A DNA stretch of 60,572 nt, from positions 1 through 60,572 of the forward strand of contig NZ_JAJERH010000017.1 in the NCBI RefSeq assembly GCF_016919725.2, read 5' to 3'. Below are positions 1 through 60,572 of this stretch, piece by piece. Within the stretch, counting starts at the first letter, position 1. Each line of letters opens with the position of its first letter. Both the position numbers and the translations under genes were made by a program. The DNA is from Virgibacillus sp. AGTR. GTDB taxonomy: Bacteria; Bacillota; Bacilli; Bacillales; Amphibacillaceae. Below the pieces are notes generated by a model, which worked only from the letters and a program-made list of their open reading frames with translations, was not told the DNA's origin and searched no databases.

Positions 1-87
1 GCTACTAGAGGAAGCGTAAATCTGAGCATTTAGTGATAAGGACTGAGCGAATTTTGCTCCGTTTTTCTTATGGAATTATTTAGATGA

Positions 88-117
88 AACGACCTGAGTC
101 GATCGACTCAGGTCGTT
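88..117 (-). terminator. Intrinsic terminator of the symporter gene
   Basis: A perfect 13-bp inverted repeat (88-100 with 105-117, loop GATC) lies just past the stop of the minus-strand symporter gene. Read on the minus strand it is followed by TTTCATC, so the U tract is short. It most likely ends the symporter transcript and may work in both directions. Confidence 0.7.
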
Positions 118-126
118 AAGTTGTTA

Positions 127-1302
127 TTATGATATATTCGCTTGTTTTGATTTTCTACTTAATGAATTAGTGATAGAGGTTATTGCTCCGTCTCCAGTGA
201 CGTTACAAGCTGTTCCAAGGCTATCTTGAGCTAAGTATAATGCGATCATTAACGAAACCATAGTTGGACCAAAATGAAGCATGCTTTCTAATAATCCAAT
301 TGCAGCCATAACTGCTCCTCCTGGAACTCCTGGTGCAGCAACCATTGTTATCCCTAGCATTAAAATAAATGGAACAATAGTAGCGAAACTAACAGCATCC
401 CCCTGCAAAAACATAACAGCTAACGCACAGCTAACTATTGTAATAGTACTTCCAGACAAATGAATGTTTGCTAGTAAAGGAACCGTGAAATCTGCAATGC
501 CTTCACGTACTTTTAGAGTTTTTGTGTGCTTTAGTGTAACAGGAATAGTAGCTGCTGAAGACTGTGTTCCCAATGCTGTGAAATATGCTGGCACCATTCT
601 TCTCAACATACTAAATGGATTTTGTTTACTCATTGTTCCCGCTATTGTATATTGAATAGTTAAATACAATATGTGAAGTATAACTATCATAACAAACACT
701 TTAGCAAAAACTGCTAGAATCGTACTTACTTGCCCAGCTGCAGTCATATTGGCAAATATTCCAAAAATATGAAATGGAAGTAATGGAATAATTACTTTTT
801 CAATAACTATATGAATAATGTTACGAAAATCCTTTGTAATATTATATAATGCATCTCCTTTTATCGCAGCAATTCCAAGGCCAATTACAAATGAAAGAAG
901 AAGTGCTGTCATTACTTCCATTGGTGGTGGCATAGCTACTTGGAAAAACCCTTCACTAAGACCTTCTGATGGATCTGTAAAGGATTGTAACGATTGATTG
1001 TTCAGCATTAAAGGATATAACATTTTTGCTGCAAGAAATGCTAAAATGCCAGCAATAACTGTAGATGAGTAAGCAATAATACCAGTTAGTCCAAGTAATT
1101 TACCTGCACCACGCCCCATTGAACCAATTCCAGGCGCTATAAAGCCTAGAATAATTAATGGGATTATAAAACCAAGAAAGTTCCCAAATAGGTCGTTAAA
1201 AGTAGCAAACAAGCGAATAAACCAGTCATTAGCAAATGACCCAACGGCAATACCTAGTAGGATTGCTATTAGTATTCTTAGTAGTAATCCAAAACCTTTC
1301 AC
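127..1302 (-). CDS. Dicarboxylate/amino acid:cation symporter (DAACS/SLC1 family)
   Basis: This 391-aa membrane protein should import a dicarboxylate or amino acid together with Na+ or H+. The family's two re-entrant hairpins are visible: the serine-rich SSAATIP at about residues 248-254, and PGVPGGAVMA (324-333) followed by DSLGTACNVTGDGA (360-373). Several hydrophobic helices run from residue 5 to 355. Length is typical of the shorter family members. The start is an ATG preceded by GGGAGGGGAA on the minus strand, and a strong terminator follows. The gene stands alone. The substrate cannot be told from sequence: aspartate, glutamate, serine/threonine and C4-dicarboxylates are all possible. 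Confidence 0.9.
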   Translation of the reverse strand: MKGFGLLLRILIAILLGIAVGSFANDWFIRLFATFNDLFGNFLGFIIPLIILGFIAPGIGSMGRGAGKLLGLTGIIAYSSTVIAGILAFLAAKMLYPLMLNNQSLQSFTDPSEGLSEGFFQVAMPPPMEVMTALLLSFVIGLGIAAIKGDALYNITKDFRNIIHIVIEKVIIPLLPFHIFGIFANMTAAGQVSTILAVFAKVFVMIVILHILYLTIQYTIAGTMSKQNPFSMLRRMVPAYFTALGTQSSAATIPVTLKHTKTLKVREGIADFTVPLLANIHLSGSTITIVSCALAVMFLQGDAVSFATIVPFILMLGITMVAAPGVPGGAVMAAIGLLESMLHFGPTMVSLMIALYLAQDSLGTACNVTGDGAITSITNSLSRKSKQANIS

Positions 1303-1372
1303 TGATTCCCCTCCCTTTTGTAATACCCCCTATTTTACACAATTTATAATTGATAGTAAAACTAAATTTAAA

Positions 1373-1403
1373 AAAAGCGTACCAATTTTGTTGGTACGCT
1401 TTT
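1373..1403 (-). terminator. Intrinsic terminator between 1410-1607 and the symporter gene
   Basis: A 13-bp stem (AAAAGCGTACCAA, loop TTTTG, TTGGTACGCTTTT) stands directly downstream of the minus-strand small gene. A T-run precedes and follows the stem because the arms themselves end in A/T tracts, so it can act on both strands. Confidence 0.85.
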
Positions 1404-1409
1404 GTCTGT

Positions 1410-1607
1410 TTAGCTCATCCCATAAGGACCTAATTGTTGGGAATTACTAGAATTTCCATTATTTGAGTTTGTCATTTGCGAAACAAACGGAATCATTTTC
1501 TGCATGGTCTGTCCAAGATTTTGATTATTTTTAGTCATCGTATAATACGTTGCTGCTCCTACACCTACAGAGGCAATAATCGGTAACCACATTCCATTTT
1601 TTTGCAT
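1410..1607 (-). CDS. Small conserved membrane-anchored protein, function unknown
   Basis: This 65-aa protein has one N-terminal hydrophobic segment (about residues 6-24), then a polar tail rich in Asn, Gln and Ser. A ribosome binding site (AAAGGGTTGG) precedes the ATG on the minus strand, and its own terminator follows at 1373-1403. The layout, one transmembrane segment plus a disordered tail, resembles small Bacillaceae proteins of the YrzQ/YtzB type, but I do not recognise a named family. It lies between the symporter and the interrupted ytfP-like gene. Confidence 0.7.
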   Translation of the reverse strand: MQKNGMWLPIIASVGVGAATYYTMTKNNQNLGQTMQKMIPFVSQMTNSNNGNSSNSQQLGPYGMS

Positions 1608-1690
1608 TTAAACCAACCCTTTCTAAGATCCTTATAGTTAAAACGCAGACAATATTAGATTGATCTACTTGTCTTAAATAATGCAAGGAA

Positions 1691-2446
1691 TCAACTACCA
1701 ACATGTCCAGACTCAATGGCCGCGTTTAATCCAGCTAATCTTCCAGTTACTAGAGCTGAAGTTATATTATAACCGCCGGTATAACCGTGTATATCAAGAA
1801 TTTCGCCACAGAAATAAAGTCTTTCCATTATTTTTGACTGCATTGTATTTGGAACAATTTCTTTAATTGAGACACCGCCTCCTGTCACAAATGCTTTATC
1901 AAGAGGTAAAGAACCATGAACTGTAAAGGTAAACTGTTTAAGATCATGTATAAGTTGTCGAATGATTTGCTTAGACAGTGATCCTGCTCTTTGATCTTCT
2001 TTAATCTGATGTTTAGTTAGCAGATATAAAATAAATCGTTCTGGAGCTATCCCTTTTAAGATATTTTTAAAGGATTTTTTAGGATTCATCTCCACATTAC
2101 GTAATATTCTATCTACAATTATTTGTTCCGATTCATGTGGTAATACATCAATAATCATTGGAACAACAGTTCTTCCCTTTTTTAACTCTTTTACAACAAA
2201 TTGAGAGCATCTTAGTACTGCAGGACCTGAGATCCCAAAATGAGTAAAGATCATATCCATTTGATGGCTAATAATCGGCTTATTCTTTTGATTAAGTACA
2301 GATAACTTAACATCACGTAAAGATAGACCTTGAAGAGCTTTATTCTGTATAAAAGGTTCATTAGATGTTAATGCAACCTCTGTTGGATAAAGTTCTGTTA
2401 TTGTATGACCAGCTTTTTTTGCCCATGCATATCCGTCTCCCGTTGA
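1691..2446 (-). pseudogene. ytfP: ytfP-like flavoprotein, C-terminal part (cut by the prophage)
   Basis: This is the downstream part of a NAD(P)/FAD-dependent oxidoreductase of the HI0933/YtfP/BaiN family. It begins at the attL junction, where [15 protein letters not shown] continues the GKAVPHTG of the other fragment at 41313-41849. Later motifs such as the [20 protein letters not shown]-like stretch and [15 protein letters not shown] are family hallmarks. On the phage side an in-frame TGA lies four codons upstream, so no normal start feeds this frame; the first internal ATG is at 2260. About 252 codons remain. Together with the 172 host residues of the other part the intact protein would be about 424 aa, the usual family length. 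It should be non-functional in the lysogen. Confidence 0.9.
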
Positions 2447-2460
2447 ACCTGTTCACTTAC
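2435..2460. other. attL, left prophage attachment junction
   Basis: Host sequence (ATCCGTCTCCCGTT) changes to phage sequence at a plus-strand GA dinucleotide, 2445-2446. The phage arm CCTGTTCAC (2448-2456) is the exact reverse complement of the arm GTGAACAGG at attR (41325-41333). The integrase stop codon lies only 15 bp further in, the usual position for a serine integrase beside its att site. Confidence 0.85.
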
Positions 2461-2470
2461 AAGGCATGTT

Positions 2471-3883
2471 TTAATTGAAGGTTATCTCTTTAATATCAAC
2501 CTTGTCTATACCTTTTTTGTCCTCATCAATATCAACAATGATTTTATCAATTACTATCTGCATAAGCTGTTTCTTTTCATTTTGTTCAAGTGCTTCCCAA
2601 TTATTAGCGGTGCTTTTCATCATTTCTATTATTTCGGAATTTATTTGATTCGGCTTATTCATATTAAATTTAGCAATTTTCTTTTCATATTCTGCATGTT
2701 TTTCGTGTTCTTCCTTCATGCGATCTTGAAATTCTTCATCCGTTAACATTTCATTCGCCCAAGCATATTGCCATTTCTTTTGTCGCTGTTTAATTTTATC
2801 TATTTCCTTTTCTAGTCGCCTGATTTTTTGCTTATTTTCCTTATTATCCAATGGATTTATTTCAACTTCATTTTCATTAAATGCAATATTCTTTAAATAA
2901 TCGATGAATTTCTGCTCTATAAATAATTCACTAAAGCTGGGCATATCGCATTTATGGTATAGATTATTGGTACATCTATAACGTTTATATTGTCGTGCTT
3001 TAATCCCTTTCATTTTCGCTCCGCATCGAGAACATCTTAATATACCAGAAAAATAATAGCTACTAGTGGCTTGTTTACCATGAAATTTTCGTCTTGCGTC
3101 CCTTGTCGCGAGTGCGCGATCAAAAGTTTTTTTATCAATTATAGGAGGGTAAATGTCATCTACTTCAAAGCTTTTATCTTGGTTAACCCTCACACCGTAT
3201 TGTAACGTTCCCACATTCTTTTTATTTGTTAATACATACTTTACCTTTCGTTCATCCCATTCGGCTCCTGTACGTGTTTCTAAGCCCATTTCATTTAACT
3301 TTATAGCAATACTTCTATCGCTCAATCCAGATAGATACCATTCATACATATCTTTTAAAATGGATGCTTCATGTTCAACAATGACGAAATTTCCATCAAT
3401 TTTATTATGTCCGTATCCAACTGTTCCACCTTTCCATTTACCTTCTCTTGTCATTTGCTCCATTCCCATAGAAACACGCTCCCCTAATCTTTCGCGTTCG
3501 AATTGAGCGAAAGAGGCAACGAGTGTAATAAACATACGTCCGATTGCGCTTGTGGTGTCGTAAACTTCTGTAGCTGATTTAAATTTACAATTATTTTCCT
3601 CGAATTTTTGTAGCAAATTGTATAAATCTAATACTGATCTTGTTAGTCTGTCCAATTTATAAACAAGAACACAATCAATTAAGTCATTTTCGATGTGGGT
3701 GATCATGCGCTTTAATTCAGGGCGATTTGTGTTTTTGGCGCTCGCTCCTTCTTCAACATAATAGCCCATAATCTCCCATCCTTGCGATTCGCAATATGCT
3801 GTAAGCTGTCTTTTTTGCGCTGATATAGAAAAGCCATCTAATTGTTCACGAGTAGATACACGAATGTATAAAGCTGTTCTCAA
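2471..3883 (-). CDS. int: Large serine recombinase (phage integrase)
   Basis: This 470-aa protein integrates and excises the prophage by cutting att sites with a serine nucleophile. The resolvase domain spans about residues 1-145 with YIRVST, where Ser10 is catalytic, and YKLDRLTRS near 75-83. The recombinase DNA-binding domain follows (about 155-260). A zinc ribbon uses Cys284, Cys287, Cys304 and Cys312. A long Lys/Glu-rich coiled coil (about 345-405) probably controls synapsis direction. It is the last gene of the leftward lysogeny operon, ends 15 bp from attL, and starts 3 bp after the small gene upstream. No excisionase (recombination directionality factor) gene is recognisable; one of the small early proteins may do that job. 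Confidence 0.97.
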   Translation of the reverse strand: MRTALYIRVSTREQLDGFSISAQKRQLTAYCESQGWEIMGYYVEEGASAKNTNRPELKRMITHIENDLIDCVLVYKLDRLTRSVLDLYNLLQKFEENNCKFKSATEVYDTTSAIGRMFITLVASFAQFERERLGERVSMGMEQMTREGKWKGGTVGYGHNKIDGNFVIVEHEASILKDMYEWYLSGLSDRSIAIKLNEMGLETRTGAEWDERKVKYVLTNKKNVGTLQYGVRVNQDKSFEVDDIYPPIIDKKTFDRALATRDARRKFHGKQATSSYYFSGILRCSRCGAKMKGIKARQYKRYRCTNNLYHKCDMPSFSELFIEQKFIDYLKNIAFNENEVEINPLDNKENKQKIRRLEKEIDKIKQRQKKWQYAWANEMLTDEEFQDRMKEEHEKHAEYEKKIAKFNMNKPNQINSEIIEMMKSTANNWEALEQNEKKQLMQIVIDKIIVDIDEDKKGIDKVDIKEITFN

Positions 3884-3886
3884 AGT

Positions 3887-4051
3887 TTATTCCCCTTTCT
3901 TAATTAAGTGTTTTGGCATGTCAACATAATCAATAATGTTTCCAGTTAATTCCCCATTTTCATCCTTCCATATGCCCTTGTACACAGGTATATTTAATAT
4001 TTCCTCAGCTCTCTTTTGTCTTCGTTTAGCTTCCAACGATATAACGTTCAT
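3887..4051 (-). CDS. Small conserved prophage protein, 54 aa
   Basis: A short reading frame with an ideal ribosome binding site (GGAGGTATATC then ATG) lies between the ImmA-like protease and the integrase. It overlaps the protease gene by 26 nt and stops 3 nt before the integrase start, so the three are probably translationally coupled. The product is charged (LEAKRRQKRAEEILNIP at residues 6-22) with an acidic middle and no membrane segment. The function is unknown; its place next to integrase makes a regulatory or directionality role possible, but that is only a guess. Confidence 0.65.
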   Translation of the reverse strand: MNVISLEAKRRQKRAEEILNIPVYKGIWKDENGELTGNIIDYVDMPKHLIKKGE

Positions 4052-4517
4052 GATATACCTCCTGAATATAAAATTTATTTTTGTACATTTCTAATCTATT
4101 GTAAGCAAAGTCATAATCGACATTAAATATCTGCATAACATCATATATTGTATAGTTGTATAGCTTGTCTAGCATAAAAGTAGGAATTGCTAAATGATAG
4201 CTGAAATTATTTGCTTGCCATTCTTGCAATTCTAAAAATGGAAACGGAAGAAATTCTTGTCTACCAACATGCCAAAGAGGGTGGCATAACTCATGAGTAA
4301 AATCCTCCCATTGTTTCTGTTTAGAGGCAAAAGCATCAATGAAAATAATATCTTTGCCATCCTTAGAAACTGTTTCGCTACTATATTCCCAATAATAAAC
4401 GGGCATATTTAATCTTTCTGCTATCGTCATTATATTTAATTCTTTCGGATCAGTAATGTTACATCTAATTAAAAGTTTTTTTATATAATCCTCTGTTCTT
4501 GAAGTAGTGATAAACAT
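4026..4517 (-). CDS. immA: ImmA/IrrE-type metallopeptidase
   Basis: This 163-aa protein carries the zinc protease motif HELCH (residues 75-79) and a downstream glutamate (Glu99 in ELQEWQANNFS), as in ImmA/IrrE peptidases. In ICEBs1 and related phages such a protease cleaves the XRE repressor and so triggers induction; the adjacent repressor gene at 4978-5340 is the likely substrate. I place the start at the ATG at 4517 because AGGGGG lies 5 nt upstream; an upstream in-frame ATG would overlap the lipoprotein gene and lacks a good site. Another lysogeny-operon member, the lipoprotein gene, sits between it and the repressor. Confidence 0.85.
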   Translation of the reverse strand: MFITTSRTEDYIKKLLIRCNITDPKELNIMTIAERLNMPVYYWEYSSETVSKDGKDIIFIDAFASKQKQWEDFTHELCHPLWHVGRQEFLPFPFLELQEWQANNFSYHLAIPTFMLDKLYNYTIYDVMQIFNVDYDFAYNRLEMYKNKFYIQEVYHERYIVGS

Positions 4518-4590
4518 AAAATCCCCCTTGTTTATAGAATGTATGTTCGATTGTTGGTTATAAGAGAGGGTGTACATGATTTGTACACCT

Positions 4591-4938
4591 TTATTCAAAA
4601 TTTATATATACTTTATCTCTTTCATTTTCACCAATTTGAGCCAAACCTTTTTCGGTCCAAGCATATTTCGCGATAGCAACTAATTTACCAAATTCTTCAC
4701 TATCTGATGGTTCGTGAATGCGAGCTGTGATAGAATCAGATCCCCAATATTCATCCGAAGAGAGTTTATCTATAATAGATTTAATTTCATCTTCACCATT
4801 CGCATCCGTTACTAATCTTGCTACAATTCTTCCTTCTCCCGGTTCTTCTTCCTCTATTATTTTGTAGTCGATATCAGCGCTACTATTACATGCTGTTAAA
4901 ATGAAAACAATACTAATTAAAATCAATATTTTTTTCAT
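4591..4938 (-). CDS. Prophage lipoprotein, possible superinfection exclusion factor
   Basis: The 115-aa product begins with a lipoprotein signal peptide: MKK, a hydrophobic core, and the lipobox LTAC with Cys17. The mature part is acidic and small (about 98 residues) with no recognised domain. It lies within the leftward operon expressed from the repressor promoter, so it is probably made in the lysogen and displayed on the outer face of the membrane. Lysogenically expressed lipoproteins are known in several Gram-positive phages to block DNA entry of related phages (for example Ltp of phage TP-J34). That role here is inferred from position and export signal only. Confidence 0.8.
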   Translation of the reverse strand: MKKILILISIVFILTACNSSADIDYKIIEEEEPGEGRIVARLVTDANGEDEIKSIIDKLSSDEYWGSDSITARIHEPSDSEEFGKLVAIAKYAWTEKGLAQIGENERDKVYINFE

Positions 4939-4977
4939 TCTAATCCCCCCTTTTTAATTTTCTATCTATGAATAATC

Positions 4978-5340
4978 TTAGTTGTCTTTTTCATCCTCTT
5001 TGAAAGCTTCCCATATTTTCTTTAATCTTTTAAGATCTTCCTCTTTATTTTTTGGAAGTTCTCTATACCATCTTTCTAATGATGGATCGTTACGGAAAGC
5101 CTCAAAGGCTTCTTCTTCTGTCATGTGTGGTTGGTCGCTATGACCTAATAAGTAGTCTGTAGTGACATTGTATAATTTAGCTAGATTTCTTATTATATCT
5201 GGATCTGGATTTCTAGTACCGTTTTCATAACCAGATAATGTATTACTTCTTACCCCTATTTTATCTGCAACGAATTTTTGGAGATATCCGTTTTTTTCTC
5301 TTAACTCTTTAAGTCTCTTAGCAAGAATCTTATCATTCAT
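4978..5340 (-). CDS. XRE-family phage repressor (CI/ImmR-like)
   Basis: This 120-aa protein has a helix-turn-helix domain at about residues 6-62 (LKELREKNGYLQKFVADKIG, then RSNTLSGYENGTR) and an acidic helical C-terminal region of about 55 residues, the size and shape of ImmR-type repressors. The ATG at 5340 has AAAGG 9 nt upstream; a longer version starting at 5361 lacks a site and would overlap the promoter. It is transcribed away from the Cro-like gene at 5497, and four copies of an ATCGCA-type operator fill the gap. It should keep both early promoters controlled and be inactivated through the ImmA-like protease. Confidence 0.9.
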   Translation of the reverse strand: MNDKILAKRLKELREKNGYLQKFVADKIGVRSNTLSGYENGTRNPDPDIIRNLAKLYNVTTDYLLGHSDQPHMTEEEAFEAFRNDPSLERWYRELPKNKEEDLKRLKKIWEAFKEDEKDN

Positions 5341-5363
5341 ATACAACAACCTTTCTTGCATGC

Positions 5364-5382
5364 ATTATATCGCAAATCATGA
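5364..5382 (-). promoter_or_regulatory. Leftward lysogeny promoter: -10 box overlapped by operator O1
   Basis: On the minus strand a perfect TATAAT (plus-strand 5364-5369) lies 24 nt upstream of the repressor ATG. No good -35 hexamer is visible at 17 nt, so the promoter may need activation. Operator O1 (5369-5383) covers the upstream edge of the -10 box, so the repressor could regulate its own synthesis. Confidence 0.55.
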
Positions 5383-5475
5383 ATTATTAATTAAAAAATC
5401 GCAAAAAGTGATAAAAAATGTTGACTATCTCATTTTGCGATGTTATATTTAGAACAAGACATCACGAAATGCGAT
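5369..5475. promoter_or_regulatory. Array of four repressor operators
   Basis: Four related sites are visible: ATCGCAAATCATGAA (5369-5383, plus), ATCGCAAAAAGTGAT (5398-5412, plus), ATCGCAAAATGAGAT (5427-5441, minus) and ATCGCATTTCGTGAT (5461-5475, minus). The consensus is about ATCGCAWWWNGTGAT, a partial dyad. The third site exactly fills the spacer of the rightward promoter and the fourth lies just past its start site. A fifth weaker copy, ATCGCAATTCGCGA, is inside the Cro-like gene at 5707-5720. Confidence 0.75.
5421..5449 (+). promoter_or_regulatory. Rightward early promoter (PR)
   Basis: TTGACT (5421-5426) and TATATT (5444-5449) are separated by exactly 17 nt, a strong sigma-A promoter. 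Transcription should start near 5456, which rules out the in-frame ATG at 5440 as start of the Cro-like gene. An operator fills the spacer, so repressor binding would exclude RNA polymerase. Confidence 0.85.
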
Positions 5476-5496
5476 TTTTTGAAGGAGGTGAATCTC

Positions 5497-5745
5497 TTGA
5501 AAGACACCGAGATCATTACTAATAATTTAAAAAAAATGAGGGAAAAAAGGGGGATTAAACAAAAATTTATTGCGGAACAACTAGGTATATCACCTAATTA
5601 TTACTCTCAAATTGAAAACGGTCATCGCCAACTACAGATTGAACACATTTTAAAATTGCGCTCTATTTTTGATGTTAGTTTAGATGAAATTTTTTTTAAT
5701 AATGAGATCGCAATTCGCGAAAATAAACAAAAACAAGCAATATAG
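5497..5745 (+). CDS. Cro-like XRE regulator
   Basis: This 82-aa protein is an almost bare helix-turn-helix domain (KRGIKQKFIAEQLGISPNYY then IENGHRQLQ, residues 15-45). It is the first gene of the rightward operon, divergent from the repressor, as Cro is. The start chosen is TTG at 5497, because AAGGAGGTG lies 7 nt upstream and the longer frame would begin before the predicted transcription start. Operator copies lie both upstream and inside the gene (5707-5720). Confidence 0.88.
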   Translation: MKDTEIITNNLKKMREKRGIKQKFIAEQLGISPNYYSQIENGHRQLQIEHILKLRSIFDVSLDEIFFNNEIAIRENKQKQAI

Positions 5746-5756
5746 GAGGTAATCAG

Positions 5757-6002
5757 ATGAGTTCAAAAATGAAACAAAAAATTCAATTTGATAAGTTGCA
5801 GCACTTGCAGATCAACATGAATGGGCAAAAGCTTTGTTATGAAGGAAGTATTGAGATTAATGGACTTCAATTGGAAGAGGGTATTAGTTCAGTTGAATTG
5901 ATTCTCAAAGCCAGTAAAAGTCCAGAAGTTATTGTTGAGTATCACCCTCGTTTAATTAAACAGGAAGTTGCGGTAGCACTTGGATTAACTATTGTTGAGT
6001 AA
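5757..6002 (+). CDS. Early phage protein, function unknown (81 aa)
   Basis: The reading frame follows the Cro-like gene by 11 nt and has a clear AGGAGG site. The product mixes short beta-like segments (LQINMNGQKLCYEGSIEING) and ends IVE. No domain is recognised. It is followed by a strong inverted repeat (6004-6033) that may end this first early transcript or separate it from the convergent gene at 6041-6244. Confidence 0.75.
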   Translation: MSSKMKQKIQFDKLQHLQINMNGQKLCYEGSIEINGLQLEEGISSVELILKASKSPEVIVEYHPRLIKQEVAVALGLTIVE

Positions 6003-6003
6003 T

Positions 6004-6033
6004 CTTCCTCTTGAATGACGGTTCAAGAGGAAG
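6004..6033. terminator. 12-bp hairpin between convergent genes
   Basis: CTTCCTCTTGAA (6004-6015) pairs perfectly with TTCAAGAGGAAG (6022-6033) around a 6-nt loop. It sits between the ends of a plus-strand and a minus-strand gene. No T tract follows on either strand, so it is a bidirectional terminator candidate of unusual type or an RNA-processing or stability element. Confidence 0.55.
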
Positions 6034-6040
6034 TGTAAAA

Positions 6041-6244
6041 CTATTTCATGATTACAATTGGCGCTTTGCTTGTGAAATAAACTTCAGTTTCTTGTATCAA
6101 TCTTGGGTTTTTGTAGTGAAAGTGATTCACAGTATCAGCAACATCTTGTTGATCAAAGTGTTCCAGATGATATTCGGTAGTACCTTTTGGCGCATTTTTA
6201 ATCAATTGCTCTATTTCTTTCGCTATATATTCTCTATAAGCCAT
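6041..6244 (-). CDS. Small minus-strand early-region protein, function unknown
   Basis: This 67-aa frame runs against the early operon. The start at 6244 is supported by AGGAGGG followed by 5 nt and ATG on the minus strand. The product is hydrophilic with a basic, His-rich middle (EYHLEHFDQQDVADTVNHFH). Running opposite to the lytic transcripts suggests expression in the lysogen, as for small prophage morons. No domain is recognised. Confidence 0.7.
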   Translation of the reverse strand: MAYREYIAKEIEQLIKNAPKGTTEYHLEHFDQQDVADTVNHFHYKNPRLIQETEVYFTSKAPIVIMK

Positions 6245-6311
6245 AATCACCCTCCTTTCTAGCACTAGTTTACTAGAAAAGGTTGGAAATAAAAATAAAG
6301 GAGCGATTCAA

Positions 6312-7031
6312 ATGAATCAATTAAAAGTAATTTCATTCAATGGAAAATTAGTAACCGACAGCAGAGAAGTGGCAGAAATGGTTGGTAAATCTCATGACCA
6401 ACTTATGAGAAGTATTAGAAAGTATGTTGAATATTTAACCTCTGCAAAAATGCAGACGTCAGAATTCTTTGTTTCTAGCACATATAAAGATTCAAAAAAC
6501 GAAAGTCGACCGTGTTTCTTAATTACTAAAAAAGGTTGCGATATGGTCGCTAACAAAATGACCGGGGAAAAAGGTGTACTATTCACTGCTGAGTATGTAA
6601 CAAGATTTGAAGAAATGGAAAAGCAACAACCGAAAATTCTATCAGATAAAGAGCAACTCATGGCTTCCATGAAATTATCTATTGAACACAATGAAAAGAT
6701 CGAACAGCATGATGAGCGCATTACAAACCTCGAAGAAACTATGCGTATAGACGGAGCGCAAGAACACACTCTTAATAAAAAAGGTAAAAAAGTTGTTATG
6801 GAAGCACTAGGTGGTAAATCGTCACCTGCATATAAGAGCATGGCATTCAAAGTATTTTCGGCTTTTTGGAGAGATTTTAAAAACCATTTTGAAATACCTA
6901 GGTATGGCGATTTACCAAAGAAACAGTTTGAAGAAGGATTGCGCTTTATAGGCATGTGGCAACCATCGACCAGTTTAAAAATAGAAATTGATGAAACCAA
7001 CAACCAACAAACGTTAGAAGGTGTTATTTAA
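6312..7031 (+). CDS. Rha-family antirepressor with ORF6C C-terminal domain
   Basis: This 239-aa regulator has an N-terminal Rha DNA-binding domain (about residues 5-100, VTDSREVAEMVGKSHDQLMR and CFLITKKGCDMVANKMTG), a short coiled stretch (LSDKEQLMASMKLSIEHNEKI), and a C-terminal ORF6C-type domain (about 135-235, with SPAYKSMAFKVFSAFWRDFK). Proteins of this build act as antirepressors or lytic switches. AAAGGAG precedes the ATG. It is first in the long rightward early operon that continues without large gaps to about 20.9 kb. Confidence 0.9.
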   Translation: MNQLKVISFNGKLVTDSREVAEMVGKSHDQLMRSIRKYVEYLTSAKMQTSEFFVSSTYKDSKNESRPCFLITKKGCDMVANKMTGEKGVLFTAEYVTRFEEMEKQQPKILSDKEQLMASMKLSIEHNEKIEQHDERITNLEETMRIDGAQEHTLNKKGKKVVMEALGGKSSPAYKSMAFKVFSAFWRDFKNHFEIPRYGDLPKKQFEEGLRFIGMWQPSTSLKIEIDETNNQQTLEGVI

Positions 7032-7286
7032 ATGATTACTAAAAAATTAACTTTAGTACTTGGTGATTGCCAAGCAGTTGTGGAAGTAGAGAAACAAGGT
7101 GATGACTTCTATATATTCACTCTTTCGGAATATGAGGTCAATACAGACAAAACAAACGACGAAGAAACACAACGCGAGGTTACTAGTGTTATAGAACTGT
7201 TTCTTGGTTCGGATGAAATTAACGAATTAATAGATTCTTTAAGGCATTTAAGAAGTGAAGGTCCACTAAGTTTTTTAAATAAATGA
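7032..7286 (+). CDS. Early phage protein, function unknown (84 aa)
   Basis: The gene starts directly after the Rha stop codon (TAA then ATG), so it is translationally coupled. The product is acidic (pattern NTDKTNDEETQ in the middle) with a predicted helical C-terminus. No family is recognised. Confidence 0.75.
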   Translation: MITKKLTLVLGDCQAVVEVEKQGDDFYIFTLSEYEVNTDKTNDEETQREVTSVIELFLGSDEINELIDSLRHLRSEGPLSFLNK

Positions 7287-7335
7287 GGCAAAAAGAGGAG
7301 CGCATTAAAGCGCTAATAAATAGGGAGGGTCTAAG

Positions 7336-7482
7336 ATGCCAACAAAAGTTACGTACAAAACAAGCGAGGAACACACAAAGAAACTAATGCTTAACTTTTT
7401 TAAGAAAACAAGCATTCCGCGTATTATCGCGGAACACCAAAACAAACAGGAGGAATCAAAAACACCGAGTGGGGGTCGGTAA
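7336..7482 (+). CDS. Small basic phage protein (48 aa)
   Basis: The frame MPTKVTYKTSEEHTKKLM with a GGGAGGG site 6-8 nt upstream encodes a 48-aa basic protein ending EESKTPSGGR. Similar short proteins with the KKLMLNFFKKTSIPRIIAE pattern occur widely in Listeria and Bacillus prophages just upstream of a small regulator, as here, but no function is known to me. Confidence 0.75.
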   Translation: MPTKVTYKTSEEHTKKLMLNFFKKTSIPRIIAEHQNKQEESKTPSGGR

Positions 7483-7562
7483 TTACATCATAACGTATTT
7501 ATTGAAGCATTACTGTGCAACCCCTGCAATTGTGCGAATCCTGCACATTGAAGGAGGTGAAA

Positions 7563-7844
7563 ATGATGGAATATGGAGCACGATTTCGGAAGATGAGAAA
7601 GCGAGCTGGTTTGTCACAAGAGGACTTGTCGGAAGTAATGCACATGTCACGGAGCAATGTATCAAGGCTAGAAAGTAATAAGCTTAAGATTTCATTCGAT
7701 GATGCAATCAAATGGGCGCAAGCAACGAACTCACAGGACATGCTTATTGCATTGGTTTGCAACATAGATATAGCGAGCGCCGCCCAAATGATAGCCGATA
7801 CGTTCCAAGCAGCAGGAACAATTCTGTTAGGAGGTCTTATATGA
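7563..7844 (+). CDS. XRE-family transcriptional regulator (93 aa)
   Basis: A helix-turn-helix domain fills residues 6-60 (FRKMRKRAGLSQEDLSEVMH, SRSNVSRLESNKLK). The C-terminal third is hydrophobic and ends LGGLI. The start at 7563 is set by AAGGAGGTG 4-5 nt upstream; a second ATG follows at once. The stop overlaps the next start as ATGA. It probably tunes early or middle transcription. Confidence 0.85.
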   Translation: MMEYGARFRKMRKRAGLSQEDLSEVMHMSRSNVSRLESNKLKISFDDAIKWAQATNSQDMLIALVCNIDIASAAQMIADTFQAAGTILLGGLI

Positions 7845-7918
7845 AGGAAGCAAAGGATTGCTATGTAGCTGTATACGGTTTAATCATATTGTTCTTTATC
7901 ATTATTAATTATTTCTAG
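7841..7918 (+). CDS. Tiny single-pass membrane protein (25 aa)
   Basis: The ATG overlaps the stop of the regulator gene (ATGA) and has AGGAGG 6 nt upstream. After KEAKDCYVAVYG the rest of the peptide is one hydrophobic segment ending INYF. It is too short for family recognition. The peptide at 8196-8282 has the same shape and the same ending, so the two may be related. Confidence 0.6.
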   Translation: MKEAKDCYVAVYGLIILFFIIINYF

Positions 7919-7927
7919 GAGGTAACT

Positions 7928-8206
7928 ATGAATCTAGAAAAGCACTTTTTAAAAGAGCATCGTAACAGAGCAAGCAAAGAGTACTGCTGTGTAAAGGATT
8001 TGAATAAAAGGATACCAGAATTGATAGAAAATGGAGATTTTTATAAGGCAAAACATACGATTATTGACCTTACTAAATCTATTCATGAATTGGAACAAAT
8101 GAGCAGCAAGAAATACAAAGAAGACAAACTTCATAAACTGGTGCAGGAATTAGCACATCGAGGCGTTGACGTAGAAATAGTTAGGATGCATTTAAATGAG
8201 CGATAA
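7928..8206 (+). CDS. Early phage protein, function unknown (92 aa)
   Basis: A charged, helical protein (KHFLKEHRNRASKEYC, HELEQMSSKKYKEDKLHKL) with TAGGAGG 7 nt before the ATG. The stop lies inside the next small gene, an 11-nt overlap. No domain is recognised. Confidence 0.75.
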   Translation: MNLEKHFLKEHRNRASKEYCCVKDLNKRIPELIENGDFYKAKHTIIDLTKSIHELEQMSSKKYKEDKLHKLVQELAHRGVDVEIVRMHLNER

Positions 8207-8282
8207 ACAAATAGATTGGTTTTATAACTGTCTAGGAATCGTGATGTTAATTGTGTGGTTTTTCTTACTTATCAACTATTAG
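8196..8282 (+). CDS. Tiny single-pass membrane protein (28 aa)
   Basis: This frame begins inside the end of the preceding gene and encodes MSDKQIDWFYN followed by a hydrophobic segment ending in INY. There is no strong site of its own, so translation would be coupled. The length, orientation and C-terminal ending match the 25-aa peptide at 7841-7918. Confidence 0.5.
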   Translation: MSDKQIDWFYNCLGIVMLIVWFFLLINY

Positions 8283-8292
8283 GAGGTAAAAC

Positions 8293-8466
8293 ATGCGAGC
8301 AATAATAAGTTTTGAAGGTAAGCAATGTCCAGTGAAAGGTATCCGGTGGAATGAAGATGGAAGCATTGCACATTTAAGCTTTTATGATAAAAATGGAGAA
8401 TTCCGGACTATTTTTAAAGAGGATTACGATCTTAAAAACATGGTCACGTGGGAGGAAGTAGAGTGA
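8293..8466 (+). CDS. Small phage protein (57 aa)
   Basis: AGGAGG lies 6 nt upstream of the ATG. The product looks like a small beta-rich domain (ISFEGKQCPVKGIRWNEDG, then AHLSFYDKNGEFRTIF). The TGA overlaps the GTG start of the next gene (GTGA). No family is recognised. Confidence 0.65.
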   Translation: MRAIISFEGKQCPVKGIRWNEDGSIAHLSFYDKNGEFRTIFKEDYDLKNMVTWEEVE

Positions 8467-8678
8467 ATCACCCAGCTGTCGAAAGAACATTGCGTACAGG
8501 CTATCCAGCAATGAACTATCGCACAAATGAATATTGCGTGGACATGTTTGGTGAAACGGTATGTACTGGCGACGAGATTCTAGTCTTTCAAGATTCGTTT
8601 TTCTTGGCCGGAGCACTGACCGAACGAGAAAAGGAGATCTTGGAATTGCTGGGCGCAACTTATGAAGAAGCGCAATAA
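8463..8678 (+). CDS. YqaI-like phage protein
   Basis: The 71-aa product (NHPAVERTLRTGYP at the N-terminus, VDMFGETVCTGDEILVF in the middle, then EILELLGATYEEAQ) resembles YqaI of the B. subtilis skin element: a short beta part followed by an acidic helix ending near AQ. The GTG at 8463 is preferred because GGAGG sits 7 nt upstream; a GTG at 8448 would place that site inside the coding region. Function is unknown. Confidence 0.7.
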   Translation: MNHPAVERTLRTGYPAMNYRTNEYCVDMFGETVCTGDEILVFQDSFFLAGALTEREKEILELLGATYEEAQ

Positions 8679-8682
8679 AATA

Positions 8683-8755
8683 CACCCTCTGCCAAGGGTG
8701 CAAAAATTGATCGGTGAAAATCATTAAATTATGACTTTATTATACTTCACCGATC
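8683..8755. repeat. Two inverted repeats in an early intergenic gap
   Basis: CACCCT and AGGGTG form a 6-bp hairpin at 8683-8700. GATCGGTGAA (8709-8718) and TTCACCGATC (8746-8755) form a perfect 10-bp stem around a 27-nt AT-rich loop. This is the only non-coding gap of the early operon between 7.3 and 19.3 kb and may hold a processing or attenuation site. Confidence 0.5.
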
Positions 8756-8781
8756 CAATTAGGACAAGGGAGGAATAAACA

Positions 8782-9012
8782 ATGGCCATATCATTTGTCG
8801 ATGAATACAAGCTATATCGTTATAACGGTTGTGGTGACACCAAAGCATTTGGTCTTGTAGCTGCACGAATAGCGTTAAGTGGTACACATGCGGATTTAAA
8901 GGCAGTACATGATTTATATATAGATGATCTTATTAATGACAGTCAAAATTCTATTAATCAATTGGAGGGTATGAATTATGAGCGAATTACAAATGCAGTA
9001 TCAGCAGTCTAA
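8782..9012 (+). CDS. Early phage protein, function unknown (76 aa)
   Basis: GGGAGG precedes the ATG. The product begins AISFVDEYKLYRYNGCG and is otherwise helical. It overlaps the next gene by 35 nt. Its fixed position directly before the annealing/nuclease pair suggests a helper role in that recombination module, but no family is recognised. Confidence 0.75.
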   Translation: MAISFVDEYKLYRYNGCGDTKAFGLVAARIALSGTHADLKAVHDLYIDDLINDSQNSINQLEGMNYERITNAVSAV

Positions 9013-9889
9013 CAATACAGGGGTTACAGCACAATCTTCTTCAAGTCGAGAAATGGAAGAGGTAAAGGGTCAAATATTTATGGCTCGCCAGTTTCCGAGG
9101 GATGTTTTTCAGTCAGAACAACGCATTTTGGATGCCTGTAAACGACCAGCCTTAGCAGAAGTGGCGGTTTATAGATATCCAAGAGGTGGGTCGAAAGTTG
9201 AAGGGCCATCTATAAGATTAGCGGAAGTATTAGCACAAAATTGGGGGAACCTAGCATTCGGTGTGAAGGAATTAGAACAACGTCCTGGTGAATCTGTGGC
9301 TATGGCTTATGCGTGGGATTTAGAAACGAACGTGCGACAGGAAAAAGTATTTACTGTTAAGCATTCACGAAAAGCTAATGGCTCTGTTCAAAAACTTACG
9401 GATCCTCGTGATATTTATGAAATGGTAGCAAATCAAGGGGCTCGACGAGTACGCTCGTGTGTCCTATCCATTATTCCTGGTGACATTACAGAAAAGGCTA
9501 CAGAGGAATGTAATAGGACTTTACAAGGAAACAACAAGGAACCTTTAAAAGAGCGTTTAGCGAATGCTCTATCAACCTTTAAAGACAAGTATCGTGTCAC
9601 AAAAGAACAGATAGAAGAACACATGGGCTACAACATATCAGCATTTACCGAACGTGATTACGTTGATCTTATCAAGATATTTACATCTTTAAGAGACGGA
9701 ATGAGCAAGCCTGATGACTGGTTTAAAAAAGAGGTCAAAAATAAGCAAGAATCGAAGCTGTCAGAAGCTTTTAAGGCTGATGAAAGTAAAACTATGGATA
9801 AGGAAGAAAAAGAGACAGACAAGCCTAAAACAGAGGAAGTGAAGGCTGATGACGACGAAGGAACACAGCAAGAAATTGACTTCGAATAA
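8978..9889 (+). CDS. Putative phage single-strand annealing protein
   Basis: This 303-aa protein belongs to a widespread phage family with the signature MARQFPRD, then RPALAEVAVYRYPRGG, GPSIRLAEVLAQNWGN and ANQGARRVR (about residues 35-170). The C-terminal 40 residues are Lys/Glu-rich and probably disordered. Its partner gene (9849-10664) is a PD-(D/E)XK nuclease, the combination seen in RecE/RecT-like recombination modules, so an annealing role is inferred from context rather than from a sequence match to RecT, Erf or Sak. GAGGG lies 6 nt before the ATG. Confidence 0.75.
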   Translation: MSELQMQYQQSNNTGVTAQSSSSREMEEVKGQIFMARQFPRDVFQSEQRILDACKRPALAEVAVYRYPRGGSKVEGPSIRLAEVLAQNWGNLAFGVKELEQRPGESVAMAYAWDLETNVRQEKVFTVKHSRKANGSVQKLTDPRDIYEMVANQGARRVRSCVLSIIPGDITEKATEECNRTLQGNNKEPLKERLANALSTFKDKYRVTKEQIEEHMGYNISAFTERDYVDLIKIFTSLRDGMSKPDDWFKKEVKNKQESKLSEAFKADESKTMDKEEKETDKPKTEEVKADDDEGTQQEIDFE

Positions 9890-10664
9890 TTACTATTCTC
9901 TTGAAATGGACAGGCAATATATGTCTGTATCGCAATTTAAACGTTTTATAGAATGCGAAGCTAAGACTATGGCTTATTTGAAAGGTGAATACAAGGAGCC
10001 GACTTCCAGTGCAATGCTGGTCGGTTCCTATACACATGCAGCATTTGAAAGCGAAGAATCATTTAATCAGTTTATAGAAGAAAATAACGGATCTATCTTT
10101 AAAAAACGTGGTGGCAAATACCAAGACTATGAACAAGCTGATTTGATGATCGAATCTTTAAAGAATGATCCCTTTGCCATGTTTGCTATGACTGGTGAAA
10201 AAGAGCAAATATATACAGCAAACTTATTTGGAGTCGACTGGAAATGCAAGATTGACAACATTAACCATCAACATCATTTTCTTTCGGATTTAAAGACTAC
10301 ACAGGACATTCATAAACGCTATTGGAGCGAGAAATACGATGGTTGGGTGTCGTTTATCGAGCGATGGGATTATGTGTTGCAGATGTCTATTTATCGCAAG
10401 ATTATCGAGCAAAATACAGGTTATCTGTATACACCTTATATCGTCGCTGTAAGCAAAGAAAAACAACCAAATAAAGCTGTCGTGTATTTTGATGAAACTC
10501 GGTTTGATTTTGAGTATGAATATACAGAAGCAAAAATGCAACGAATTATGGAAGTTAAAAACGGTGAAGTGGATCCAGTTAGCTGTGGGAAATGTGATTA
10601 TTGCAAGAGCAAGAAGAAGTTAAATGGAGTAATTGAAGTTGGAGAATTGATCTATGCACAATAA
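9849..10664 (+). CDS. PD-(D/E)XK exonuclease, RecE/YqaJ-like
   Basis: The 271-aa protein shows the nuclease core: VSQFKRFIECEAKTMA (about residues 27-42), MLVGSYTHAAFE, the catalytic pair Asp in SDLKTTQ with its Lys (about 142-148), and the following helix WDYVLQMSIYRKI. Four cysteines near the C-terminus (CGKCDYC plus an upstream Cys) resemble the metal or Fe-S clusters of Cas4/AddB-type nucleases. It should resect phage DNA ends for the annealing protein upstream, which it overlaps by 41 nt. I keep the 9849 start because the LTSNNYYS stretch before the core is conserved in relatives. Confidence 0.85.
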   Translation: MTTKEHSKKLTSNNYYSLEMDRQYMSVSQFKRFIECEAKTMAYLKGEYKEPTSSAMLVGSYTHAAFESEESFNQFIEENNGSIFKKRGGKYQDYEQADLMIESLKNDPFAMFAMTGEKEQIYTANLFGVDWKCKIDNINHQHHFLSDLKTTQDIHKRYWSEKYDGWVSFIERWDYVLQMSIYRKIIEQNTGYLYTPYIVAVSKEKQPNKAVVYFDETRFDFEYEYTEAKMQRIMEVKNGEVDPVSCGKCDYCKSKKKLNGVIEVGELIYAQ

Positions 10665-10815
10665 ATCAAATGTACGTCTCCCAGAACATCTCTGGGAGAC
10701 TGCACAAGACCAAGAAGATTTAAAGCAACTGATATTGCAGTATATGGAGCGTTATGAGGGTTATACCGTTTTAAAAGTTAAAGGCAGATTCGCTGTTTGT
10801 CAGATTAATAGGTAA
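10654..10815 (+). CDS. Small phage protein (53 aa) containing a strong hairpin
   Basis: The frame overlaps the nuclease stop and has GGAGAA 8 nt upstream. The product reads VRLPEHLWETAQDQEDLKQL and then a short basic beta part ending CQINR. Bases 10676-10700 form a perfect 10-bp GC-rich hairpin (GTCTCCCAGA, loop ACATC) inside the coding region, unusual in an AT-rich phage gene. Confidence 0.65.
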   Translation: MHNKSNVRLPEHLWETAQDQEDLKQLILQYMERYEGYTVLKVKGRFAVCQINR

Positions 10816-10834
10816 TGAGGTTGGAGGTGATAGA

Positions 10835-11716
10835 GTGGCTAGACCAACGAAAGAAGGATTGGACTATTTTCCACTTGATGTTGACATTGATCAGGACGAC
10901 AAAATCGCATTAATTGAGGCTACCCACGGACTTGAAGGATTCGGAATAATTATCAAGTTATTAATGAAAATCTATGACAACAGTTATTTCTATAAGTGGG
11001 GAGAAAAAGAACAATTACTTTTCTCTAGGAGAGTTAATGTAAACATTAATAGAGTTAATGACATCATTAATGATTGTGTTAAGTGGGGGATATTCTCAAA
11101 ACGATTGTATGAACAACATGAAATTCTTAGTTCAGCTGGGATTCAGAGGCGATATTTGGAAGCATCATCAAGGAGAAAACAAGTCAACATCACCTCTGAC
11201 TACCTGCTTTTGGATGAAAAAGAGGTTAATGCATACAAAAACTTAGTTATTGTGAACATTAACTCGATAAATGAGGAATTTAGTGCACAAAGTAAAGTAA
11301 AGGAAAGTAAAGGAAAGGAAAGTAAAGCAGTAGTAAACGAAAACTCTACCGCCTTTGCATTAATTAAAAAATATCTTGAATTGAAGAATCAAATGCATCA
11401 CAGCTCTAAAGATGAATTAGCTGCCCAAGAGGTTGAAAAAGAAGGAGTTCCTCCAGATGAAGCTGTTCAATATTTAGAAGAATGCTTTAGAGATTATGAA
11501 TCAAAGAAAAAACATAGCAGAGATCAAATAAATACTCTTAACTATTGTGTTGGATATATTCTAGATCGCCATTACCAAGAAAGGGAGGAATCTAATAATG
11601 TCACAGGGATTCGCGGACGTAGGGGGAGCTATTCAAAAAATAATAGATCGGGCACAAGCTATGAGCAAGCAAAGCGAGAACTCGACGCAGCAGAAAGAGC
11701 CTTTGGAGGACATTAA
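10835..11716 (+). CDS. Phage replication initiator, Lin1244/Lin1753 (DnaD-like) type
   Basis: The 293-aa protein opens with the Lin1244/Lin1753 N-terminal domain (about residues 1-125: DYFPLDVDIDQDDKIALIEA, GFGIIIKLLMKIYDNSY), a winged-helix related to DnaD and RepA domains. A Lys/Ser linker follows, then a helical domain (about 165-255) with CVGYILDRHYQER. GTG start with GGAGGTG 6 nt upstream. The C-terminal 119 nt overlap the helicase-loader gene in another frame. It should bind the phage origin and recruit the loader; repeated GTTAATG motifs inside this gene are candidate binding sites. Confidence 0.85.
   Translation: MARPTKEGLDYFPLDVDIDQDDKIALIEATHGLEGFGIIIKLLMKIYDNSYFYKWGEKEQLLFSRRVNVNINRVNDIINDCVKWGIFSKRLYEQHEILSSAGIQRRYLEASSRRKQVNITSDYLLLDEKEVNAYKNLVIVNINSINEEFSAQSKVKESKGKESKAVVNENSTAFALIKKYLELKNQMHHSSKDELAAQEVEKEGVPPDEAVQYLEECFRDYESKKKHSRDQINTLNYCVGYILDRHYQEREESNNVTGIRGRRGSYSKNNRSGTSYEQAKRELDAAERAFGGH
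11030..11326. other. Candidate phage replication origin inside the initiator gene
   Basis: The heptamer GTTAATG or its near complement recurs at 11033-11039, 11044-11050 (CATTAAT), 11054-11060, 11066-11072 (ATTAATG), 11225-11231 and 11257-11263 (CATTAAC). It is followed by purine-rich direct repeats of AAAGTAAAGG at about 11289-11326. Iterons plus a repeat-rich tract within the initiator gene is the layout of many phage origins. Part of the pattern reflects the Asn/Ile-rich protein sequence. Confidence 0.4.
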
Positions 11717-12566
11717 TTGTTTAGATTGCAGAGACACAGGCATGTTGATCGAAAAAGTGGAGGAAGAATTAAAACTAAAAGGACAAGAGCCTATGAAGAT
11801 TCTCAAAGATGTAGGCAGACCTTGCCACTGTGTTAAGCAGAAAAGCTTAAAAAATAGATTTAAAAATGCACTAATTCCTGATGAATTTAAGGATGCCCGA
11901 TTTGATAACTATGTCTTAGAAAGTGATGTACAAAAAACATTATTTAAAGCCATCAAAGACTATCTAGAGGACTTTCCAAACATTATTGAAAATAAGCCAG
12001 AACATAACAGCATAGGGTTTATGGCTTCATTTGGAGAAAGTCGAATTCGTGCAATGAATGCCGAGGATCGTTATCAGGCTAAAGCTGAACATAATAACTT
12101 TGGACTCGGCAAAACACATTTACAAATGGCTGCGGCTAAGTGGATATTAAACCGCATTCGTGTAAGGGATGAAATTGCACCAGGTCAGAAATCGAAATTT
12201 GATCGTGGTTGCAGGGTGCTTTGTGTATCGGACGTTACCTTTATGGATGATCTTACTAGCGCAAAAATGGCTAGCGATGGTGGAGAATCCCTTAATAAAT
12301 TAACAGAAAGTGCACTACAAGCTGATGTGTTGGTTTGGGATGATCTAGGAAAATCAAAGCATTCGGAATCAAAAGAGGGTCTCTATTACAAAATTATCAA
12401 TGAGCGGTACCTACACAAGAAACCAATTATATTCAGTTCTAACGAAGATACAGGAACTCTAGCGGATAAGATCGGATATGCAGCATCAAGTAGATTGCTA
12501 GGAATGTGCGGAGATCATTTATATAAAGTCGAAGGCAAAGACTATAGATTACGGAAAGGAGCTTAA
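11598..12566 (+). CDS. DnaC/DnaI-like helicase loader ATPase
   Basis: This 322-aa AAA+ protein has an N-terminal zinc-binding part (CLDC near residue 40, CHC near residue 80) and a C-terminal ATPase with FGLGKTHL (about 168-175), Walker B VLVWDDLG (about 245-252) and a sensor region IIFSSNE. It should load the host replicative helicase at the phage origin. About 20 extra residues (FGESRIRAMNAEDRYQAKAE) sit between the first strand and the P-loop, and the first P-loop glycine is Asn. GGGAGG lies 8 nt before the ATG, which supports the 119-nt overlap with the initiator gene. Confidence 0.88.
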   Translation: MSQGFADVGGAIQKIIDRAQAMSKQSENSTQQKEPLEDINCLDCRDTGMLIEKVEEELKLKGQEPMKILKDVGRPCHCVKQKSLKNRFKNALIPDEFKDARFDNYVLESDVQKTLFKAIKDYLEDFPNIIENKPEHNSIGFMASFGESRIRAMNAEDRYQAKAEHNNFGLGKTHLQMAAAKWILNRIRVRDEIAPGQKSKFDRGCRVLCVSDVTFMDDLTSAKMASDGGESLNKLTESALQADVLVWDDLGKSKHSESKEGLYYKIINERYLHKKPIIFSSNEDTGTLADKIGYAASSRLLGMCGDHLYKVEGKDYRLRKGA

Positions 12567-12568
12567 TC

Positions 12569-12739
12569 ATGCAACACACAGAATGCGCCACTTGTGGCAG
12601 AAAGCTAAAGGATAAAAAGAGCATTGAACGTGGTTATGGTCCTGTCTGTTACGACAAGCATTTACAAGCTATCGAAGAAGAATTTGAAAGGAATCAAATG
12701 ACTATTTATGACGTGATAGAGGGGGAAGCCTATGTGTAA
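12569..12739 (+). CDS. DUF6011-like zinc-finger protein (56 aa)
   Basis: The product starts MQHTECATCGRKLKDKKSIE and has a second Cys in GYGPVCYDKH, the CxxC...GxGPxC pattern of DUF6011 phage proteins, which probably bind one zinc. AAAGGAG precedes the ATG. The stop overlaps the next start by 8 nt. Confidence 0.75.
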   Translation: MQHTECATCGRKLKDKKSIERGYGPVCYDKHLQAIEEEFERNQMTIYDVIEGEAYV

Positions 12740-12896
12740 CACCTGCAATAACACAGGAGGAATCGCATATCGGACAAGCTGGGGCATTGAATTTAAACCC
12801 TGCCCAGATAATCACTGTGACTTTTCTCGGGATGATAGCGATATTGAACGGTTGCAGGCATGGCTGGATAGCTTGGATAGGAGTAAGTCGGCGTGA
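12732..12896 (+). CDS. Small zinc-ribbon-like phage protein (54 aa)
   Basis: The product begins MCNTCNNTGG and carries a second Cys pair in FKPCPDNHCDF, so it probably folds around one zinc. The CxxC-xxGG opening recalls DnaJ-type zinc repeats. The TGA overlaps the GTG of the next gene. GGGGGAAG lies 4-9 nt upstream of the ATG. Confidence 0.65.
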   Translation: MCNTCNNTGGIAYRTSWGIEFKPCPDNHCDFSRDDSDIERLQAWLDSLDRSKSA

Positions 12897-13156
12897 ATAC
12901 TGCAAGCGAATCAAATATTCCTCTACTTCCTAAGGGTGTGAAATATAGATTTATCTTGGAAGATTTGGAACTTGCTTTCAGTGAAAAACAATTAAAAAAC
13001 ATCGTGAGCCAATGGGAATACGGCAGAAGCATTGAAGATATTGCAGAAATCAACTCCAGGAATCCACATGAAATATTTTTAGCTCTGTATGATCAAGCAC
13101 GAAAAGAAAATATAAAACGTCCGTTTGCTTATCGGATTGGGAGGTCTAGGAAATGA
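12893..13156 (+). CDS. Helical phage protein, possible HTH (87 aa)
   Basis: A GTG start overlaps the previous stop. The segment SQWEYGRSIEDIAEINSRNP (about residues 43-62) looks like a helix-turn-helix, and the C-terminus is basic (IKRPFAYRIGRSRK). A DNA-binding role is plausible but not shown. The final codons lie within the repeated GGAGGTCTAGG translation element used by the next genes. Confidence 0.7.
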   Translation: MNTASESNIPLLPKGVKYRFILEDLELAFSEKQLKNIVSQWEYGRSIEDIAEINSRNPHEIFLALYDQARKENIKRPFAYRIGRSRK

Positions 13157-13428
13157 AATTAAAAATATTTAGATTTGGAAATGATCGTTGCGATTGGGTG
13201 TGTCATGAAAGCAAAGAAAAGGCAATACAATTTTATGTGTCAATATGTGGCGACACTTGCTACCAAGATTTGCTGGAATTTTGGGGAGATGAAGCTGTAA
13301 CAGAAGAACCTATGGATAAAGTATTTACATTTTACCCTGATGAAGAAACGCCCGATAAAGACACATTTGAGAATCTCATTAAGAAATATTGCGATAAGCC
13401 GGATTTTTTTGCTCATAGTGAATTATAG
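13153..13428 (+). CDS. Early phage protein, function unknown (91 aa)
   Basis: The start overlaps the preceding stop (ATGA) and GGAGG lies 9 nt upstream. The product is acidic and aromatic, with DRCDWVCHESKEKAIQFYV near the N-terminus. No family is recognised. It is the first of several small genes joined by near-identical GGAGGTCTAGG linkers. Confidence 0.7.
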   Translation: MKLKIFRFGNDRCDWVCHESKEKAIQFYVSICGDTCYQDLLEFWGDEAVTEEPMDKVFTFYPDEETPDKDTFENLIKKYCDKPDFFAHSEL

Positions 13429-13439
13429 GAGGTCTAGGT

Positions 13440-13658
13440 GTGAGTGATTACATTGTCTACTCAACTCATATGAAACCTTCTAAGATAAAGGGAGAATTTC
13501 CAGATATATTCTATGAGTACATTGCTGTCGATTCAGCAATAGGGTTTTTCTACACCCTTACAAATGACAGAGAAAATGCTTATATATTCGATGAATCGCA
13601 ATTAGAGGATGCTCGTTTTATTGCAGATTGCTGGAGAATGAAAATTAAGGAGGTCTAG
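13440..13658 (+). CDS. Early phage protein, function unknown (72 aa)
   Basis: A GTG start follows GGAGGTCTAGG. The product includes DSAIGFFYTLTNDRENAYIF and ends MKIKEV, with its stop codon inside the next GGAGGTCTAGG copy. No domain is recognised. Confidence 0.7.
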   Translation: MSDYIVYSTHMKPSKIKGEFPDIFYEYIAVDSAIGFFYTLTNDRENAYIFDESQLEDARFIADCWRMKIKEV

Positions 13659-13660
13659 GG

Positions 13661-13975
13661 ATGGATAACAGAAAGATAGATCAATTAGTAGCTGAAAAGG
13701 TTATGGGATTTGAAGTGCGGAATGGTCAACGTGCGGAAGATGGAAAAAGGTTTGGAATCCCATCCTACAGTCAAAAAATAGAAGATGCTTGGCAAGTGGT
13801 TGAGAAGTTAGATCGAAAATATGAATTTGAACTCACGAGATTTGAAGATGAAGACAAATGGTATTGTGATTTAACAAATTGGAATGATGATTTAAGGAGT
13901 ATTAGATCGGTTGAAAAGACAGCCCCACTAGCAATATGCAAAGCAGCACTAAAAACAGTAGGTGTGGAGGTTTAG
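13661..13975 (+). CDS. Phage ABA-sandwich domain protein (104 aa)
   Basis: The sequence DQLVAEKVMGFEV near the N-terminus, a middle PSYSQKIEDAWQVVEKL, and AICKAALKTVGVEV at the C-terminus match the phage ABA sandwich family (BC1872-like), common among early phage genes of Bacillus. The biochemical role of the family is not known. It is preceded by GGAGGTCTAGG. Confidence 0.8.
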   Translation: MDNRKIDQLVAEKVMGFEVRNGQRAEDGKRFGIPSYSQKIEDAWQVVEKLDRKYEFELTRFEDEDKWYCDLTNWNDDLRSIRSVEKTAPLAICKAALKTVGVEV

Positions 13976-13977
13976 GG

Positions 13978-14295
13978 ATGGATAAACGGTTGGAAGAAGC
14001 TAAAGAACTAGTTGCCGACTATAGAAATAAACAAAAATCAAATAACGTACTTTTAACTGACTATGGTCTGGACTTAATTGATTATCTTATCCAACAAGCA
14101 GAACGTGCGCAGGAGTTGGAGGCAGAACTCGATGCATGTGCATCACTATACGAAAGGAAAGATGGTTGGGCTTGTTATCTTGCGAAAAAGAACAGACGCT
14201 ATGAACAATATTTGAAAGATATACGGGATATAAGCACAGGATCACCACACAATTTTGCTGTGGAAGCATTGAAAGGAGGAGAATCCAATGGATAA
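13978..14295 (+). CDS. Coiled-coil early protein, paralogue 1 (105 aa)
   Basis: The product begins MDKRLEEAKELVADYRNKQK and contains IDYLIQQAERAQELEAELDA, a helical coil. The next gene has the same MDKRLEE start and the same YLIQQAERVQELE core, so the two are tandem duplicates that diverged. The ATG at 13978 follows GGAGGTTTAGG. The stop overlaps the next start in the 8-base motif ATGGATAA. Confidence 0.75.
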   Translation: MDKRLEEAKELVADYRNKQKSNNVLLTDYGLDLIDYLIQQAERAQELEAELDACASLYERKDGWACYLAKKNRRYEQYLKDIRDISTGSPHNFAVEALKGGESNG

Positions 14296-14605
14296 ACGGT
14301 TGGAAGAGATAAAAGAAGCTTATAGATTATCTCATAAAGAAATAGGGGCTTATGTTAATTCAGAAGGGATAGAATACCTTATCCAACAAGCAGAACGTGT
14401 GCAGGAGTTGGAAACTTCAAGAAAAGAAATAGCTGCATCTTTCGCTGAAACGTGGCAACAAAACCAACGCTACAAACAGGCTTTGGAAGAAGTGCTTTTT
14501 GAAGCTTATGAAGAAGCAGGAACGCATCCAGATACAGGTTTACAAATGGATACATGGATAACTAGACGGATTGAACAGACATTGAAAGGAGTAGCCAATG
14601 GATAA
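14288..14605 (+). CDS. Coiled-coil early protein, paralogue 2 (105 aa)
   Basis: This is a tandem paralogue of the preceding gene (same length, same MDKRLEE start and YLIQQAERVQELE core) with a different middle part. Its C-terminus (TLKGVANG) and stop/start overlap ATGGATAA copy those of paralogue 1 (ALKGGESNG). Function unknown; the coil suggests oligomer formation. Confidence 0.75.
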   Translation: MDKRLEEIKEAYRLSHKEIGAYVNSEGIEYLIQQAERVQELETSRKEIAASFAETWQQNQRYKQALEEVLFEAYEEAGTHPDTGLQMDTWITRRIEQTLKGVANG

Positions 14606-14894
14606 AATATGCGAAACACATGGGCGTTTAAGGTGTAGCGAGTGTGATTATGTAGGAGAGTTAGAAGAACGTGTGAAAGAGTTGAGGAAGCTGTCCTTGA
14701 AACTCAATCATGATTTATTCAGTGAACGGATGGAGAAAGACAGATACAAATATGTAAATGAGATTCAAAAAGAAAGAATTAAAGAGTTAAAACAGGCTTT
14801 GGAGGAAATAGAATCACGAGCATTGCAAGAAATCAATTCAGGGGGTCAGCTAGATCCCGAAGAAGTGGTTGAAATAGTACGTCAACATTTATAA
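14598..14894 (+). CDS. Early protein with CxxC knuckle and coiled coil (98 aa)
   Basis: It begins MDKICETHGRLRCSECDYVG, offering a possible three- or four-ligand zinc site, then a long coiled coil to the C-terminus (KERIKELKQALEEIESRA). The first codons share the ATGGATAAA start of the two upstream paralogues although the rest differs, as if a different cassette had been joined at the same linker. Confidence 0.7.
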   Translation: MDKICETHGRLRCSECDYVGELEERVKELRKLSLKLNHDLFSERMEKDRYKYVNEIQKERIKELKQALEEIESRALQEINSGGQLDPEEVVEIVRQHL

Positions 14895-14910
14895 AAAAAG
14901 GAGAATCAGA

Positions 14911-15087
14911 ATGAAAACAATAGTCTTTTGCCACAGAACCGGCGTAGGTGAACATGATATTGATGAAGAAGAATTCGAATTTGAAGATGATGCTACCGAA
15001 GAAGAGATAAACAAAGAATTTGCAGACTGGGCATGGGAGCGAGTTATGGATGACTTCACTTGGTACGAGAAGAGAGTAGAGGGATGA
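14911..15087 (+). CDS. Small acidic phage protein, DUF7167-like (58 aa)
   Basis: The product starts MKTIVFCHRTGVGEHD and is strongly acidic in the middle, with EFADWAWERVMDDFTWYE near the end. This matches small phage proteins now grouped as DUF7167, a group with no known function. AAAGGAG precedes the ATG; the stop overlaps the next start (ATGA). Confidence 0.65.
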   Translation: MKTIVFCHRTGVGEHDIDEEEFEFEDDATEEEINKEFADWAWERVMDDFTWYEKRVEG

Positions 15088-15317
15088 ACTATAACAGGCA
15101 ATACTATAAAGGCATTCCTCTACGGTTGATTAAGCGTAATTATAAAAAAATGAAAGCTAAACGATTCGTAATCAATGACACCAATCAAAATGTATGGATA
15201 CCTAATAAACATCTGAAATCGGACGGAACTATCAAGAATACGGAGAATCTGGACTATATCTTTCGTAGAGCTAAAAGACAATTAGAAATTGCATTGAAAG
15301 GAGTAGAGAAAGGTTAA
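15084..15317 (+). CDS. Small basic phage protein (77 aa)
   Basis: The start at 15084 overlaps the preceding TGA. The product is highly basic (IPLRLIKRNYKKMKAKRF) and could bind nucleic acid. The C-terminus IALKGVEKG again copies the LKG ending of the coiled-coil paralogues, with the same ATTGAAAGGAGTAG DNA at that point. Confidence 0.65.
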   Translation: MNYNRQYYKGIPLRLIKRNYKKMKAKRFVINDTNQNVWIPNKHLKSDGTIKNTENLDYIFRRAKRQLEIALKGVEKG

Positions 15318-15348
15318 ATTAGACAGAAAATATGAAGGAGTGAAAAAT

Positions 15349-15495
15349 ATGCATAGTTTTATGGTGTATGACAAAACAACCAATGAAACGATTTTCGAAG
15401 CCAATACGGAATGGGAGTGTATGGAATATATGTTAGAAAAACACCCTAATGACGACAACGTAATCATAGGCAGGACTAATACAAAATCCGAATAA
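15349..15495 (+). CDS. Small phage protein (48 aa)
   Basis: GAAGGAG lies 8 nt before an ATG opening MHSFMVYDKTTNETIFE. The product looks like a single beta hairpin with a helix (TEWECMEYMLEKHP). No family is recognised. Confidence 0.6.
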   Translation: MHSFMVYDKTTNETIFEANTEWECMEYMLEKHPNDDNVIIGRTNTKSE

Positions 15496-15549
15496 AAAGC
15501 GAATTAAATAACTAACCCTCCCTTAATGGGAGGTGAAGGAGGAAATGGA

Positions 15550-15846
15550 ATGAAGAACTATTTTTATAAAACAATTTTTAGATGTTTCAGTAATGCCGTT
15601 TTCGCTAGATACGGAAGTGTAGCGATTACGCTATACAAAGATGAAGCAAAGTCATTAATCAGATTTGTGGTATATGACATACCGAAAAGTAAGTTAGATG
15701 AATTACCAGAAGATAAACACGTCAATCATATTCAAATCGACAATTCATATTCCATACACGATGTTGATTTCAACGATGATATAAGCGTATCACAAAAAAT
15801 AATTGATCTTTCGACTGCTTTTGAAATAGAAGTGTACAGTTCTTAA
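15550..15846 (+). CDS. Early phage protein, function unknown (98 aa)
   Basis: The ATG at 15550 has AAGGAGG 7-8 nt upstream in an element (GGAGGAAATGGAATGAA) repeated before the next gene. The product begins KNYFYKTIFRCFSNAVFARY and ends with a mixed alpha/beta part. No domain is recognised. Confidence 0.7.
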   Translation: MKNYFYKTIFRCFSNAVFARYGSVAITLYKDEAKSLIRFVVYDIPKSKLDELPEDKHVNHIQIDNSYSIHDVDFNDDISVSQKIIDLSTAFEIEVYSS

Positions 15847-15863
15847 TTAGAGGAGGAAATGGA

Positions 15864-16421
15864 ATGAAGGCAAACATAAACCTTGAAATAAATAAGGAAG
15901 ATCTCAATTACGAACTTGAATGTTTGGTGTCTAAAGTAGCTTCAGAACAAGTTAAAAAAATGGTTAGAGAACAAGCAACTGACATGGTGCGAGAAGAAGT
16001 AGAAAAAATCATTGCCCCAATTGTGGATAGTTATTTAAAAACAGCTATAGTTGGGGAAGAATATAAACCCATTCATAGCGATAAACCACCAAGGACAGAA
16101 GTTGATAAATATATCAAACGTACTCTGCAAAATTATTTAGATGAACCTTGTTTCCGTTATTCAAATACTGCAAGCAAATTAGGCGAAAAATATATGCCGT
16201 CTTCAAGTGGTGGAACGAAAACTACCAGAGCCGAATATTGGATTATGGATAAGGCAAGAGAATATGCAGATAAAGAATTGTTCTCGAAAATTGATTCACA
16301 AATCGAAGAAACAATAAAAAGCGTTATCCCTACAGGAGAACAAATTCAAGAAATGATAAAACAAGAAATACAAAACAAATTCAACCAGAAAGGCGTAACG
16401 TCAAAGGAGGAATCTGTGTGA
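15864..16421 (+). CDS. Helical early phage protein (185 aa)
   Basis: The product is almost wholly helical with amphipathic heptads (VKKMVREQATDMVREEVEKI) and a Gly/Ser break near residue 115 (PSSSGGTKTTRAEYW). It resembles phage proteins of unknown function that may oligomerise or bind DNA. It shares its ribosome-binding linker with the gene upstream and its C-terminal GVTS DNA with the YopX gene downstream. Confidence 0.7.
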   Translation: MKANINLEINKEDLNYELECLVSKVASEQVKKMVREQATDMVREEVEKIIAPIVDSYLKTAIVGEEYKPIHSDKPPRTEVDKYIKRTLQNYLDEPCFRYSNTASKLGEKYMPSSSGGTKTTRAEYWIMDKAREYADKELFSKIDSQIEETIKSVIPTGEQIQEMIKQEIQNKFNQKGVTSKEESV

Positions 16422-16903
16422 AGGATATTAAATATCGGGCGTGGGATAAGAAAAGTAAAAAGATGCGATATGTAAACTGTATTGTTTTCGACGGGAAAGG
16501 TTCTTTTGAAAGTAATACTCAATCTATAAAACTAGTGAATTTGTGGGGATATGACATTATCGAAGGAAAAAACATTATTGTCCAAAGAGAACCTAAAGAC
16601 GTCGATTTACTTCAATATACAGGCTTAAAGGACAAAAATGGAACAGGGATTTATGACCAATATATTTTAAAAAGAACAGTAACTGTCGTTGTTTTCGGAA
16701 GTGGTCATCCTCCTGAAGATGTTATTGAATACTTGAAAGTTGAATACAGAGAAGATTATGCAGGTTTTTACATTGGAGAAGACCCATTAGATAATTTTGT
16801 CGGTGCTAGATATGACGTGGCTACTGGTTGTGATTGTACTGATGTCGAAGTAATCGGAAACGCATTTCAGCACTCACACCTACTAGAAGGCGTAACGTCA
16901 TGA
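16418..16903 (+). CDS. YopX family protein
   Basis: The start IKYRAWDKKSKKMRYV, the later LLQYTGLKDKNGTGIYDQ and the closing VEVIGNAFQHSHLL are the defining motifs of the YopX family, frequent in phages and prophages of Bacillus and Streptococcus. The role is unknown. The GTG start overlaps the previous stop (GTGA) with AAAGGAGG 8 nt upstream. Confidence 0.88.
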   Translation: MKDIKYRAWDKKSKKMRYVNCIVFDGKGSFESNTQSIKLVNLWGYDIIEGKNIIVQREPKDVDLLQYTGLKDKNGTGIYDQYILKRTVTVVVFGSGHPPEDVIEYLKVEYREDYAGFYIGEDPLDNFVGARYDVATGCDCTDVEVIGNAFQHSHLLEGVTS

Positions 16904-16928
16904 AAGAACAATACCAGGAGGTCAAACA

Positions 16929-17273
16929 ATGAAAGCTTGGCACACTCAAGATATTAACGGAGAAATGCAAGAAATTGTGTTCGCAGAAACTAGAGCAAAA
17001 GCGATATATCAAAGTGAAGCTTACGGGTGGACTGATTATATTAACGTGAGAATTAAAAGAGCGAGATACGCTGATGGTTTAGAAGGGAACCCCAAACAAT
17101 TAAAACAGAGTATGTTAGAAAACGGATGGTGGTTTGAGTGTGATAGTTGTTTGACACATGTAGATATCGAAAATTTAATAAATCAACCAATTGTAACCAA
17201 TAACGGAAAGGTAATGTGTGATACGTGTTTCAATAAAAAATTCAATCGGAGGTCAAACAATGAACTTAAATAA
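16929..17273 (+). CDS. Zinc-binding early phage protein (114 aa)
   Basis: A CxxC pair in FECDSCLTHV and a second in VMCDTCFNKKF suggest one zinc site in the C-terminal half. The N-terminal half (VFAETRAKAIYQSEAYGW) resembles short domains of other phage proteins. The linker GGAGGTCAAACAATGAA before this gene is repeated exactly before the dUTPase gene. Confidence 0.7.
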   Translation: MKAWHTQDINGEMQEIVFAETRAKAIYQSEAYGWTDYINVRIKRARYADGLEGNPKQLKQSMLENGWWFECDSCLTHVDIENLINQPIVTNNGKVMCDTCFNKKFNRRSNNELK

Positions 17274-17865
17274 ATTATTCCCCATTCAAAAGGAATTAGA
17301 TACAAGGATAGAAAGAGAAAAAGGTCTGGAAGGACAGAACTTGCTAGATAAAAAGATACTAGCTCTACAGGTTGAATTAGGTGAGTTAGCTAATGAATGG
17401 CGTGGTTTTAAGTTTTGGAGTAATAAACAAAAGCCACAGCTCGCATACAATAAAGGTTGCGATGAATGCATTGGTGGCATTTCTAAGTCATCTCCTTTAT
17501 TAGGGCCATATAGAAAGTGTGAGTATTGCAGAGTTAACCCACTCCTAGAAGAATACGTAGACTGCCTACACTTTATTTTGAGTATTGGGTTGGAAAAAAA
17601 TCTTGAAGGTGTAAATGTTCCACTATCTGATAGGTTGCAAGTTGATATAACAACACATTTTAACGAGGTGTTTTTCTGGGTCAGTAATTTTAGAGATGTA
17701 GTTCTTGATAATGGTGAATTTGGAGATCTTGATTATATTTATAGAATTTTATTCATGCAATTTATTCGATTAGGCGAAATGCTAGGCTTTACCACAGAAC
17801 AAATCGAACAAGCCTACCTTGATAAAAACAAAGTGAACCACGAAAGGCAAGCAAATGATTATTGA
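17260..17865 (+). CDS. Dimeric (MazG-type) dUTPase
   Basis: The 201-aa protein hydrolyses dUTP to dUMP, keeping uracil out of phage DNA. Motifs of the all-alpha dUTPase family are present: LQVELGELANEWRGFKFW (about residues 31-48, the first metal-binding ExxE helix) and LEEYVDCLHFILSIG (about 96-110, the second). A Cys-rich insert lies between them (CDECIG, CEYC). Start chosen at 17260 by the GGAGG 7 nt upstream, giving a 14-nt overlap with the gene before. Confidence 0.9.
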   Translation: MNLNKLFPIQKELDTRIEREKGLEGQNLLDKKILALQVELGELANEWRGFKFWSNKQKPQLAYNKGCDECIGGISKSSPLLGPYRKCEYCRVNPLLEEYVDCLHFILSIGLEKNLEGVNVPLSDRLQVDITTHFNEVFFWVSNFRDVVLDNGEFGDLDYIYRILFMQFIRLGEMLGFTTEQIEQAYLDKNKVNHERQANDY

Positions 17866-18004
17866 AACATTATACAAACACCGAGAAGGTCAAACATTAG
17901 TCGTTGCTGGGCACTTGTCAAAATATGAAATAAAAGCACTTATAAATAAGGGCTGGAGATTTGAGGAGCCAAAGGTCAATAAACATGGGATAAAAGTTAG
18001 TTAG
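17855..18004 (+). CDS. Small phage protein (49 aa)
   Basis: It overlaps the dUTPase stop by 11 nt. The peptide IIETLYKHREGQTLVVAGHL followed by KALINKGWRFE forms a compact alpha/beta unit. The lack of a strong ribosome binding site suggests coupling. No family is recognised. Confidence 0.6.
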   Translation: MIIETLYKHREGQTLVVAGHLSKYEIKALINKGWRFEEPKVNKHGIKVS

Positions 18005-18014
18005 GGGGATTGGG

Positions 18015-18521
18015 ATGAATGAAGAAACAGTAAGAACTTTATCCAAAGTATTATCTAGAAATGCAGAGATATACGCTGAAAATATTCGTTCGAAAATAAG
18101 TAAACTAAGGAGTGATTGCATGAGTGAATGGCTTACTACAGGTGAAATGATAGATAAGTTGAAGGTTGGGGAGATTGCAGAATTGAAAAACACCTATGTC
18201 AAAGGAATAGAGGATATTGCATATAACGCTGTCATACGAGATAACGAAGGTTTTAAATGGTATCGCATCGATAGTGATAAAAAGGACTCTGAGTGCTTTG
18301 AAATTAACAATGTTGTGATTAATTGGGAATGGCGCATCTTACCAAACTATGTATCTTTTGAAGAAGCTATGGAAGCTTTGAATAAAGGGAAAATCACACA
18401 TTTCCATCCCTTTCATAATCAGAGTGTCACTGTACATCCGGATGCTAATTTACAAGGTTGGATAGAAACGTACACATGGAAAGACTTAATTACAGGCAAA
18501 TGGACGATAGAAAATGTATAG
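18015..18521 (+). CDS. Early phage protein, paralogue A (168 aa, two possible starts)
   Basis: From residue 36 (MSEWLTTGEMIDKLKVGEIA) the protein matches the whole of the next gene's product, including LPNYVSFEEAM and the closing WKDLITGKWTIEN. Two starts are plausible: 18015 after AGGGGGATTGGG, and 18120 after AAGGAG with 7-nt spacing. The shorter form aligns end to end with the paralogue; the longer adds a charged helix. Function unknown. Confidence 0.7.
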   Translation: MNEETVRTLSKVLSRNAEIYAENIRSKISKLRSDCMSEWLTTGEMIDKLKVGEIAELKNTYVKGIEDIAYNAVIRDNEGFKWYRIDSDKKDSECFEINNVVINWEWRILPNYVSFEEAMEALNKGKITHFHPFHNQSVTVHPDANLQGWIETYTWKDLITGKWTIENV

Positions 18522-18571
18522 CAAAGAACACAATATAAAACCTATCTGGAATGGTTGAGGGGGTAATAAAC

Positions 18572-18943
18572 ATGAGTGAAGAAACGTGGCTTACTGCTGG
18601 TGAAATGATGAATAGCTTAAAAGTTAGAGAGATCGCCATTAGTAAAGAATCAAATATAAAAATAACTAAAGCCTTAAATGGAAATCTAGAATATGTAGAT
18701 TACCCACAAGGAATAGTTGCTATGGAGCCGAAAATTCTTAATGCATTGTGGAGGATTGAACCCAACTATGTAAGCTTTGATGAAGCTATGAGTGCAAGAA
18801 AAAATGATGGCAAACAGGTATATTTTATCGATCCAGCAGATGGATCTCAACTTGAATTAAAAGGAACAGATCCTTTGTCATACTTTGGTCGGTTCAGCTG
18901 GGAAGAATTATTTAACGGAAATTGGTTGATTGAAAATGCTTGA
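18572..18943 (+). CDS. Early phage protein, paralogue B (123 aa)
   Basis: This product (SEETWLTAGEMMNSLKVREI, EPNYVSFDEAM, FSWEELFNGNWLIENA) is a diverged tandem copy of paralogue A. GGGGGT lies 7 nt before the ATG at 18572. The pattern of a W-L-T-x-GEM opening and a W-x-IEN ending is shared by small phage proteins of unknown role. Confidence 0.7.
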   Translation: MSEETWLTAGEMMNSLKVREIAISKESNIKITKALNGNLEYVDYPQGIVAMEPKILNALWRIEPNYVSFDEAMSARKNDGKQVYFIDPADGSQLELKGTDPLSYFGRFSWEELFNGNWLIENA

Positions 18944-19307
18944 ATTTACGATACCTGGTAAGCCAGTACCAGCTGTCAGAATGACTCAAAAGAGTATGTA
19001 CAAGAACAAATACGCACAGCGTTATCTGGCATATAAAAAGCAGGTTGGGTGGATTGCTAAGCAGCACATGAAGGATAAGCCCATTGAGGGACATGTAGGA
19101 GTTAGATTAACTCATTATATACATGGTAATAGAGCTGATATAGATAATCTATTTAAAGGCGTTACTGATGCTCTCAATAAGATCGTATACAAGGATGATC
19201 GGCAAGTTAAACAGATGGAATCAAGAATTATTCCATGTGAAAAGGAAGAACAACGGACAAAAATCGTAATTTATGAATTAGATCGGCTGGGGAATATAGC
19301 AAATTAG
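18936..19307 (+). CDS. rusA: RusA-family Holliday junction resolvase
   Basis: The 123-aa protein resolves branched DNA before packaging. RusA features are present: FTIPGKPVPAVRMTQKS at the N-terminus and the acidic active-site stretch GNRADIDNLFKGVTDALNK with YKDDRQV, where the Asp residues hold metal. Length is typical. The ATG at 18936 is chosen; a TTG two codons upstream is also possible. It overlaps the end of paralogue B by 8 nt. Confidence 0.9.
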   Translation: MLEFTIPGKPVPAVRMTQKSMYKNKYAQRYLAYKKQVGWIAKQHMKDKPIEGHVGVRLTHYIHGNRADIDNLFKGVTDALNKIVYKDDRQVKQMESRIIPCEKEEQRTKIVIYELDRLGNIAN

Positions 19308-19322
19308 AACGTATGTGTCGAT

Positions 19323-19383
19323 TCTGGGCGTTTTTATAACAGGTTAATAGTTTTTACTCATTTAATTAATAGAAACGCTCAGA
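19323..19383. repeat. Long-range inverted repeat after rusA
   Basis: TCTGGGCGTTT (19323-19333) pairs with AAACGCTCAGA (19373-19383) with one G-T pair. The 39-nt loop is AT-rich and the first arm is followed by TTATAA. This 108-bp gap has no gene; it may hold a weak terminator or a processing site. Confidence 0.45.
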
Positions 19384-19415
19384 TTGGCTCTATTTTAAAA
19401 TGTGGGGGTTAGGTC

Positions 19416-19580
19416 ATGAAAGAATCAAAAGCAACTGTAGATTTAAATGAAGATGCAGTCTATCGAGTTGTTCAAGGGAAACTAGAAAAAATGGATAAGC
19501 CTCCAACTGGGTTTGGTGAGGTTATTCAGAAGTGGCAAGATGGGAAGCTTGGTCGATATGAGGTTAAGTATACTAAGTGA
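19416..19580 (+). CDS. DUF3954 protein (54 aa)
   Basis: The product (ATVDLNEDAVYRVVQGKLEK then PPTGFGEVIQKWQDGKLGR and EVKYTK) carries the pattern of DUF3954, a small beta-rich family found in Bacillus phages. No function is known. GGGGGTTAGG precedes the ATG. Confidence 0.8.
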   Translation: MKESKATVDLNEDAVYRVVQGKLEKMDKPPTGFGEVIQKWQDGKLGRYEVKYTK

Positions 19581-19593
19581 GGGGCTTAATAAA

Positions 19594-19818
19594 ATGAAAT
19601 TGCATGTAAGTTTTAAAGCTAGAATCAAACAATTGTTTTGTAGTCACAATGGGAAAGTCGTAAGAAGTTGTTGTAGCCAAGGAATAAATAGCAAAGAGGG
19701 TTATTGGTATATGGATTATCAGTGTCTTGATTGCGGATTTTCTTATGGCGAATGGATTAAAGCTGATAGAAATCAAATGGAATTATTGTTTAAAGCAGAA
19801 AGACATAAAATTAAATAA
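19594..19818 (+). CDS. Small zinc-binding phage protein (74 aa)
   Basis: A Cys-His opening (KQLFCSHNG), a CC pair (VRSCCSQG) and CLDCGFSYGEW suggest a zinc ribbon. The ATG at 19594 follows GAGGGGC. Similar short CSH...CxxC proteins are common in phage early regions with no assigned role. Confidence 0.7.
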   Translation: MKLHVSFKARIKQLFCSHNGKVVRSCCSQGINSKEGYWYMDYQCLDCGFSYGEWIKADRNQMELLFKAERHKIK

Positions 19819-19939
19819 CAAGCTACTGGAACAACCAGGGCACTGAATGACAGCATTAGCTGCGTTTGGTGTCCTTTTTATGTCATTGCAACTATTTTAC
19901 AAATTTAATCGATTTTTGCAACCGAGTGGGAGGAAAGAA

Positions 19940-20152
19940 ATGTATCAATGGAAAGTCAGTGAATACAGAAAAGATAAACGAGTGGGCGCACTATCTCCTG
20001 TAAAACGGAGCGAGTATGTACAATCATTATTTCAAACGGGGGTTGGTTGGAATGCAAACATGGGCGGACAAATTAATAGGCGAGTACAAAGTGGGACGCG
20101 AGGGCTTAACAACGAAAAAAAACAAATTGGATCCAGAGATACTAGAAGATAA
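19940..20152 (+). CDS. Small basic phage protein (70 aa)
   Basis: The start at 19940 has GGGAGG 6-8 nt upstream. The N-terminal half (YQWKVSEYRKDKRVGALSPV) looks protein-like; the C-terminal part overlaps the late activator gene by 101 nt and is low in complexity. An earlier start at 19847 would add a hydrophobic segment but has only a weak site. Existence is likely but the frame may be short-lived. Confidence 0.45.
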   Translation: MYQWKVSEYRKDKRVGALSPVKRSEYVQSLFQTGVGWNANMGGQINRRVQSGTRGLNNEKKQIGSRDTRR

Positions 20153-20534
20153 ACAAGATAGGAAACAGATTAACAGCATGTTCAATGATATGTCGTATTC
20201 TATTGAGTGGATGGAATCAGGGAGGCAACCAGGATTATATCGTGGCGTTGATAAAAAGAATGCTTATAGGAAAAAGCAATATGATGAAATAGAAATCATT
20301 CCAGATATTACAGAGCAATTAGAGCGAGAGCCTTTGTATATGAGTCAGGAACAGCGGCGCATAACACTTGATTTACTAAGGAATTTTTCTCACAGAGAAA
20401 GGGAATGTTTCGTCATGCACGAAGCTGAACAGTTAAGCATGCAACAAATTGCTGATAAGCTTAACTTGAAGAAACGTACTGTGCAACAGTATATTGAAAG
20501 AGCAAGAGAGAAAGTTAAGAAAATAAGCGCATAA
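20052..20534 (+). CDS. Late transcription activator, sigma-factor-like (ArpU/Xpf type)
   Basis: The 160-aa protein has a sigma region 4-like helix-turn-helix at its C-terminus (about residues 105-155: LLRNFSHRERECFVMHEAEQ, MQQIADKLNLKKRTVQQYI). The N-terminal MQTWADKLIGEYKVGREGL pattern is shared with phage late-gene regulators. Standing at the end of the early operon before the terminase genes, it probably switches on the late promoter. Start at 20052 chosen by the GGGGTTGG upstream and by matching family N-termini. Confidence 0.85.
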   Translation: MQTWADKLIGEYKVGREGLTTKKNKLDPEILEDKQDRKQINSMFNDMSYSIEWMESGRQPGLYRGVDKKNAYRKKQYDEIEIIPDITEQLEREPLYMSQEQRRITLDLLRNFSHRERECFVMHEAEQLSMQQIADKLNLKKRTVQQYIERAREKVKKISA

Positions 20535-20546
20535 AGGGTGAGAGTT

Positions 20547-20924
20547 ATGGAAGCGAGAAAAGAGAAAAAGTTATCAAAGGAAGAATTGAAGTTTCTAAAA
20601 GCTATGCAATTCGTGGACGTGTTTGGTAAGAGAAATAAAAAGAAAGAGAAAGACGGATTTATATATTTGGTGAAAGATAATGCTTCAAACCTTGTGAAAA
20701 TAGGAATTACAACAAACCACGTGAACAGGTTGAAATCATTAAACACAATGGTTCCGTTGGGAGTAACCACTATTGCTGTTATTCCCTCAAAAAGATATGA
20801 GTCTTTAGAAAAAGAAGTACATGAAAGGTATAAACACAAAAGGCGAAATGGCGAATGGTTCGATTTTAACGACGATGATGTAAAAAGTTGCTTGGATTTC
20901 ATCAAAAATAATGACGTACGATGA
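20547..20924 (+). CDS. GIY-YIG-type nuclease (T5orf172/MUG113 domain)
   Basis: The product (125 aa) has the GIY-YIG-like start GFIYLVKDNASNLVKIGITT (about residues 38-57), then NRLKSLNT and EKEVHERYKHKRRNGEWFDF, typical of the T5orf172/MUG113 branch. It may be a free-standing homing-type nuclease or a DNA-processing enzyme. It begins 12 nt after the late activator, and its 3' end contains an exact tandem repeat (20911-20930). Confidence 0.85.
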   Translation: MEARKEKKLSKEELKFLKAMQFVDVFGKRNKKKEKDGFIYLVKDNASNLVKIGITTNHVNRLKSLNTMVPLGVTTIAVIPSKRYESLEKEVHERYKHKRRNGEWFDFNDDDVKSCLDFIKNNDVR

Positions 20925-20930
20925 CGTACG
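20911..20930 (+). repeat. Tandem 10-bp repeat ATGACGTACG x2
   Basis: Two exact copies of ATGACGTACG lie end to end over the stop codon of the GIY-YIG gene. The second copy supplies the TGA. GACGTAC is itself nearly palindromic. It could be a slippage duplication or a scar at a nuclease target. Confidence 0.75.
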
Positions 20931-21225
20931 AAGTTCTGATAATTGATAGGGCTGTTATATAGTTCTCTTGCTATATGCGGTAGTAGCCCGAGAAATACCT
21001 TACGGTATTAGCACACTCTTTATAAGGAGGTGTTGCAAAAGGAATCGGTTATGTATTTACGCTCATTGATTACCTGGGGTCAGTGAGTGATCGGTTACGA
21101 TATATTGTACTAGGATATGTAAATGGTGCATCCAAGTTTTGCGAGGGCTTGGGTGCTATTTTTTCGTTGGAAGTGTAGGAAATTATTCCCTTTTGTCGTA
21201 TTATGGAGGCAAAGGGGGTGAGAAG
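20925..21225. other. Structured non-coding stretch before the late genes
   Basis: This 300-bp gap has no convincing gene. It holds a nested stem near 20948-20994 (GGGCT/AGCCC enclosing ATATAG/CTATAT), a small hairpin ATACC-TTAC-GGTAT, a well-formed AAGGAGGTG site at about 21025 with no long frame behind it, and a terminator at 21128. The late promoter, a packaging (pac or cos) signal or a small RNA could all be here. Confidence 0.5.
21128..21164 (+). terminator. Intrinsic terminator at the early/late boundary
   Basis: GCATCCAAG (21128-21136) pairs with CTTGGGTGC (21148-21156), with one G-T pair, and is followed by TATTTTTT. It would end the early transcript, so the terminase genes need their own late promoter or antitermination. 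Confidence 0.8.
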
Positions 21226-21435
21226 ATGATAGAAAAGATTAAATCATTATTAGATACTGGTGATTATAAAATCGAACTATATAAAGATGACACTGCTGTA
21301 CAAGACGATGTTGTACTAGTGGTAACAGTATCACATAAAGTTAATAAAGATGGATTTGACAGACATGAGTTCGCACTTCGAGATGAAAAAGACAAAGAAA
21401 CTTTATTAAATTATTTATCACAATTATTTATTTAG
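21226..21435 (+). CDS. Small acidic phage protein (69 aa)
   Basis: The ATG at 21226 has AGGGGGTG 6-7 nt upstream. The product is MIEKIKSLLDTGDYKIELYK then a beta-rich part VVLVVTVSHKVNKDGFDRHE. It lies between two terminators (21128 and 21447), so it has its own transcript. No family is recognised. Confidence 0.65.
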   Translation: MIEKIKSLLDTGDYKIELYKDDTAVQDDVVLVVTVSHKVNKDGFDRHEFALRDEKDKETLLNYLSQLFI

Positions 21436-21446
21436 TATAAGGATCT

Positions 21447-21471
21447 AAAGCACCCATAGTGGTGCTTTTTT
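21447..21471 (+). terminator. Intrinsic terminator after the 69-aa gene
   Basis: AAAGCACC and GGTGCTTT form an 8-bp stem (loop CATAGT) followed by TTTTTAT. It isolates the 69-aa gene from the terminase operon that starts 46 nt later. Confidence 0.85.
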
Positions 21472-21516
21472 ATATGCATAAATTTACTACTACAAGGGGG
21501 TAGGGTGATGACATAA

Positions 21517-22050
21517 ATGGCTAAATTAACTGCAAAACAAGAGTTATTCTGTCAGGAATACATTATTGATTTAAATGCTACTCAGGCAGCTATTAGGGCA
21601 GGCTATAGTGAGAAAACAGCTAGGCAGACTGCTGCAAGACTGTTAACAAAAGCTAACATTTCCGCGCGTGTGAAAGAATTAAAAGATAAAAGAGCTGAAA
21701 AACTGGAGTTAGATGCTTACTGGGTCTTAAAACGGTTAAAAGAGATTTCGGATAGATCTATGCAGCAAGAACCTGTTATGCAATGGGATCCCAATTTAGG
21801 TGAAATGGTTGAAACTGGTGAATATCAGTTTGATAGTAACGGAGCTAATAAAGCCACTGAATTAATTGGTAAGCATATTGGTATGTTTGATCCTAAGTTA
21901 AAATTACAGCTTGAAGCACTTCAAATTAAGAATGATAAAACGAAGAAAGAAACGGAGTTCATCGAGGAACGCACTAAGCTTATTAAAGGTGAGAAGAAAG
22001 ATACTAGCTTGCTAGATGTTCTAATAGATGCGGTGACGGATGATGAATAA
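21517..22050 (+). CDS. terS: Terminase small subunit
   Basis: The 177-aa protein begins MAKLTAKQELFCQEYIIDLN and NATQAAIRAGYSEKTARQTA, the signature of the terminase_2 (TerS) family; this helix-turn-helix recognises the packaging site. The C-terminal half is helical, for oligomer formation and binding of TerL. The stop overlaps the TerL start by 11 nt. Confidence 0.95.
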   Translation: MAKLTAKQELFCQEYIIDLNATQAAIRAGYSEKTARQTAARLLTKANISARVKELKDKRAEKLELDAYWVLKRLKEISDRSMQQEPVMQWDPNLGEMVETGEYQFDSNGANKATELIGKHIGMFDPKLKLQLEALQIKNDKTKKETEFIEERTKLIKGEKKDTSLLDVLIDAVTDDE

Positions 22051-23317
22051 GAAAATAAAGTTATCGCCTAAGCAAAAACAGCTAGTAAAGCAACCGTTTG
22101 ATGTTGGTTTAGAAGTGGAGGAAGGAACGCCACGTTCTGGTAAAACAACAGGCGTACATTTTCGGTTAGCGTATCTTTATACCATTTCAAGAGATACAAA
22201 CCATTTAGTTAGTGCCTATAATCAGGAACAAGCTTTCAGGCTATTTATTGACGGTGATGGAACTGGGTTAATGCATATATTCGGTGATCTAGCAAAAATC
22301 AAGCATGATGAACATGGGGATCACTTAGAGATTCATACTCCTAAAGGCGTTAAAAAGGTTTATTACAAAGGTGGAGCCAAAGCAAATAGTGTTGGTGCTA
22401 TTACTGGTATGTCACTAGGTTCTGTGGCATTTGGGGAAATCAATTTACTTCATATGTCATTCATACAGGAATGTTTTAGACGAACAATGGCAGCACAGGA
22501 TAGATATCATATTGCAGACCTTAATCCACCAGCTCCTAATCATCCGGTTATTAAAGAAGTATTCGATGTACAAAATACACGATGGACTCATTGGACCATC
22601 GAAGATAACCCAATAATTAGCGAAGAACGAAAACAAGAAATCTATGAAACCCTTAAAAAGAATCCGTATTTGCTAGATCGTGACTGGTTTGGAAAAAGAG
22701 TAATGCCAGAGGGCGTTATCTATTCCATGTTTAATCCAGCCATTAATCAGATTCCTTCTTTGCTAGGGAAACCATATGAAATGTACTTTGAAGCTGATGG
22801 TGGGCAATCAGATGCTACTTCATGTAGCTGTAATATCGTTACATTGTATGATGGTAAATTTAGATTGAATCGGGTAGCTAACTACTATCATTCTGGTGCT
22901 GAAACAGGACAAGTAAAAGCCATGAGTACCTATGCCAAAGAGATTAAAGAGTTTATTCATTGGTGTGTTGAAAAGTTTGAAATGAGATTCACAGACGTAT
23001 TTGTGGATCCTGCCTGTAAATCATTAAGAGAAGAGCTTCATAAAATCCAAATTGATACAGCAAGGGCAGATAACAACGCCTCAGATGCGAAAAAACAGGG
23101 TGGAGGTATTGAGGTTGGTATAGAGCGATTCCAGAACTCTATGACTAATGAACAATTCTTCTTAGTAGAGACGGATAAATATGATCATTACAACTTTATT
23201 AAAGAAATTGGCATGTATGTACGTGATGATAACGGTAATCCAATAGATGACTGGAACCATGCGCTGGATGAGGCAAGATATGCCAACAATTACTTTTATA
23301 AAAATTACGTGTTGTAG
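22040..23317 (+). CDS. terL: Terminase large subunit (PBSX family)
   Basis: The 425-aa motor packages DNA and cuts it. The ATPase Walker A is GTPRSGKTT (about residues 29-37); a GEINLL segment near 133 holds the Walker B region. The nuclease half starts about residue 245 with EADGGQSDATSCSC and later VFVDPACKSL and DDWNHALDEARYA, whose Asp residues hold the metals. Length fits PBSX-type terminases. No intein or insertion is present. Confidence 0.95.
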   Translation: MMNKKIKLSPKQKQLVKQPFDVGLEVEEGTPRSGKTTGVHFRLAYLYTISRDTNHLVSAYNQEQAFRLFIDGDGTGLMHIFGDLAKIKHDEHGDHLEIHTPKGVKKVYYKGGAKANSVGAITGMSLGSVAFGEINLLHMSFIQECFRRTMAAQDRYHIADLNPPAPNHPVIKEVFDVQNTRWTHWTIEDNPIISEERKQEIYETLKKNPYLLDRDWFGKRVMPEGVIYSMFNPAINQIPSLLGKPYEMYFEADGGQSDATSCSCNIVTLYDGKFRLNRVANYYHSGAETGQVKAMSTYAKEIKEFIHWCVEKFEMRFTDVFVDPACKSLREELHKIQIDTARADNNASDAKKQGGGIEVGIERFQNSMTNEQFFLVETDKYDHYNFIKEIGMYVRDDNGNPIDDWNHALDEARYANNYFYKNYVL

Positions 23318-23328
23318 GTGGTGAGGCG

Positions 23329-24825
23329 ATGTTCAAGCGGTTTATAGCAAAGGTGAGGGAGGTGCTCTATAAGATGAATTTGATTAAAGGTATTAAAAAG
23401 CTTTCTGATACGAAAGACGTGTACATGAATGAAGAAATGTATAATGCTATTGAAAAATGGAATTGTTTATACAAAGGCTATTTCGAAGAGATACACAAAG
23501 TTTTTTATCATACTATTGATGGCAAGAAAACAAGAACGATGCACTCGCTTAATATGCCAAAAGTTATTTCTGAGGAAATGGCATCGTTAGTGTATAACGA
23601 AAAATGCGAGATCAGCATAAGTGATGAGTCTCTTTCTGATTTTATCAAAGAAGTGTTTAAGAACAACAAATTTGATAAGAACTTTCAAGATTATCTTGAA
23701 TACAACTTTGCTCTTGGTGGCATGGTTATAAAACCTTACGTAAAAGACAATCAAATAAAACTATCATTTGTAACTGCTGATTGCTTCATCCCCTTATCTT
23801 GGGATAACAAAGGGGTTTACGAAGGTGTTTTCATAAATCAGTTTGTTAAAAATAACAAGTATTACACACATTTAGAATGGCATACATGGGAAGCTGACAC
23901 ACTAATTATTCAAAATACCTTACATGTCAGTGATACTAAAGGAGAATTAGGAGTTGATATTACAGGTCGCTTTGATGATTTTTTCCCTGGTGTTGCAATA
24001 AAAGCAGTATTTCCTATTAAAAAGGAGAAGAAAGCAAACTCATTTGTGTATTTCAAACCTAATATTGCTAATAACATCGATACTCAAAGCCCATTGGGTA
24101 TTTCTTTATTTGCTAACGCTGTCGATACTTTAAAAACAATAGATACCCAATTCGATAGCTTTAATAGGGAATTTAGGCTTGGGAAAAAACGTATTATCGT
24201 ACCAGCTCAGATGGTAAAAACAACGGTAGATCCAAACACACAGGAAATTCACCGTTACTTTGATCCAGAGGACGAAACATACGAGGCTTTTAAATTCGGT
24301 GATCCGGAAGAAAGTCCTGTAAAAGATATTAAAGTTGAATTGCGAGTGGATGAACATATATCAGCTATAAACGCTAATCTAAACTACTTAGCGATGCAAA
24401 CAGGTTTTAGCGCAGGTACATTTACTTTTGATGGACAGAGCATGAAAACAGCAACAGAGGTTGTAAGTGAACAATCAAAAACATTCAAATCTAAAAAATC
24501 ACATGAAACGATTATCGAGGCTGGAATACATGAATTAATTGAATCAATCGTTCAAATAGCAGAACAATATAAAATTTATACAGCACCAGAAAATATTGAA
24601 GTTACAGTGGCATTTGATGATTCTGTTGCTGAGGACAAAAACGCTGAAATAGCTAAACAAATTCAAATGATAAATAATAAGTTGAATTCACGTAAGCGAG
24701 CGATCATGAAAATACATGGATTGGGTGAAACAGAAGCCGAGGAATTACTTGCAGAGATTAACGAGGAAAATAAGACAGCTACAGCAGAAGAAATGGACTT
24801 CTTCGGAACTGGTGGTGGAAAATAG
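23329..24825 (+). CDS. Portal protein (A118/SPP1 gp6-like)
   Basis: The 498-aa protein forms the ring through which DNA enters the head. Family features include NMPKVISEEMASLVYNEKCEI (about residues 69-89), FALGGMVIKPYV and FTFDGQSMKTATEVVSEQSK (about 364-383). It follows TerL by 11 nt and is followed by the MuF-like gene, the standard packaging order. Confidence 0.92.
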   Translation: MFKRFIAKVREVLYKMNLIKGIKKLSDTKDVYMNEEMYNAIEKWNCLYKGYFEEIHKVFYHTIDGKKTRTMHSLNMPKVISEEMASLVYNEKCEISISDESLSDFIKEVFKNNKFDKNFQDYLEYNFALGGMVIKPYVKDNQIKLSFVTADCFIPLSWDNKGVYEGVFINQFVKNNKYYTHLEWHTWEADTLIIQNTLHVSDTKGELGVDITGRFDDFFPGVAIKAVFPIKKEKKANSFVYFKPNIANNIDTQSPLGISLFANAVDTLKTIDTQFDSFNREFRLGKKRIIVPAQMVKTTVDPNTQEIHRYFDPEDETYEAFKFGDPEESPVKDIKVELRVDEHISAINANLNYLAMQTGFSAGTFTFDGQSMKTATEVVSEQSKTFKSKKSHETIIEAGIHELIESIVQIAEQYKIYTAPENIEVTVAFDDSVAEDKNAEIAKQIQMINNKLNSRKRAIMKIHGLGETEAEELLAEINEENKTATAEEMDFFGTGGGK

Positions 24826-24941
24826 TGAACAAAATACCTAGTTTGGATGTTGGAACTAACCTTGTAAAGAGAGGTGGTTTAGCATTAATTTATAAAGGCG
24901 AAAGAGTGATCCCGTTAAAAGATGTGAAAAGGCATGAATAA
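24825..24941 (+). CDS. Stand-alone copy of the tape-measure C-terminal motif (38 aa)
   Basis: A GTG frame overlapping the portal stop by one base encodes KIPSLDVGTNLVKRGGLALI followed by YKGERVIPLKDVKRHE. The tape measure protein carries KIPSLDVGTNFVAKDGLAMI then HKGEAVVPKKYNP at 33538-33640, so the short protein is clearly the same motif on its own. DNA similarity is visible too (GATGTTGGAACTAAC against GATGTTGGTACAAAC). The function is unknown; in tape measure proteins the motif lies at the C-terminal end. GGTGGTGGAAAATA gives a weak ribosome site, so coupling to the portal gene is likely. Confidence 0.7.
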   Translation: MNKIPSLDVGTNLVKRGGLALIYKGERVIPLKDVKRHE

Positions 24942-26031
24942 GCGTAAATTACAGAAGCTATCTAAGCCAGTCACAGACGTTTATTTAGTTATCGAGGAAC
25001 AAATACTCTTGAACATAGCGAAACGCCTTAAAAAGTATGATTCTGTGCTGAATAATGACATAGAATCATGGCAGTTGAATGCATTGAATGAAATAGAGTC
25101 ACTAAACAAGCAAAATATTGAGCTACTAAGAAAGCATTCTGGTAAAACAAGTGAAGAGATTATGAAAGCTATAGAAAAGGCTGGGTATGGATCATTATTA
25201 GACATTGAGCCAATGCTAGAAGATGGAGCTAAAAGAGGTAAGCTTAATAAAGTGCCCCCTGTTAAAGAAAGCAGTTCATTGCTACAGGTCTTAGAAGGTT
25301 ATGAGAGACAAGCCAAGAACAGCTTTAATTTAGTTAATTCAACTATGCTAGATCAATCAAGAATAATATATTTAGACATTATTAATCAAACTACAGGCGA
25401 GGTTTTAGCAGGAGTAACTACAGCTCAACAAGCATTGAGAAAAACAGCCAGTAAATGGGCTGAACAAGGTGTTCCGGCGTTAATTGATAAAAAGGGGCGG
25501 CAATGGTCTACGGAAGCTTATACAAGTATGGTAATGCGTTCAACAAGTAACGATGTAGCCAATGGAATGCAAGATACTAGATTTAATGAATATGGTGTTG
25601 ATCTAGTGGAAATCAGCTCACATGCAGGAGCCAGACCATTATGCGAACCATATCAAGGGCGTATCTTTAGTAGAAGTGGTAACAGCGAGAAATATCCAAC
25701 TTTATCAGAAACCAGTATTGGGCATCCTGCTGGTTTATTTGGTGTGAATTGTGGTCATGTTAAGTATCCTTATTTTGAAGGAATGAAAAAAACATATCAT
25801 CCTTATGACCAAGAAACTAATGATAAGCAATACGAAAGTAGTCAAAAGCAGCGTTATCTGGAAAGACGTATTCGTTATGCAAAACGTGAGGAAATGATGC
25901 TTAACGAATTAGGGGATAAAGAAGGTGCTGAGATAGCAAGGCGTAAGGTACTGGATAGACAAGCGAATATAAGAAACTTTATTAACGAAACTAATCGTAC
26001 CAGAAGGTATGACAGGGAGCAGGTGAGATAA
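24934..26031 (+). CDS. Minor capsid protein with MuF-like domain (phage minor capsid protein 2)
   Basis: The 365-aa product has a helical N-terminal half and a C-terminal part with SSHAGARPLCEPYQGRIFSR (about residues 228-247), SIGHPAGLFGVNCGHVKYPY and then a basic coiled tail. These are hallmarks of the phage minor capsid protein 2/MuF group, which sits inside the head near the portal and may enter the cell with the DNA. It overlaps the 38-aa gene by 8 nt. No extra C-terminal toxin or enzyme domain is present. Confidence 0.9.
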   Translation: MNKRKLQKLSKPVTDVYLVIEEQILLNIAKRLKKYDSVLNNDIESWQLNALNEIESLNKQNIELLRKHSGKTSEEIMKAIEKAGYGSLLDIEPMLEDGAKRGKLNKVPPVKESSSLLQVLEGYERQAKNSFNLVNSTMLDQSRIIYLDIINQTTGEVLAGVTTAQQALRKTASKWAEQGVPALIDKKGRQWSTEAYTSMVMRSTSNDVANGMQDTRFNEYGVDLVEISSHAGARPLCEPYQGRIFSRSGNSEKYPTLSETSIGHPAGLFGVNCGHVKYPYFEGMKKTYHPYDQETNDKQYESSQKQRYLERRIRYAKREEMMLNELGDKEGAEIARRKVLDRQANIRNFINETNRTRRYDREQVR

Positions 26032-26153
26032 TGGGTAAGAAAGTAAAGGAACTAGAAGAAAAGGTAGGACATTTGGAAAATATGTTGCTGACCTTAGCTA
26101 AAAAAGTGCATGACCTAGAGAATAAAGATAAAGAACCTAAATACTTTGGTTAG
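26031..26153 (+). CDS. Small coiled-coil phage protein (40 aa)
   Basis: The start overlaps the MuF stop by one base (TAATG), with GGAGCAGGTGAGA upstream. The product (GKKVKELEEKVGHLENMLLT, then HDLENKDKEPKYFG) is a single heptad coiled coil. Short coil proteins of this type occur beside scaffold genes in related phages. Confidence 0.7.
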   Translation: MGKKVKELEEKVGHLENMLLTLAKKVHDLENKDKEPKYFG

Positions 26154-26231
26154 ATTGTCCTTAGCATGACATAAAAAGGCTTTTTTATTATGCCTTTTAT
26201 CTGTTAGGCGTTAAAGAGACAGAAGGACAAT
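26154..26231 (+). promoter_or_regulatory. Structured leader of the scaffold-capsid genes
   Basis: ATTGTCCTT (26154-26162) pairs perfectly with AAGGACAAT (26223-26231). Inside lies a second hairpin, AAAAGGC (26174-26180) with GCCTTTT (26192-26198), and a T-run. The inner stem could attenuate transcription and the outer one could stabilise the downstream message that encodes scaffold and capsid. Confidence 0.5.
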
Positions 26232-26255
26232 TATCCGTAATGGAGGGAAATATAA

Positions 26256-26894
26256 ATGCTTAAATTTTTACCGTTAAACTTACAATTCTTTGCCGATGGA
26301 GGCGAGGGAACAGATGAGGGCGACCAGCAAGCTGACAACCAAGCTGGAGGAAATAACCAACAACAGGACCAAACACAAGATAAATCGGGTACTGATTCCC
26401 AACAATCAGAGGACAAAACTTTCTCTCAAGAGGATGTTAACAACCTTGTTGCTAGAGAAACAAAGAAGCAACAGGAAAAGCTATTGAAACAATTAGGTGT
26501 CAATGAGTTCAAGGATGCTAAAGAAGGTATGAAGCAATTTAAAGAATGGCAGGAAAGCCAAAAGACAGAGCAAGAAAAGTTGAATGAGAAGTTAACCACA
26601 TTCGAATCTCAAATCAATGAAAAGGATGCTACCATTTCAGATTTGCAAGCAGAAAATGAAGCTATCAAAGCAGGTATCACAGATGAAAAGAATTTGGAAG
26701 CTGTCATTACATTAGCTAAGACCAAGGTTAATGATGATGTGGATATCAAAGAAGCTATTAAGCAAGTAGTAGAAGATTATCCGCATTTTGCAGGAAAACA
26801 AGATGAAGAAGAATCTAAGCCGTCTTTTACGACTGCAAAACACCAACAGCAAGGTAAATTAGATGCCTTTGCACAAACATTATTAGGAAAATAG
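26256..26894 (+). CDS. Capsid scaffold protein with a Prp-type N-terminal cleavage motif
   Basis: The 212-aa protein is acidic and Gln-rich after the start, then a long coiled coil (about residues 60-145), the build of a phage scaffold. It begins MLKFLPLNLQFFADGG. The LNLQFFA motif is the one that Firmicutes use in ribosomal protein L27 precursors and that Staphylococcus phage 80alpha uses in its scaffold and capsid proteins, where the host protease Prp removes the N-terminus. The same processing is likely here. GGAGGG lies 9 nt before the ATG. The capsid gene follows 11 nt later. Confidence 0.9.
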   Translation: MLKFLPLNLQFFADGGEGTDEGDQQADNQAGGNNQQQDQTQDKSGTDSQQSEDKTFSQEDVNNLVARETKKQQEKLLKQLGVNEFKDAKEGMKQFKEWQESQKTEQEKLNEKLTTFESQINEKDATISDLQAENEAIKAGITDEKNLEAVITLAKTKVNDDVDIKEAIKQVVEDYPHFAGKQDEEESKPSFTTAKHQQQGKLDAFAQTLLGK

Positions 26895-26905
26895 GAGATG
26901 ATAAC

Positions 26906-27805
26906 ATGCCAAATGCTATTAACTATGCACAAAAGTATCAAACTGAATTAGACCAAGTAATTAAGCAAGCTACACTAACAAATGACCTTGAAACACCAAG
27001 TGTGAATTGGATGGGGGCAAGAACTTTCCATGTTCCTTCTCTAGCTGTTTCTGGGTACAAACAGCATAGCCGTAATGGTGGATTTAACCGAGGTTCCGTT
27101 AATGTAACTCATGAACCATATACACTACAATTTGATCGTGATGTAGAATTTTTTGTTGATCAAATGGATGTAGACGAGTCTAATCAAGCAGCGAGTGCAG
27201 CTAACGTAACTAGAGTTTTTCTAAATGAAAATGCTGGTCCTGAAATAGATGCTTACCGTTTTTCTAAATTAGCAGCTAAAGCGAAAGATGTTGGTCAGGA
27301 TACGGCTGAAAATGTAACTGAAGGCACACCAAAAGACGTATTTGATCGTTTAAAGGCGGATATTAAAAAAGTTCGTAAATACGGAACCGCTAACCTCAAG
27401 GTCTATGTATCTACAGATGTAATGGATGCTGTGGAATCTTATAAAGAGGGGAAAGGTAACTTCTCATTACAGAATGAAAATACAAACATTGAAACAAGAG
27501 TAACAGTTATAGATGGTGTAAAACTTATAGAAGTATTCGATGTAGATCGTTTTCATACTGCATTTGATTTTACAGATGGTTTTGTTCCAGCAGTAGATGC
27601 ACAACAATTGAATTGGATAATTGTTTATCGTGGAGCTGTTATTGCAAAAGCAAAGCTAAATTCCGTTTATTTATTTCAACCAGGTCAACATACAGAAGGC
27701 GATGGATACCTATACCAAAATCGTTTGTATCATGATCTGTTCGTACTAAAAAATCAAGCTAAGGGTGTAGTTGTATCCAATAAAGCACCTGATACAGGCG
27801 CATAA
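26906..27805 (+). CDS. Major capsid protein
   Basis: The 299-aa protein assembles the head. It follows the scaffold and matches A118-like capsid proteins in pattern: INYAQKYQTELDQVIKQATL at the N-terminus, KLNSVYLFQPGQHTEGDGYL and YQNRLYHDLFVLKNQAKGV near the end. An HK97-type fold is expected from the family. Unlike the scaffold it lacks the LNLQFFA motif. GGAGATGATAAC precedes the ATG. Confidence 0.92.
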   Translation: MPNAINYAQKYQTELDQVIKQATLTNDLETPSVNWMGARTFHVPSLAVSGYKQHSRNGGFNRGSVNVTHEPYTLQFDRDVEFFVDQMDVDESNQAASAANVTRVFLNENAGPEIDAYRFSKLAAKAKDVGQDTAENVTEGTPKDVFDRLKADIKKVRKYGTANLKVYVSTDVMDAVESYKEGKGNFSLQNENTNIETRVTVIDGVKLIEVFDVDRFHTAFDFTDGFVPAVDAQQLNWIIVYRGAVIAKAKLNSVYLFQPGQHTEGDGYLYQNRLYHDLFVLKNQAKGVVVSNKAPDTGA

Positions 27806-27822
27806 TAGAGGGGGAATAGAAA

Positions 27823-28080
27823 TTGATTTTACGTAAAGAAAATGTTGTTCTAAAAGAGGAAGATAATGGAAAAATTAAAGAACTTAAAGCAATGGGGTAT
27901 CAGGAGACTGATGAACATGGAAAAGTTAAAGGAAAGGAATCAAAAACTGTTGCTGATGCTACCCATAAGAAAACATTAAATGAAAATAAGGCATTAAAAG
28001 AAGAAATCAAGACACTTAAAGAAGAAAACGCAGCATTAAAGAAAGAATTGGAAGAAGATAAAAAGGCATCCTCTAAATAA
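27823..28080 (+). CDS. Small head-region coiled-coil protein (85 aa)
   Basis: A TTG start follows GAGGGGG. The N-terminal part (RKENVVLKEEDNGKIKELKA) is followed by a Lys/Glu coiled coil to the end (EEIKTLKEENAALKKELEED). It lies between capsid and first connector, where similar phages encode a short Rho-N-like or head-fibre-like protein. No domain is certain. Confidence 0.75.
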   Translation: MILRKENVVLKEEDNGKIKELKAMGYQETDEHGKVKGKESKTVADATHKKTLNENKALKEEIKTLKEENAALKKELEEDKKASSK

Positions 28081-28093
28081 GGGGGGTGCTTTT

Positions 28094-28501
28094 ATGTATA
28101 TTGATAAAACCTATTATATAGACGATTTCTTAGGCGAATCTGTAGAAGATGAAGAGACACTAGACCGTTATATCAAGCGCGCCAGCGAGGTTATAGATCA
28201 AGTAACTAATTACAAGATCCAGATGAAAGGGTTTGATAGTTACATTCCTTTTATTCAAGAGCAGATCAAGAAATCTACTGCTGCACAGGTTGAATTTTAT
28301 GCCGAAAAGGGTGGAGTTTCAGCAATAGATGCAGGAACAGAAAGCGAACTTACTAGTGTAAGCATCGACTCCTTTTCATATCAAGATGGAGGGGCAAGTA
28401 ATAGTGGAAACGCTAGCAAGCAATCAAAGCGAGTAAGTCCTTCTGCCTTAGAATATCTCAAAATTACAGGGTTGCTTTACACTGGATTGGATGTGCGCTA
28501 A
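28094..28501 (+). CDS. Head-tail connector protein (135 aa)
   Basis: The product begins MYIDKTYYIDDFLGESVEDE and includes DRYIKRASEVIDQVTNYKIQ, the helical pattern of gp6/gp15-type head completion proteins that extend the portal. A Ser/Asn-rich loop follows. Position directly after the capsid genes supports this call. Confidence 0.8.
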   Translation: MYIDKTYYIDDFLGESVEDEETLDRYIKRASEVIDQVTNYKIQMKGFDSYIPFIQEQIKKSTAAQVEFYAEKGGVSAIDAGTESELTSVSIDSFSYQDGGASNSGNASKQSKRVSPSALEYLKITGLLYTGLDVR

Positions 28502-28503
28502 CT

Positions 28504-28845
28504 ATGGCAATTATTAAACAAATTCCTAAAAAATTGCTAGTACATTCCGTTAAATATCAGCCTTTGATTGGCAATGATGGTTGGAACAATGAATACGGCG
28601 AGGAAATAACCATTAACCATGTACGTGTTGTTCCTATAACCTCTATGAATAGAAGTTCGAATAGTGAGGGGAAACAGGCGAATCATACGGTTATTATAGA
28701 TCGTGTTAATTCATCCTATTTCCCTGATGATGCTAAAGCAGGGGATAAAATAACCTTTAGAGGAACAGGACGAGAAGCAACTCTTGTTAAATACCCGAGT
28801 GCGTTTGATAGTGACCCTCATCACCTAGCAATAGAGGTGATCTAG
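28504..28845 (+). CDS. Putative minor capsid protein 1 (head closure)
   Basis: The 113-aa beta-rich protein (IPKKLLVHSVKYQPLIGNDG, VRVVPITSMNRSS, AGDKITFRGTGREATLVKYP) fits the minor capsid 1 family of A118-like phages, thought to be the head-closure stopper. It starts 2 nt after the connector stop, and its end touches the next start. Confidence 0.82.
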   Translation: MAIIKQIPKKLLVHSVKYQPLIGNDGWNNEYGEEITINHVRVVPITSMNRSSNSEGKQANHTVIIDRVNSSYFPDDAKAGDKITFRGTGREATLVKYPSAFDSDPHHLAIEVI

Positions 28846-29196
28846 TTGTTTAAAGTTAAAGTAGACTTTGATACCAAGAAGGTAAACAAAAAAGTAGATG
28901 ACGCGTTAGGATATGGTCAATTTGTTTTGGATAATCTTGTCTTGAAGGATAGTAATTATTATATTCCTAAAGACTACGGTTATTTAGAGGAAAGCGGAAT
29001 TTCGCATTCGAAAATAGGTGAAGGGGAAGTCGCTTGGGATACACCGTATGCAAGGAAATTGTATTACAATCCACAGTACAACTTTAGTAAGGATAAAAAC
29101 CCTAATGCCAGAGGATTATGGTTTGAAGCATCTAAAGCTGAAAAATTGAAACAATGGCTAGATGAAGCGCAAAAAGCCACTCGATTAAAAATATAG
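28846..29196 (+). CDS. Minor capsid protein 2-like (tail completion)
   Basis: The 116-aa protein (NYYIPKDYGYLEESGISHSK then TPYARKLYYNPQYNFSKDKN and RGLWFEASKAEK) has the pattern of the HK97 gp10/minor capsid 2 family, which seals the head-tail joint. The start codon is TTG at 28846, directly after the preceding TAG, with AGAGGTGATC upstream. Confidence 0.85.
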   Translation: MFKVKVDFDTKKVNKKVDDALGYGQFVLDNLVLKDSNYYIPKDYGYLEESGISHSKIGEGEVAWDTPYARKLYYNPQYNFSKDKNPNARGLWFEASKAEKLKQWLDEAQKATRLKI

Positions 29197-29208
29197 GGGG
29201 TGTAAATA

Positions 29209-29595
29209 ATAGACTTTCTAGAATCATTAAAATCGTATACAGAAGGGTTGTCATTTACACCTTCCGTTGTTGGTATTGGTATGTATAATCAAAAAGGAAA
29301 CAGCATAGCTATACGACCATCGCCAGCCAATATAAACGAGAGATACATGGAAGAGGGGTTAATATACCCTTTTAGCTTTCAGCTATTAGTACATCATCAA
29401 GATAACTTAGAAGGTTATGACATGATTAATCGATTAATGAGCGAATATGAAAACCTATCAAATGGAGCTATCACAAGTCGTGATGGCTCTTTTCGTTTGG
29501 TTTCATTTCAATGTACAACAACACCTAATTTTGTACAAAAGACGAGTTACGGTGTTCTTTGGACTGCCTTATTTGAGGCGGAATTATATATTTAA
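29209..29595 (+). CDS. Minor capsid protein 3-like (tail terminator), probable AUA start
   Basis: The frame encodes DFLESLKSYTEGLSFTPSVV and further to residue 128, with the pattern of the minor capsid 3 family, which acts as tail terminator. No ATG, GTG or TTG is correctly placed. A strong AGGGGGTG (29194-29202 region) stands 7 nt before ATA at 29209, and family members usually start with Met-Asp-hydrophobic at this point. The only standard start, TTG at 29248, has its purine stretch directly against it and would remove 13 residues. I therefore propose ATA as start, noting that it is rare; the gene is otherwise intact. Confidence 0.7.
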   Translation: MDFLESLKSYTEGLSFTPSVVGIGMYNQKGNSIAIRPSPANINERYMEEGLIYPFSFQLLVHHQDNLEGYDMINRLMSEYENLSNGAITSRDGSFRLVSFQCTTTPNFVQKTSYGVLWTALFEAELYI

Positions 29596-29606
29596 GGAGG
29601 ATGAAC

Positions 29607-30050
29607 ATGCCAGAAGGATTCTTATTAAATTCAAAATACAAGATGGAAATTAATATAACGCCTAATGAAGAAACGGAAACATGGGGAAGGTTAGCTAAAG
29701 GTATCACTAGTATGGAGCCAGATCCAAACGAAGAGACTTCTCAGGATAATTATTATGATGGGGATGGTTACGGAGAAACTGATGTTATTGGTGCACAACT
29801 CATTAGTTCATTTTCAGGTCATCGCTATTATGGTGATCCAGCGCAAGACTACATCTATTCAAAGGTGCTTGAAATAGGACCAGCGAGGCGTACCGATTAC
29901 CGTTTAACTTTACCAGATGGATCCACTTTCGAAGGACCATGCACCATAGCAAATATTGTTGGACCCGGTGGGGATGCCATGGCAAAAGGTGAGATTTCAT
30001 TCGAGATACATTTTGCTGGTAAGCCACAATACACAGCGCCTACTCCCTAA
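29607..30050 (+). CDS. Major tail tube protein (short form, 147 aa)
   Basis: The 147-aa product is beta-rich (SKYKMEINITPNEETETWGR, VLEIGPARRTDYRLTLPDGS, GEISFEIHFAGKPQYTAPTP) and lies where the tail tube gene is expected. The ATG at 29607 is chosen since AAGGAGG lies 6 nt upstream; an ATG two codons earlier touches the site. The stop TAA follows CCC, forming a +1 frameshift site that leads into a fibronectin type III domain encoded at 30049-30300, giving a long form of about 230 aa. Confidence 0.9.
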   Translation: MPEGFLLNSKYKMEINITPNEETETWGRLAKGITSMEPDPNEETSQDNYYDGDGYGETDVIGAQLISSFSGHRYYGDPAQDYIYSKVLEIGPARRTDYRLTLPDGSTFEGPCTIANIVGPGGDAMAKGEISFEIHFAGKPQYTAPTP

Positions 30051-30132
30051 GGCGCCCACTAGCCTTTTAGCTTCCAATGAAACAGATACGAGTGTTGATC
30101 TAAATTGGAATGCCGCTGAGGGTGCTAGTGGG
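30045..30132 (+). promoter_or_regulatory. +1 programmed ribosomal frameshift signal
   Basis: The zero frame ends ACT CCC TAA (30042-30050). A proline tRNA on CCC can slip one base to CCT, after which AAG opens the +1 frame. Four bases on, CCCACTAGC (30055-30063) pairs perfectly with GCTAGTGGG (30124-30132), a 9-bp stimulator stem. Listeria phage PSA uses the same type of proline +1 slip in its capsid and tail genes. Confidence 0.8.
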
Positions 30133-30300
30133 TATAACGTATATCAAGATGGTGCAAAAATTGACACTGCATCCATAAATAGCTATTCGGTATCCGGGCT
30201 AACAACAGCTACCAACTATGCATTTTATGTAACAGCAATAAATGATAAATATGGTACTGAATCCGATCCGTCAACTGTTGTAAATGTAACTACATTATAA
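30049..30300 (+). CDS. Fibronectin type III extension of the tail tube protein (frameshift product)
   Basis: The +1 frame adds 83 residues: KAPTSLLASNETDTSVDLNW, then NAAEGASGYNVYQDGAKI, SYSVSGLTTATNYAFYVTAI and SDPSTVVNVTTL. This is a classic FN3 domain, with the Trp, Tyr and Leu positions of the fold in place. The frame has no ribosome binding site of its own, so it must be made by frameshifting as a minority decoration on the tail tube. FN3 and Ig-like domains on phage structural proteins are thought to bind cell surface sugars weakly. Confidence 0.85.
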   Translation, partial: KAPTSLLASNETDTSVDLNWNAAEGASGYNVYQDGAKIDTASINSYSVSGLTTATNYAFYVTAINDKYGTESDPSTVVNVTTL

Positions 30301-30325
30301 GAGTAGCCAAATGGCTGCTCTTTTT
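30300..30325 (+). terminator. Terminator after the tail tube gene
   Basis: AGAGTAGCC and GGCTGCTCT form a 9-bp stem with one G-T pair (loop AAAT) followed by TTTTTC. It stands inside the late operon, so it probably lowers rather than stops expression of genes beyond the abundant tail tube protein. Confidence 0.75.
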
Positions 30326-30342
30326 CTATGGGAGGAATTTAG

Positions 30343-30738
30343 ATGAAGGAAATAGGTATTCAAAGAGCGATAGAAGAAGTTTCAATTGATGGAACAGTTT
30401 ATGAAATAGATACCTCAGATGATAAAAGAAAGAAGTATGCGGAATTAGCTTCCAGATTAAATAAATTAGGGGATGAAATAGAAACACAAGCAAAGCAAAA
30501 TGATGAAAAAGTGCTGGTAGAAGCATTGGAAAAGGTAAAAGAAGAAACAAAACTAATTACAAACGAGGTTATTGGAGAAGGTGCTTTTGAAGATATATAT
30601 CCAAAAACCAATAATTCCACAGAGCATACTATTGGTGTAGTCTCTGATGTTCTTCAATATATCAAGATAAAACAAGACGAACGACAGAAACAGCATTTTG
30701 AGAAAAAGCGCTCTAAATACACCAAAAAGAAGAAGTAA
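30343..30738 (+). CDS. Tail assembly chaperone (131 aa)
   Basis: A helical, charged protein (GIQRAIEEVSIDGTVYEIDT at the N-terminus, basic KKRSKYTKKKK at the end) lies between tail tube and tape measure, the invariable chaperone position. GGGAGG lies 7 nt before the ATG. The next gene is in the same frame only two codons after the TAA, so the usual -1 frameshift arrangement is absent. Confidence 0.8.
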   Translation: MKEIGIQRAIEEVSIDGTVYEIDTSDDKRKKYAELASRLNKLGDEIETQAKQNDEKVLVEALEKVKEETKLITNEVIGEGAFEDIYPKTNNSTEHTIGVVSDVLQYIKIKQDERQKQHFEKKRSKYTKKKK

Positions 30739-30744
30739 GAACCT

Positions 30745-31392
30745 ATGTTTTTAACGGAGCAATTAAAAGATACATGCACTTATCAAGGTATACAACTGGA
30801 ATTAGATTTAACTTTCGATAACATTCTTTTTTTCTTAGAAATGCTGAAAGATAAAGAGCTACACATTATAGAAAAGATTCTAATAGGATTAGAGATGCTT
30901 ATTGAAAACTTTGAAGATATAGAGAACCTAGCTTTAGAAGAAAAAATTGATTTATATATATATATTTTAGAAAATGAGCTTGATTTTGTAAGGAAAGATC
31001 AAAATGATCAAGAAAATCAAGGCTTGAAGGATGATACGCAAGAACAAGAGGAACAAGAAGATAAAGATTATGATTTTAATGTTGACGGGGAGCGTATTTA
31101 CGCTTCTTTTTTAATGGATTATGGCATTGATTTACTTGAACAACAAGGAAAGATGCATTGGAAAAAATTCATGTCTTTATTTAGTGGGTTAAGCGAGAAA
31201 ACGCCTTTCATGCAAGTTGTTCAAATAAGAACAATGGATGTTCCTTCTCCTAGTAAAGATAACCAGAAAGAGCGTAATAAAATTTTAAGTCTTAAACGGA
31301 AATACGCACTTGAACAAAACACTGGTAAAACAGCAGATGAAGCGTTTGAGAATATAATTACAGCCTTCGGAGGAAAGGCAGGTGGTAAATAA
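30745..31392 (+). CDS. Bacteriophage Gp15 family protein (second tail chaperone)
   Basis: The 215-aa product has the Gp15 family pattern: LELDLTFDNILFFLEMLKDK near the N-terminus and DGERIYASFLMDYGIDLLEQ then MHWKKFMSLFSGLSEKTPFM in the centre (about residues 111-152), with an acidic Gln/Glu insert before it. It is the partner of the upstream chaperone in A118-type phages. No strong ribosome site is visible, so coupling to the upstream gene is likely. Confidence 0.88.
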   Translation: MFLTEQLKDTCTYQGIQLELDLTFDNILFFLEMLKDKELHIIEKILIGLEMLIENFEDIENLALEEKIDLYIYILENELDFVRKDQNDQENQGLKDDTQEQEEQEDKDYDFNVDGERIYASFLMDYGIDLLEQQGKMHWKKFMSLFSGLSEKTPFMQVVQIRTMDVPSPSKDNQKERNKILSLKRKYALEQNTGKTADEAFENIITAFGGKAGGK

Positions 31393-33783
31393 ATGGCAGA
31401 CGGTTCTATTACGATAGATACGAAAATAGATCAAAAGGGTGCTGAACAAGGTGTTGGTACGCTACAAAAAAACTTGAATGGTACTGCTAAGAAGATGAAA
31501 AAAGTTGGCGGACAAATGTCGAAGTACGTTACTGCGCCAATGGCAGCACTAGGAACAGCTTCTATTGTAGCAGCTGACACAGTAGACAAAGCGTATAACA
31601 ATATTATCGTTGGTACAGGTGCGACAGGTGACAAATTAGATAGTCTTAAATCTAGTTTTGATAATGTCTTTAAAAATGTGTCTAATAGTGCGGATGAGGT
31701 TTCTAATGCTATCTCTAACTTAAATACATTAACAGGTGCAACTGGTCCAGTTTTAGAGGACTTAACCAAAAATGTATTAGACGCTTCAAGAACGCTTGGT
31801 GAAGATGGGGTCGCTAACTCAGAAGCTTTTGGTAAAGCAATGGGGCAGTGGCAAATACCTGCTGAAAACGGAGTGTCTGAATTAGATAAGTTATATAAAA
31901 TGACGCAGGATTATGGAGTTGGTCTAGATCAGATAACTGGCCATTTAAATACTTATGGATCCGTACTAAAAAATGCAGGCTTTAACATGACGGAATCAGC
32001 AGATTTAATGGCAAGATTGGAAGCCAATGGTATTTCTGTCTCTAGGGTTATGCCTGGTCTAAATAAAGCTTTTAGAACATGGGCAGGTGAGGGAAAGAAC
32101 TCAAGAAAAGAGTTCGAAAAAGTAGCTACTAAAATGAAAGAAGCTGAAACAGAAACAGAAGCCCTTGCAATAGCTACTGAAGCGTTTGGCGCTGAGGGTG
32201 CACAACGTATGACAACAGCAATAAGAAATGGCGCTATACCTTCACTTGATGAACTAGGGAAAGGGTTTGAAGATGCTGGTGGATTAATACAGGATACTTC
32301 AGATGAAACAAAAACAATTGGTGAAAGATTTCAAGAATTAAAAAACACTGCAACGATTGCTTTAAAACCTTTAGGTAATGTATTGCTTGATATAGCTGAA
32401 AAATGGCTTCCACCGTTAATTAATGGGGTAACGAAACTTGCAACCTGGTTTAATAATTTATCACCAACAACTCAAAAATTAGTAGTAGTATTAGGAGCGG
32501 TGGCTGCGGCTATTGGTCCTCTTTTATTAGTGCTTGGTAGTTTAATGTCTGCCCTTCCAGCAATTATTCCAATGATTAAAGGAGTAGGTGCAGCATTTCG
32601 TTTTATGACAGGTCCTGTAGGATTAATTATAAATCTAGTAGCATTATTAGCTATATTTGTGGTTACCCATTGGGAACAAATAAAAGCAGTGACAATTACA
32701 GTTTTCACAGCCATATGGAGCTTCCTACAATCTACATGGAACATCATTGTCGAGGTAGTAAAAGTAGCTGTACAAGGCATATGGGGTACGATACAAGCCA
32801 TTTGGACCATGATCAAAACAACTACTGTTACTATATTTACAGGTATATGGACATTCCTGCAAGCAACTTGGAATGTAATTTGGACAGTAATTAAAACTGT
32901 GGCACAGGGAATCTGGGGAACGATTCAAGCGGTGTGGAATATGATTAAGACCACCACGCAAGCGGTATGGAATGCGATAAAAGTAGTCATTTCAACTGTG
33001 TGGAATATAATCAAATCAATTGTTAAAGGCGCAATAAATGTTGTGAAAACAGTTATAACAACTGTGTGGAATACAATTAAAACAGTAACAAGTGCAGTGT
33101 GGAATGGCATCAAAAAAGTGATATCTAGTGTCTGGAACGGAATAAAGTCCGTAGTTTCTAGTGGTATCAACTTAGTTAAATCTATTGTTACTAGTGTGTG
33201 GAATGCTATTAAAAGCGTTACTTCTTCTGTATGGAATGGAGTTAAGGATACAGTAGGAGGATTTATTGATACTATCTGGGGTACAGTTAAAAGAGTATTC
33301 GGTAAAATTAAAGACTTTATTGGTGATGCTTGGGATGGAGTGAAAAGTGGTACTGATGACGTTTGGGATGGAATAACTGGATCCATAAAAGGTGCAATTA
33401 ATGGAGTTATCGGAGCTATTAATGGAATGATAGATGCTCTAAATGGTCTTCACATAAACTTACCTAAAATTCCCGACTGGGTTCCTGGTTTAGGTGGAAA
33501 AGGCGGGGGTTCAATTAGCTTTCCTGATATACCTAAAATCCCGAGCCTTGATGTTGGTACAAACTTTGTTGCTAAAGATGGACTAGCTATGATTCATAAA
33601 GGTGAGGCTGTCGTACCTAAGAAATATAATCCTGCTCTCGGTAATGGTGGCGGAAAGAAAACGGATCTACACATTGCATTAATTGTTGATGGAGAAGAAT
33701 TAACAAGGATTGTAGAGCCTAATATAGATACATCAATGGGAGACAAACTAACACTTAATGCGTATTTGCGGGGGGATAGATAA
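31393..33783 (+). CDS. Tail tape measure protein (796 aa)
   Basis: This protein sets tail length and helps DNA entry. The N-terminal part has a TMP-type domain (about residues 40-330, with LGEDGVANSEAFGKAMGQWQ). Two hydrophobic segments follow (about 350-420). Residues about 430-650 are 11-residue repeats of the form VWNxIKxxxxx with regularly spaced Trp. The C-terminus holds KIPSLDVGTNFV and MIHKGEAVVP, the motif that also occurs alone in the 38-aa gene at 24825. By the usual ratio of about 1.5 A per residue the tail would be near 120 nm. The stop overlaps the next start. Confidence 0.95.
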   Translation: MADGSITIDTKIDQKGAEQGVGTLQKNLNGTAKKMKKVGGQMSKYVTAPMAALGTASIVAADTVDKAYNNIIVGTGATGDKLDSLKSSFDNVFKNVSNSADEVSNAISNLNTLTGATGPVLEDLTKNVLDASRTLGEDGVANSEAFGKAMGQWQIPAENGVSELDKLYKMTQDYGVGLDQITGHLNTYGSVLKNAGFNMTESADLMARLEANGISVSRVMPGLNKAFRTWAGEGKNSRKEFEKVATKMKEAETETEALAIATEAFGAEGAQRMTTAIRNGAIPSLDELGKGFEDAGGLIQDTSDETKTIGERFQELKNTATIALKPLGNVLLDIAEKWLPPLINGVTKLATWFNNLSPTTQKLVVVLGAVAAAIGPLLLVLGSLMSALPAIIPMIKGVGAAFRFMTGPVGLIINLVALLAIFVVTHWEQIKAVTITVFTAIWSFLQSTWNIIVEVVKVAVQGIWGTIQAIWTMIKTTTVTIFTGIWTFLQATWNVIWTVIKTVAQGIWGTIQAVWNMIKTTTQAVWNAIKVVISTVWNIIKSIVKGAINVVKTVITTVWNTIKTVTSAVWNGIKKVISSVWNGIKSVVSSGINLVKSIVTSVWNAIKSVTSSVWNGVKDTVGGFIDTIWGTVKRVFGKIKDFIGDAWDGVKSGTDDVWDGITGSIKGAINGVIGAINGMIDALNGLHINLPKIPDWVPGLGGKGGGSISFPDIPKIPSLDVGTNFVAKDGLAMIHKGEAVVPKKYNPALGNGGGKKTDLHIALIVDGEELTRIVEPNIDTSMGDKLTLNAYLRGDR

Positions 33784-34592
33784 TGTCTATTATCCAGCGA
33801 TTAGACGGGAAAACCTATGACTTGAAAAAATTAGGTATTCGCACAAAAGATTTCATTATTTCTTCCCCATCATACGAACACACAACAGAAACTGTAGCAG
33901 GTAGACCAGGGGCAATTGACATGGGGTCTACTTTCGGACCAAGAGAAATTACTTGCGAATATAAAGCGATTGCTTATGATACTGCTGATTTTCCACTAAT
34001 GAGAGATGAGATATTTAGAATGTTTCGCAGCGATGAAGCTTTTTATCTAATTGAAAAACGAGAACCAGGGAAACGATGGCTTGTTAAAGTAAGTAATACC
34101 TTCCAACTAGAACAAGCTTATGTATATGGTGACTTTAGTGTTACATTCATTTGTAATAAGGGATTTGCAGAATCCATAGCTACAACAGCCACACCTTATG
34201 AATGGGATGTTGATATGTGGCAGTGGGGTATGGGTCTAGATTGGGATAACCACCAATACGAGCATACAGAAAACAATTTTACTATATTGAATTCTGGCGA
34301 TGTTGCTGTGGATCCACGTTATAGAGACTTAAAGATAACCATACAAGCAAATGCCCCATCTTATTTAGAAATAATTAATCACACAACAGGTGACATTTAC
34401 AAATACAATGGTTCACTTGACCTTAATGATACTTTGCTAATAGATGGCATACGAAGCACTAAAAACGGCTTTTCGGTATTTCGAGATACAAATAAAAAAT
34501 TAATTACGCTCGCACCTGGTCCTAATGAAATTGAAGTTAAAGGGGCTACGGTAGAGCGTATTTTATTTGATTTTAGATTTTATTACTTATAG
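33783..34592 (+). CDS. Distal tail protein (Dit, SPP1 gp19.1-like)
   Basis: The 269-aa protein has the siphovirus Dit pattern: RLDGKTYDLKKLGIRTKDFI at the start, VAGRPGAIDMGSTFGPREIT (about residues 40-59) and a C-terminal galectin-like part ending ERILFDFRFYYL. Dit forms the hub at the tail tip on which the receptor-binding parts are built. It follows the tape measure gene, as expected. Confidence 0.92.
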   Translation: MSIIQRLDGKTYDLKKLGIRTKDFIISSPSYEHTTETVAGRPGAIDMGSTFGPREITCEYKAIAYDTADFPLMRDEIFRMFRSDEAFYLIEKREPGKRWLVKVSNTFQLEQAYVYGDFSVTFICNKGFAESIATTATPYEWDVDMWQWGMGLDWDNHQYEHTENNFTILNSGDVAVDPRYRDLKITIQANAPSYLEIINHTTGDIYKYNGSLDLNDTLLIDGIRSTKNGFSVFRDTNKKLITLAPGPNEIEVKGATVERILFDFRFYYL

Positions 34593-34604
34593 GAGGTTGG
34601 TGGT

Positions 34605-36575
34605 GTGAAACTTAATCTGACGGAATCACCAATAACTAGAAAAGAACGATTAAAAATTAAAGAAAATTGGATGATGATTCAAGATGACTTCAACAATGTA
34701 GTCAGCAAAATATCTGACGAAGCATTTCAAGAGGTTGTCGACAATGCAAAATTAAACTGGTTACCCGAATATGTTGATACGTATGAGGATATAGCAACCA
34801 TATACCCTAATCCAGAAGAAGGCGACACAACTATGGCACGTCATGCTTCTGCTGATTTTCCAACTGATCCCGATGATAAAAGAGACGCTGGAGTTGTATG
34901 GCGGTTTGATGGTACAGAATGGCAGCCTATTCAACAGATCGATGTATCAGCTTTTAACCAAGCGTTTGATGATTTAAATAAAGAAATAGGAAGCGTACAA
35001 TCAAACTTGACAGGTCATGAAACGGATTTAGACAATCCACACCAAGTTAATCCCGATCAAATAGGGGCAAATCATAGCCAAGTATTTGATATCAGATCTT
35101 ATGATAATGATATTCAAAGTGCATTAACAGCTTGCTATAATGCAGGTGGCGGAACAGTATTTGTTCCTGATGGATTATACGAGATCACTGAAACATTAGA
35201 AATCTATGCAAACACACATCTATTGTTGTCTCATAACGCTGTATTGAAAAAGGTAGCAGCATTTAGTCCTATGTTATTAAATGGTCAAAAAGGCGTGGAT
35301 AGTTTCGCTGGCTATAACGGCAATGGTAACATCACAATTGAAGGTGGAACCATTAATGGAAATGGCACTGAAATTCAAGTAAGATCATCTGAAATTATGT
35401 TTGCTCATGGTTATGACATAGTAATAAAAAATGTTCGGTTTATTGATAACTATGACTCTCATATGATAGAAATCAACTCTTCTAAAAACGTTAAAATATA
35501 TGACAATACATTTGAAAAGCAAACAATGGATACAGCACAAAACAGATATCCGGAAATGATTCAATTAGACCTTGCTACCGAAGAAGGATTCCCTCATTTC
35601 GGAGAATGGGATGGCACTCCATGCCAAGGGGTTATAATAACAAATAATTATTTTACAAATGGTATTAGAGGGATAGGAACACATTCATCTTTAGCTGGGG
35701 AAGATTATATACACAAAAATATAATAATATCCAATAATACATTTATCACTATGGAAGCACAGTGCATAAGAGGACAAGATTGGTGGAATGTATCGGTAAA
35801 CGGAAATACTATGGAATATGTGGGGTCTGGAATTGAATCGAGAGCAGAAAGTAATACAGTTCACTATTGGAATATTACAGGAAATATACTGAAAAATTCT
35901 GATAGGCTTGAAGGAATATTTATAACTAACAATACTGATAACAGTGTTAAAACCCACAATTTTATAATCGATGGAAATATACTTGCTCATACTAGAGGTA
36001 ATGGGAGAGCAATATATGCTAGGGAAATTTCTAGCTCTATTATTTCTAACAATAAAATAACATCCCCATTGCAAGATGGAATATTTGTTAGAGATTCAGG
36101 GAGTCATGTAGTTGTTGAGGGGAATCACATTTATGGAGCAGGCAGGGAAGGTATATATATTTACAATGGAACGCAAAGAGTAATAGTTCAAGGTAATTAT
36201 ATTTATAATTCTGCTAGAACAGGAATACAGATACATTCTGCTGAACATTCATTAATAGCAAATAATATTATTTGGTTTGCTAATGGAGTCAATGGTGAAG
36301 GTGGTTTTTGCATTTATGTTTCAAATGGATCTGCTTATACAAATGTGGTTGGTAATAAATGTGTAGGAGTATCATCTGGTGCTCAAATAATCTATATATC
36401 TGGAGAGTCTAGTTATGTTTTAGTAAATGGTAATCATACAAGCGCTGGAGGTCACGAAGGAGTGTATGCAACTTCATCTTGTAAATATGTGTTTGTGACA
36501 GGCAATATGTGTATTGGTAATGACATTGTTGCATCCGGAACAGGTTCTCAAATAACAAACAATTTAACAACATAA
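34605..36575 (+). CDS. Beta-helix tail protein (pectate-lyase-like fold)
   Basis: The 656-aa protein begins with a charged attachment part (about residues 1-120), then a GHETDLDNPHQVNPDQIGA linker, then GGGTVFVPDGLYEITETLEI, which opens a right-handed beta-helix that continues to the end with NxxIxxN turn repeats (NGNTMEYVGSGIES, IISNNKITS, VVEGNHIYGAG). Such proteins bind or cut surface glycans. A GTG start follows AGGAGGTTGGTG. It stands between Dit and the Tal-like gene, which is not the usual place for a receptor protein. Confidence 0.85.
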   Translation: MKLNLTESPITRKERLKIKENWMMIQDDFNNVVSKISDEAFQEVVDNAKLNWLPEYVDTYEDIATIYPNPEEGDTTMARHASADFPTDPDDKRDAGVVWRFDGTEWQPIQQIDVSAFNQAFDDLNKEIGSVQSNLTGHETDLDNPHQVNPDQIGANHSQVFDIRSYDNDIQSALTACYNAGGGTVFVPDGLYEITETLEIYANTHLLLSHNAVLKKVAAFSPMLLNGQKGVDSFAGYNGNGNITIEGGTINGNGTEIQVRSSEIMFAHGYDIVIKNVRFIDNYDSHMIEINSSKNVKIYDNTFEKQTMDTAQNRYPEMIQLDLATEEGFPHFGEWDGTPCQGVIITNNYFTNGIRGIGTHSSLAGEDYIHKNIIISNNTFITMEAQCIRGQDWWNVSVNGNTMEYVGSGIESRAESNTVHYWNITGNILKNSDRLEGIFITNNTDNSVKTHNFIIDGNILAHTRGNGRAIYAREISSSIISNNKITSPLQDGIFVRDSGSHVVVEGNHIYGAGREGIYIYNGTQRVIVQGNYIYNSARTGIQIHSAEHSLIANNIIWFANGVNGEGGFCIYVSNGSAYTNVVGNKCVGVSSGAQIIYISGESSYVLVNGNHTSAGGHEGVYATSSCKYVFVTGNMCIGNDIVASGTGSQITNNLTT

Positions 36576-36601
36576 TGTCATTGATCAGGGAGGGAATTAT
36601 T

Positions 36602-38755
36602 ATGCTATCAGTAATGGATTTACAAGGAAATACAGAACCTTTAGTAGATTTCCAACAATATACACGTAAGCGCAAGGTAAACGGAGAAAAAACCATATCT
36701 ATGACTGTCGTTCCTAGTGAAAATAATAAACATGCTTTTCCATTGATTGGGGAAGAAACTACCATTACACATGGTGATGACGAATATATCATAAAAAAGT
36801 ATTCGGCTAAATCGCTAGGAAACAAATATATAAAGCGCATAGACGGTGTACACAAGTTTTATGTAGATATGATTAACAAACAACAAGAAAAGGTACACAA
36901 TGGCTCTATTACATTTCAATCATATATGAATTTGGTTTTTGAGAATACAGGTTATACATTTGCTACTATTGATAGCTTTCCAGCTAGAGAATTCGATAAC
37001 TTAGGGAATGACAATCGTTTATCCATGCTTGAAAAAGGCTTAAAGCGATTCAAGGCGGAAATGGAACTAGTCGGAAAACAAGTTCGTTTTAAAAAGATGG
37101 TAGGTAATGATACAGACTTTCAATTCCGCTATGGTCATAACATAAAAAGTATCGAAGAATCTTGCGATACTACTAATTTAGCTACAGTTATTCGTGGTGA
37201 AGGAGCAGACGGTATCACTGCATATTATAGAAGTCCTAATGCAGATATATTTGGAGAGATCGATGCACCGCCCGTAATGGATGAAAGGTTTACATCTAAA
37301 GAATCACTTCTAGAAGAAATGAAAGCAAGGCTTGAAGATACACCCCTATTCTCTGCCAAAATTGATTTTGCCGATTTAAGAGCAGCAGGATATCCTTACA
37401 CGGTTCCCAATGAAGGGGATCGTGTTTTTGTTATATACGAACCTATGAATGATTTGATATTAGAGACAAGAATACTAGATATCGACGAAACATTCGATGA
37501 TGATTTAAACCCTATAAAAACTACTGTTACCTTAGCTAATCATAAGAAAAGCTTTGCTGATGTAGTATTTGATAATACACAAAAGCAATTAGGGAAAATT
37601 ATTAATGATGACGGTATTGTGAGAAATGATGTTCTAGATCAAGCTGTCCAGATAGCTACAGAAGCAATAAAGAACGCAAGAACTGAATTGCAATTTCCTA
37701 ATGAGGGCGGAATTTGGGCAGTCGATAAAGACGATCCCAATAAAGTTGTTGTATATAACTCTGCTGGTTTAGGCGTTAGTAAAGATGGTGGTCAAACATT
37801 TGGCAATGCTATTACTGGTGAAGGTATAGTAGCAGAAGCTATAATGGCAGGGTTAATGTATGGTGTAAATATTATTCAAGATGATGGGCAAGGTGGGAAA
37901 ATTGAGTTAATTAATGGTGTTCTACGAACGTTCTTAAATGATATACCAGTTATGAAAGTTGATGAAAAAGGATTAACGATGTTTAATTCTAGCAATGGTG
38001 GAGAAGCAGGAACGCTTAGAGATTCACAACTTATTAACGATAAAAGTAAAAAAGGAATATCACTTAATTCCGCAACAGATTTTATAAGTATAGGTTTTGG
38101 AAGAAGCGGGGGAAATGATTTCCCGATTTTACATGGAAGTAAATATAATAAAAAAACATCATTATATAGGTATACACCTAGCGGGAATACTGGATTTTTG
38201 TACGCTGAACATAACAAAACAACCATTTATGCAGGCAACGGTGATGGGAGAAGGAAATTTATCGAATTAAAACGTAATACATCTACTAATGCAGATGTAT
38301 TTTTGCATTATAATTTACATCCTCTTGGCAATTCAGAAGGATATAATCAATTTTATTTCAATTGTGACGGTTATTTTACTGGATGGGTATCAGCATCAAA
38401 TGTTATTAACAGATCACTAGAAAAGTATAAAACAGACATAAGCAAATTAAATGTAAATGCTCTATCAATATTGTTAAACGCTGATTTATATGAATACAAA
38501 TTAAAATCTGACATTGAAAATGGAATAGATTACGTAAATTATGGTTTAGTGATAGGCGCTGATTATAATACACCAGAAGAATTTTTGTCTCCTGAAAAAG
38601 AGGGAATCAACAGCTATAAACACCGTACATTAAATACGAAAGCTATACAGGAATTGGCAGAAGAAAATAAGCAACTAAGAAACGAGGTAGACGACCTTAG
38701 AGAAGGTTTAATGAATGCATTAAAAAGAATAAAAGCATTAGAAAACGCTGGATAG
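36602..38755 (+). CDS. Tail-associated protein (Tal) with S74-like intramolecular chaperone C-terminus
   Basis: The 717-aa product begins with a prophage tail endopeptidase/Tal domain (about residues 1-330; YTRKRKVNGEKTISMTVVPS, IKRIDGVHKFYVDMI). A beta-rich middle follows (about 370-590). The C-terminal 110 residues (NRSLEKYKTDISKLNVNALS, then DYVNYGLVIGADY and a coiled coil) resemble peptidase S74 chaperones, which trimerise a fibre and then cut themselves off; the Ser of NRSLEKYK is the candidate nucleophile. Start at 36602 is set by AGGGAGGG 7 nt upstream. It should form the tail tip and may open the cell wall. Confidence 0.85.
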   Translation: MLSVMDLQGNTEPLVDFQQYTRKRKVNGEKTISMTVVPSENNKHAFPLIGEETTITHGDDEYIIKKYSAKSLGNKYIKRIDGVHKFYVDMINKQQEKVHNGSITFQSYMNLVFENTGYTFATIDSFPAREFDNLGNDNRLSMLEKGLKRFKAEMELVGKQVRFKKMVGNDTDFQFRYGHNIKSIEESCDTTNLATVIRGEGADGITAYYRSPNADIFGEIDAPPVMDERFTSKESLLEEMKARLEDTPLFSAKIDFADLRAAGYPYTVPNEGDRVFVIYEPMNDLILETRILDIDETFDDDLNPIKTTVTLANHKKSFADVVFDNTQKQLGKIINDDGIVRNDVLDQAVQIATEAIKNARTELQFPNEGGIWAVDKDDPNKVVVYNSAGLGVSKDGGQTFGNAITGEGIVAEAIMAGLMYGVNIIQDDGQGGKIELINGVLRTFLNDIPVMKVDEKGLTMFNSSNGGEAGTLRDSQLINDKSKKGISLNSATDFISIGFGRSGGNDFPILHGSKYNKKTSLYRYTPSGNTGFLYAEHNKTTIYAGNGDGRRKFIELKRNTSTNADVFLHYNLHPLGNSEGYNQFYFNCDGYFTGWVSASNVINRSLEKYKTDISKLNVNALSILLNADLYEYKLKSDIENGIDYVNYGLVIGADYNTPEEFLSPEKEGINSYKHRTLNTKAIQELAEENKQLRNEVDDLREGLMNALKRIKALENAG

Positions 38756-38766
38756 GCGTTATTTTT
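38744..38766 (+). terminator. Terminator overlapping the Tal stop codon
   Basis: AACGC (38744-38748) and GCGTT (38756-38760) form a short stem followed by ATTTTTT. The stem is only 5 bp, so it is weak and may reduce transcription into the lysis genes. Confidence 0.55.
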
Positions 38767-38791
38767 TATGTCTTAAAACAGGGGGTTGAGT

Positions 38792-39046
38792 ATGAGTGAA
38801 CAATGGTATACAAACAAAGACTTATTCGAACTAATTAATGGTCTACGCTCTGAAATGCAAGAAACTAGAAATGTAATAAAAAAGTACAATGGCTTGCGTG
38901 AAGAATTGGGTGTTGTGAAAGAAAAGGTAGAACGTATTGAGGCTAAAACAGAAGGAAGGAAATCAGTAGCAGAAGCTATCCGCCTATGGGGCGGGTGGCT
39001 TTTTGCTTTAGTAACACTAGTTGTTTTATTGATTACCAAAATTTAA
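38792..39046 (+). CDS. XhlA-like hemolysin/holin-associated protein (84 aa)
   Basis: A coiled coil (about residues 13-58, LINGLRSEMQETRNVIKKYN) is followed by one C-terminal membrane segment (WGGWLFALVTLVVLLITKI). This is the XhlA/BhlA-type layout of PBSX-like lysis cassettes, where it works with a holin. The ATG at 38792 follows GGGGGTTG. Confidence 0.85.
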   Translation: MSEQWYTNKDLFELINGLRSEMQETRNVIKKYNGLREELGVVKEKVERIEAKTEGRKSVAEAIRLWGGWLFALVTLVVLLITKI

Positions 39047-39058
39047 GGAGGAATTAAC

Positions 39059-39286
39059 ATGAAACAAGCAATTGTAAGACTTGTCGTATTAGCAATTTTA
39101 CTAGCAAATCAGGCATTAGTTGTCTATGGATGGGATCCACTACCATTTACTGAAGATCAAATTTATCAAGGTGTGTCTACTGTAGCAACAATCGGCGTAG
39201 CTGTATGGGCATGGTTTAAAGACAATCCTGTTACTAAAAAAGGTAAGCATAATGATAAATTTTTACGTGATAGGGGGATGAAGTAA
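39059..39286 (+). CDS. Phage holin (SPP1/XhlB type)
   Basis: This 75-aa membrane protein has two hydrophobic segments (residues 5-24 and about 40-54) joined by GWDPLPFTEDQIYQGVST, and a basic cytoplasmic tail (KDNPVTKKGKHNDKFLRDRG). That matches the small SPP1-type holin family. It makes holes for the amidase downstream, whose start overlaps the holin stop. Confidence 0.9.
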   Translation: MKQAIVRLVVLAILLANQALVVYGWDPLPFTEDQIYQGVSTVATIGVAVWAWFKDNPVTKKGKHNDKFLRDRGMK

Positions 39287-40206
39287 TGCCAAAAATAATT
39301 CAAGATTTTATACCTAAATCTCAAACGAATCAACGCCCTGGTCATTCTATGAAGCCAAAATTTTTAACAGTTCATGGTACTGCTAACGAAAAGAAGGGCG
39401 CAGATGCAGAAATGCACAGTCGGTATTTGCATAATGGCGCAGGTGGCCGAGTGGTTGTTTGGCACTACACTGTCGATGACAAAGAAATATACCAACACAT
39501 TCCAACGAATGAAAACGGTTGGCACGCTGGCGATGGTGAAAGAGGTACTGGAAATAGACAATCAATTGGAATTGAAATATGCGAAAACAGCGATGGAGAC
39601 TTTAACAAAGCGGTTAAAAATGCCCAATGGCTTATTAAAAAATTAATGAAAGAACACAACATACCTATTGAACGTGTTGTACCTCATAAGCATTGGTCTG
39701 GCAAGAACTGTCCTCGCTTGTTGTTAAATATGTGGAGTACATTTATAGATGGGATTGAGGGTAAAACCGTAGAAGCACCCGATCAAGAAGTTGAATCTGA
39801 AACAGTAACTAATGGATCTATTGTCGATTATCTTAACAGCATTGGTAAAGATTCTAGCTTTAGCGCACGTAAGAGGTATGCTGCAGATTACGGTATTAAA
39901 GGTTATAAAGGTACAGCTAAACAAAACACTACATTGCTAAACAAAATGCGTAAAGGAAAACCATCCAAGCCCAAAGCAAGCTATATTGGTAAACGAGTTG
40001 AATCCAAACATAATGGACAGTTGCGATTTTACAACAAGCCCAGTTGGTCAGATAAGCACGTAGCTGGTTACCTTAAAAAAGGATATGGATTCCCTACTAT
40101 TGTAGACAAGGTTAAGGTTGGAAAAGGATATCAATACAAGGTTAAAAATAGTAAAGGACACATTTATTACGTAACAGCTAGCAAAAAATACGTAAAAGTG
40201 GAGTAA
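39286..40206 (+). CDS. N-acetylmuramoyl-L-alanine amidase (endolysin)
   Basis: The 306-aa enzyme has an Amidase_2 domain (about residues 20-155): LTVHGTANEKK with His30, VVWHYTVDDKEIYQHIP, GWHAGDGERGTGNRQSIGIE and VVPHKHWSGKNCPRLL with the second zinc ligands. A repeat typical of Bacillus endolysins follows (SIVDYLNSIGKDSSFSARKR, YGIKGYKGTAKQNTTLL), then a C-terminal SH3-like wall-binding part (about 238-306). It cuts the bond between the glycan and the peptide stem. Confidence 0.95.
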   Translation: MPKIIQDFIPKSQTNQRPGHSMKPKFLTVHGTANEKKGADAEMHSRYLHNGAGGRVVVWHYTVDDKEIYQHIPTNENGWHAGDGERGTGNRQSIGIEICENSDGDFNKAVKNAQWLIKKLMKEHNIPIERVVPHKHWSGKNCPRLLLNMWSTFIDGIEGKTVEAPDQEVESETVTNGSIVDYLNSIGKDSSFSARKRYAADYGIKGYKGTAKQNTTLLNKMRKGKPSKPKASYIGKRVESKHNGQLRFYNKPSWSDKHVAGYLKKGYGFPTIVDKVKVGKGYQYKVKNSKGHIYYVTASKKYVKVE

Positions 40207-40249
40207 ATGAAAATAGCCCTCACTGTTGTGGGGGCTTTATTTCATTTTT
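40206..40249. terminator. Bidirectional terminator after the lysis genes
   Basis: AATGAAA and TTTCATT flanks enclose GCCCTCAC-TGTT-GTGGGGGC, a long hairpin with A and T tracts on the two sides. It ends the late operon on the plus strand and the minus-strand gene at 40220-40420. Confidence 0.85.
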
Positions 40250-40420
40250 ATGGTTCTGATAAAATTCATACAACTTTAAAGCATTATCAAGTGTAATGCT
40301 TCCAATATCAATCTGACCCCTCCTAATTCTGGAAATGGTACTTTCGGATATGCCTGTTTCTTTTTTGATCTTATAACCAGTAATATCGGATTCAATTAAT
40401 TTACGGATGTCTTCTTTCAT
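40220..40420 (-). CDS. Small XRE-family regulator (66 aa)
   Basis: The product (IRKLIESDITGYKIKKETGI, then SESTISRIRRGQIDIGSITL) is a short helix-turn-helix protein. It lies last in a minus-strand cluster with two tiny membrane proteins and shares 20 nt with the end of the gene upstream. It may repress that cluster or a phage promoter. A ribosome site is weak (GGCGGTTAGAAA). Confidence 0.8.
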   Translation of the reverse strand: MKEDIRKLIESDITGYKIKKETGISESTISRIRRGQIDIGSITLDNALKLYEFYQNHKNEIKPPQQ

Positions 40421-40538
40421 TTTCTAACCGCCTTTTTTTCTTAAGTAGTCGATTACGTTCTTTTCTCAGAAATAAATATCTAATTCCAAGTATGGCGATG
40501 GCAGTCCAAATTATGATCATTGATATCATAAATAGCAT
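40401..40538 (-). CDS. Tiny membrane protein (45 aa), minus strand
   Basis: The frame encodes MLFMISMIIIWTAIAILGIR and then a strongly basic tail (RKERNRLLKKKRRLENERR). A hydrophobic start plus basic end is typical of small toxic or holin-like peptides. There is no good ribosome binding site, so expression is doubtful without coupling. Confidence 0.4.
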   Translation of the reverse strand: MLFMISMIIIWTAIAILGIRYLFLRKERNRLLKKKRRLENERRHP

Positions 40539-40560
40539 AGTTTTGTGGTATACTTAGTAA

Positions 40561-40660
40561 TGAGAGGGAAGGGATTAACCTCCCCGTCTCATTCTTTTGA
40601 TTTCTAGCTTCAGTTTTTCAATTTCTAACCTAGACTTTTGGGTGGTCAGCCAAAGTTTAT
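40561..40660 (+). ncRNA. Candidate antisense RNA to the 45-aa membrane protein gene
   Basis: An extended -10 promoter (TGGTATACT, with TATACT at 40549-40554) points to a start near 40561. The RNA would begin with a hairpin (AATGAGA paired with TCTCATT, enclosing GGG/CCC) and end at a second hairpin around 40633-40655 (CTTTTGG/CCAAAG then TTTAT). It is fully complementary to the 3' half of the minus-strand gene at 40575-40712. This is the geometry of type I toxin-antitoxin loci. Confidence 0.4.
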
Positions 40661-40712
40661 AAGCAGTTAGAATTGAAATGACTGAGGCTATTATTTTTGC
40701 TAAGTATTCCAC
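40575..40712 (-). CDS. Tiny membrane protein (45 aa), possible type I toxin
   Basis: A GTG start follows a very strong site (AAGGAGGGAGGAA). The peptide EYLAKIIASVISILTAYKLW is one membrane helix, followed by a charged helix ending RMRRGG. A strong minus-strand promoter (40737-40765) lies directly upstream. An antisense transcript is suggested by the extended -10 at 40549. It does not match the Fst/TxpA/BsrG toxins closely, so it could also be a lysis accessory or a membrane signal peptide. Confidence 0.65.
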   Translation of the reverse strand: MEYLAKIIASVISILTAYKLWLTTQKSRLEIEKLKLEIKRMRRGG

Positions 40713-40736
40713 TTCCTCCCTCCTTTCTATATATTA

Positions 40737-40765
40737 ATTATACAATAATGCTTGCGATATTACAA
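40737..40765 (-). promoter_or_regulatory. Strong minus-strand promoter with an operator-like spacer
   Basis: On the minus strand TTGTAA (40765-40760) and TATAAT (40742-40737) are 17 nt apart. The spacer reads TATCGCAAGCATTATTG, and its ATCGCAA matches the first half of the repressor operator at 5369-5475. The promoter drives the 45-aa membrane protein gene and may be under the phage repressor. Confidence 0.7.
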
Positions 40766-40809
40766 GTATTTTTTCCCATTATTTCTATTTTTTTCTAAGT
40801 AATTTATCC

Positions 40810-40852
40810 TTGAATAAGAACGGTAGTTCGCATATAATAAGAACAAACGTTC
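40810..40852 (+). promoter_or_regulatory. SOS-type promoter with two LexA boxes
   Basis: TTGAAT (40810-40815) and TATAAT (40833-40838) are 17 nt apart. GAAC-GGTA-GTTC (40818-40829) fills the spacer and GAAC-AAAC-GTTC (40841-40852) follows the -10 box. The second matches the B. subtilis LexA consensus GAACRNRYGTTY fully; the first keeps both half sites. The gene at 40869 should be induced by DNA damage. Confidence 0.8.
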
Positions 40853-40868
40853 TAAAGGTGGTCTTATC

Positions 40869-41081
40869 ATGAAAGGATTACTTAATCGTTCTGTGGAGAA
40901 TAAGCAAAAAATCATTATCTTTTATATAGATAGCAATAGCGATGTTACAGAGCGTTATATTCGTGTGCTTGAAGTGAATGAGAAGAGTATTCTGGCTTAT
41001 TGTTACTACCGTAAAAAAGTGAGAACATTTAAGTTAGATAATATCCTTTCAGCTGGATCAGTACGGAAGAGAGCTATGTAA
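40869..41081 (+). CDS. Small WYL-like domain protein, SOS-regulated
   Basis: The 70-aa product (KQKIIIFYIDSNSDVTERYI, VLEVNEKSILAYCYYRKKVR, TFKLDNILSAGSVRKRAM) has the strand order of a WYL domain, a ligand- or nucleic-acid-sensing fold found in DNA-damage regulators, without a DNA-binding domain. AAAGGTGG precedes the ATG, and two LexA boxes control it. Being an independent unit near attR it is a typical moron gene. The function is unknown. Confidence 0.75.
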   Translation: MKGLLNRSVENKQKIIIFYIDSNSDVTERYIRVLEVNEKSILAYCYYRKKVRTFKLDNILSAGSVRKRAM

Positions 41082-41114
41082 AATAACCCCGTCCTTAGTT
41101 GGATGGGGTTATTT
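41081..41114. terminator. Bidirectional terminator
   Basis: AAATAACCCC-G-TCC pairs with GGA-T-GGGGTTATTT (41081-41094 with 41101-41114, loop TTAGTT). It lies between two convergent genes and has A and T tracts on both sides. Confidence 0.85.
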
Positions 41115-41252
41115 AAATATCTTCTTTATTGTTTTCCCTGCCGCTTTACCAGTTACACGTCTACCTACCCGTTTTCCTACTTTTCCTTTTCTTACAGCAT
41201 CAACATCGTTCCATATTCGTAAGAATTTATAAATGCTTGATTTAAGGCTCAT
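41109..41252 (-). CDS. Small basic protein at the prophage right end (47 aa)
   Basis: The product MSLKSSIYKFLRIWNDVDAV followed by GKVGKRVGRRVTGKAAGKTI resembles short basic proteins common in Bacillus genomes and prophages. The ATG at 41252 follows GAGGGAATG. A nucleic-acid-binding role is possible. It is the last phage gene before attR. Confidence 0.75.
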   Translation of the reverse strand: MSLKSSIYKFLRIWNDVDAVRKGKVGKRVGRRVTGKAAGKTIKKIFK

Positions 41253-41312
41253 GATATCATTCCCTCTACATGAATTTCTTACAGTATATAATAGGAAGAA
41301 ACTCGACACAAA

Positions 41313-41849
41313 TCAGCCTATCATGTGAACAGGAGATCCAGTATGGGGTACTGCCTTCCCACCAACGGCAATAACTACACTTTTCGTTTGTACTTTTGTA
41401 CCGTCTCTTAAAATGACGCTGTGGTTATTTTCTTCATAATGAATAGCTTTAACAGGCGTTTCTAATCGAACTACCACGTTAAGGTCATCCAATTGTTTTA
41501 ATAATGCGTTCACCACAGTTTTTGACTGATTAGAGACAGGGAACATTCTTCCATGGTCTTCCTCCTTCAACGGAACATCTAATCCTTCAAAAAATTCAAT
41601 AATATCATAATTATTAAAAACGGAGAAAGCACTAAATAAAAATTTTCCATTGCCTGGTATATGCTTAATGACTTCTTCCTGAGGTAGACGATTCGTTACA
41701 TTACATCTGCCGCCACCTGAAATAGCAAGTTTTTTTCCTAATTTCTTTCCTTTTTCTATTAAAAGTGTTTGTGCACCTGATTCAGCTGCAGCAATTGCCG
41801 CCATTAACCCTGAAGGTCCACCACCAATAACAATTACATCATAGGACAA
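41313..41849 (-). pseudogene. ytfP: ytfP-like flavoprotein, N-terminal part (cut by the prophage)
   Basis: The first 172 residues of the flavoprotein are present: the FAD-binding [20 protein letters not shown] (about residues 9-28), [20 protein letters not shown], and [15 protein letters not shown]. After the junction six phage-encoded residues (PVHMIG) and a TGA close the frame. The continuation lies 39 kb away at 1691-2446. The truncated product keeps the dinucleotide fold but lacks the rest of the protein. It should be restored when the prophage is excised. Confidence 0.92.
41325..41345. other. attR, right prophage attachment junction
   Basis: The phage arm GTGAACAGG (41325-41333) is followed by A, then the plus-strand GA (41335-41336), then host sequence TCCAGTATGGGG. 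Joining this arm with the attL arm on the minus strand gives GTGAACAGG-TTCT-CCTGTTCAC, a perfect inverted repeat whose central two bases are TC. Confidence 0.85.
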
Positions 41850-42143
41850 TTTTTTTCATTCCTTTCCGTATGTATATTAACACGTTAAACAAGTACAAAC
41901 AATTATCGTTTTCTAATTGCAGATCTCCCATACAATATGTGAAGAAATTAGTACAAATGTAAGTTGCTCAGTGCCTATATCAGTGTAAAAAGATGGTTGT
42001 ATAGTCATATATACATAAGTATAAACCTTTAAATGTGATAAAATAGTCCATATGATTCTTTTTATCTAATAAGCAATTTCGTTATAATCAAATAATGAGT
42101 GTTTCGAAATTTATATCAAATGTAAATAAATGCAGGTGAAATA
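41850..42143. other. Divergent intergenic region ytfP/ytgP
   Basis: This 294-bp stretch separates the divergent ytfP-like and ytgP genes. A TATAAT at 42083-42088 is a likely -10 for ytgP, with no good -35. TCCTTTCCGTAT-like sequence near 41865 gives the ytfP ribosome site. No other structure is evident. Confidence 0.5.
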
Positions 42144-43760
42144 ATGTCAAATATTGTCCGAGGAACGATGTTATTAACGGGAGCTTCTTTTTTATCTAAA
42201 TTCTTAGGAATGATATATGTTGTTCCCTTCAACGCTTTAGTAGGTCCAAGTGGTGGTACGTTATTTGCTTACGCATATACACCGTATAGTATATTTATTA
42301 GCCTATCGACAGTTGGTGTTCCGTTAGCGGTGTCTAAATTTGTATCAAAATACAATGCGGTTGGAGATTATGAAACGGGTATGAGAATGTTTCGAACCGC
42401 TATGACTATGATGATGGTCACTGGTATATTTGCGTTTTTAGCAATGTTTTTCAGCGCAGAGTGGTTAGCAAGTGGAATGATTACCAGTGATGACCCAGCT
42501 AATATTACTGTCTCTGATGTTGCCTTTGTCATACGTATGGTAAGTTTTGCTTTAATAATTATCCCAGTTATGAGTATTGTCCGAGGTTTTTTTCAAGGAC
42601 ATAATTCCATGGGGCCTACTGCAATATCACAAGTAATGGAGCAAATCGTACGTATTGTGTTTCTTTTAGGTGGCTCATTTATTATTTTAAAGATACTAAA
42701 TGGATCCGAACTAGCGGCGGTTGGCTTTTCAACCTTTGCTGCTTTTCTTGGTGCAGTAGCTTCATGTCTCGTATTGTGGATTTATTGGAATAAAAGAAAA
42801 TCTCATCTATATAAACAAATTGAGCAGCAAACATATTCATATGATATACCTAAGAAAGATCTGTTCTTAGAACTATTTAGATATGCAGGACCATTTGTAT
42901 TAGTAGGATTAGCTATACCATTATATCAATTGGTTGACCAGTTTACTTTTGAACGGTCTATGGTAGCAAGTGGTAATAAGGAAATATGGGAATTCACATA
43001 TTCTGTAATCAACTTCTATGGTCATAAATTGGTCATTATTCCGATAACACTTGCTACTGGCTTGTCACTTGCCATTCTTCCTGAATTAACCAAGTCATAT
43101 ACACAAAATAATTCGGAGTTATTAACGAAACAAATTAACCAGGCCTTACAAATTATTATGGTACTTGTTATTCCAGCTGTTGTTGGTCTTTCATTACTTT
43201 CAGATGAGGCATATGGAACATTATTTGGAGAATTAGACAAATTAGCTATTTCAGGTCCACTGTTAGCATGGTATGCACCAGTGGCTCTGTTCTTCGCATT
43301 ATTTAGTGTAACATCATCAGTACTACAAGCGATAAACCAACAGCGTTTTGCAGTTGTTAGTTTGTTAGCAGGACTACTTGTTAAGGTGCTTTTTAATATA
43401 CAACTTATTTATGTATTTGGTGCTAAGGGGGCCATTTTTGGAACAGCTTTAGCTGCCGGTATAGCGGTCAGTTTGAATCTATGGCGGATACGTAGTTCGA
43501 TTGATTTTTCTTATAAGCAACTAATTAAACGAACTATCTTAATTGGAATCTTTGCCATTATTATGAGTGTTTGCATCCTCATACTCAAAGCGTTGTTAGG
43601 AATGGTGATTCCTAATGGAAGATGGGGGCTTGCGATAATTCTTACCATTTGTGTTATCGTTGGTGGTAGTGTTTACTTATGGTTCGCTTATCATTCGACA
43701 TTACTGGAAAGAGTTTTAGGAAAACGAGTACGTGTATTGGATAAATTATTTCGTAGATAG
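42144..43760 (+). CDS. ytgP: Lipid II flippase-like protein (YtgP/MurJ family)
   Basis: This 538-aa protein has about 14 membrane helices and the polysaccharide-exporter (MVF) pattern: RGTMLLTGASFLSKFLGMIY at the N-terminus, STVGVPLAVSKFVSKYNAVG (about residues 54-73), RGFFQGHNSMGPTAISQVME (about 147-166). In B. subtilis the YtgP protein acts as a lipid II flippase (MurJ) for cell wall synthesis. Gene order with ytzG next matches B. subtilis. AGGTGAAATA precedes the ATG. Confidence 0.92.
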   Translation: MSNIVRGTMLLTGASFLSKFLGMIYVVPFNALVGPSGGTLFAYAYTPYSIFISLSTVGVPLAVSKFVSKYNAVGDYETGMRMFRTAMTMMMVTGIFAFLAMFFSAEWLASGMITSDDPANITVSDVAFVIRMVSFALIIIPVMSIVRGFFQGHNSMGPTAISQVMEQIVRIVFLLGGSFIILKILNGSELAAVGFSTFAAFLGAVASCLVLWIYWNKRKSHLYKQIEQQTYSYDIPKKDLFLELFRYAGPFVLVGLAIPLYQLVDQFTFERSMVASGNKEIWEFTYSVINFYGHKLVIIPITLATGLSLAILPELTKSYTQNNSELLTKQINQALQIIMVLVIPAVVGLSLLSDEAYGTLFGELDKLAISGPLLAWYAPVALFFALFSVTSSVLQAINQQRFAVVSLLAGLLVKVLFNIQLIYVFGAKGAIFGTALAAGIAVSLNLWRIRSSIDFSYKQLIKRTILIGIFAIIMSVCILILKALLGMVIPNGRWGLAIILTICVIVGGSVYLWFAYHSTLLERVLGKRVRVLDKLFRR

Positions 43761-43771
43761 GAGGAGGACTA

Positions 43772-44488
43772 ATGCGACTTGATAAATTGTTGGCCAATAC
43801 TGGGATTGGTAGTCGAAAAGAAGTGAAAGTGTTGCTAAAGAAAAAGCGCATTACAGTAAATGATACTGTGATTAGAGATGGCGGCAAACATATTAATCCC
43901 ACTATGGATCAAATAAAAGTAGATGGTAATACGGTTCACTACAAACCAAACATCTATATCATGATGCATAAACCTCCTGGAGTAATCTCTGCAACTGAGG
44001 ATAAACGACAAAAAACAGTGATCGACTTATTGACAGATGAGTTTCAACATTATAAGCCATTTCCTGTTGGTAGATTAGATAAGGATACAGAGGGGTTATT
44101 ATTACTTACAAATGATGGAGACTTAGCCCACCATTTGCTTTCACCAAAGAAAAAGGTTGATAAGGTCTACTACGCCAAGATTAAAGGAAGGGTAACGGAA
44201 CAAGACCATATCAAATTTAGTAATGGCATTCAATTAGAGGATGGCTATATGACTATGCCAGCAAACCTAAACATACTTCAAACGGATGATATCTCTGAAG
44301 TAGAAATTACAATTACAGAAGGAAAGTTTCATCAAGTGAAACGGATGTTTCAGGCTGTTAATAAAGAAGTTATTTACTTAAAACGAAAACAAATGGGAAG
44401 GCTAAAGCTGGATGATGCTTTAAGAGTAGGATCATATCGTGAATTGTCTAAGGAAGAACTAGGATATTGCCTCAGCTTGAAAAAATAA
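43772..44488 (+). CDS. ytzG: 16S rRNA pseudouridine synthase (RsuA family, YtzG)
   Basis: The 238-aa enzyme has an S4 RNA-binding domain (residues 1-55, MRLDKLLANTGIGSRKEVKV) and an RsuA catalytic domain with the active-site motif PVGRLDKDTEGLLLLTNDG (about residues 96-114), where Asp of GRLDKDT attacks uridine. GEFHQVKRMF-like ITEGKFHQVKRMF follows. It probably modifies the small-subunit rRNA at position 516. AGGAGGA lies 6 nt before the ATG. Confidence 0.93.
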   Translation: MRLDKLLANTGIGSRKEVKVLLKKKRITVNDTVIRDGGKHINPTMDQIKVDGNTVHYKPNIYIMMHKPPGVISATEDKRQKTVIDLLTDEFQHYKPFPVGRLDKDTEGLLLLTNDGDLAHHLLSPKKKVDKVYYAKIKGRVTEQDHIKFSNGIQLEDGYMTMPANLNILQTDDISEVEITITEGKFHQVKRMFQAVNKEVIYLKRKQMGRLKLDDALRVGSYRELSKEELGYCLSLKK

Positions 44489-44503
44489 TTGGAGGAGTTT
44501 AGG

Positions 44504-45091
44504 ATGACTGAACAACCACATTATTTTATTGCCATTCCGCTTTCGACCCATCTGCAAAATTATTTTTCTATGTTGCAGGAAAATTTAATGGAGCAATTAT
44601 CATATAAGCAATGGCCTCACAGGCAGGATTTGCATGTTACATTAAAGTTTTTAGGGCCAGTAGCCGATAAAAAATTACAGGCCTTAATACAAGTATTAGA
44701 AGAGCTTCATTCTTTTCAAGCGTTTAACACACAGGTAGGTGGCGTTGGAGCATTTGGATCGAAAACGCAACCTAGAGTCCTTTATGCGGATGTAGAACTA
44801 ACTGATCGTCTCAAAAAATTGCAGGAGCAGGTTGAAAAAGCTGTTGAACAGATTGGCTTTTCTAAGGAAAAGCGTGATTTTGTACCGCATATAACATTAG
44901 CAAAAAAATGGACAGGTTCGACTGGAATGGCGAAAACATTAGCTACCGTGAAAGCTACATACACAGAAAAACAGCCTTTTCTTATCGATAAAATAGGGTT
45001 GTTTCGTATTTATCCTAAAGAAATGCCTAAATATAAAATCGTTGCTAGCTTTAATGGAATTGGAGGTGAGGATTCTGGCTCAATTAATTAA
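44504..45091 (+). CDS. thpR: RNA 2',3'-cyclic phosphodiesterase (ThpR/YtlP)
   Basis: The 195-aa protein is a 2H phosphoesterase. Its two HxTx motifs are HVTLKFLG (about residues 42-49) and HITLAKK (about 129-135), the catalytic pair of the LigT/ThpR family. It opens 2',3'-cyclic phosphate RNA ends. Start at 44504 is set by GGAGG 8 nt upstream. The 3' end overlaps the ytlQ-like gene, as in B. subtilis. Confidence 0.93.
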   Translation: MTEQPHYFIAIPLSTHLQNYFSMLQENLMEQLSYKQWPHRQDLHVTLKFLGPVADKKLQALIQVLEELHSFQAFNTQVGGVGAFGSKTQPRVLYADVELTDRLKKLQEQVEKAVEQIGFSKEKRDFVPHITLAKKWTGSTGMAKTLATVKATYTEKQPFLIDKIGLFRIYPKEMPKYKIVASFNGIGGEDSGSIN

Positions 45092-45995
45092 ACTTCAGGA
45101 TTATATCTCACGCTACGAATGGAATGCATATCGTTATCCTAGTCAATTTATCCGACTGAAGCAGGATAATTGGCAAAAGCTGAATGCACTCTGGTTAAAA
45201 AGAGAAGAAATGACCGAAATAGACATACATACAACAGAAGAGATCTCTCGCTCTCCTAAATGGAAGATTTGGAAGAAAAAGGAGCAGGTTGAGGAGCTAA
45301 ATGTGCAGGATGAAACATCTTCATTACCAAATTCTAAGATAGAGTTAAAGCAATTTTTTCTTGATAGACTCCTACAAATTCAGCTGAAATGGGCAACTTC
45401 TACTGTAACTGACCTTTCATTCATCGATAAGTCTTATGCGAGTGATCCAGAAATTAAATATTTTCTTCAGCGATTTCCGGATACTTATTTAATTATGTAT
45501 TATCCTATCTTTAATATTAAAAAAGCACCAGTAGATGGCGAAATTATCCTGATAAGCCCAATTGGTGTTGAAATCATCTATTTAATGGATGAGGGGATAG
45601 GAACTACGATAATGGCTGGTGATGAACGAACTTGGACCGTAACAGATGAAGATGAACAACGTAAGGTTTTAAACCCGCATATTCCTTTGAAGCGAACGGA
45701 ACAAATTGTCAAGAGCGTTCTTAATTATAATAAGATAGATTTTCCCATACAAAAGACAGTATTATCCAAAACGAATAATATTATTTTTTCAGAGGAGCCG
45801 TTTCAAACAAAGATTATTGGTAGACAGCAGTACGAACAGTGGTTTCAGGATAAAAGAACCCTTTCTTCCCCATTAAAAAACAGACAGCTGAAAGTAGCAG
45901 AGGCGTTATTAAATCATTGTCAAACAACCTCTGTGAAACGTCCAGAATGGGAAGAAGAGCAAACAACCTTTGAATTTGCCGATGATGAGCTTTGA
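45066..45995 (+). CDS. ytlQ: YtlQ-like protein, NERD-type N-terminal similarity
   Basis: The product (about 309 aa) carries LIKLQDYISRYEWNAYRYPS then QFIRLKQDNWQKLNALW, and ends with an acidic tail. Its place after thpR and before ytmP is that of B. subtilis ytlQ. A nuclease-related fold is suspected but no catalytic set is certain. The start is unclear: the strongest site, GGAGGTGAGG, lies just before ATT (45072) and CTG (45075), while GTG at 45066 lies within it. I list the GTG, with ATT as a real alternative. Confidence 0.75.
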   Translation: MRILAQLIKLQDYISRYEWNAYRYPSQFIRLKQDNWQKLNALWLKREEMTEIDIHTTEEISRSPKWKIWKKKEQVEELNVQDETSSLPNSKIELKQFFLDRLLQIQLKWATSTVTDLSFIDKSYASDPEIKYFLQRFPDTYLIMYYPIFNIKKAPVDGEIILISPIGVEIIYLMDEGIGTTIMAGDERTWTVTDEDEQRKVLNPHIPLKRTEQIVKSVLNYNKIDFPIQKTVLSKTNNIIFSEEPFQTKIIGRQQYEQWFQDKRTLSSPLKNRQLKVAEALLNHCQTTSVKRPEWEEEQTTFEFADDEL

Positions 45996-46105
45996 TGTGG
46001 TAGGATTGATTACTACATGATAAACTATTCACATATTTGTATTTTTGTATAAATATCGATAAAATGTATTATTGAACGCTAAATTTTGAAAGATGTGAGG
46101 AATTT

Positions 46106-46924
46106 ATGGTGGACTGGCTGAAGCGAGTTCTAGGTAACGAGTGGCAAGTGACTCCAGCTGGGGGGTTAACTGGAGACGCTTATCTAGCAACGAAGAACGA
46201 TCAACGACTGTTTTTGAAAAGAAATTCTTCACCATTTTTAGCTGTACTCTCAGCAGAAGGCATTGTTCCAAAGCTAATTTGGACAAAACGGATGGAAAAT
46301 GGTGATGTGATAACAGCGCAGGAATGGCTTGAGGGTAGAGAATTAAAACCTGCAGAAATGCAACATACAGATGTTGCTGCATTGCTACGGAAAATTCACC
46401 ATTCATCAGAGTTATTACACATGCTTATGCGACTGGGGAAAAAACCAGTTACATCAGATGAAAGCTATTTAAATATATTAAAGAGATTAGAATATACAGA
46501 TTTATTAAAGACAAACGAATACGTACAAAAAGCACTGGTATATTTAAAGAAATTATTACCGATCACAAGAGAACAAAAACTTGTGGTTTGTCATGGTGAC
46601 TTAAACCACAATAATGTTTTACTTACTGATGAAGGCAACCTCTATCTAATTGATTGGGATAACGCATTGATTGCAGACCCAGTGACGGATTATGGTATGG
46701 TTTTGAAATGGTATATTCCAAAAGAGAATTGGGATGAATGGCTGCGGAACTATGGAATTACTAGTGATAATCGTCTAATTGAACGGATGTACTGGTATTT
46801 ATTACTTGATGCTCTACATTATGTTTGTTGGCATGTTGAAAGAAAAGAAATTAGTAAAGTACATGAAAGATTACAGGATTTAAAAGAATTAAACGATCAT
46901 ATTGTTGCATTTAATTTAAATTAG
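46106..46924 (+). CDS. ytmP: Aminoglycoside/choline kinase-like phosphotransferase (YtmP)
   Basis: The 272-aa protein has the kinase core LTGDAYLATKNDQRLFLKRN (about residues 21-40, ATP lysine), the catalytic loop VCHGDLNHNNVLL (about 167-179) and the metal-binding LIDWDNALIADPVTDYG (about 188-204). It should phosphorylate a small hydroxyl compound such as a choline- or sugar-like substrate. Order ytmP-ytzH-trmB agrees with B. subtilis. Neighbouring kinases of this group in Bacillus have not been tied to a defined pathway. Confidence 0.9.
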   Translation: MVDWLKRVLGNEWQVTPAGGLTGDAYLATKNDQRLFLKRNSSPFLAVLSAEGIVPKLIWTKRMENGDVITAQEWLEGRELKPAEMQHTDVAALLRKIHHSSELLHMLMRLGKKPVTSDESYLNILKRLEYTDLLKTNEYVQKALVYLKKLLPITREQKLVVCHGDLNHNNVLLTDEGNLYLIDWDNALIADPVTDYGMVLKWYIPKENWDEWLRNYGITSDNRLIERMYWYLLLDALHYVCWHVERKEISKVHERLQDLKELNDHIVAFNLN

Positions 46925-47198
46925 ATTGGTGTATTGCATTTATCCAATTATTCAAGTTATCATTATTGGCAGTAATATGCTGTTCAATATCCTGTGTCTT
47001 CTCTCCTTCTTTTCCATAATAATGAATTTCTGGAAGTAACTGCATCAGTTGTTTGTCTGTTACATTTGAGTTATTCATAAGAGATTGTACAATTCGTGTT
47101 ATTTGCTGATATTCAGAAACATTCCCACAGCAGTCGAGCTTTTGTTCGTCTAAAAGGTCCTTCAGTAATGTTAGTTGATTGTTTACGTTTAATGTCAT
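46911..47198 (-). CDS. ytzH: YtzH-like protein
   Basis: This 95-aa helical protein (LTLLKDLLDEQKLDCCGNVS, EYQQITRIVQSLMNN) fits YtzH, a small Bacillaceae protein encoded opposite to trmB. It is convergent with ytmP, overlapping its 3' end by 14 nt, and divergent from trmB. No function is known. GAGGTGATCGAGG lies upstream of the ATG. Confidence 0.85.
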   Translation of the reverse strand: MTLNVNNQLTLLKDLLDEQKLDCCGNVSEYQQITRIVQSLMNNSNVTDKQLMQLLPEIHYYGKEGEKTQDIEQHITANNDNLNNWINAIHQSNLN

Positions 47199-47273
47199 CC
47201 TCGATCACCTCAGATCTTAGTATCGTTCATATTTCTTTTTCTATACTTTTAACTACAGAAAGAGAGGAAGAAA

Positions 47274-47927
47274 ATGCGTCAACGAAATAAACCTTGGGCT
47301 GATGATTTTTTGCAGGAAAACTCACATATTGTGATACCAAATTCCTCGTCGCATAAAAATAATTGGCATGAACTCTTTGGTAATCGTAATCCTATTCACG
47401 TTGAAATCGGCACTGGAAAGGGCCAATTTATTTCAGAGATGGCTAAACAGTTTCCAGAGATAAACTTTATTGGAATAGAGCTTGCTAAAAGCATTATTGT
47501 AACGGCGGCTCAAAAAGTAATACTATCAAAGCAGCCAAACGTTTTGTTAGTAAACGAAGATGCTGCAAATATAATAGACTTGTTTTCAGCAAATGAAGTT
47601 GCAACGATTTATTTAAACTTCTCTGATCCATGGCCGAAAAACAGGCATGAAAAGCGAAGATTAACGTACCATACGTTTTTAGAAAAGTATCAGGAGATAC
47701 TAGATCCATTAGGTGAGATTGTGTTAAAAACAGATAATATGGGGTTATTCGAATATTCATTAATGAGTTTTTCACAATATGGATTTGTACTTTCGGAAGT
47801 AAATTTAGATCTGCATTCCATTGATGATCCAACAAATAGAATGACTGAATATGAAGAAAAATTCTCGGCAAAGGGTCAACCGATTTATCGTTGCCGTGCT
47901 TCAATTAGCAATAAAAATAGGAACTGA
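47274..47927 (+). CDS. trmB: tRNA (guanine-N7)-methyltransferase
   Basis: The 217-aa enzyme makes m7G46 in tRNA with S-adenosylmethionine. The family motifs are clear: VEIGTGKGQFISEMAKQFPE (SAM site, about residues 43-62), NFIGIELAKSI, and LNFSDPWPKNRHEKRRLTY (about 116-134), the guanine/tRNA-binding segment. The C-terminus MTEYEEKFSAKGQPIYRCRA is diagnostic. AGAGAGGAAGAAA precedes the ATG. Confidence 0.97.
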   Translation: MRQRNKPWADDFLQENSHIVIPNSSSHKNNWHELFGNRNPIHVEIGTGKGQFISEMAKQFPEINFIGIELAKSIIVTAAQKVILSKQPNVLLVNEDAANIIDLFSANEVATIYLNFSDPWPKNRHEKRRLTYHTFLEKYQEILDPLGEIVLKTDNMGLFEYSLMSFSQYGFVLSEVNLDLHSIDDPTNRMTEYEEKFSAKGQPIYRCRASISNKNRN

Positions 47928-47953
47928 GACAAAATAATGAAGCAACAATAATA

Positions 47954-47997
47954 AACGAACGATGATTAGGTTGGAATTAATTATCGTTCGTTTTTTG
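47954..47997 (+). terminator. Terminator of trmB
   Basis: AACGAACGAT (47954-47963) pairs with ATCGTTCGTT (47983-47992) and TTTT follows. The loop is 19 nt. It lies 26 nt after the trmB stop. Confidence 0.75.
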
Positions 47998-48028
47998 ATC
48001 AGAATCATTCATTTAGCACCTGAAATAA

Positions 48029-48160
48029 GCGAGACTCCAGCGGGAACAGCACGAGTCCGAAGATCCACTTGGTAACGTGTTTTTCTTTACCAAGTTAGCT
48101 GAGACTGTACCCGGGGAAAGCGCGTATAGTTTCACGGTGCGGTGATGATACTCCTATTGA
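48029..48160. repeat. Degenerate Bacillaceae intergenic repeat (GAGACTCC...GGGAACAGCACGAG type)
   Basis: GCGAGACTCCAGCGGGAAC and AGCACGAGTCCGAAGATCC, then GCTGAGACTGTACCCGGGGA and AAGCGCGTATAGTTTCACGG, match the layout of a dispersed GC-rich repeat known from many Bacillaceae genomes. ACTTGGTAA (48067-48075) and TTACCAAGT (48087-48095) make an internal 9-bp hairpin. It is more GC-rich than its surroundings and contains no gene. Confidence 0.6.
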
Positions 48161-48242
48161 TAACATGATTATTCGTATTTTGAGTAAAGAAGTTGTGTTT
48201 TGTCCGATCCTCATAATTATTGTTTAGGAAAATATAAAATTT

Positions 48243-48480
48243 GCCCATGTGGATCCATATGGGCGTGTTGAGTTGCAGCAGCTCCAGCGCCCAGAAACGA
48301 GGGCGACTTCACGAATCACCCTAATCTAAGTCATCATCGGCTCACAAGTTCATCGTGCTTCCTTTATCTCCGTTGACTCGTTCCAGTCACTACCCTTCTA
48401 ATCGGGCACTTGCTCTTTTGTTCTTGTATGGCGAAAGCACGGACAAAAGAGTTTAATCGAAGAAAAAATGAATAACTGGA
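48243..48480. repeat. Second degenerate intergenic repeat block
   Basis: A 22-bp near-palindrome (GCCCATGTGGATCCATATGG plus GC, 48243-48264) is followed by GTTGAGTTGCAGCAGCTCCA and, further on, CACTTGCTCTTTTGTTCTTG. The last two strings mark another known Bacillaceae repeat family. CTCTTTTGT and ACAAAAGAG (48411-48452 region) form its terminal stem. No gene lies between trmB and ytnP (47928-48789). Confidence 0.55.
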
Positions 48481-48789
48481 AAGGATGAGTCATAGCTACT
48501 CTGGAAATAGCGTAGTTGATTGCTCGTCATAAATGAATCGTTCTAATGTCACAAAAAGAAAATAAGATAACGAAACTCCGAGCAAAATAGGCTACTTTGC
48601 CTTTGCTTAAATGCTTTATTGTATATAGCATGCTGTGCTGAAATTTTGAAAGCCATTAACGACGCTTTAAGAGATTAGGGACAAGGCAATAGCTTACAAT
48701 CTGTCATACGATGTCATTTTTTAAAATGATAGCGTTTGCGATTTTGTTCAACGTTTTGCTAAACTAAAACTATAAAAAAGGGGAGATAA

Positions 48790-49635
48790 GTGGTGGAAAG
48801 GCTTAAGGTAGGAAGAGCGACATTAACATGGCTTCAAGGTGGAGTAAATTATTTGGACGGTGGGGCTATGTTTGGTGTAGTACCAAAAGTATTATGGAGT
48901 AAGAAATATCCCTATAACAACCAAAACCAGATTGAATTACGAACAGATCCGATTCTAGTAGAAATTGATAATAAAAAATTCTTAATTGATAGCGGTTTGG
49001 GCTATCATAAACTAACGGATAAACAGATGCGTAATTTCGGTGTAATGGAGCAATCAAATATAGATGCGTCCTTAGCAGAAATTGGATTATCAGTCGATGA
49101 TATAGATGCAGTACTAATGACACATCTTCATTTTGATCATGCTTGTGGACTAACAAAGGTAAAAGGAGATTCATATGAACCAGTTTTTAACAATGCAACT
49201 ATCTATACGTCGAAGCTAGAATGGAATGAAATGAAAAATCCAAATATACGATCTGTGAATACATATTGGAAAAAGAACTGGGAGTCAATAGTTCATCAAG
49301 TACAACCGTTTGCAACTGAAATAGAACTCATTCCTGGGTTAAAGATGATTCATACTGGTGGACATAGCGAGGGACATAGTATTATTGTCTTCGAAGACGG
49401 CGATTCTTGTTTTATTCATATGGCAGATATTATGCCAACACATGCGCATCAAAATAAATTATGGGCGCTAGCCTATGATGATTATCCGGTTACTTCCGTT
49501 CATCAAAAAGAAAAGTGGATGGATATTGGATATGGAAAGCGCGCTTGGTATACGTTTTACCATGACGCATATTACAGAGCCATTAAGTATGACGAAGCAG
49601 GTAATGCCGTTGACAAAATAAAACGAAATAGCTAA
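48790..49635 (+). CDS. ytnP: YtnP-type quorum-quenching lactonase (metallo-beta-lactamase fold)
   Basis: The 281-aa enzyme holds the metal motif THLHFDHACGLT (about residues 110-121, HxHxDH), a later HSEGHSIIVFEDGD (His about 193) and FIHMADIMP with the bridging Asp. Residues GGVNYLDGGAMFGVVPKVLW near the start are typical of AHL-lactonase relatives. B. subtilis YtnP degrades lactone signals. A GTG start (48790, or the next codon) follows GGGGAG. A terminator follows at 49653. Confidence 0.9.
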   Translation: MVERLKVGRATLTWLQGGVNYLDGGAMFGVVPKVLWSKKYPYNNQNQIELRTDPILVEIDNKKFLIDSGLGYHKLTDKQMRNFGVMEQSNIDASLAEIGLSVDDIDAVLMTHLHFDHACGLTKVKGDSYEPVFNNATIYTSKLEWNEMKNPNIRSVNTYWKKNWESIVHQVQPFATEIELIPGLKMIHTGGHSEGHSIIVFEDGDSCFIHMADIMPTHAHQNKLWALAYDDYPVTSVHQKEKWMDIGYGKRAWYTFYHDAYYRAIKYDEAGNAVDKIKRNS

Positions 49636-49652
49636 AAATACACGACACAATC

Positions 49653-49687
49653 AAAAAAGCTGCACGTATGTTCAGCAGCTTTTTTTG
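49653..49687. terminator. Terminator of ytnP
   Basis: AAAAAAGCTGC (49653-49663) pairs with GCAGCTTTTTT (49675-49685) around an 11-nt loop, followed by more T. It can also serve the convergent ytzB gene. Confidence 0.85.
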
Positions 49688-49726
49688 ATTAAGTAAGTAT
49701 CGAGTTGTAACTTGTAGACACCTGTT

Positions 49727-50041
49727 CTAGGCAGTTTGTACAGAGTCAATAACAGCACCTGTTTCTACATCTACGTAGAATTCATACTGTTTATTTTCCC
49801 CATCAAGGTTACGTGTTACACCACCACGATAGGCGCTGTATAGTAGACCGTTTTTCTCTATTTCTTGTGGCTTCATATAGATCCACGAACCACTTATAGG
49901 ACCTTGTTTTTTAAAGGTTTCTTTCGCTTGCTTTAAAGCTTTCTCCGGGGTTATTTTTTGCATTTGATCAATTTGTTGTTTAGCAATGTACCCTACTGCT
50001 ACACCTAACCCTGCTGCAAGAACTGCTTTTTTCATACCCAT
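49727..50041 (-). CDS. ytzB: PepSY-like small protein YtzB
   Basis: This 104-aa protein has an N-terminal membrane anchor or signal (MKKAVLAAGLGVAVGYIAKQ) and a PepSY-type domain (ITPEKALKQAKETFKKQGPI, KQYEFYVDVETGAVIDSVQT). PepSY domains often restrain peptidases; it lies divergent from the aminopeptidase ytoP, as in B. subtilis. The first ATG (50041) is chosen because AGAGGTG lies 7 nt upstream. Confidence 0.88.
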   Translation of the reverse strand: MGMKKAVLAAGLGVAVGYIAKQQIDQMQKITPEKALKQAKETFKKQGPISGSWIYMKPQEIEKNGLLYSAYRGGVTRNLDGENKQYEFYVDVETGAVIDSVQTA

Positions 50042-50218
50042 TTCTATTCACCTCTTGCTATTATTTTGAATCTATATCACTAATCTTTACATATGCTAGT
50101 ATATCGTATTCTAAAAAAAATAGAAAATAATAAAGTGACATGAGCCAATAGTGGAAACAGATAGACAACTTCCGTTATACTATTAATAGTACATAGAAAG
50201 CAAAGGGTGGGATTTTAC

Positions 50219-51286
50219 ATGAATCAGGAAACGCTAACACTTTTTAAAAATTTAACGGAATTGCAAGGTGCACCAGGCAATGAAAAGCTTGTTCGAGAAT
50301 TTATGAAACAAGAACTAAGTAAATATGCAGATAATATTGTTCAAGATAACTTAGGTGGTATTTTTGGAGAGAGAAAAGGAGAAGGTCCAACAGTATTGGT
50401 AGCAGGTCATATGGATGAAGTAGGCTTTATGGTGACACAAATTACAAAAAATGGAATGATTCGCTTTCAAACATTAGGTGGATGGTGGAGCCAAGTATTA
50501 CTTGCTCAACGAGTTCAAATTATGACAGATAATGGGCCAATTGTAGGTGTCATTGGATCAATACCACCACATAATCTAACAGATGCACAGCGTAAGCAGC
50601 CAATGGAAATAAAGAATATGCTAATTGATATCGGAGCAGATGATAAAGAGGATGCTGAAAAAATTGGAATTAAGCCTGGGCAATCTATAGTGCCGCTAAC
50701 TCCTTTTACTCCAATGGCGAATGACAAAAAAATTATGGCAAAGGCTTGGGATAATCGTTATGGATGTGGCTTAGCAATCGAATTACTACAAGAGTTACAA
50801 GGTCAAACGATACCGAATCATTTATTTTCTGGGGCAACTGTTCAAGAAGAAGTTGGGCTAAGAGGTGCACAAGTAGCCGCAAATATGATTAAACCAGATA
50901 TTTTCTATGCACTTGATGCTTCACCAGCAAACGATGCTTCTGGAAATAAAGAGGAATTTGGTCAACTGGGAGAAGGGGCATTGTTACGAATTTTTGATCG
51001 TTCGATGATCACCCATCAAGGAATGAAAAACTTTTTGCTGGATACAGCGGAAAGCAATAATATTCCATATCAATACTTTATCTCTCAAGGTGGTACGGAT
51101 GCTGGGCGTGTACATTTAGCAAATAATGGTGTGCCATCAGCCGTTGTTGGGATTTGCTCACGCTACATTCATACGTCAGCATCAATCATTCACGTTGATG
51201 ACTATGCAGCTGCTAAAGAATTATTAGTAAAGCTAATTAAACAAACGGACCAAAATACATTAGATCAAATTCATCAATCTGTATAA
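50219..51286 (+). CDS. ytoP: M42-family glutamyl aminopeptidase (YtoP)
   Basis: The 355-aa enzyme trims N-terminal residues from peptides using two metals. Motifs: [17 protein letters not shown] (about residues 61-77, first His and Asp), [16 protein letters not shown] (about 177-192, bridging Asp), [16 protein letters not shown] (about 208-223, catalytic Glu), and [11 protein letters not shown]. The shell is usually a dodecamer. Start at 50219 is set by AAGGGTGGGA upstream. Confidence 0.93.
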
Positions 51287-51313
51287 TAGTTATAATAAAA
51301 AAGGAGATAAAGC

Positions 51314-51814
51314 ATGAATATTACAGTCGGATCAAGCAATCCTGCTAAGCTAAAAGCAGTGACAGAAGTTTTTCCTGAAAGCTATGTAACATCGAAGCGT
51401 GTCCAATCTCATGTGGCAGCACAGCCATTTTCCGATGATGAGACTAGACAGGGAGCGATTAATCGTGCCATTGCTTGTGCAGAAGGCTCAAATAATTTTG
51501 GAATAGGTCTTGAAGGTGGCGTAATGTATATCGGTGATCAGCTTTATCTTTGTAATTGGGGTGCACTAGTAACTCCTGAAGAAACTGTCTATACAGCTAG
51601 TGGTGCTAGAATTATTTTGCCTAAAGAACTTGCAACGGAATTGACAGAAGGTAAAGAGCTTGGCTATTTGATGGACGCGTATGCAAATAAGGAGGACGTA
51701 AGTAAAAAGGAAGGTGCAATTGGAGTTTTCACGAATTACCTAATGACTAGACAAGCGATGTTTTCTCATGTAGTAACCTTATTAAGAGGGCAATGGGAAT
51801 TCCATAAAGCATAA
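51314..51814 (+). CDS. DUF84/YjjX-family inosine/xanthosine triphosphatase
   Basis: The 166-aa protein (MNITVGSSNPAKLKAVTEVF at the start, QPFSDDETRQGAINRAIACA, FGIGLEGGVMYIGDQLYLCN) matches the YjjX/DUF84 group, which hydrolyses damaged nucleotides such as ITP and XTP. GGAGA lies 9 nt before the ATG. It follows ytoP by 27 nt, so they may be co-transcribed. Confidence 0.88.
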   Translation: MNITVGSSNPAKLKAVTEVFPESYVTSKRVQSHVAAQPFSDDETRQGAINRAIACAEGSNNFGIGLEGGVMYIGDQLYLCNWGALVTPEETVYTASGARIILPKELATELTEGKELGYLMDAYANKEDVSKKEGAIGVFTNYLMTRQAMFSHVVTLLRGQWEFHKA

Positions 51815-51833
51815 AAACTCTATCCAAACTTTA

Positions 51834-52091
51834 GGCTGTCGAAACTATCGACAGCCATCTTCATTTGATGACATCCATTCAGACACGAACTATAGACTTG
51901 GACTTTCGTCAGTAATGAGCGAGTGATAGGCATGAAGAAAGCTTGCAAGATTTATCCAGCATATAAAACCTTCACTTCAAGCAATACAGTAAAACCACTA
52001 CCAATATTGGTAAGTGAGGGTTCAACTGCAGTAAATGTCCGATTGGTTCACCTAACAATCAGTGGGTGATAAACCAACCCTCCACTGATTG
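51834..52091. other. Intergenic stretch with two hairpins
   Basis: GGCTGTCG (51834-51841) pairs with CGACAGCC (51849-51856), probably the end of the upstream operon. CAATCAGTGG (52056-52065) pairs perfectly with CCACTGATTG (52082-52091), next to the stop of the minus-strand ytoQ gene. Neither has a clear T tract. The 200 bp between them hold no gene. Confidence 0.5.
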
Positions 52092-52101
52092 AAGTTTCAC
52101 T

Positions 52102-52542
52102 TTATTCAAATATATAATTAATGACTTCTAAAGCCTGTTCTATCGATTCAACGGTGACATTTGCTTTCGCTGATAACTCCTTTAATGGATGTATTAGGGA
52201 TTCTGGTCGAATAATAATGGTCGGTTTATTTAACGTTATTGCATAGCTGGCATCCATAGCTGTGTTCCATTGCTTATATTTTTCACCAAATAGAGCGATA
52301 ACTATATCTGCTTTTTCCATGAGTACTTGCGTCCTGAAATTGTTTATTCGTGATGCGGCTTCATCTTTGTGTACTTTACTGGGCTGTCTTCCTATAATGT
52401 CGTCTCCAATATTATCCGAACGTTCATGATTTGTTTGAGGTGCTACAAAGGTTAAAGGAAGTCCTTTGTTCGTTGCTAGCTGTTCTACTTCATCTCTCCA
52501 GTTGTCATGAATTTGCCCCGCTAAATAGACGGTTAGTTCCAT
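52102..52542 (-). CDS. ytoQ: YtoQ family protein
   Basis: The 146-aa protein (LTVYLAGQIHDNWRDEVEQL, TFVAPQTNHERSDNIGDDII, EKADIVIALFGEKYKQWNTA) has the alpha/beta fold of YtoQ and relatives of nucleoside 2-deoxyribosyltransferases. YtoQ itself has no proven reaction. GGAGGAGATATA precedes the ATG on the minus strand. Confidence 0.9.
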   Translation of the reverse strand: MELTVYLAGQIHDNWRDEVEQLATNKGLPLTFVAPQTNHERSDNIGDDIIGRQPSKVHKDEAASRINNFRTQVLMEKADIVIALFGEKYKQWNTAMDASYAITLNKPTIIIRPESLIHPLKELSAKANVTVESIEQALEVINYIFE

Positions 52543-52698
52543 TATATCTCCTCCATTGCATGATTTAGTACTATCGTATACAAAAATAAAACAATTGAAA
52601 AGAATTTAACAACCGAAGGTAACGTAGCGTGTTTCACTTTCGTTTCTATCCATAGTATGATAGATGGTGTAAAAATAGGAGGAAATAGGAGGAATTAT

Positions 52699-53211
52699 AT
52701 GAGGATAAAGCTACCTTTTTTAGTGGTGTTTTTATCTATATTAGTTCTTATTACCGGTGGCTGCAGTATGAAGTCTGATCAAGAAGCTATCAAGGAAGCT
52801 GAGAAAATTACGAAGGAAACCTTTGAGAATAAAGAAAAAGTACCCTTGAACTATGGGATAGGAAATAAATCATTCTATTTACCAAATGGGATGGAAGTTG
52901 TAGATGAAGATGAGAGCAACCTAATTCTAGAGGATAAGAATCAAACCTTTATTGTATTTCATAACACAAATGAAAATGCGAAAAGTACATTAAATTTTGC
53001 AGCTGCAACGAAAAAAGATGCGTTAAACGTATCATCTTTTTCTGATTCTAACGGATTTGGATATTTTCGGGTTTTACCTGAGGAAGATAATAAATTTGAA
53101 TTGCAGGTCGGTGTAGGTGGTGTTAAGGTGACCACATATGTAGATAAAAATGGCCTTGATGAGGATGCAGAGACAATGATGAAAATAGCGAAGTCCATTG
53201 CTTTACAATAA
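52699..53211 (+). CDS. Lipoprotein, function unknown (170 aa)
   Basis: A lipoprotein signal (RIKLPFLVVFLSILVLITGG then CSMKSDQEAIKEAEKI) gives a lipidated Cys at about residue 22. The mature domain is alpha/beta (YGIGNKSFYLPNGMEVVDED, FGYFRVLPEEDNKFELQVGV). The ATG at 52699 has AGGAGG 6 nt upstream. It lies between ytoQ and ytpP; I do not recognise a named relative. Confidence 0.85.
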   Translation: MRIKLPFLVVFLSILVLITGGCSMKSDQEAIKEAEKITKETFENKEKVPLNYGIGNKSFYLPNGMEVVDEDESNLILEDKNQTFIVFHNTNENAKSTLNFAAATKKDALNVSSFSDSNGFGYFRVLPEEDNKFELQVGVGGVKVTTYVDKNGLDEDAETMMKIAKSIALQ

Positions 53212-53421
53212 AACAACTGTTAATTGAAAAAGAAACGGGATTATTTTAATATAAGTTGAGTATACCATATGTTTGCATATTTACTGTTTTAGGTAAAGGT
53301 ACGAACTATTTCTTATAGTTATTGGTATAGTCTCTTTTACAATACACTTACTTGCATATATGTTACATTATGTTGGAAACAAACGATAAACTAGTCTATC
53401 ATAATTGTGGGAGTTGATATA

Positions 53422-53742
53422 ATGGAAACTTTAGCGTCACAAGAGGAATTTAAAAAATGGATAAAACAAGAAAATGTTATTCTATATTTTACAGCGGGAT
53501 GGTGTCCTGATTGCACCGTTATCGAACCAGTACTACCAGAAATTGAGGCAGAATTTCCAAGCTTTTCATTCGTAAAAGTAGATAGAGATAAATTTATTGA
53601 TATATGCCAAGATTATGCGATCTTTGGGATACCAAGTTTTATTGCCTTTAATGACGGAAAAGAAACGGGAAGATTTGTAAGTAAAGATCGTAAAACGAAA
53701 CAAGAAATTATCGAGTTTCTAAAAGAAGTCAGTGATAAATAA
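53422..53742 (+). CDS. ytpP: Thioredoxin-like protein YtpP
   Basis: This 106-aa thioredoxin-fold protein has the active site GWCPDCTV (about residues 26-33) and the cis-proline motif FGIPSFIAF (about 71-79). CPDC differs from the thioredoxin CGPC, as in B. subtilis YtpP. It may reduce bacillithiol-mixed or other disulfides. GGGAG lies 9 nt before the ATG at 53422. Confidence 0.92.
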   Translation: METLASQEEFKKWIKQENVILYFTAGWCPDCTVIEPVLPEIEAEFPSFSFVKVDRDKFIDICQDYAIFGIPSFIAFNDGKETGRFVSKDRKTKQEIIEFLKEVSDK

Positions 53743-53874
53743 AGTTAGTTAACGTAACCAAAAATTTTAACCTCTTTTATATAAGCTATCTAGATGATAA
53801 AAGGTTGTCTAAGATCGCAGACGTAATTGGAGCATTCTTATAGGAAGAGGGTGTAATACGTCAGGAGGATTCAT

Positions 53875-54681
53875 ATGAAAATGACAAGTTTGAAGTTAAA
53901 AAAAATTTTGGAAGAGCGATTAGCTAATGAAGCGTATCGCACTTCTTATAATCGAGATAAAGACACATTTCGTATTGAATGGAAAGAATCGAAAAAAGGA
54001 ATGACCATAACGTTACCAAATGTTGTTGCAAAATACAATCAACGTGGAGAAGTAGCTATTGTTGAGCTTGAGGAACATATTAAAGAAGCATTGCGAATTA
54101 TGAATGAGGAACATCACTTATCTGGAATGGAAAAACAGATTTATCCAGTGATTCGCTCAACTTCTTTCCCAATCACTACAAAAGCAGAAATTGACTTAGT
54201 ATATAAAGATCATACGGCTGAGACACGTGTGTTTTATGCATTGGATTTAGGAAAGTCCTATCGATTAATTGATGAAGACTTACTCGATAAAGAAGGCTGG
54301 ACCAAAGAGCATATCGATGAAATTGCTACATTTAATTTGCGTTCACTACCAGTTGATTATAAAGAAGATCAAGTTGCAGGCAATGATTTTTATTTTATTG
54401 CAACACAGGATGGCTATGATGCTAGCAGAATTTTAAATGAAGCATTTTTGGAAGAAATGAAAGCTAATAGTAAAGGTGAACTAGCAATTGCAGTACCTCA
54501 TCAGGACGTACTAATTATTACAGATGTTCAAAATAAAACAGGCTATGATATTCTGGCACAGATGACTATGAAGTTCTTTGCGGAAGGGAGAATCCCAATC
54601 ACTTCACTTCCAATGATATATGAAGATAAGACATTGGAGCCAATCTTTATCTTAGCCAAAAACAAACCAGAAAAGAATTAG
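53875..54681 (+). CDS. ytpQ: DUF1444 protein YtpQ
   Basis: The 268-aa protein (KLKKILEERLANEAYRTSYN, RSTSFPITTKAEIDLVYKDH, DGYDASRILNEAFLEEM) is typical of DUF1444, a cytosolic alpha/beta family of Bacillales and close to the genes ytpP and ytpR. No reaction is known. AGGAGG lies 7 nt before the ATG. Confidence 0.92.
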   Translation: MKMTSLKLKKILEERLANEAYRTSYNRDKDTFRIEWKESKKGMTITLPNVVAKYNQRGEVAIVELEEHIKEALRIMNEEHHLSGMEKQIYPVIRSTSFPITTKAEIDLVYKDHTAETRVFYALDLGKSYRLIDEDLLDKEGWTKEHIDEIATFNLRSLPVDYKEDQVAGNDFYFIATQDGYDASRILNEAFLEEMKANSKGELAIAVPHQDVLIITDVQNKTGYDILAQMTMKFFAEGRIPITSLPMIYEDKTLEPIFILAKNKPEKN

Positions 54682-54702
54682 AAATGGAAAAGGATGATGA
54701 AC

Positions 54703-55305
54703 ATGGATGTTTTTTACAACTTAAATGGAATTGGTGATGTGCTAATCATCCCTATGGAAGAAGGAGACCGTGAGAAAATAAAAACGGATAGGAATGGTGA
54801 TGTTGTAAGAATCACAGATCATTCAGGTAAAGTAATTGGCTATAATATTTTTCATGCGTCACAGCACTTTACTTTTCTTTCAACTGGAAAGATAACGTTA
54901 ACGGAAGAATATTTAGCAGAAATGAAACAGTTGTTTCGTCAGCTTAACTTAGATGATGATTTGAATTTTGACTTAAGTCCCAAGTTTGTAATTGGTTATG
55001 TAGAAAGTAAGGAGCAACATGAGAATGCTGACAAACTCAGTGTTTGTAAAGTGGACGTTGGTAATGAAACATTACAAATTGTCTGCGGTGCTCCAAACGT
55101 GGAAGCTGGACAGAAGGTTGTAGTTGCAAAAGTAGGTGCAATGATGCCAAGTGGAATGAAGATCAAACCGACAGAATTACGAGGTGTTTCTTCGAATGGT
55201 ATGATATGCTCGCAAAAGGAACTTGGATTACCAAATGCCCCTAAGGAGAAGGGGATATATGTTTTAGAAGATAATTATCAAGTTGGTAATGAATTCGTAA
55301 TGTAA
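54703..55305 (+). CDS. ytpR: tRNA-binding (EMAP/OB-fold) protein YtpR
   Basis: The 200-aa protein has an N-terminal domain starting [18 protein letters not shown] and a C-terminal OB-fold tRNA-binding domain (about residues 95-200: [53 protein letters not shown]), as in phenylalanyl-tRNA synthetase beta N-termini and Trbp111. Several ATGs stand together (54694, 54697, 54703); the last matches relatives best. A terminator follows at 55313. Confidence 0.92.
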
Positions 55306-55312
55306 ATAGAGA

Positions 55313-55347
55313 AAAACAACCTGTGTTAGTACTTAGGTTGTTTTTTT
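55313..55347 (+). terminator. Terminator of the ytpP-ytpQ-ytpR operon
   Basis: AACAACCT (55315-55322) pairs with AGGTTGTT (55335-55342), followed by TTTTTC. The A tract before the first arm pairs with this T tract, which lengthens the stem. Confidence 0.85.
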
Positions 55348-55472
55348 CGATAGATATAAGCAAAAGAGGACAGTCCAAGCCTTAGCTTATTACATAAACC
55401 TGCCATGAACGTAATAAAACTGCTACAATAAAGGAATACTAGATTTATAGATATAGAAATGAGTGAATTGAA

Positions 55473-57842
55473 GTGTGGGATAATTGGAAGAAAAAAATTA
55501 AGAGTCTTTTTGCAGATAGTGAAGAGGAAGAAAAACAGCATGAAGAGAGCCGTACAGCTGAGAAAAGTAATCTTGAGGCAAAAATGATGTATCAATATCC
55601 TGCGAATAAATCTTTTCGCTTCCCAGTCATTCCTGACAGAGTAGAAGAAAGGACAAGCAGAAAGCAAGTAAGAGAAACAGGAACACTATATAATACGGGG
55701 AGAATCACAGGTACAAAAACAGAAGAAAATCGGAATTCGCAAAGAAAAGCAACAAAAGCTAGCCGATTCAATCAGTCTGTAAATGAACAACAGCCAAAAG
55801 AAGTACCAGCTTATCAGCGAAAGCGTCAAAGCAGGACAAGTCAACATGTTTCGGTTGAACGACGTGAAAAATCAGAGAAGCAAAATAATCATAATGCGAA
55901 CAAGGTGTATAAAAAAGATCCAGATATACCGTTTCGCCCAACTGAAGTCCCTTCGCCAATCTACGGTTTTCGGCCAAGACATGAAGAAAAAAAAGTTGAG
56001 AATATACCAGCCTACCAAAGAAAGGAAGAAAACAACAGTCGAGAGGAGCAAAAGCTGTTCGATGAAAGTGAGTCAATTGTAGCAGAAGCACCTTTAAAAG
56101 AAAAAGAACTGCCTGATGCCGAGGGTGAACAGCGAAATTTATTGCGCGAACAGGATGAGGTTGATGAATCGAATTTTATCGTGCAAGATGACTCCATACA
56201 ACAAGAGAATCAAGATCATTCATATGACAAAGAGGAATTAGATAGCCGTCCAGAACCTGAGAAACAGATAAAACGATCCGAAAAGCGAAAACAAAATCGC
56301 GATAGTGTGAAGACGGTTCCGTTCAATGTTATGATGACACCACGAGATAAAAAGAATTTATTTGAAAAATCAAAGCAAAAACAAAAGCAAGAGGAGAAGA
56401 TCATAAAAACAACAGCTCCTGAGAAAAATAATAAGGAGCATCGTATACCATACTACCTTCTAAATGATATAGAAAAAGCCGGTGCAGATGACCGAAGGTG
56501 GATGGAAGGACAGCAGAAGTTACTTGAACAAACCTTAACACACTTTAATGTACGGGCCAGGGTAGTGAATGCAACACAGGGGCCTTCTGTTACTCGATTT
56601 GAGGTGCAACCGGAGTTAGGTGTTAAGGTAAGTAAGGTTAAAAATTTAAGTGATGATTTAAAGCTTAATATGGCCGCAAAGGATATTCGAATTGAAGCTC
56701 CTATTCCAGGGAAGAATACGATAGGTATTGAGATTCCAAATCCAAAAGCACAAATGGTTGGCTTACAAGCAATATTTGAAACAGAAGCATTTAGTCGAAG
56801 TTTATCGCCATTAACCATTGCATTAGGGTTAAGTATTGAAGGACAACCACTTATTACAAATATTCAAAAGATGCCACATGGATTAATAGCTGGTGCAACA
56901 GGTTCAGGAAAAAGTGTATGTATAAACACCATGATAATCAGCTTATTGTATAAGGCGAGTCATGAAGACGTTAAATTTTTATTAATTGACCCTAAAATGG
57001 TTGAACTCGCTCCATATAATGGTATTCCTCATTTAGTCTCGCCCGTAATTACAGATGTAAAAGCAGCTACAGCTGCACTGAAATGGGCAGTAACAGAAAT
57101 GGAAGACCGTTATGAGAAGTTTGTGCATGAAGGTGTGCGTGATATTGAGCGATACAATCAAAAAATGATTAAGCAGGATCGTAAGCAAGACAAAATGCCA
57201 TTCATTGTTATTGTTATTGATGAGTTAGCAGATTTAATGATGGTTTCTCCACAAGATGTGGAGGATGCAATTAGCAGAATTGCCCAAAAAGCTAGAGCTT
57301 GTGGCATTCATCTACTTCTCGCTACTCAACGTCCATCTGTCGATGTCATTACTGGTTTAATTAAAGCTAATATTCCAACTCGAATTGCATTTAGTGTTTC
57401 TTCGCAGGTGGATTCACGAACGATTTTAGATACTAGTGGAGCAGAAAAATTACTAGGAAAAGGCGATATGTTATTTATAGAAAATGGAGCAGGAAAAAGC
57501 ATTCGTCTTCAAGGTCCCTTTGTTTCAGATGAAGAGATTGAGCGTGTTACAAATCACGTTAGAGGAATCGCAGAACCGAATTATTTGTTTGAGCAAGAAC
57601 AGTTACTAGAACAAGTTACGATGGATGAAGAGGAGGATGACCTTTTTCAAGATGTTATATTATTTGTGCTAGAGCAAAATGGTGCAAGTACCTCCATGCT
57701 GCAGCGTCATTTTAAAATTGGGTATAATCGAGCAGCCAGACTCATTGATACACTTGAACATCGTGGTATAATTTCTGGTCAGAATGGTAGTAAGCCTAGA
57801 GAAGTGTTGGTTACTTTGTCACAGGTAGAAGACATGCTATAG
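55473..57842 (+). CDS. sftA: DNA translocase SftA
   Basis: The 789-aa motor moves DNA away from the closing septum. The first 320 residues are a low-complexity charged region without membrane segments, which separates SftA from membrane-bound SpoIIIE. The FtsK domain has Walker A GATGSGKSVC (about residues 473-482), LLIDPKMVELAPYNGIPHLV, VIVIDELADLMM (Walker B, about 575-586) and LLATQRPSVDVITGLIKANI. A C-terminal gamma winged helix (about 725-789) reads the SRS sequence. GTG start after GAATTGAA. Confidence 0.95.
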   Translation: MWDNWKKKIKSLFADSEEEEKQHEESRTAEKSNLEAKMMYQYPANKSFRFPVIPDRVEERTSRKQVRETGTLYNTGRITGTKTEENRNSQRKATKASRFNQSVNEQQPKEVPAYQRKRQSRTSQHVSVERREKSEKQNNHNANKVYKKDPDIPFRPTEVPSPIYGFRPRHEEKKVENIPAYQRKEENNSREEQKLFDESESIVAEAPLKEKELPDAEGEQRNLLREQDEVDESNFIVQDDSIQQENQDHSYDKEELDSRPEPEKQIKRSEKRKQNRDSVKTVPFNVMMTPRDKKNLFEKSKQKQKQEEKIIKTTAPEKNNKEHRIPYYLLNDIEKAGADDRRWMEGQQKLLEQTLTHFNVRARVVNATQGPSVTRFEVQPELGVKVSKVKNLSDDLKLNMAAKDIRIEAPIPGKNTIGIEIPNPKAQMVGLQAIFETEAFSRSLSPLTIALGLSIEGQPLITNIQKMPHGLIAGATGSGKSVCINTMIISLLYKASHEDVKFLLIDPKMVELAPYNGIPHLVSPVITDVKAATAALKWAVTEMEDRYEKFVHEGVRDIERYNQKMIKQDRKQDKMPFIVIVIDELADLMMVSPQDVEDAISRIAQKARACGIHLLLATQRPSVDVITGLIKANIPTRIAFSVSSQVDSRTILDTSGAEKLLGKGDMLFIENGAGKSIRLQGPFVSDEEIERVTNHVRGIAEPNYLFEQEQLLEQVTMDEEEDDLFQDVILFVLEQNGASTSMLQRHFKIGYNRAARLIDTLEHRGIISGQNGSKPREVLVTLSQVEDML

Positions 57843-57931
57843 GAATGTAAAACTTGTAAGTCTTGTTTCCTATGCGAAATTTTTATATGATTAGATATAG
57901 TGATCATATATTTTAAGGAGAAAACGAAATC

Positions 57932-59053
57932 ATGAAGGAAATTGAGCAGAAGTTAAACGGTAAAATAAAACGATTAACAAATAAAACGTTTAAATTTGAT
58001 GAACGAATTAAAGAAGGCTGGTTCTCTGCCGTCTATTTTCTTAAAACAAAAGAAATTGCGGAGAAGAAATTACCTGATAATCAAGTAACCATGCAATTTT
58101 TTCAAAAGTCGGATGCCGTACTATGTGGGACAGATGAAGCAATAGCACTATTACATACCTTTGCGGATCAACCTGAAACATTAGACATACATTCATTAAA
58201 GGATGGAGATAAAATTCATCCTTTCGAATCTGTATTAACCGTTTCTGGAGGCTACCATCAATTTGGCTTTTTAGAGGGAATCATTGACGGGATACTTTCC
58301 AGAAGAACATCTGTCGCTACGAATGTATACAATGTGGTAAAAGCTGCACGTACTTCTGGTAAGCAAAAACCTGTTATTTTTATGGGGGATCGGGACGATC
58401 ACTATACGCAGCAAGCTGGGGATGGTTATGCCGCGTTTATTGGAGGATCAACTGCCCAAGCAACACATGCAATGAATGAATGGTGGGGAAAAGAAGGGAT
58501 GGGGACAATGCCTCATGCACTTATTCAAATGTTTCGAGGCGATATTGTAGCTGCTTGCAAAGCCTACCATGAACTTTTCCCAGAAGATGATTTAGCCGCA
58601 CTTGTTGATTATAATAATGATGTAATAACGGATTCATTGAAAGTGGCAAGTGAGTTTGGTAAGGAATTAAAATCAGTTCGATTGGATACTTCTCGTACAC
58701 TTGTAGATAAGTATTTCTTAAGAAATCACCATTTAATGGGGACATTTGATCCAAGAGGAGTAAATCCTGAGTTAATTTTTGCTTTGCGTAATGCATTAGA
58801 TGAAGAAGGATATTCCCATGTAAAAATAATGGTTAGTGGTGGATTTACAGAAGATCGTATCGTTCAATTTGAAGAACTTGGTGTACCAGTAGATATGTAT
58901 GGCGTAGGAAGAAGCTTATTAAAGCTTAATATCGGCTTTACCGGAGATAACGTATTACTGAATGGTACGCCTGAAGCAAAAGAAGGTCGACGTTATCGCC
59001 CTAACCCACGTTTAGAAAAAGTACCATTTATAGGTGAAAATGGCAAAGAATAA
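57932..59053 (+). CDS. Nicotinate phosphoribosyltransferase-like protein
   Basis: The 373-aa protein belongs to the nicotinate/quinolinate phosphoribosyltransferase superfamily: RIKEGWFSAVYFLKTKEIAE near the start, PVIFMGDRDDHYTQQAGDGY (about residues 148-167), IGGSTAQATHAMNEWWGKEG, VRLDTSRTLVDKYFL and IMVSGGFTEDRIVQFEELGV (about 306-325), which hold the phosphate and ribose. It may salvage nicotinate to NaMN in NAD synthesis. The shorter length than PncB leaves the exact substrate open. AAGGAGAAA precedes the ATG. Confidence 0.88.
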   Translation: MKEIEQKLNGKIKRLTNKTFKFDERIKEGWFSAVYFLKTKEIAEKKLPDNQVTMQFFQKSDAVLCGTDEAIALLHTFADQPETLDIHSLKDGDKIHPFESVLTVSGGYHQFGFLEGIIDGILSRRTSVATNVYNVVKAARTSGKQKPVIFMGDRDDHYTQQAGDGYAAFIGGSTAQATHAMNEWWGKEGMGTMPHALIQMFRGDIVAACKAYHELFPEDDLAALVDYNNDVITDSLKVASEFGKELKSVRLDTSRTLVDKYFLRNHHLMGTFDPRGVNPELIFALRNALDEEGYSHVKIMVSGGFTEDRIVQFEELGVPVDMYGVGRSLLKLNIGFTGDNVLLNGTPEAKEGRRYRPNPRLEKVPFIGENGKE

Positions 59054-59105
59054 TTAGAATGTATTGAAATTCTTGGTTATTATTTTATTCCTCTGAGGGA
59101 TTTGC

Positions 59106-59111
59106 TATAAT
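59106..59111 (+). promoter_or_regulatory. Likely murC promoter -10 element
   Basis: An extended -10 (TGCTATAATG, TATAAT at 59106-59111) stands 76 nt before the murC start. No good -35 is seen, which an extended -10 can tolerate. Confidence 0.5.
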
Positions 59112-59187
59112 GAAAAAATAGCTGTAAAAAATATATAAATAAAGAGATGATTTTGAATCCTTTTACGTTCAATATGGAGGTTCTTTT

Positions 59188-60489
59188 ATGACAACTTACC
59201 ATTTTATTGGTATAAAGGGAACAGGAATGAGTGCTCTTGCACAAATTCTTTACGATTCGGGTGAAAATGTGCAGGGATCAGATGTAGAAAAGCGATTTTT
59301 TACACAGGAAGCATTGGAGAGTAAAGGCATTCCCATTCTACCTTTTTCAGAAAGCAACATCAAAGAAGATTATACAGTCATTGCAGGAAACGCATTCCCT
59401 GATGATCATTTAGAAATAAAGGAAGCAAAGAAACAAGGTGTTACGTTTTATAGATATCATGAGTTTTTAGGTGAGTGGTTAAAACAGTATACAAGCATTG
59501 CTGTCACAGGAGCTCATGGAAAGACGTCGACAACGGGACTACTTGCTCACGTGTTAAATAGTTCATTCCCGATATCTTATTTAATTGGAGATGGCACAGG
59601 GAAGGGACATGTTGATAGTAAATATTTTGTGTTTGAGGCATGTGAGTATCGTCGTCATTTTTTACGATATGAACCGGACTACGCAATCATGACAAATATT
59701 GATTTTGATCATCCGGATTACTTTACTAGTATTGATGACGTATTTGCAGCATTCCAATCAATGGCAGACCAAGTAAAGAAAGGAATAATTGCATGTGGTG
59801 ATGATGAACAATTACAACAAATCCAAGCAAAAGTTCCGGTCGTATATTATGGATTTGCAGATACGAATGATTTTCAGGCGCAGAATATTGTAGAAACGGA
59901 TCATGGTACCGAATTTGATGTGTTTGTTCGTAATACCTATTATGATACTTTTTCCATACCAATGTACGGAGACCATAATATCTTAAATGCGTTAGCCGTT
60001 ACGGCAATTTGTCATTATGAAGGCATTGACGCTGAGAGTATCAAACAACTAGACACTTTCGGTGGGGTAAAACGACGTTTTACTGAAAAGAAAATTGGAA
60101 ATCAAGTACTTATTGATGATTATGCGCATCATCCAAAAGAAATTACCGCTACCATTGAATCAGCTCGTAAAAAGTATCCGAATAAATCTGTTGTAGCTAT
60201 TTTTCAACCACATACATTTACAAGAACGAAAACATTTCTACAAGAATTTGCTGACAGCCTTAGTCAAGCAGATCGCGTTTATTTATGTGATATTTTTGGC
60301 TCGGCAAGAGAAGAAACTGGTCAGTTAACGATTGAAGATCTTCAAAAATTGATTGATCACAGCGCTATTTTAGAGCTTTCTCATACAGAAGCTTTAAAAA
60401 AATACGAAGATAGTGTGTTAATATTTATGGGTGCTGGAGATATACAAAAATTTCAACAAGCCTATGAAGAAACACTTACAATTAAATAA
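59188..60489 (+). CDS. murC: UDP-N-acetylmuramate--L-alanine ligase
   Basis: The 433-aa enzyme adds L-Ala to UDP-MurNAc with ATP in peptidoglycan synthesis. The Mur ligase domains are clear: [20 protein letters not shown] (nucleotide fold, residues 4-23), [14 protein letters not shown] (ATP P-loop, about 106-119), [15 protein letters not shown] (about 150-164), [23 protein letters not shown] and [12 protein letters not shown] (about 309-320). GGAGG lies 9 nt before the ATG. A terminator follows. Confidence 0.97.
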
Positions 60490-60500
60490 TAGAGAAGGAA

Positions 60501-60536
60501 AAGTGTCTGAGCCATTGGCAACAGGCGCTTTTTTTA
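60501..60536 (+). terminator. Terminator of murC
   Basis: AAGTGTCTG (60501-60509) pairs with CAGGCGCTT (60522-60530), two G-T pairs included, followed by TTTTT. It lies 12 nt after the murC stop. Confidence 0.8.
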
Positions 60537-60572
60537 TAAGTTAAGAAAGTATAAAATCAGTGCAATGACTGC

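Follow-up and report, generated by a model that had tools for sequence, protein, structure and literature searches.

A predicted +1 frameshift at CCC-TAA in a Virgibacillus prophage tail tube gene, and a covarying RNA stem in its FN3 extension

The tail tube gene of a prophage in Virgibacillus sp. AGTR very probably makes some copies of its product with an extra surface domain, by means of a one-base slip at the stop codon, and an RNA stem lying just after the slip site probably helps this slip; both statements come from sequence comparison. The slip itself repeats that of phage SPP1 and counts as one more example of that type of frameshift. What is added here is the stem, which covaries, is present in other CCC-stop phages and is lacking in ordinary FN3 domains, together with its occurrence on unrelated structural genes and its chaining. 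We consider the explanation as a whole, a two-way decoding in which an SPP1-type +1 shift is combined with a stimulatory stem borne by the FN3 coding sequence, to be very likely. For the prophage in the window, by which we mean the whole stretch of 60,572 nucleotides that was analysed, we infer the occurrence and rate of the shift, the stimulation by the stem and a surface-contact function for FN3.

The tail tube gene and its +1 frame

The Virgibacillus sp. AGTR genome is a draft of 215 contigs, and the prophage in the window is of the siphophage type. Its gene order is that of Listeria phage A500, with a major head protein (26906-27805), the tail tube ORF (29601-30050, plus strand), a PHROG 1061 protein (30343-30738), Gp15 (30745-31392) and a tape-measure-like protein (31393-33783). 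The zero-frame product of the tube ORF has 149 aa and belongs to PHROG 820 (major tail protein, E 5.6e-50); it had no match in Pfam, and the tube profile retrieved nothing convincing from the PDB sequences (best E 0.074). The PHROG 1061 protein, which has a ZapA match under the Pfam cut-off, occupies the position of the A500 tail chaperone. A lambda-type G/GT chaperone -1 frameshift was rejected as a candidate, as the shift in the window is +1 and lies in the tube gene; at the end of the gene in the chaperone position there was only a 28-codon -1 frame.

The 3' end of the tube ORF reads ACT CCC TAA, with CCC at 30045-30047 and TAA at 30048-30050 of the plus strand. At this putative slip site (30045-30050), which is a reading of the sequence and is kept in relatives, CCC would re-pair with CCT one base forward. 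From the CCT at 30046, the +1 frame (30046-30300, plus strand) reads PKAPTSLLASNETDTSV...NVTTL, giving 83 residues beyond the shared proline before a stop at 30298-30300, and it matches the Pfam fn3 family (PF00041; E 1.5e-11; 44.8 bits, cut-off 25). The preliminary description had claimed that the tube frame ends in CCC TAA and that a +1 slip leads to an 83-residue FN3 domain, and this is borne out by the ORF reading and the PF00041 match. The CCCTAA hexamer occurs at chance level in the window (21 on both strands, with 23.7 expected), and of the 71 ORFs that span 120 codons or more between stops, the tube ORF alone finishes in a CCC-stop. A +1 shift at the CCC-stop that would add FN3 in this prophage is supported by comparison with relatives.

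We then compared relatives drawn from viral contigs, from two named genomes (Virgibacillus subterraneus and Alkalibacillus almallahensis) and from other genomes of the same family, order and class. A profile used in part of these searches was made from seven tubes, all with the extension, so the searches run with it are biased towards carriers. There were 101 distinct tube ends, 98 of which were kept; the other three, found by the pattern scan or the FN3 query alone, were left out. The tube end, the frame and the extension recur in relatives whose tubes are as little as about 37% identical. A +1 extension that begins P[NKDE]xP was found at 19 of 19 CCC-stop ends (13 TAA and 6 TGA) compared to 0 of the 79 others (Fisher p 1e-20, a value that ignores relatedness and a rule that was picked post hoc from the table), and 22 of these 79 finish in CCT, CCA or CCG without a +1 extension. 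The extensions at the 19 CCC-stop ends comprised 11 FN3 domains and 8 short, mostly acidic sequences. The acidic ones follow TGA in L024, L025, L026, L029 and L326 and TAA in L247, L256 and L257, and a hairpin lies 3-4 nt past the stop in all of these except L247. Among all FN3 shift sites, 36 of 37 used TAA and one TGA, a ratio that is influenced by the scan for the TAA pattern. On viral contigs, a scan for the corresponding TGA pattern yielded no added FN3 shift site among the matches listed; FN3 shift sites may use TGA too.

CCC is rare in these genes, accounting for 45 of 745 proline codons ahead of the last codon, a count taken from the tube ORFs only and not from the host genome. In the tRNA search, 150 of 318 candidates were scored, leading to 41 places; in the stretches scanned around them, tRNA-Pro had the anticodon UGG only and no tRNA-Pro(GGG) was found, although one could have been missed given the draft genome and the unscored candidates. 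A rare CCC, with tRNA-Pro(UGG) as the one tRNA-Pro detected, fits slippage of tRNA-Pro at a rare CCC before the stop, which is the mechanism given for SPP1 in the accessible text of PMC6316719.

Three other origins of the FN3 frame were weighed against a +1 ribosomal slip. The domain could be made separately from its own start, or never be made, and the annotators of Ray17 and A500 do list it as its own gene. However, ATG, GTG and TTG codons are all missing from the FN3 frame in the window (30046-30300), which leaves fusion by recoding as the straightforward route, and every CCC-stop tube end opens into a +1 extension; we regard separate production as very improbable. The long form could instead arise by stop readthrough, by a -2 slip, which arrives in the same frame as a +1 slip, or by transcriptional slippage. 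Yet zero-frame readthrough past the tube TAA adds only GAH before the next stop, and it is CCC in particular that is conserved, in preference to CCT, CCA or CCG. Three bases of C make a short run for slippage by a polymerase, which counts against the transcriptional route. We regard this group of explanations as highly improbable too. A separate FN3 start, readthrough and a -2 slip were accordingly rejected. A sequencing error or a decayed gene, with FN3 once in frame and one base now wrong, has in its favour that a frame break at a C run in a draft genome could be a mistake. The same CCC-TAA break, however, recurs in relatives that come from different genomes and viral contigs, and phage records annotate joined genes there; we find this scarcely credible, as it is already contradicted by independent relatives.

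The stem beyond the stop codon

Four spacer bases after the TAA, the 5' arm of the stem, CCCACTAGC (30055-30063, plus strand), lies in the first FN3 codons, and after 60 nt it is followed by the 3' arm, GCTAGTGGG (30124-30132, plus strand), in the FN3 codons for Ala-Ser-Gly. The 9-bp pairing is present as claimed in the preliminary description, but the structure is bigger than described there: the nine pairs close a long predicted hairpin (30054-30133, plus strand), with a conserved base and looser inner helices. The predicted fold of positions 30040-30140 has an energy of -36.4 kcal/mol compared to -23.9 (sd 3.4) for dinucleotide shuffles (z -3.66), and none of 200 shuffles equalled it. In 300 synonymous recodings of the window sequence, a 9-bp helix never occurred at the position of the stem, and the fold z against synonymous recoding was -4.8.

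To follow the stem among relatives, we aligned 13 of the 37 FN3 shift sites, namely those with equal arm spacing. All 91 cells of the seven stem pairs tested were paired in these 13 sequences, and the three variable pairs showed matched double substitutions only (GC 8 / AU 5; UA 6 / CG 5 / AU 2; CG 9 / UA 4), with 16 cells changed on both sides. None of 500 shuffles attained the observed percentage of paired cells, the count of cells with double changes or the covariation score. For the tally of pairs showing a double change and that of pair types, 299 and 500 of the 500 shuffles, respectively, did as well, so both measures are uninformative. When the arm registers were slid by 1 to 3 columns, at most 54% of the cells were paired. 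The arm changes alter amino acids on both arms, with Thr-Ser and Ser-Gly in some sequences versus Val-Asn and Asp-Gly in others, and the four arm types correspond to 4 changes on a tree made without the arms, in which 4 of 11 inner branches are well supported. RNAalifold added inner helices with some covariation, but also with broken pairs, so the base of the hairpin is its firm part. These comparisons support the view that the stem would be a selected RNA element, kept by compensatory change. The alignment of relatives, which had been suggested as a check, found CCC-TAA kept alongside the extension and the stem kept with it.

To assess the association of the stem with the shift, we set the 37 FN3 sites that have a CCC-stop against 43 control FN3 domains, almost all of which lie in frame within longer proteins. 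Of the 40 sites flagged at the outset, three sat in long in-frame proteins and joined the controls; from the 42 remaining rows, L393 and L411 were kept out of the controls and L398, in which FN3 is out of frame, was retained, a choice that works against a link between stem and shift. At the start of the FN3 coding sequence, the mean fold z against synonymous recoding, with codon weights pooled from both sets, was -2.03 for the shift sites and -0.12 for the controls (p 1.5e-9), and the duplex energy of the arm region was -17.1 compared to -8.5 kcal/mol (Mann-Whitney p 2e-11), P values that, like those of the tube-end comparisons, ignore relatedness. Many single sequences were not significant against synonymous recoding (for instance L020, z -0.85, p(E) 0.57). 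These controls indicate that a strong fold is no general trait of FN3 coding sequence. Among the tube ends, a helix anchored 3-5 nt past the stop with a score of at least 10 was found in 17 of 19 CCC-stop ends compared to 19 of the 79 others (p 1.3e-7), and terminators or similar structures may lie behind the anchored helices of some of the latter. The two exceptions were L242 and L247, and in L247 no convincing stem was found.

Two further arrangements were noted. In three FN3 carriers, L393, L398 and L411, the domain is out of frame without a CCC-stop; in L398 (Listeria phage LWP01) a strong hairpin of -36.9 kcal/mol lies at this junction, near position 1201. In addition, the tubes of L023, L027, L028, L030 and L031 end in GGG GAG and a stop and have a conserved 21-residue -1 frame of the TSPEVVSVNPTTSGATVDLE type, which looks like the beginning of an FN3 domain; CCCC/GGGG arms lie past the stop (folds made for L028, L030 and L031). 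These could possibly be a -1 version of the FN3 shift.

Other structural genes and chained sites

The combination of CCC-TAA, FN3 and stem was found on tail proteins of PHROG 820 (the window), 88 (L093), 117 (L112) and 238 (L272, L392 and L421), and on head proteins of PHROG 247 (L036) and PHROG 10 (L420). A CCC-stop site by our rule was present in 7 of the 11 phage records inspected (A500, 268TH003, 000TH010, EG103P3, 049ML003, 268TH008 and Ray17), and no such site was found by the same rule in 035JT001, LM 4-14-1, LWP01 and UTI-EfS7. In Enterococcus phage EG103P3 (L396), the gene for a head protein of PHROG 544 ends in CCC TAA at 1200, its +1 FN3 frame stops after 22 residues and a separate Ig-like protein is annotated downstream; given this early end, we do not include it among the carriers.

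Chained sites were seen in L036, L421, L422 and L423, whose first FN3 again closes with CCC TAA and is followed, after a further +1 step, by another FN3. The two sites lie at 1244 and 1500 in both L421 and L422 (minus-strand positions), at 4998 and 5254 in L036 (minus-strand positions) and at 1244 and 1500 on the plus strand in L423, and the fold past the second site is weaker. As the FN3 sequences of L036 and L423 are identical, the chained examples may represent three distinct cases. To judge from these sequences, one gene in such prophages could give three products.

We lean towards the view that the FN3 coding sequence is a portable +1 cassette, in which the stem and CCC-UAA would together set the decorated share, and which has reached at least four tail and two capsid families and is sometimes chained. 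If this is true, a chained gene would make three tail-protein sizes, and the chained form would be a natural setting in which to examine the multiplication of shift rates.

Proposed decoding and comparison with known systems

In the decoding that we propose, most ribosomes would stop at TAA and give the 149-aa tube protein, and a minority would pause when the rare CCC, bound by tRNA-Pro, occupies the P site and the stop codon has entered the A site. The paused ribosomes would slip by +1, from CCC to CCU, and continue through FN3 to yield a tube subunit with a surface domain. The hairpin starts 4 nt past the stop; its 5' arm falls within the first FN3 codons, and the 3' arm follows some 60 nt later. 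With CCC in the P site, this hairpin would lie close to the mRNA entrance, leading to a larger share of slips, and FN3 and stem would travel together.

The main rival accepts that the +1 shift is real and holds that CCC and a slow stop suffice, the stem being otherwise used, for mRNA stability or to slow the ribosome for FN3 folding, or being a by-product. As far as the accessible texts go, the shifts in the SPP1 and Listeria tail genes are described without a stem, which may therefore be dispensable: a rare codon and a stop alone explain SPP1 (PMC6316719), the pseudoknot of PSA belongs to the capsid gene and not to the tail-gene shift, which sits just before the stop codon (PMC5009743), and the A500 helix is weak. 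Against this, the stem starts a few nt past the stop in most CCC-stop ends, whether the extension is FN3 or acidic, and it covaries and is absent as a general trait of FN3 coding sequence; we consider a stem without a part in the shift unlikely. If the stem does stimulate the slip, a case so far put down to a rare codon and a stop would gain a defined RNA element, and the share of decorated subunits would be a property encoded within the domain. A stimulatory stem could further account in part for the ability of such domains to become established out of frame on unrelated proteins, as they would carry the means of their own expression.

The closest known system is SPP1, in which, according to the accessible text of PMC6316719, gp17.1* arises by a +1 shift at CCCUAA that adds FN3. 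The window resembles it in the use of a tail tube gene, in the rare CCC re-pairing to CCU before UAA, in the +1 direction and in the FN3 domain, which has 83 residues here compared to 87 aa for the FN3-type extension of SPP1 (PMC6316719, PMC8718954, as available). As SPP1 uses CCCUAA, TAA is no novelty, and the suggestion that it was a new feature of the present site fails. SPP1 virions are described as containing both tube forms in a 3:1 ratio, and even for SPP1 the surface-contact function of FN3 is a proposal, in what is accessible of PMC8718954. Unlike the tested B. subtilis phage tubes with the SPP1-type arrangement, which belong to PHROG 238, the window tube belongs to PHROG 820. In 268TH003, 049ML003 and Ray17, which were taken as SPP1-like, a stem lies 2 nt past the stop. 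A stem at the SPP1 site is unmentioned in the accessible portions of PMC6316719, PMC8718954, PMC5009743, PMC6669499 and PMC10885494, and chained shifts are likewise unmentioned in the literature searched; both are weak absences, as subscription papers lay mostly outside its scope.

The tsh genes of Listeria phages PSA, A118 and A500 use a proline +1 slip at CCC_UGA, according to the accessible part of the review PMC5009743, in agreement with the earlier remark that PSA uses the same kind of slip. Besides this slip, the window shares the gene order with A500, whose tube is homologous (32% identity). In contrast to the TAA and FN3 of the window, however, Listeria tsh has UGA and a different Ig-like extension, and A500 shows only a weak anchored helix at the place of the stem.

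Fraser et al. (2006) reportedly described Ig-like domains added onto phage structural proteins by frameshift. In the 936-group lactococcal phages, TpeX is a longer major tail protein made via a programmed frameshift, in which the shift lies after an adhesin domain and the extension is another one (PMC6669499, accessible text); the window resembles TpeX in the longer major tail protein and differs from it in that the TpeX shift follows an adhesin domain. More generally, Ig-like domains are presented as an optional surface domain on abundant proteins that moves between genes and frames (PMC5009743, in the part available). Unlike frameshifted Ig-like domains in general, the FN3 coding sequence in the window appears to bring its own RNA stem.
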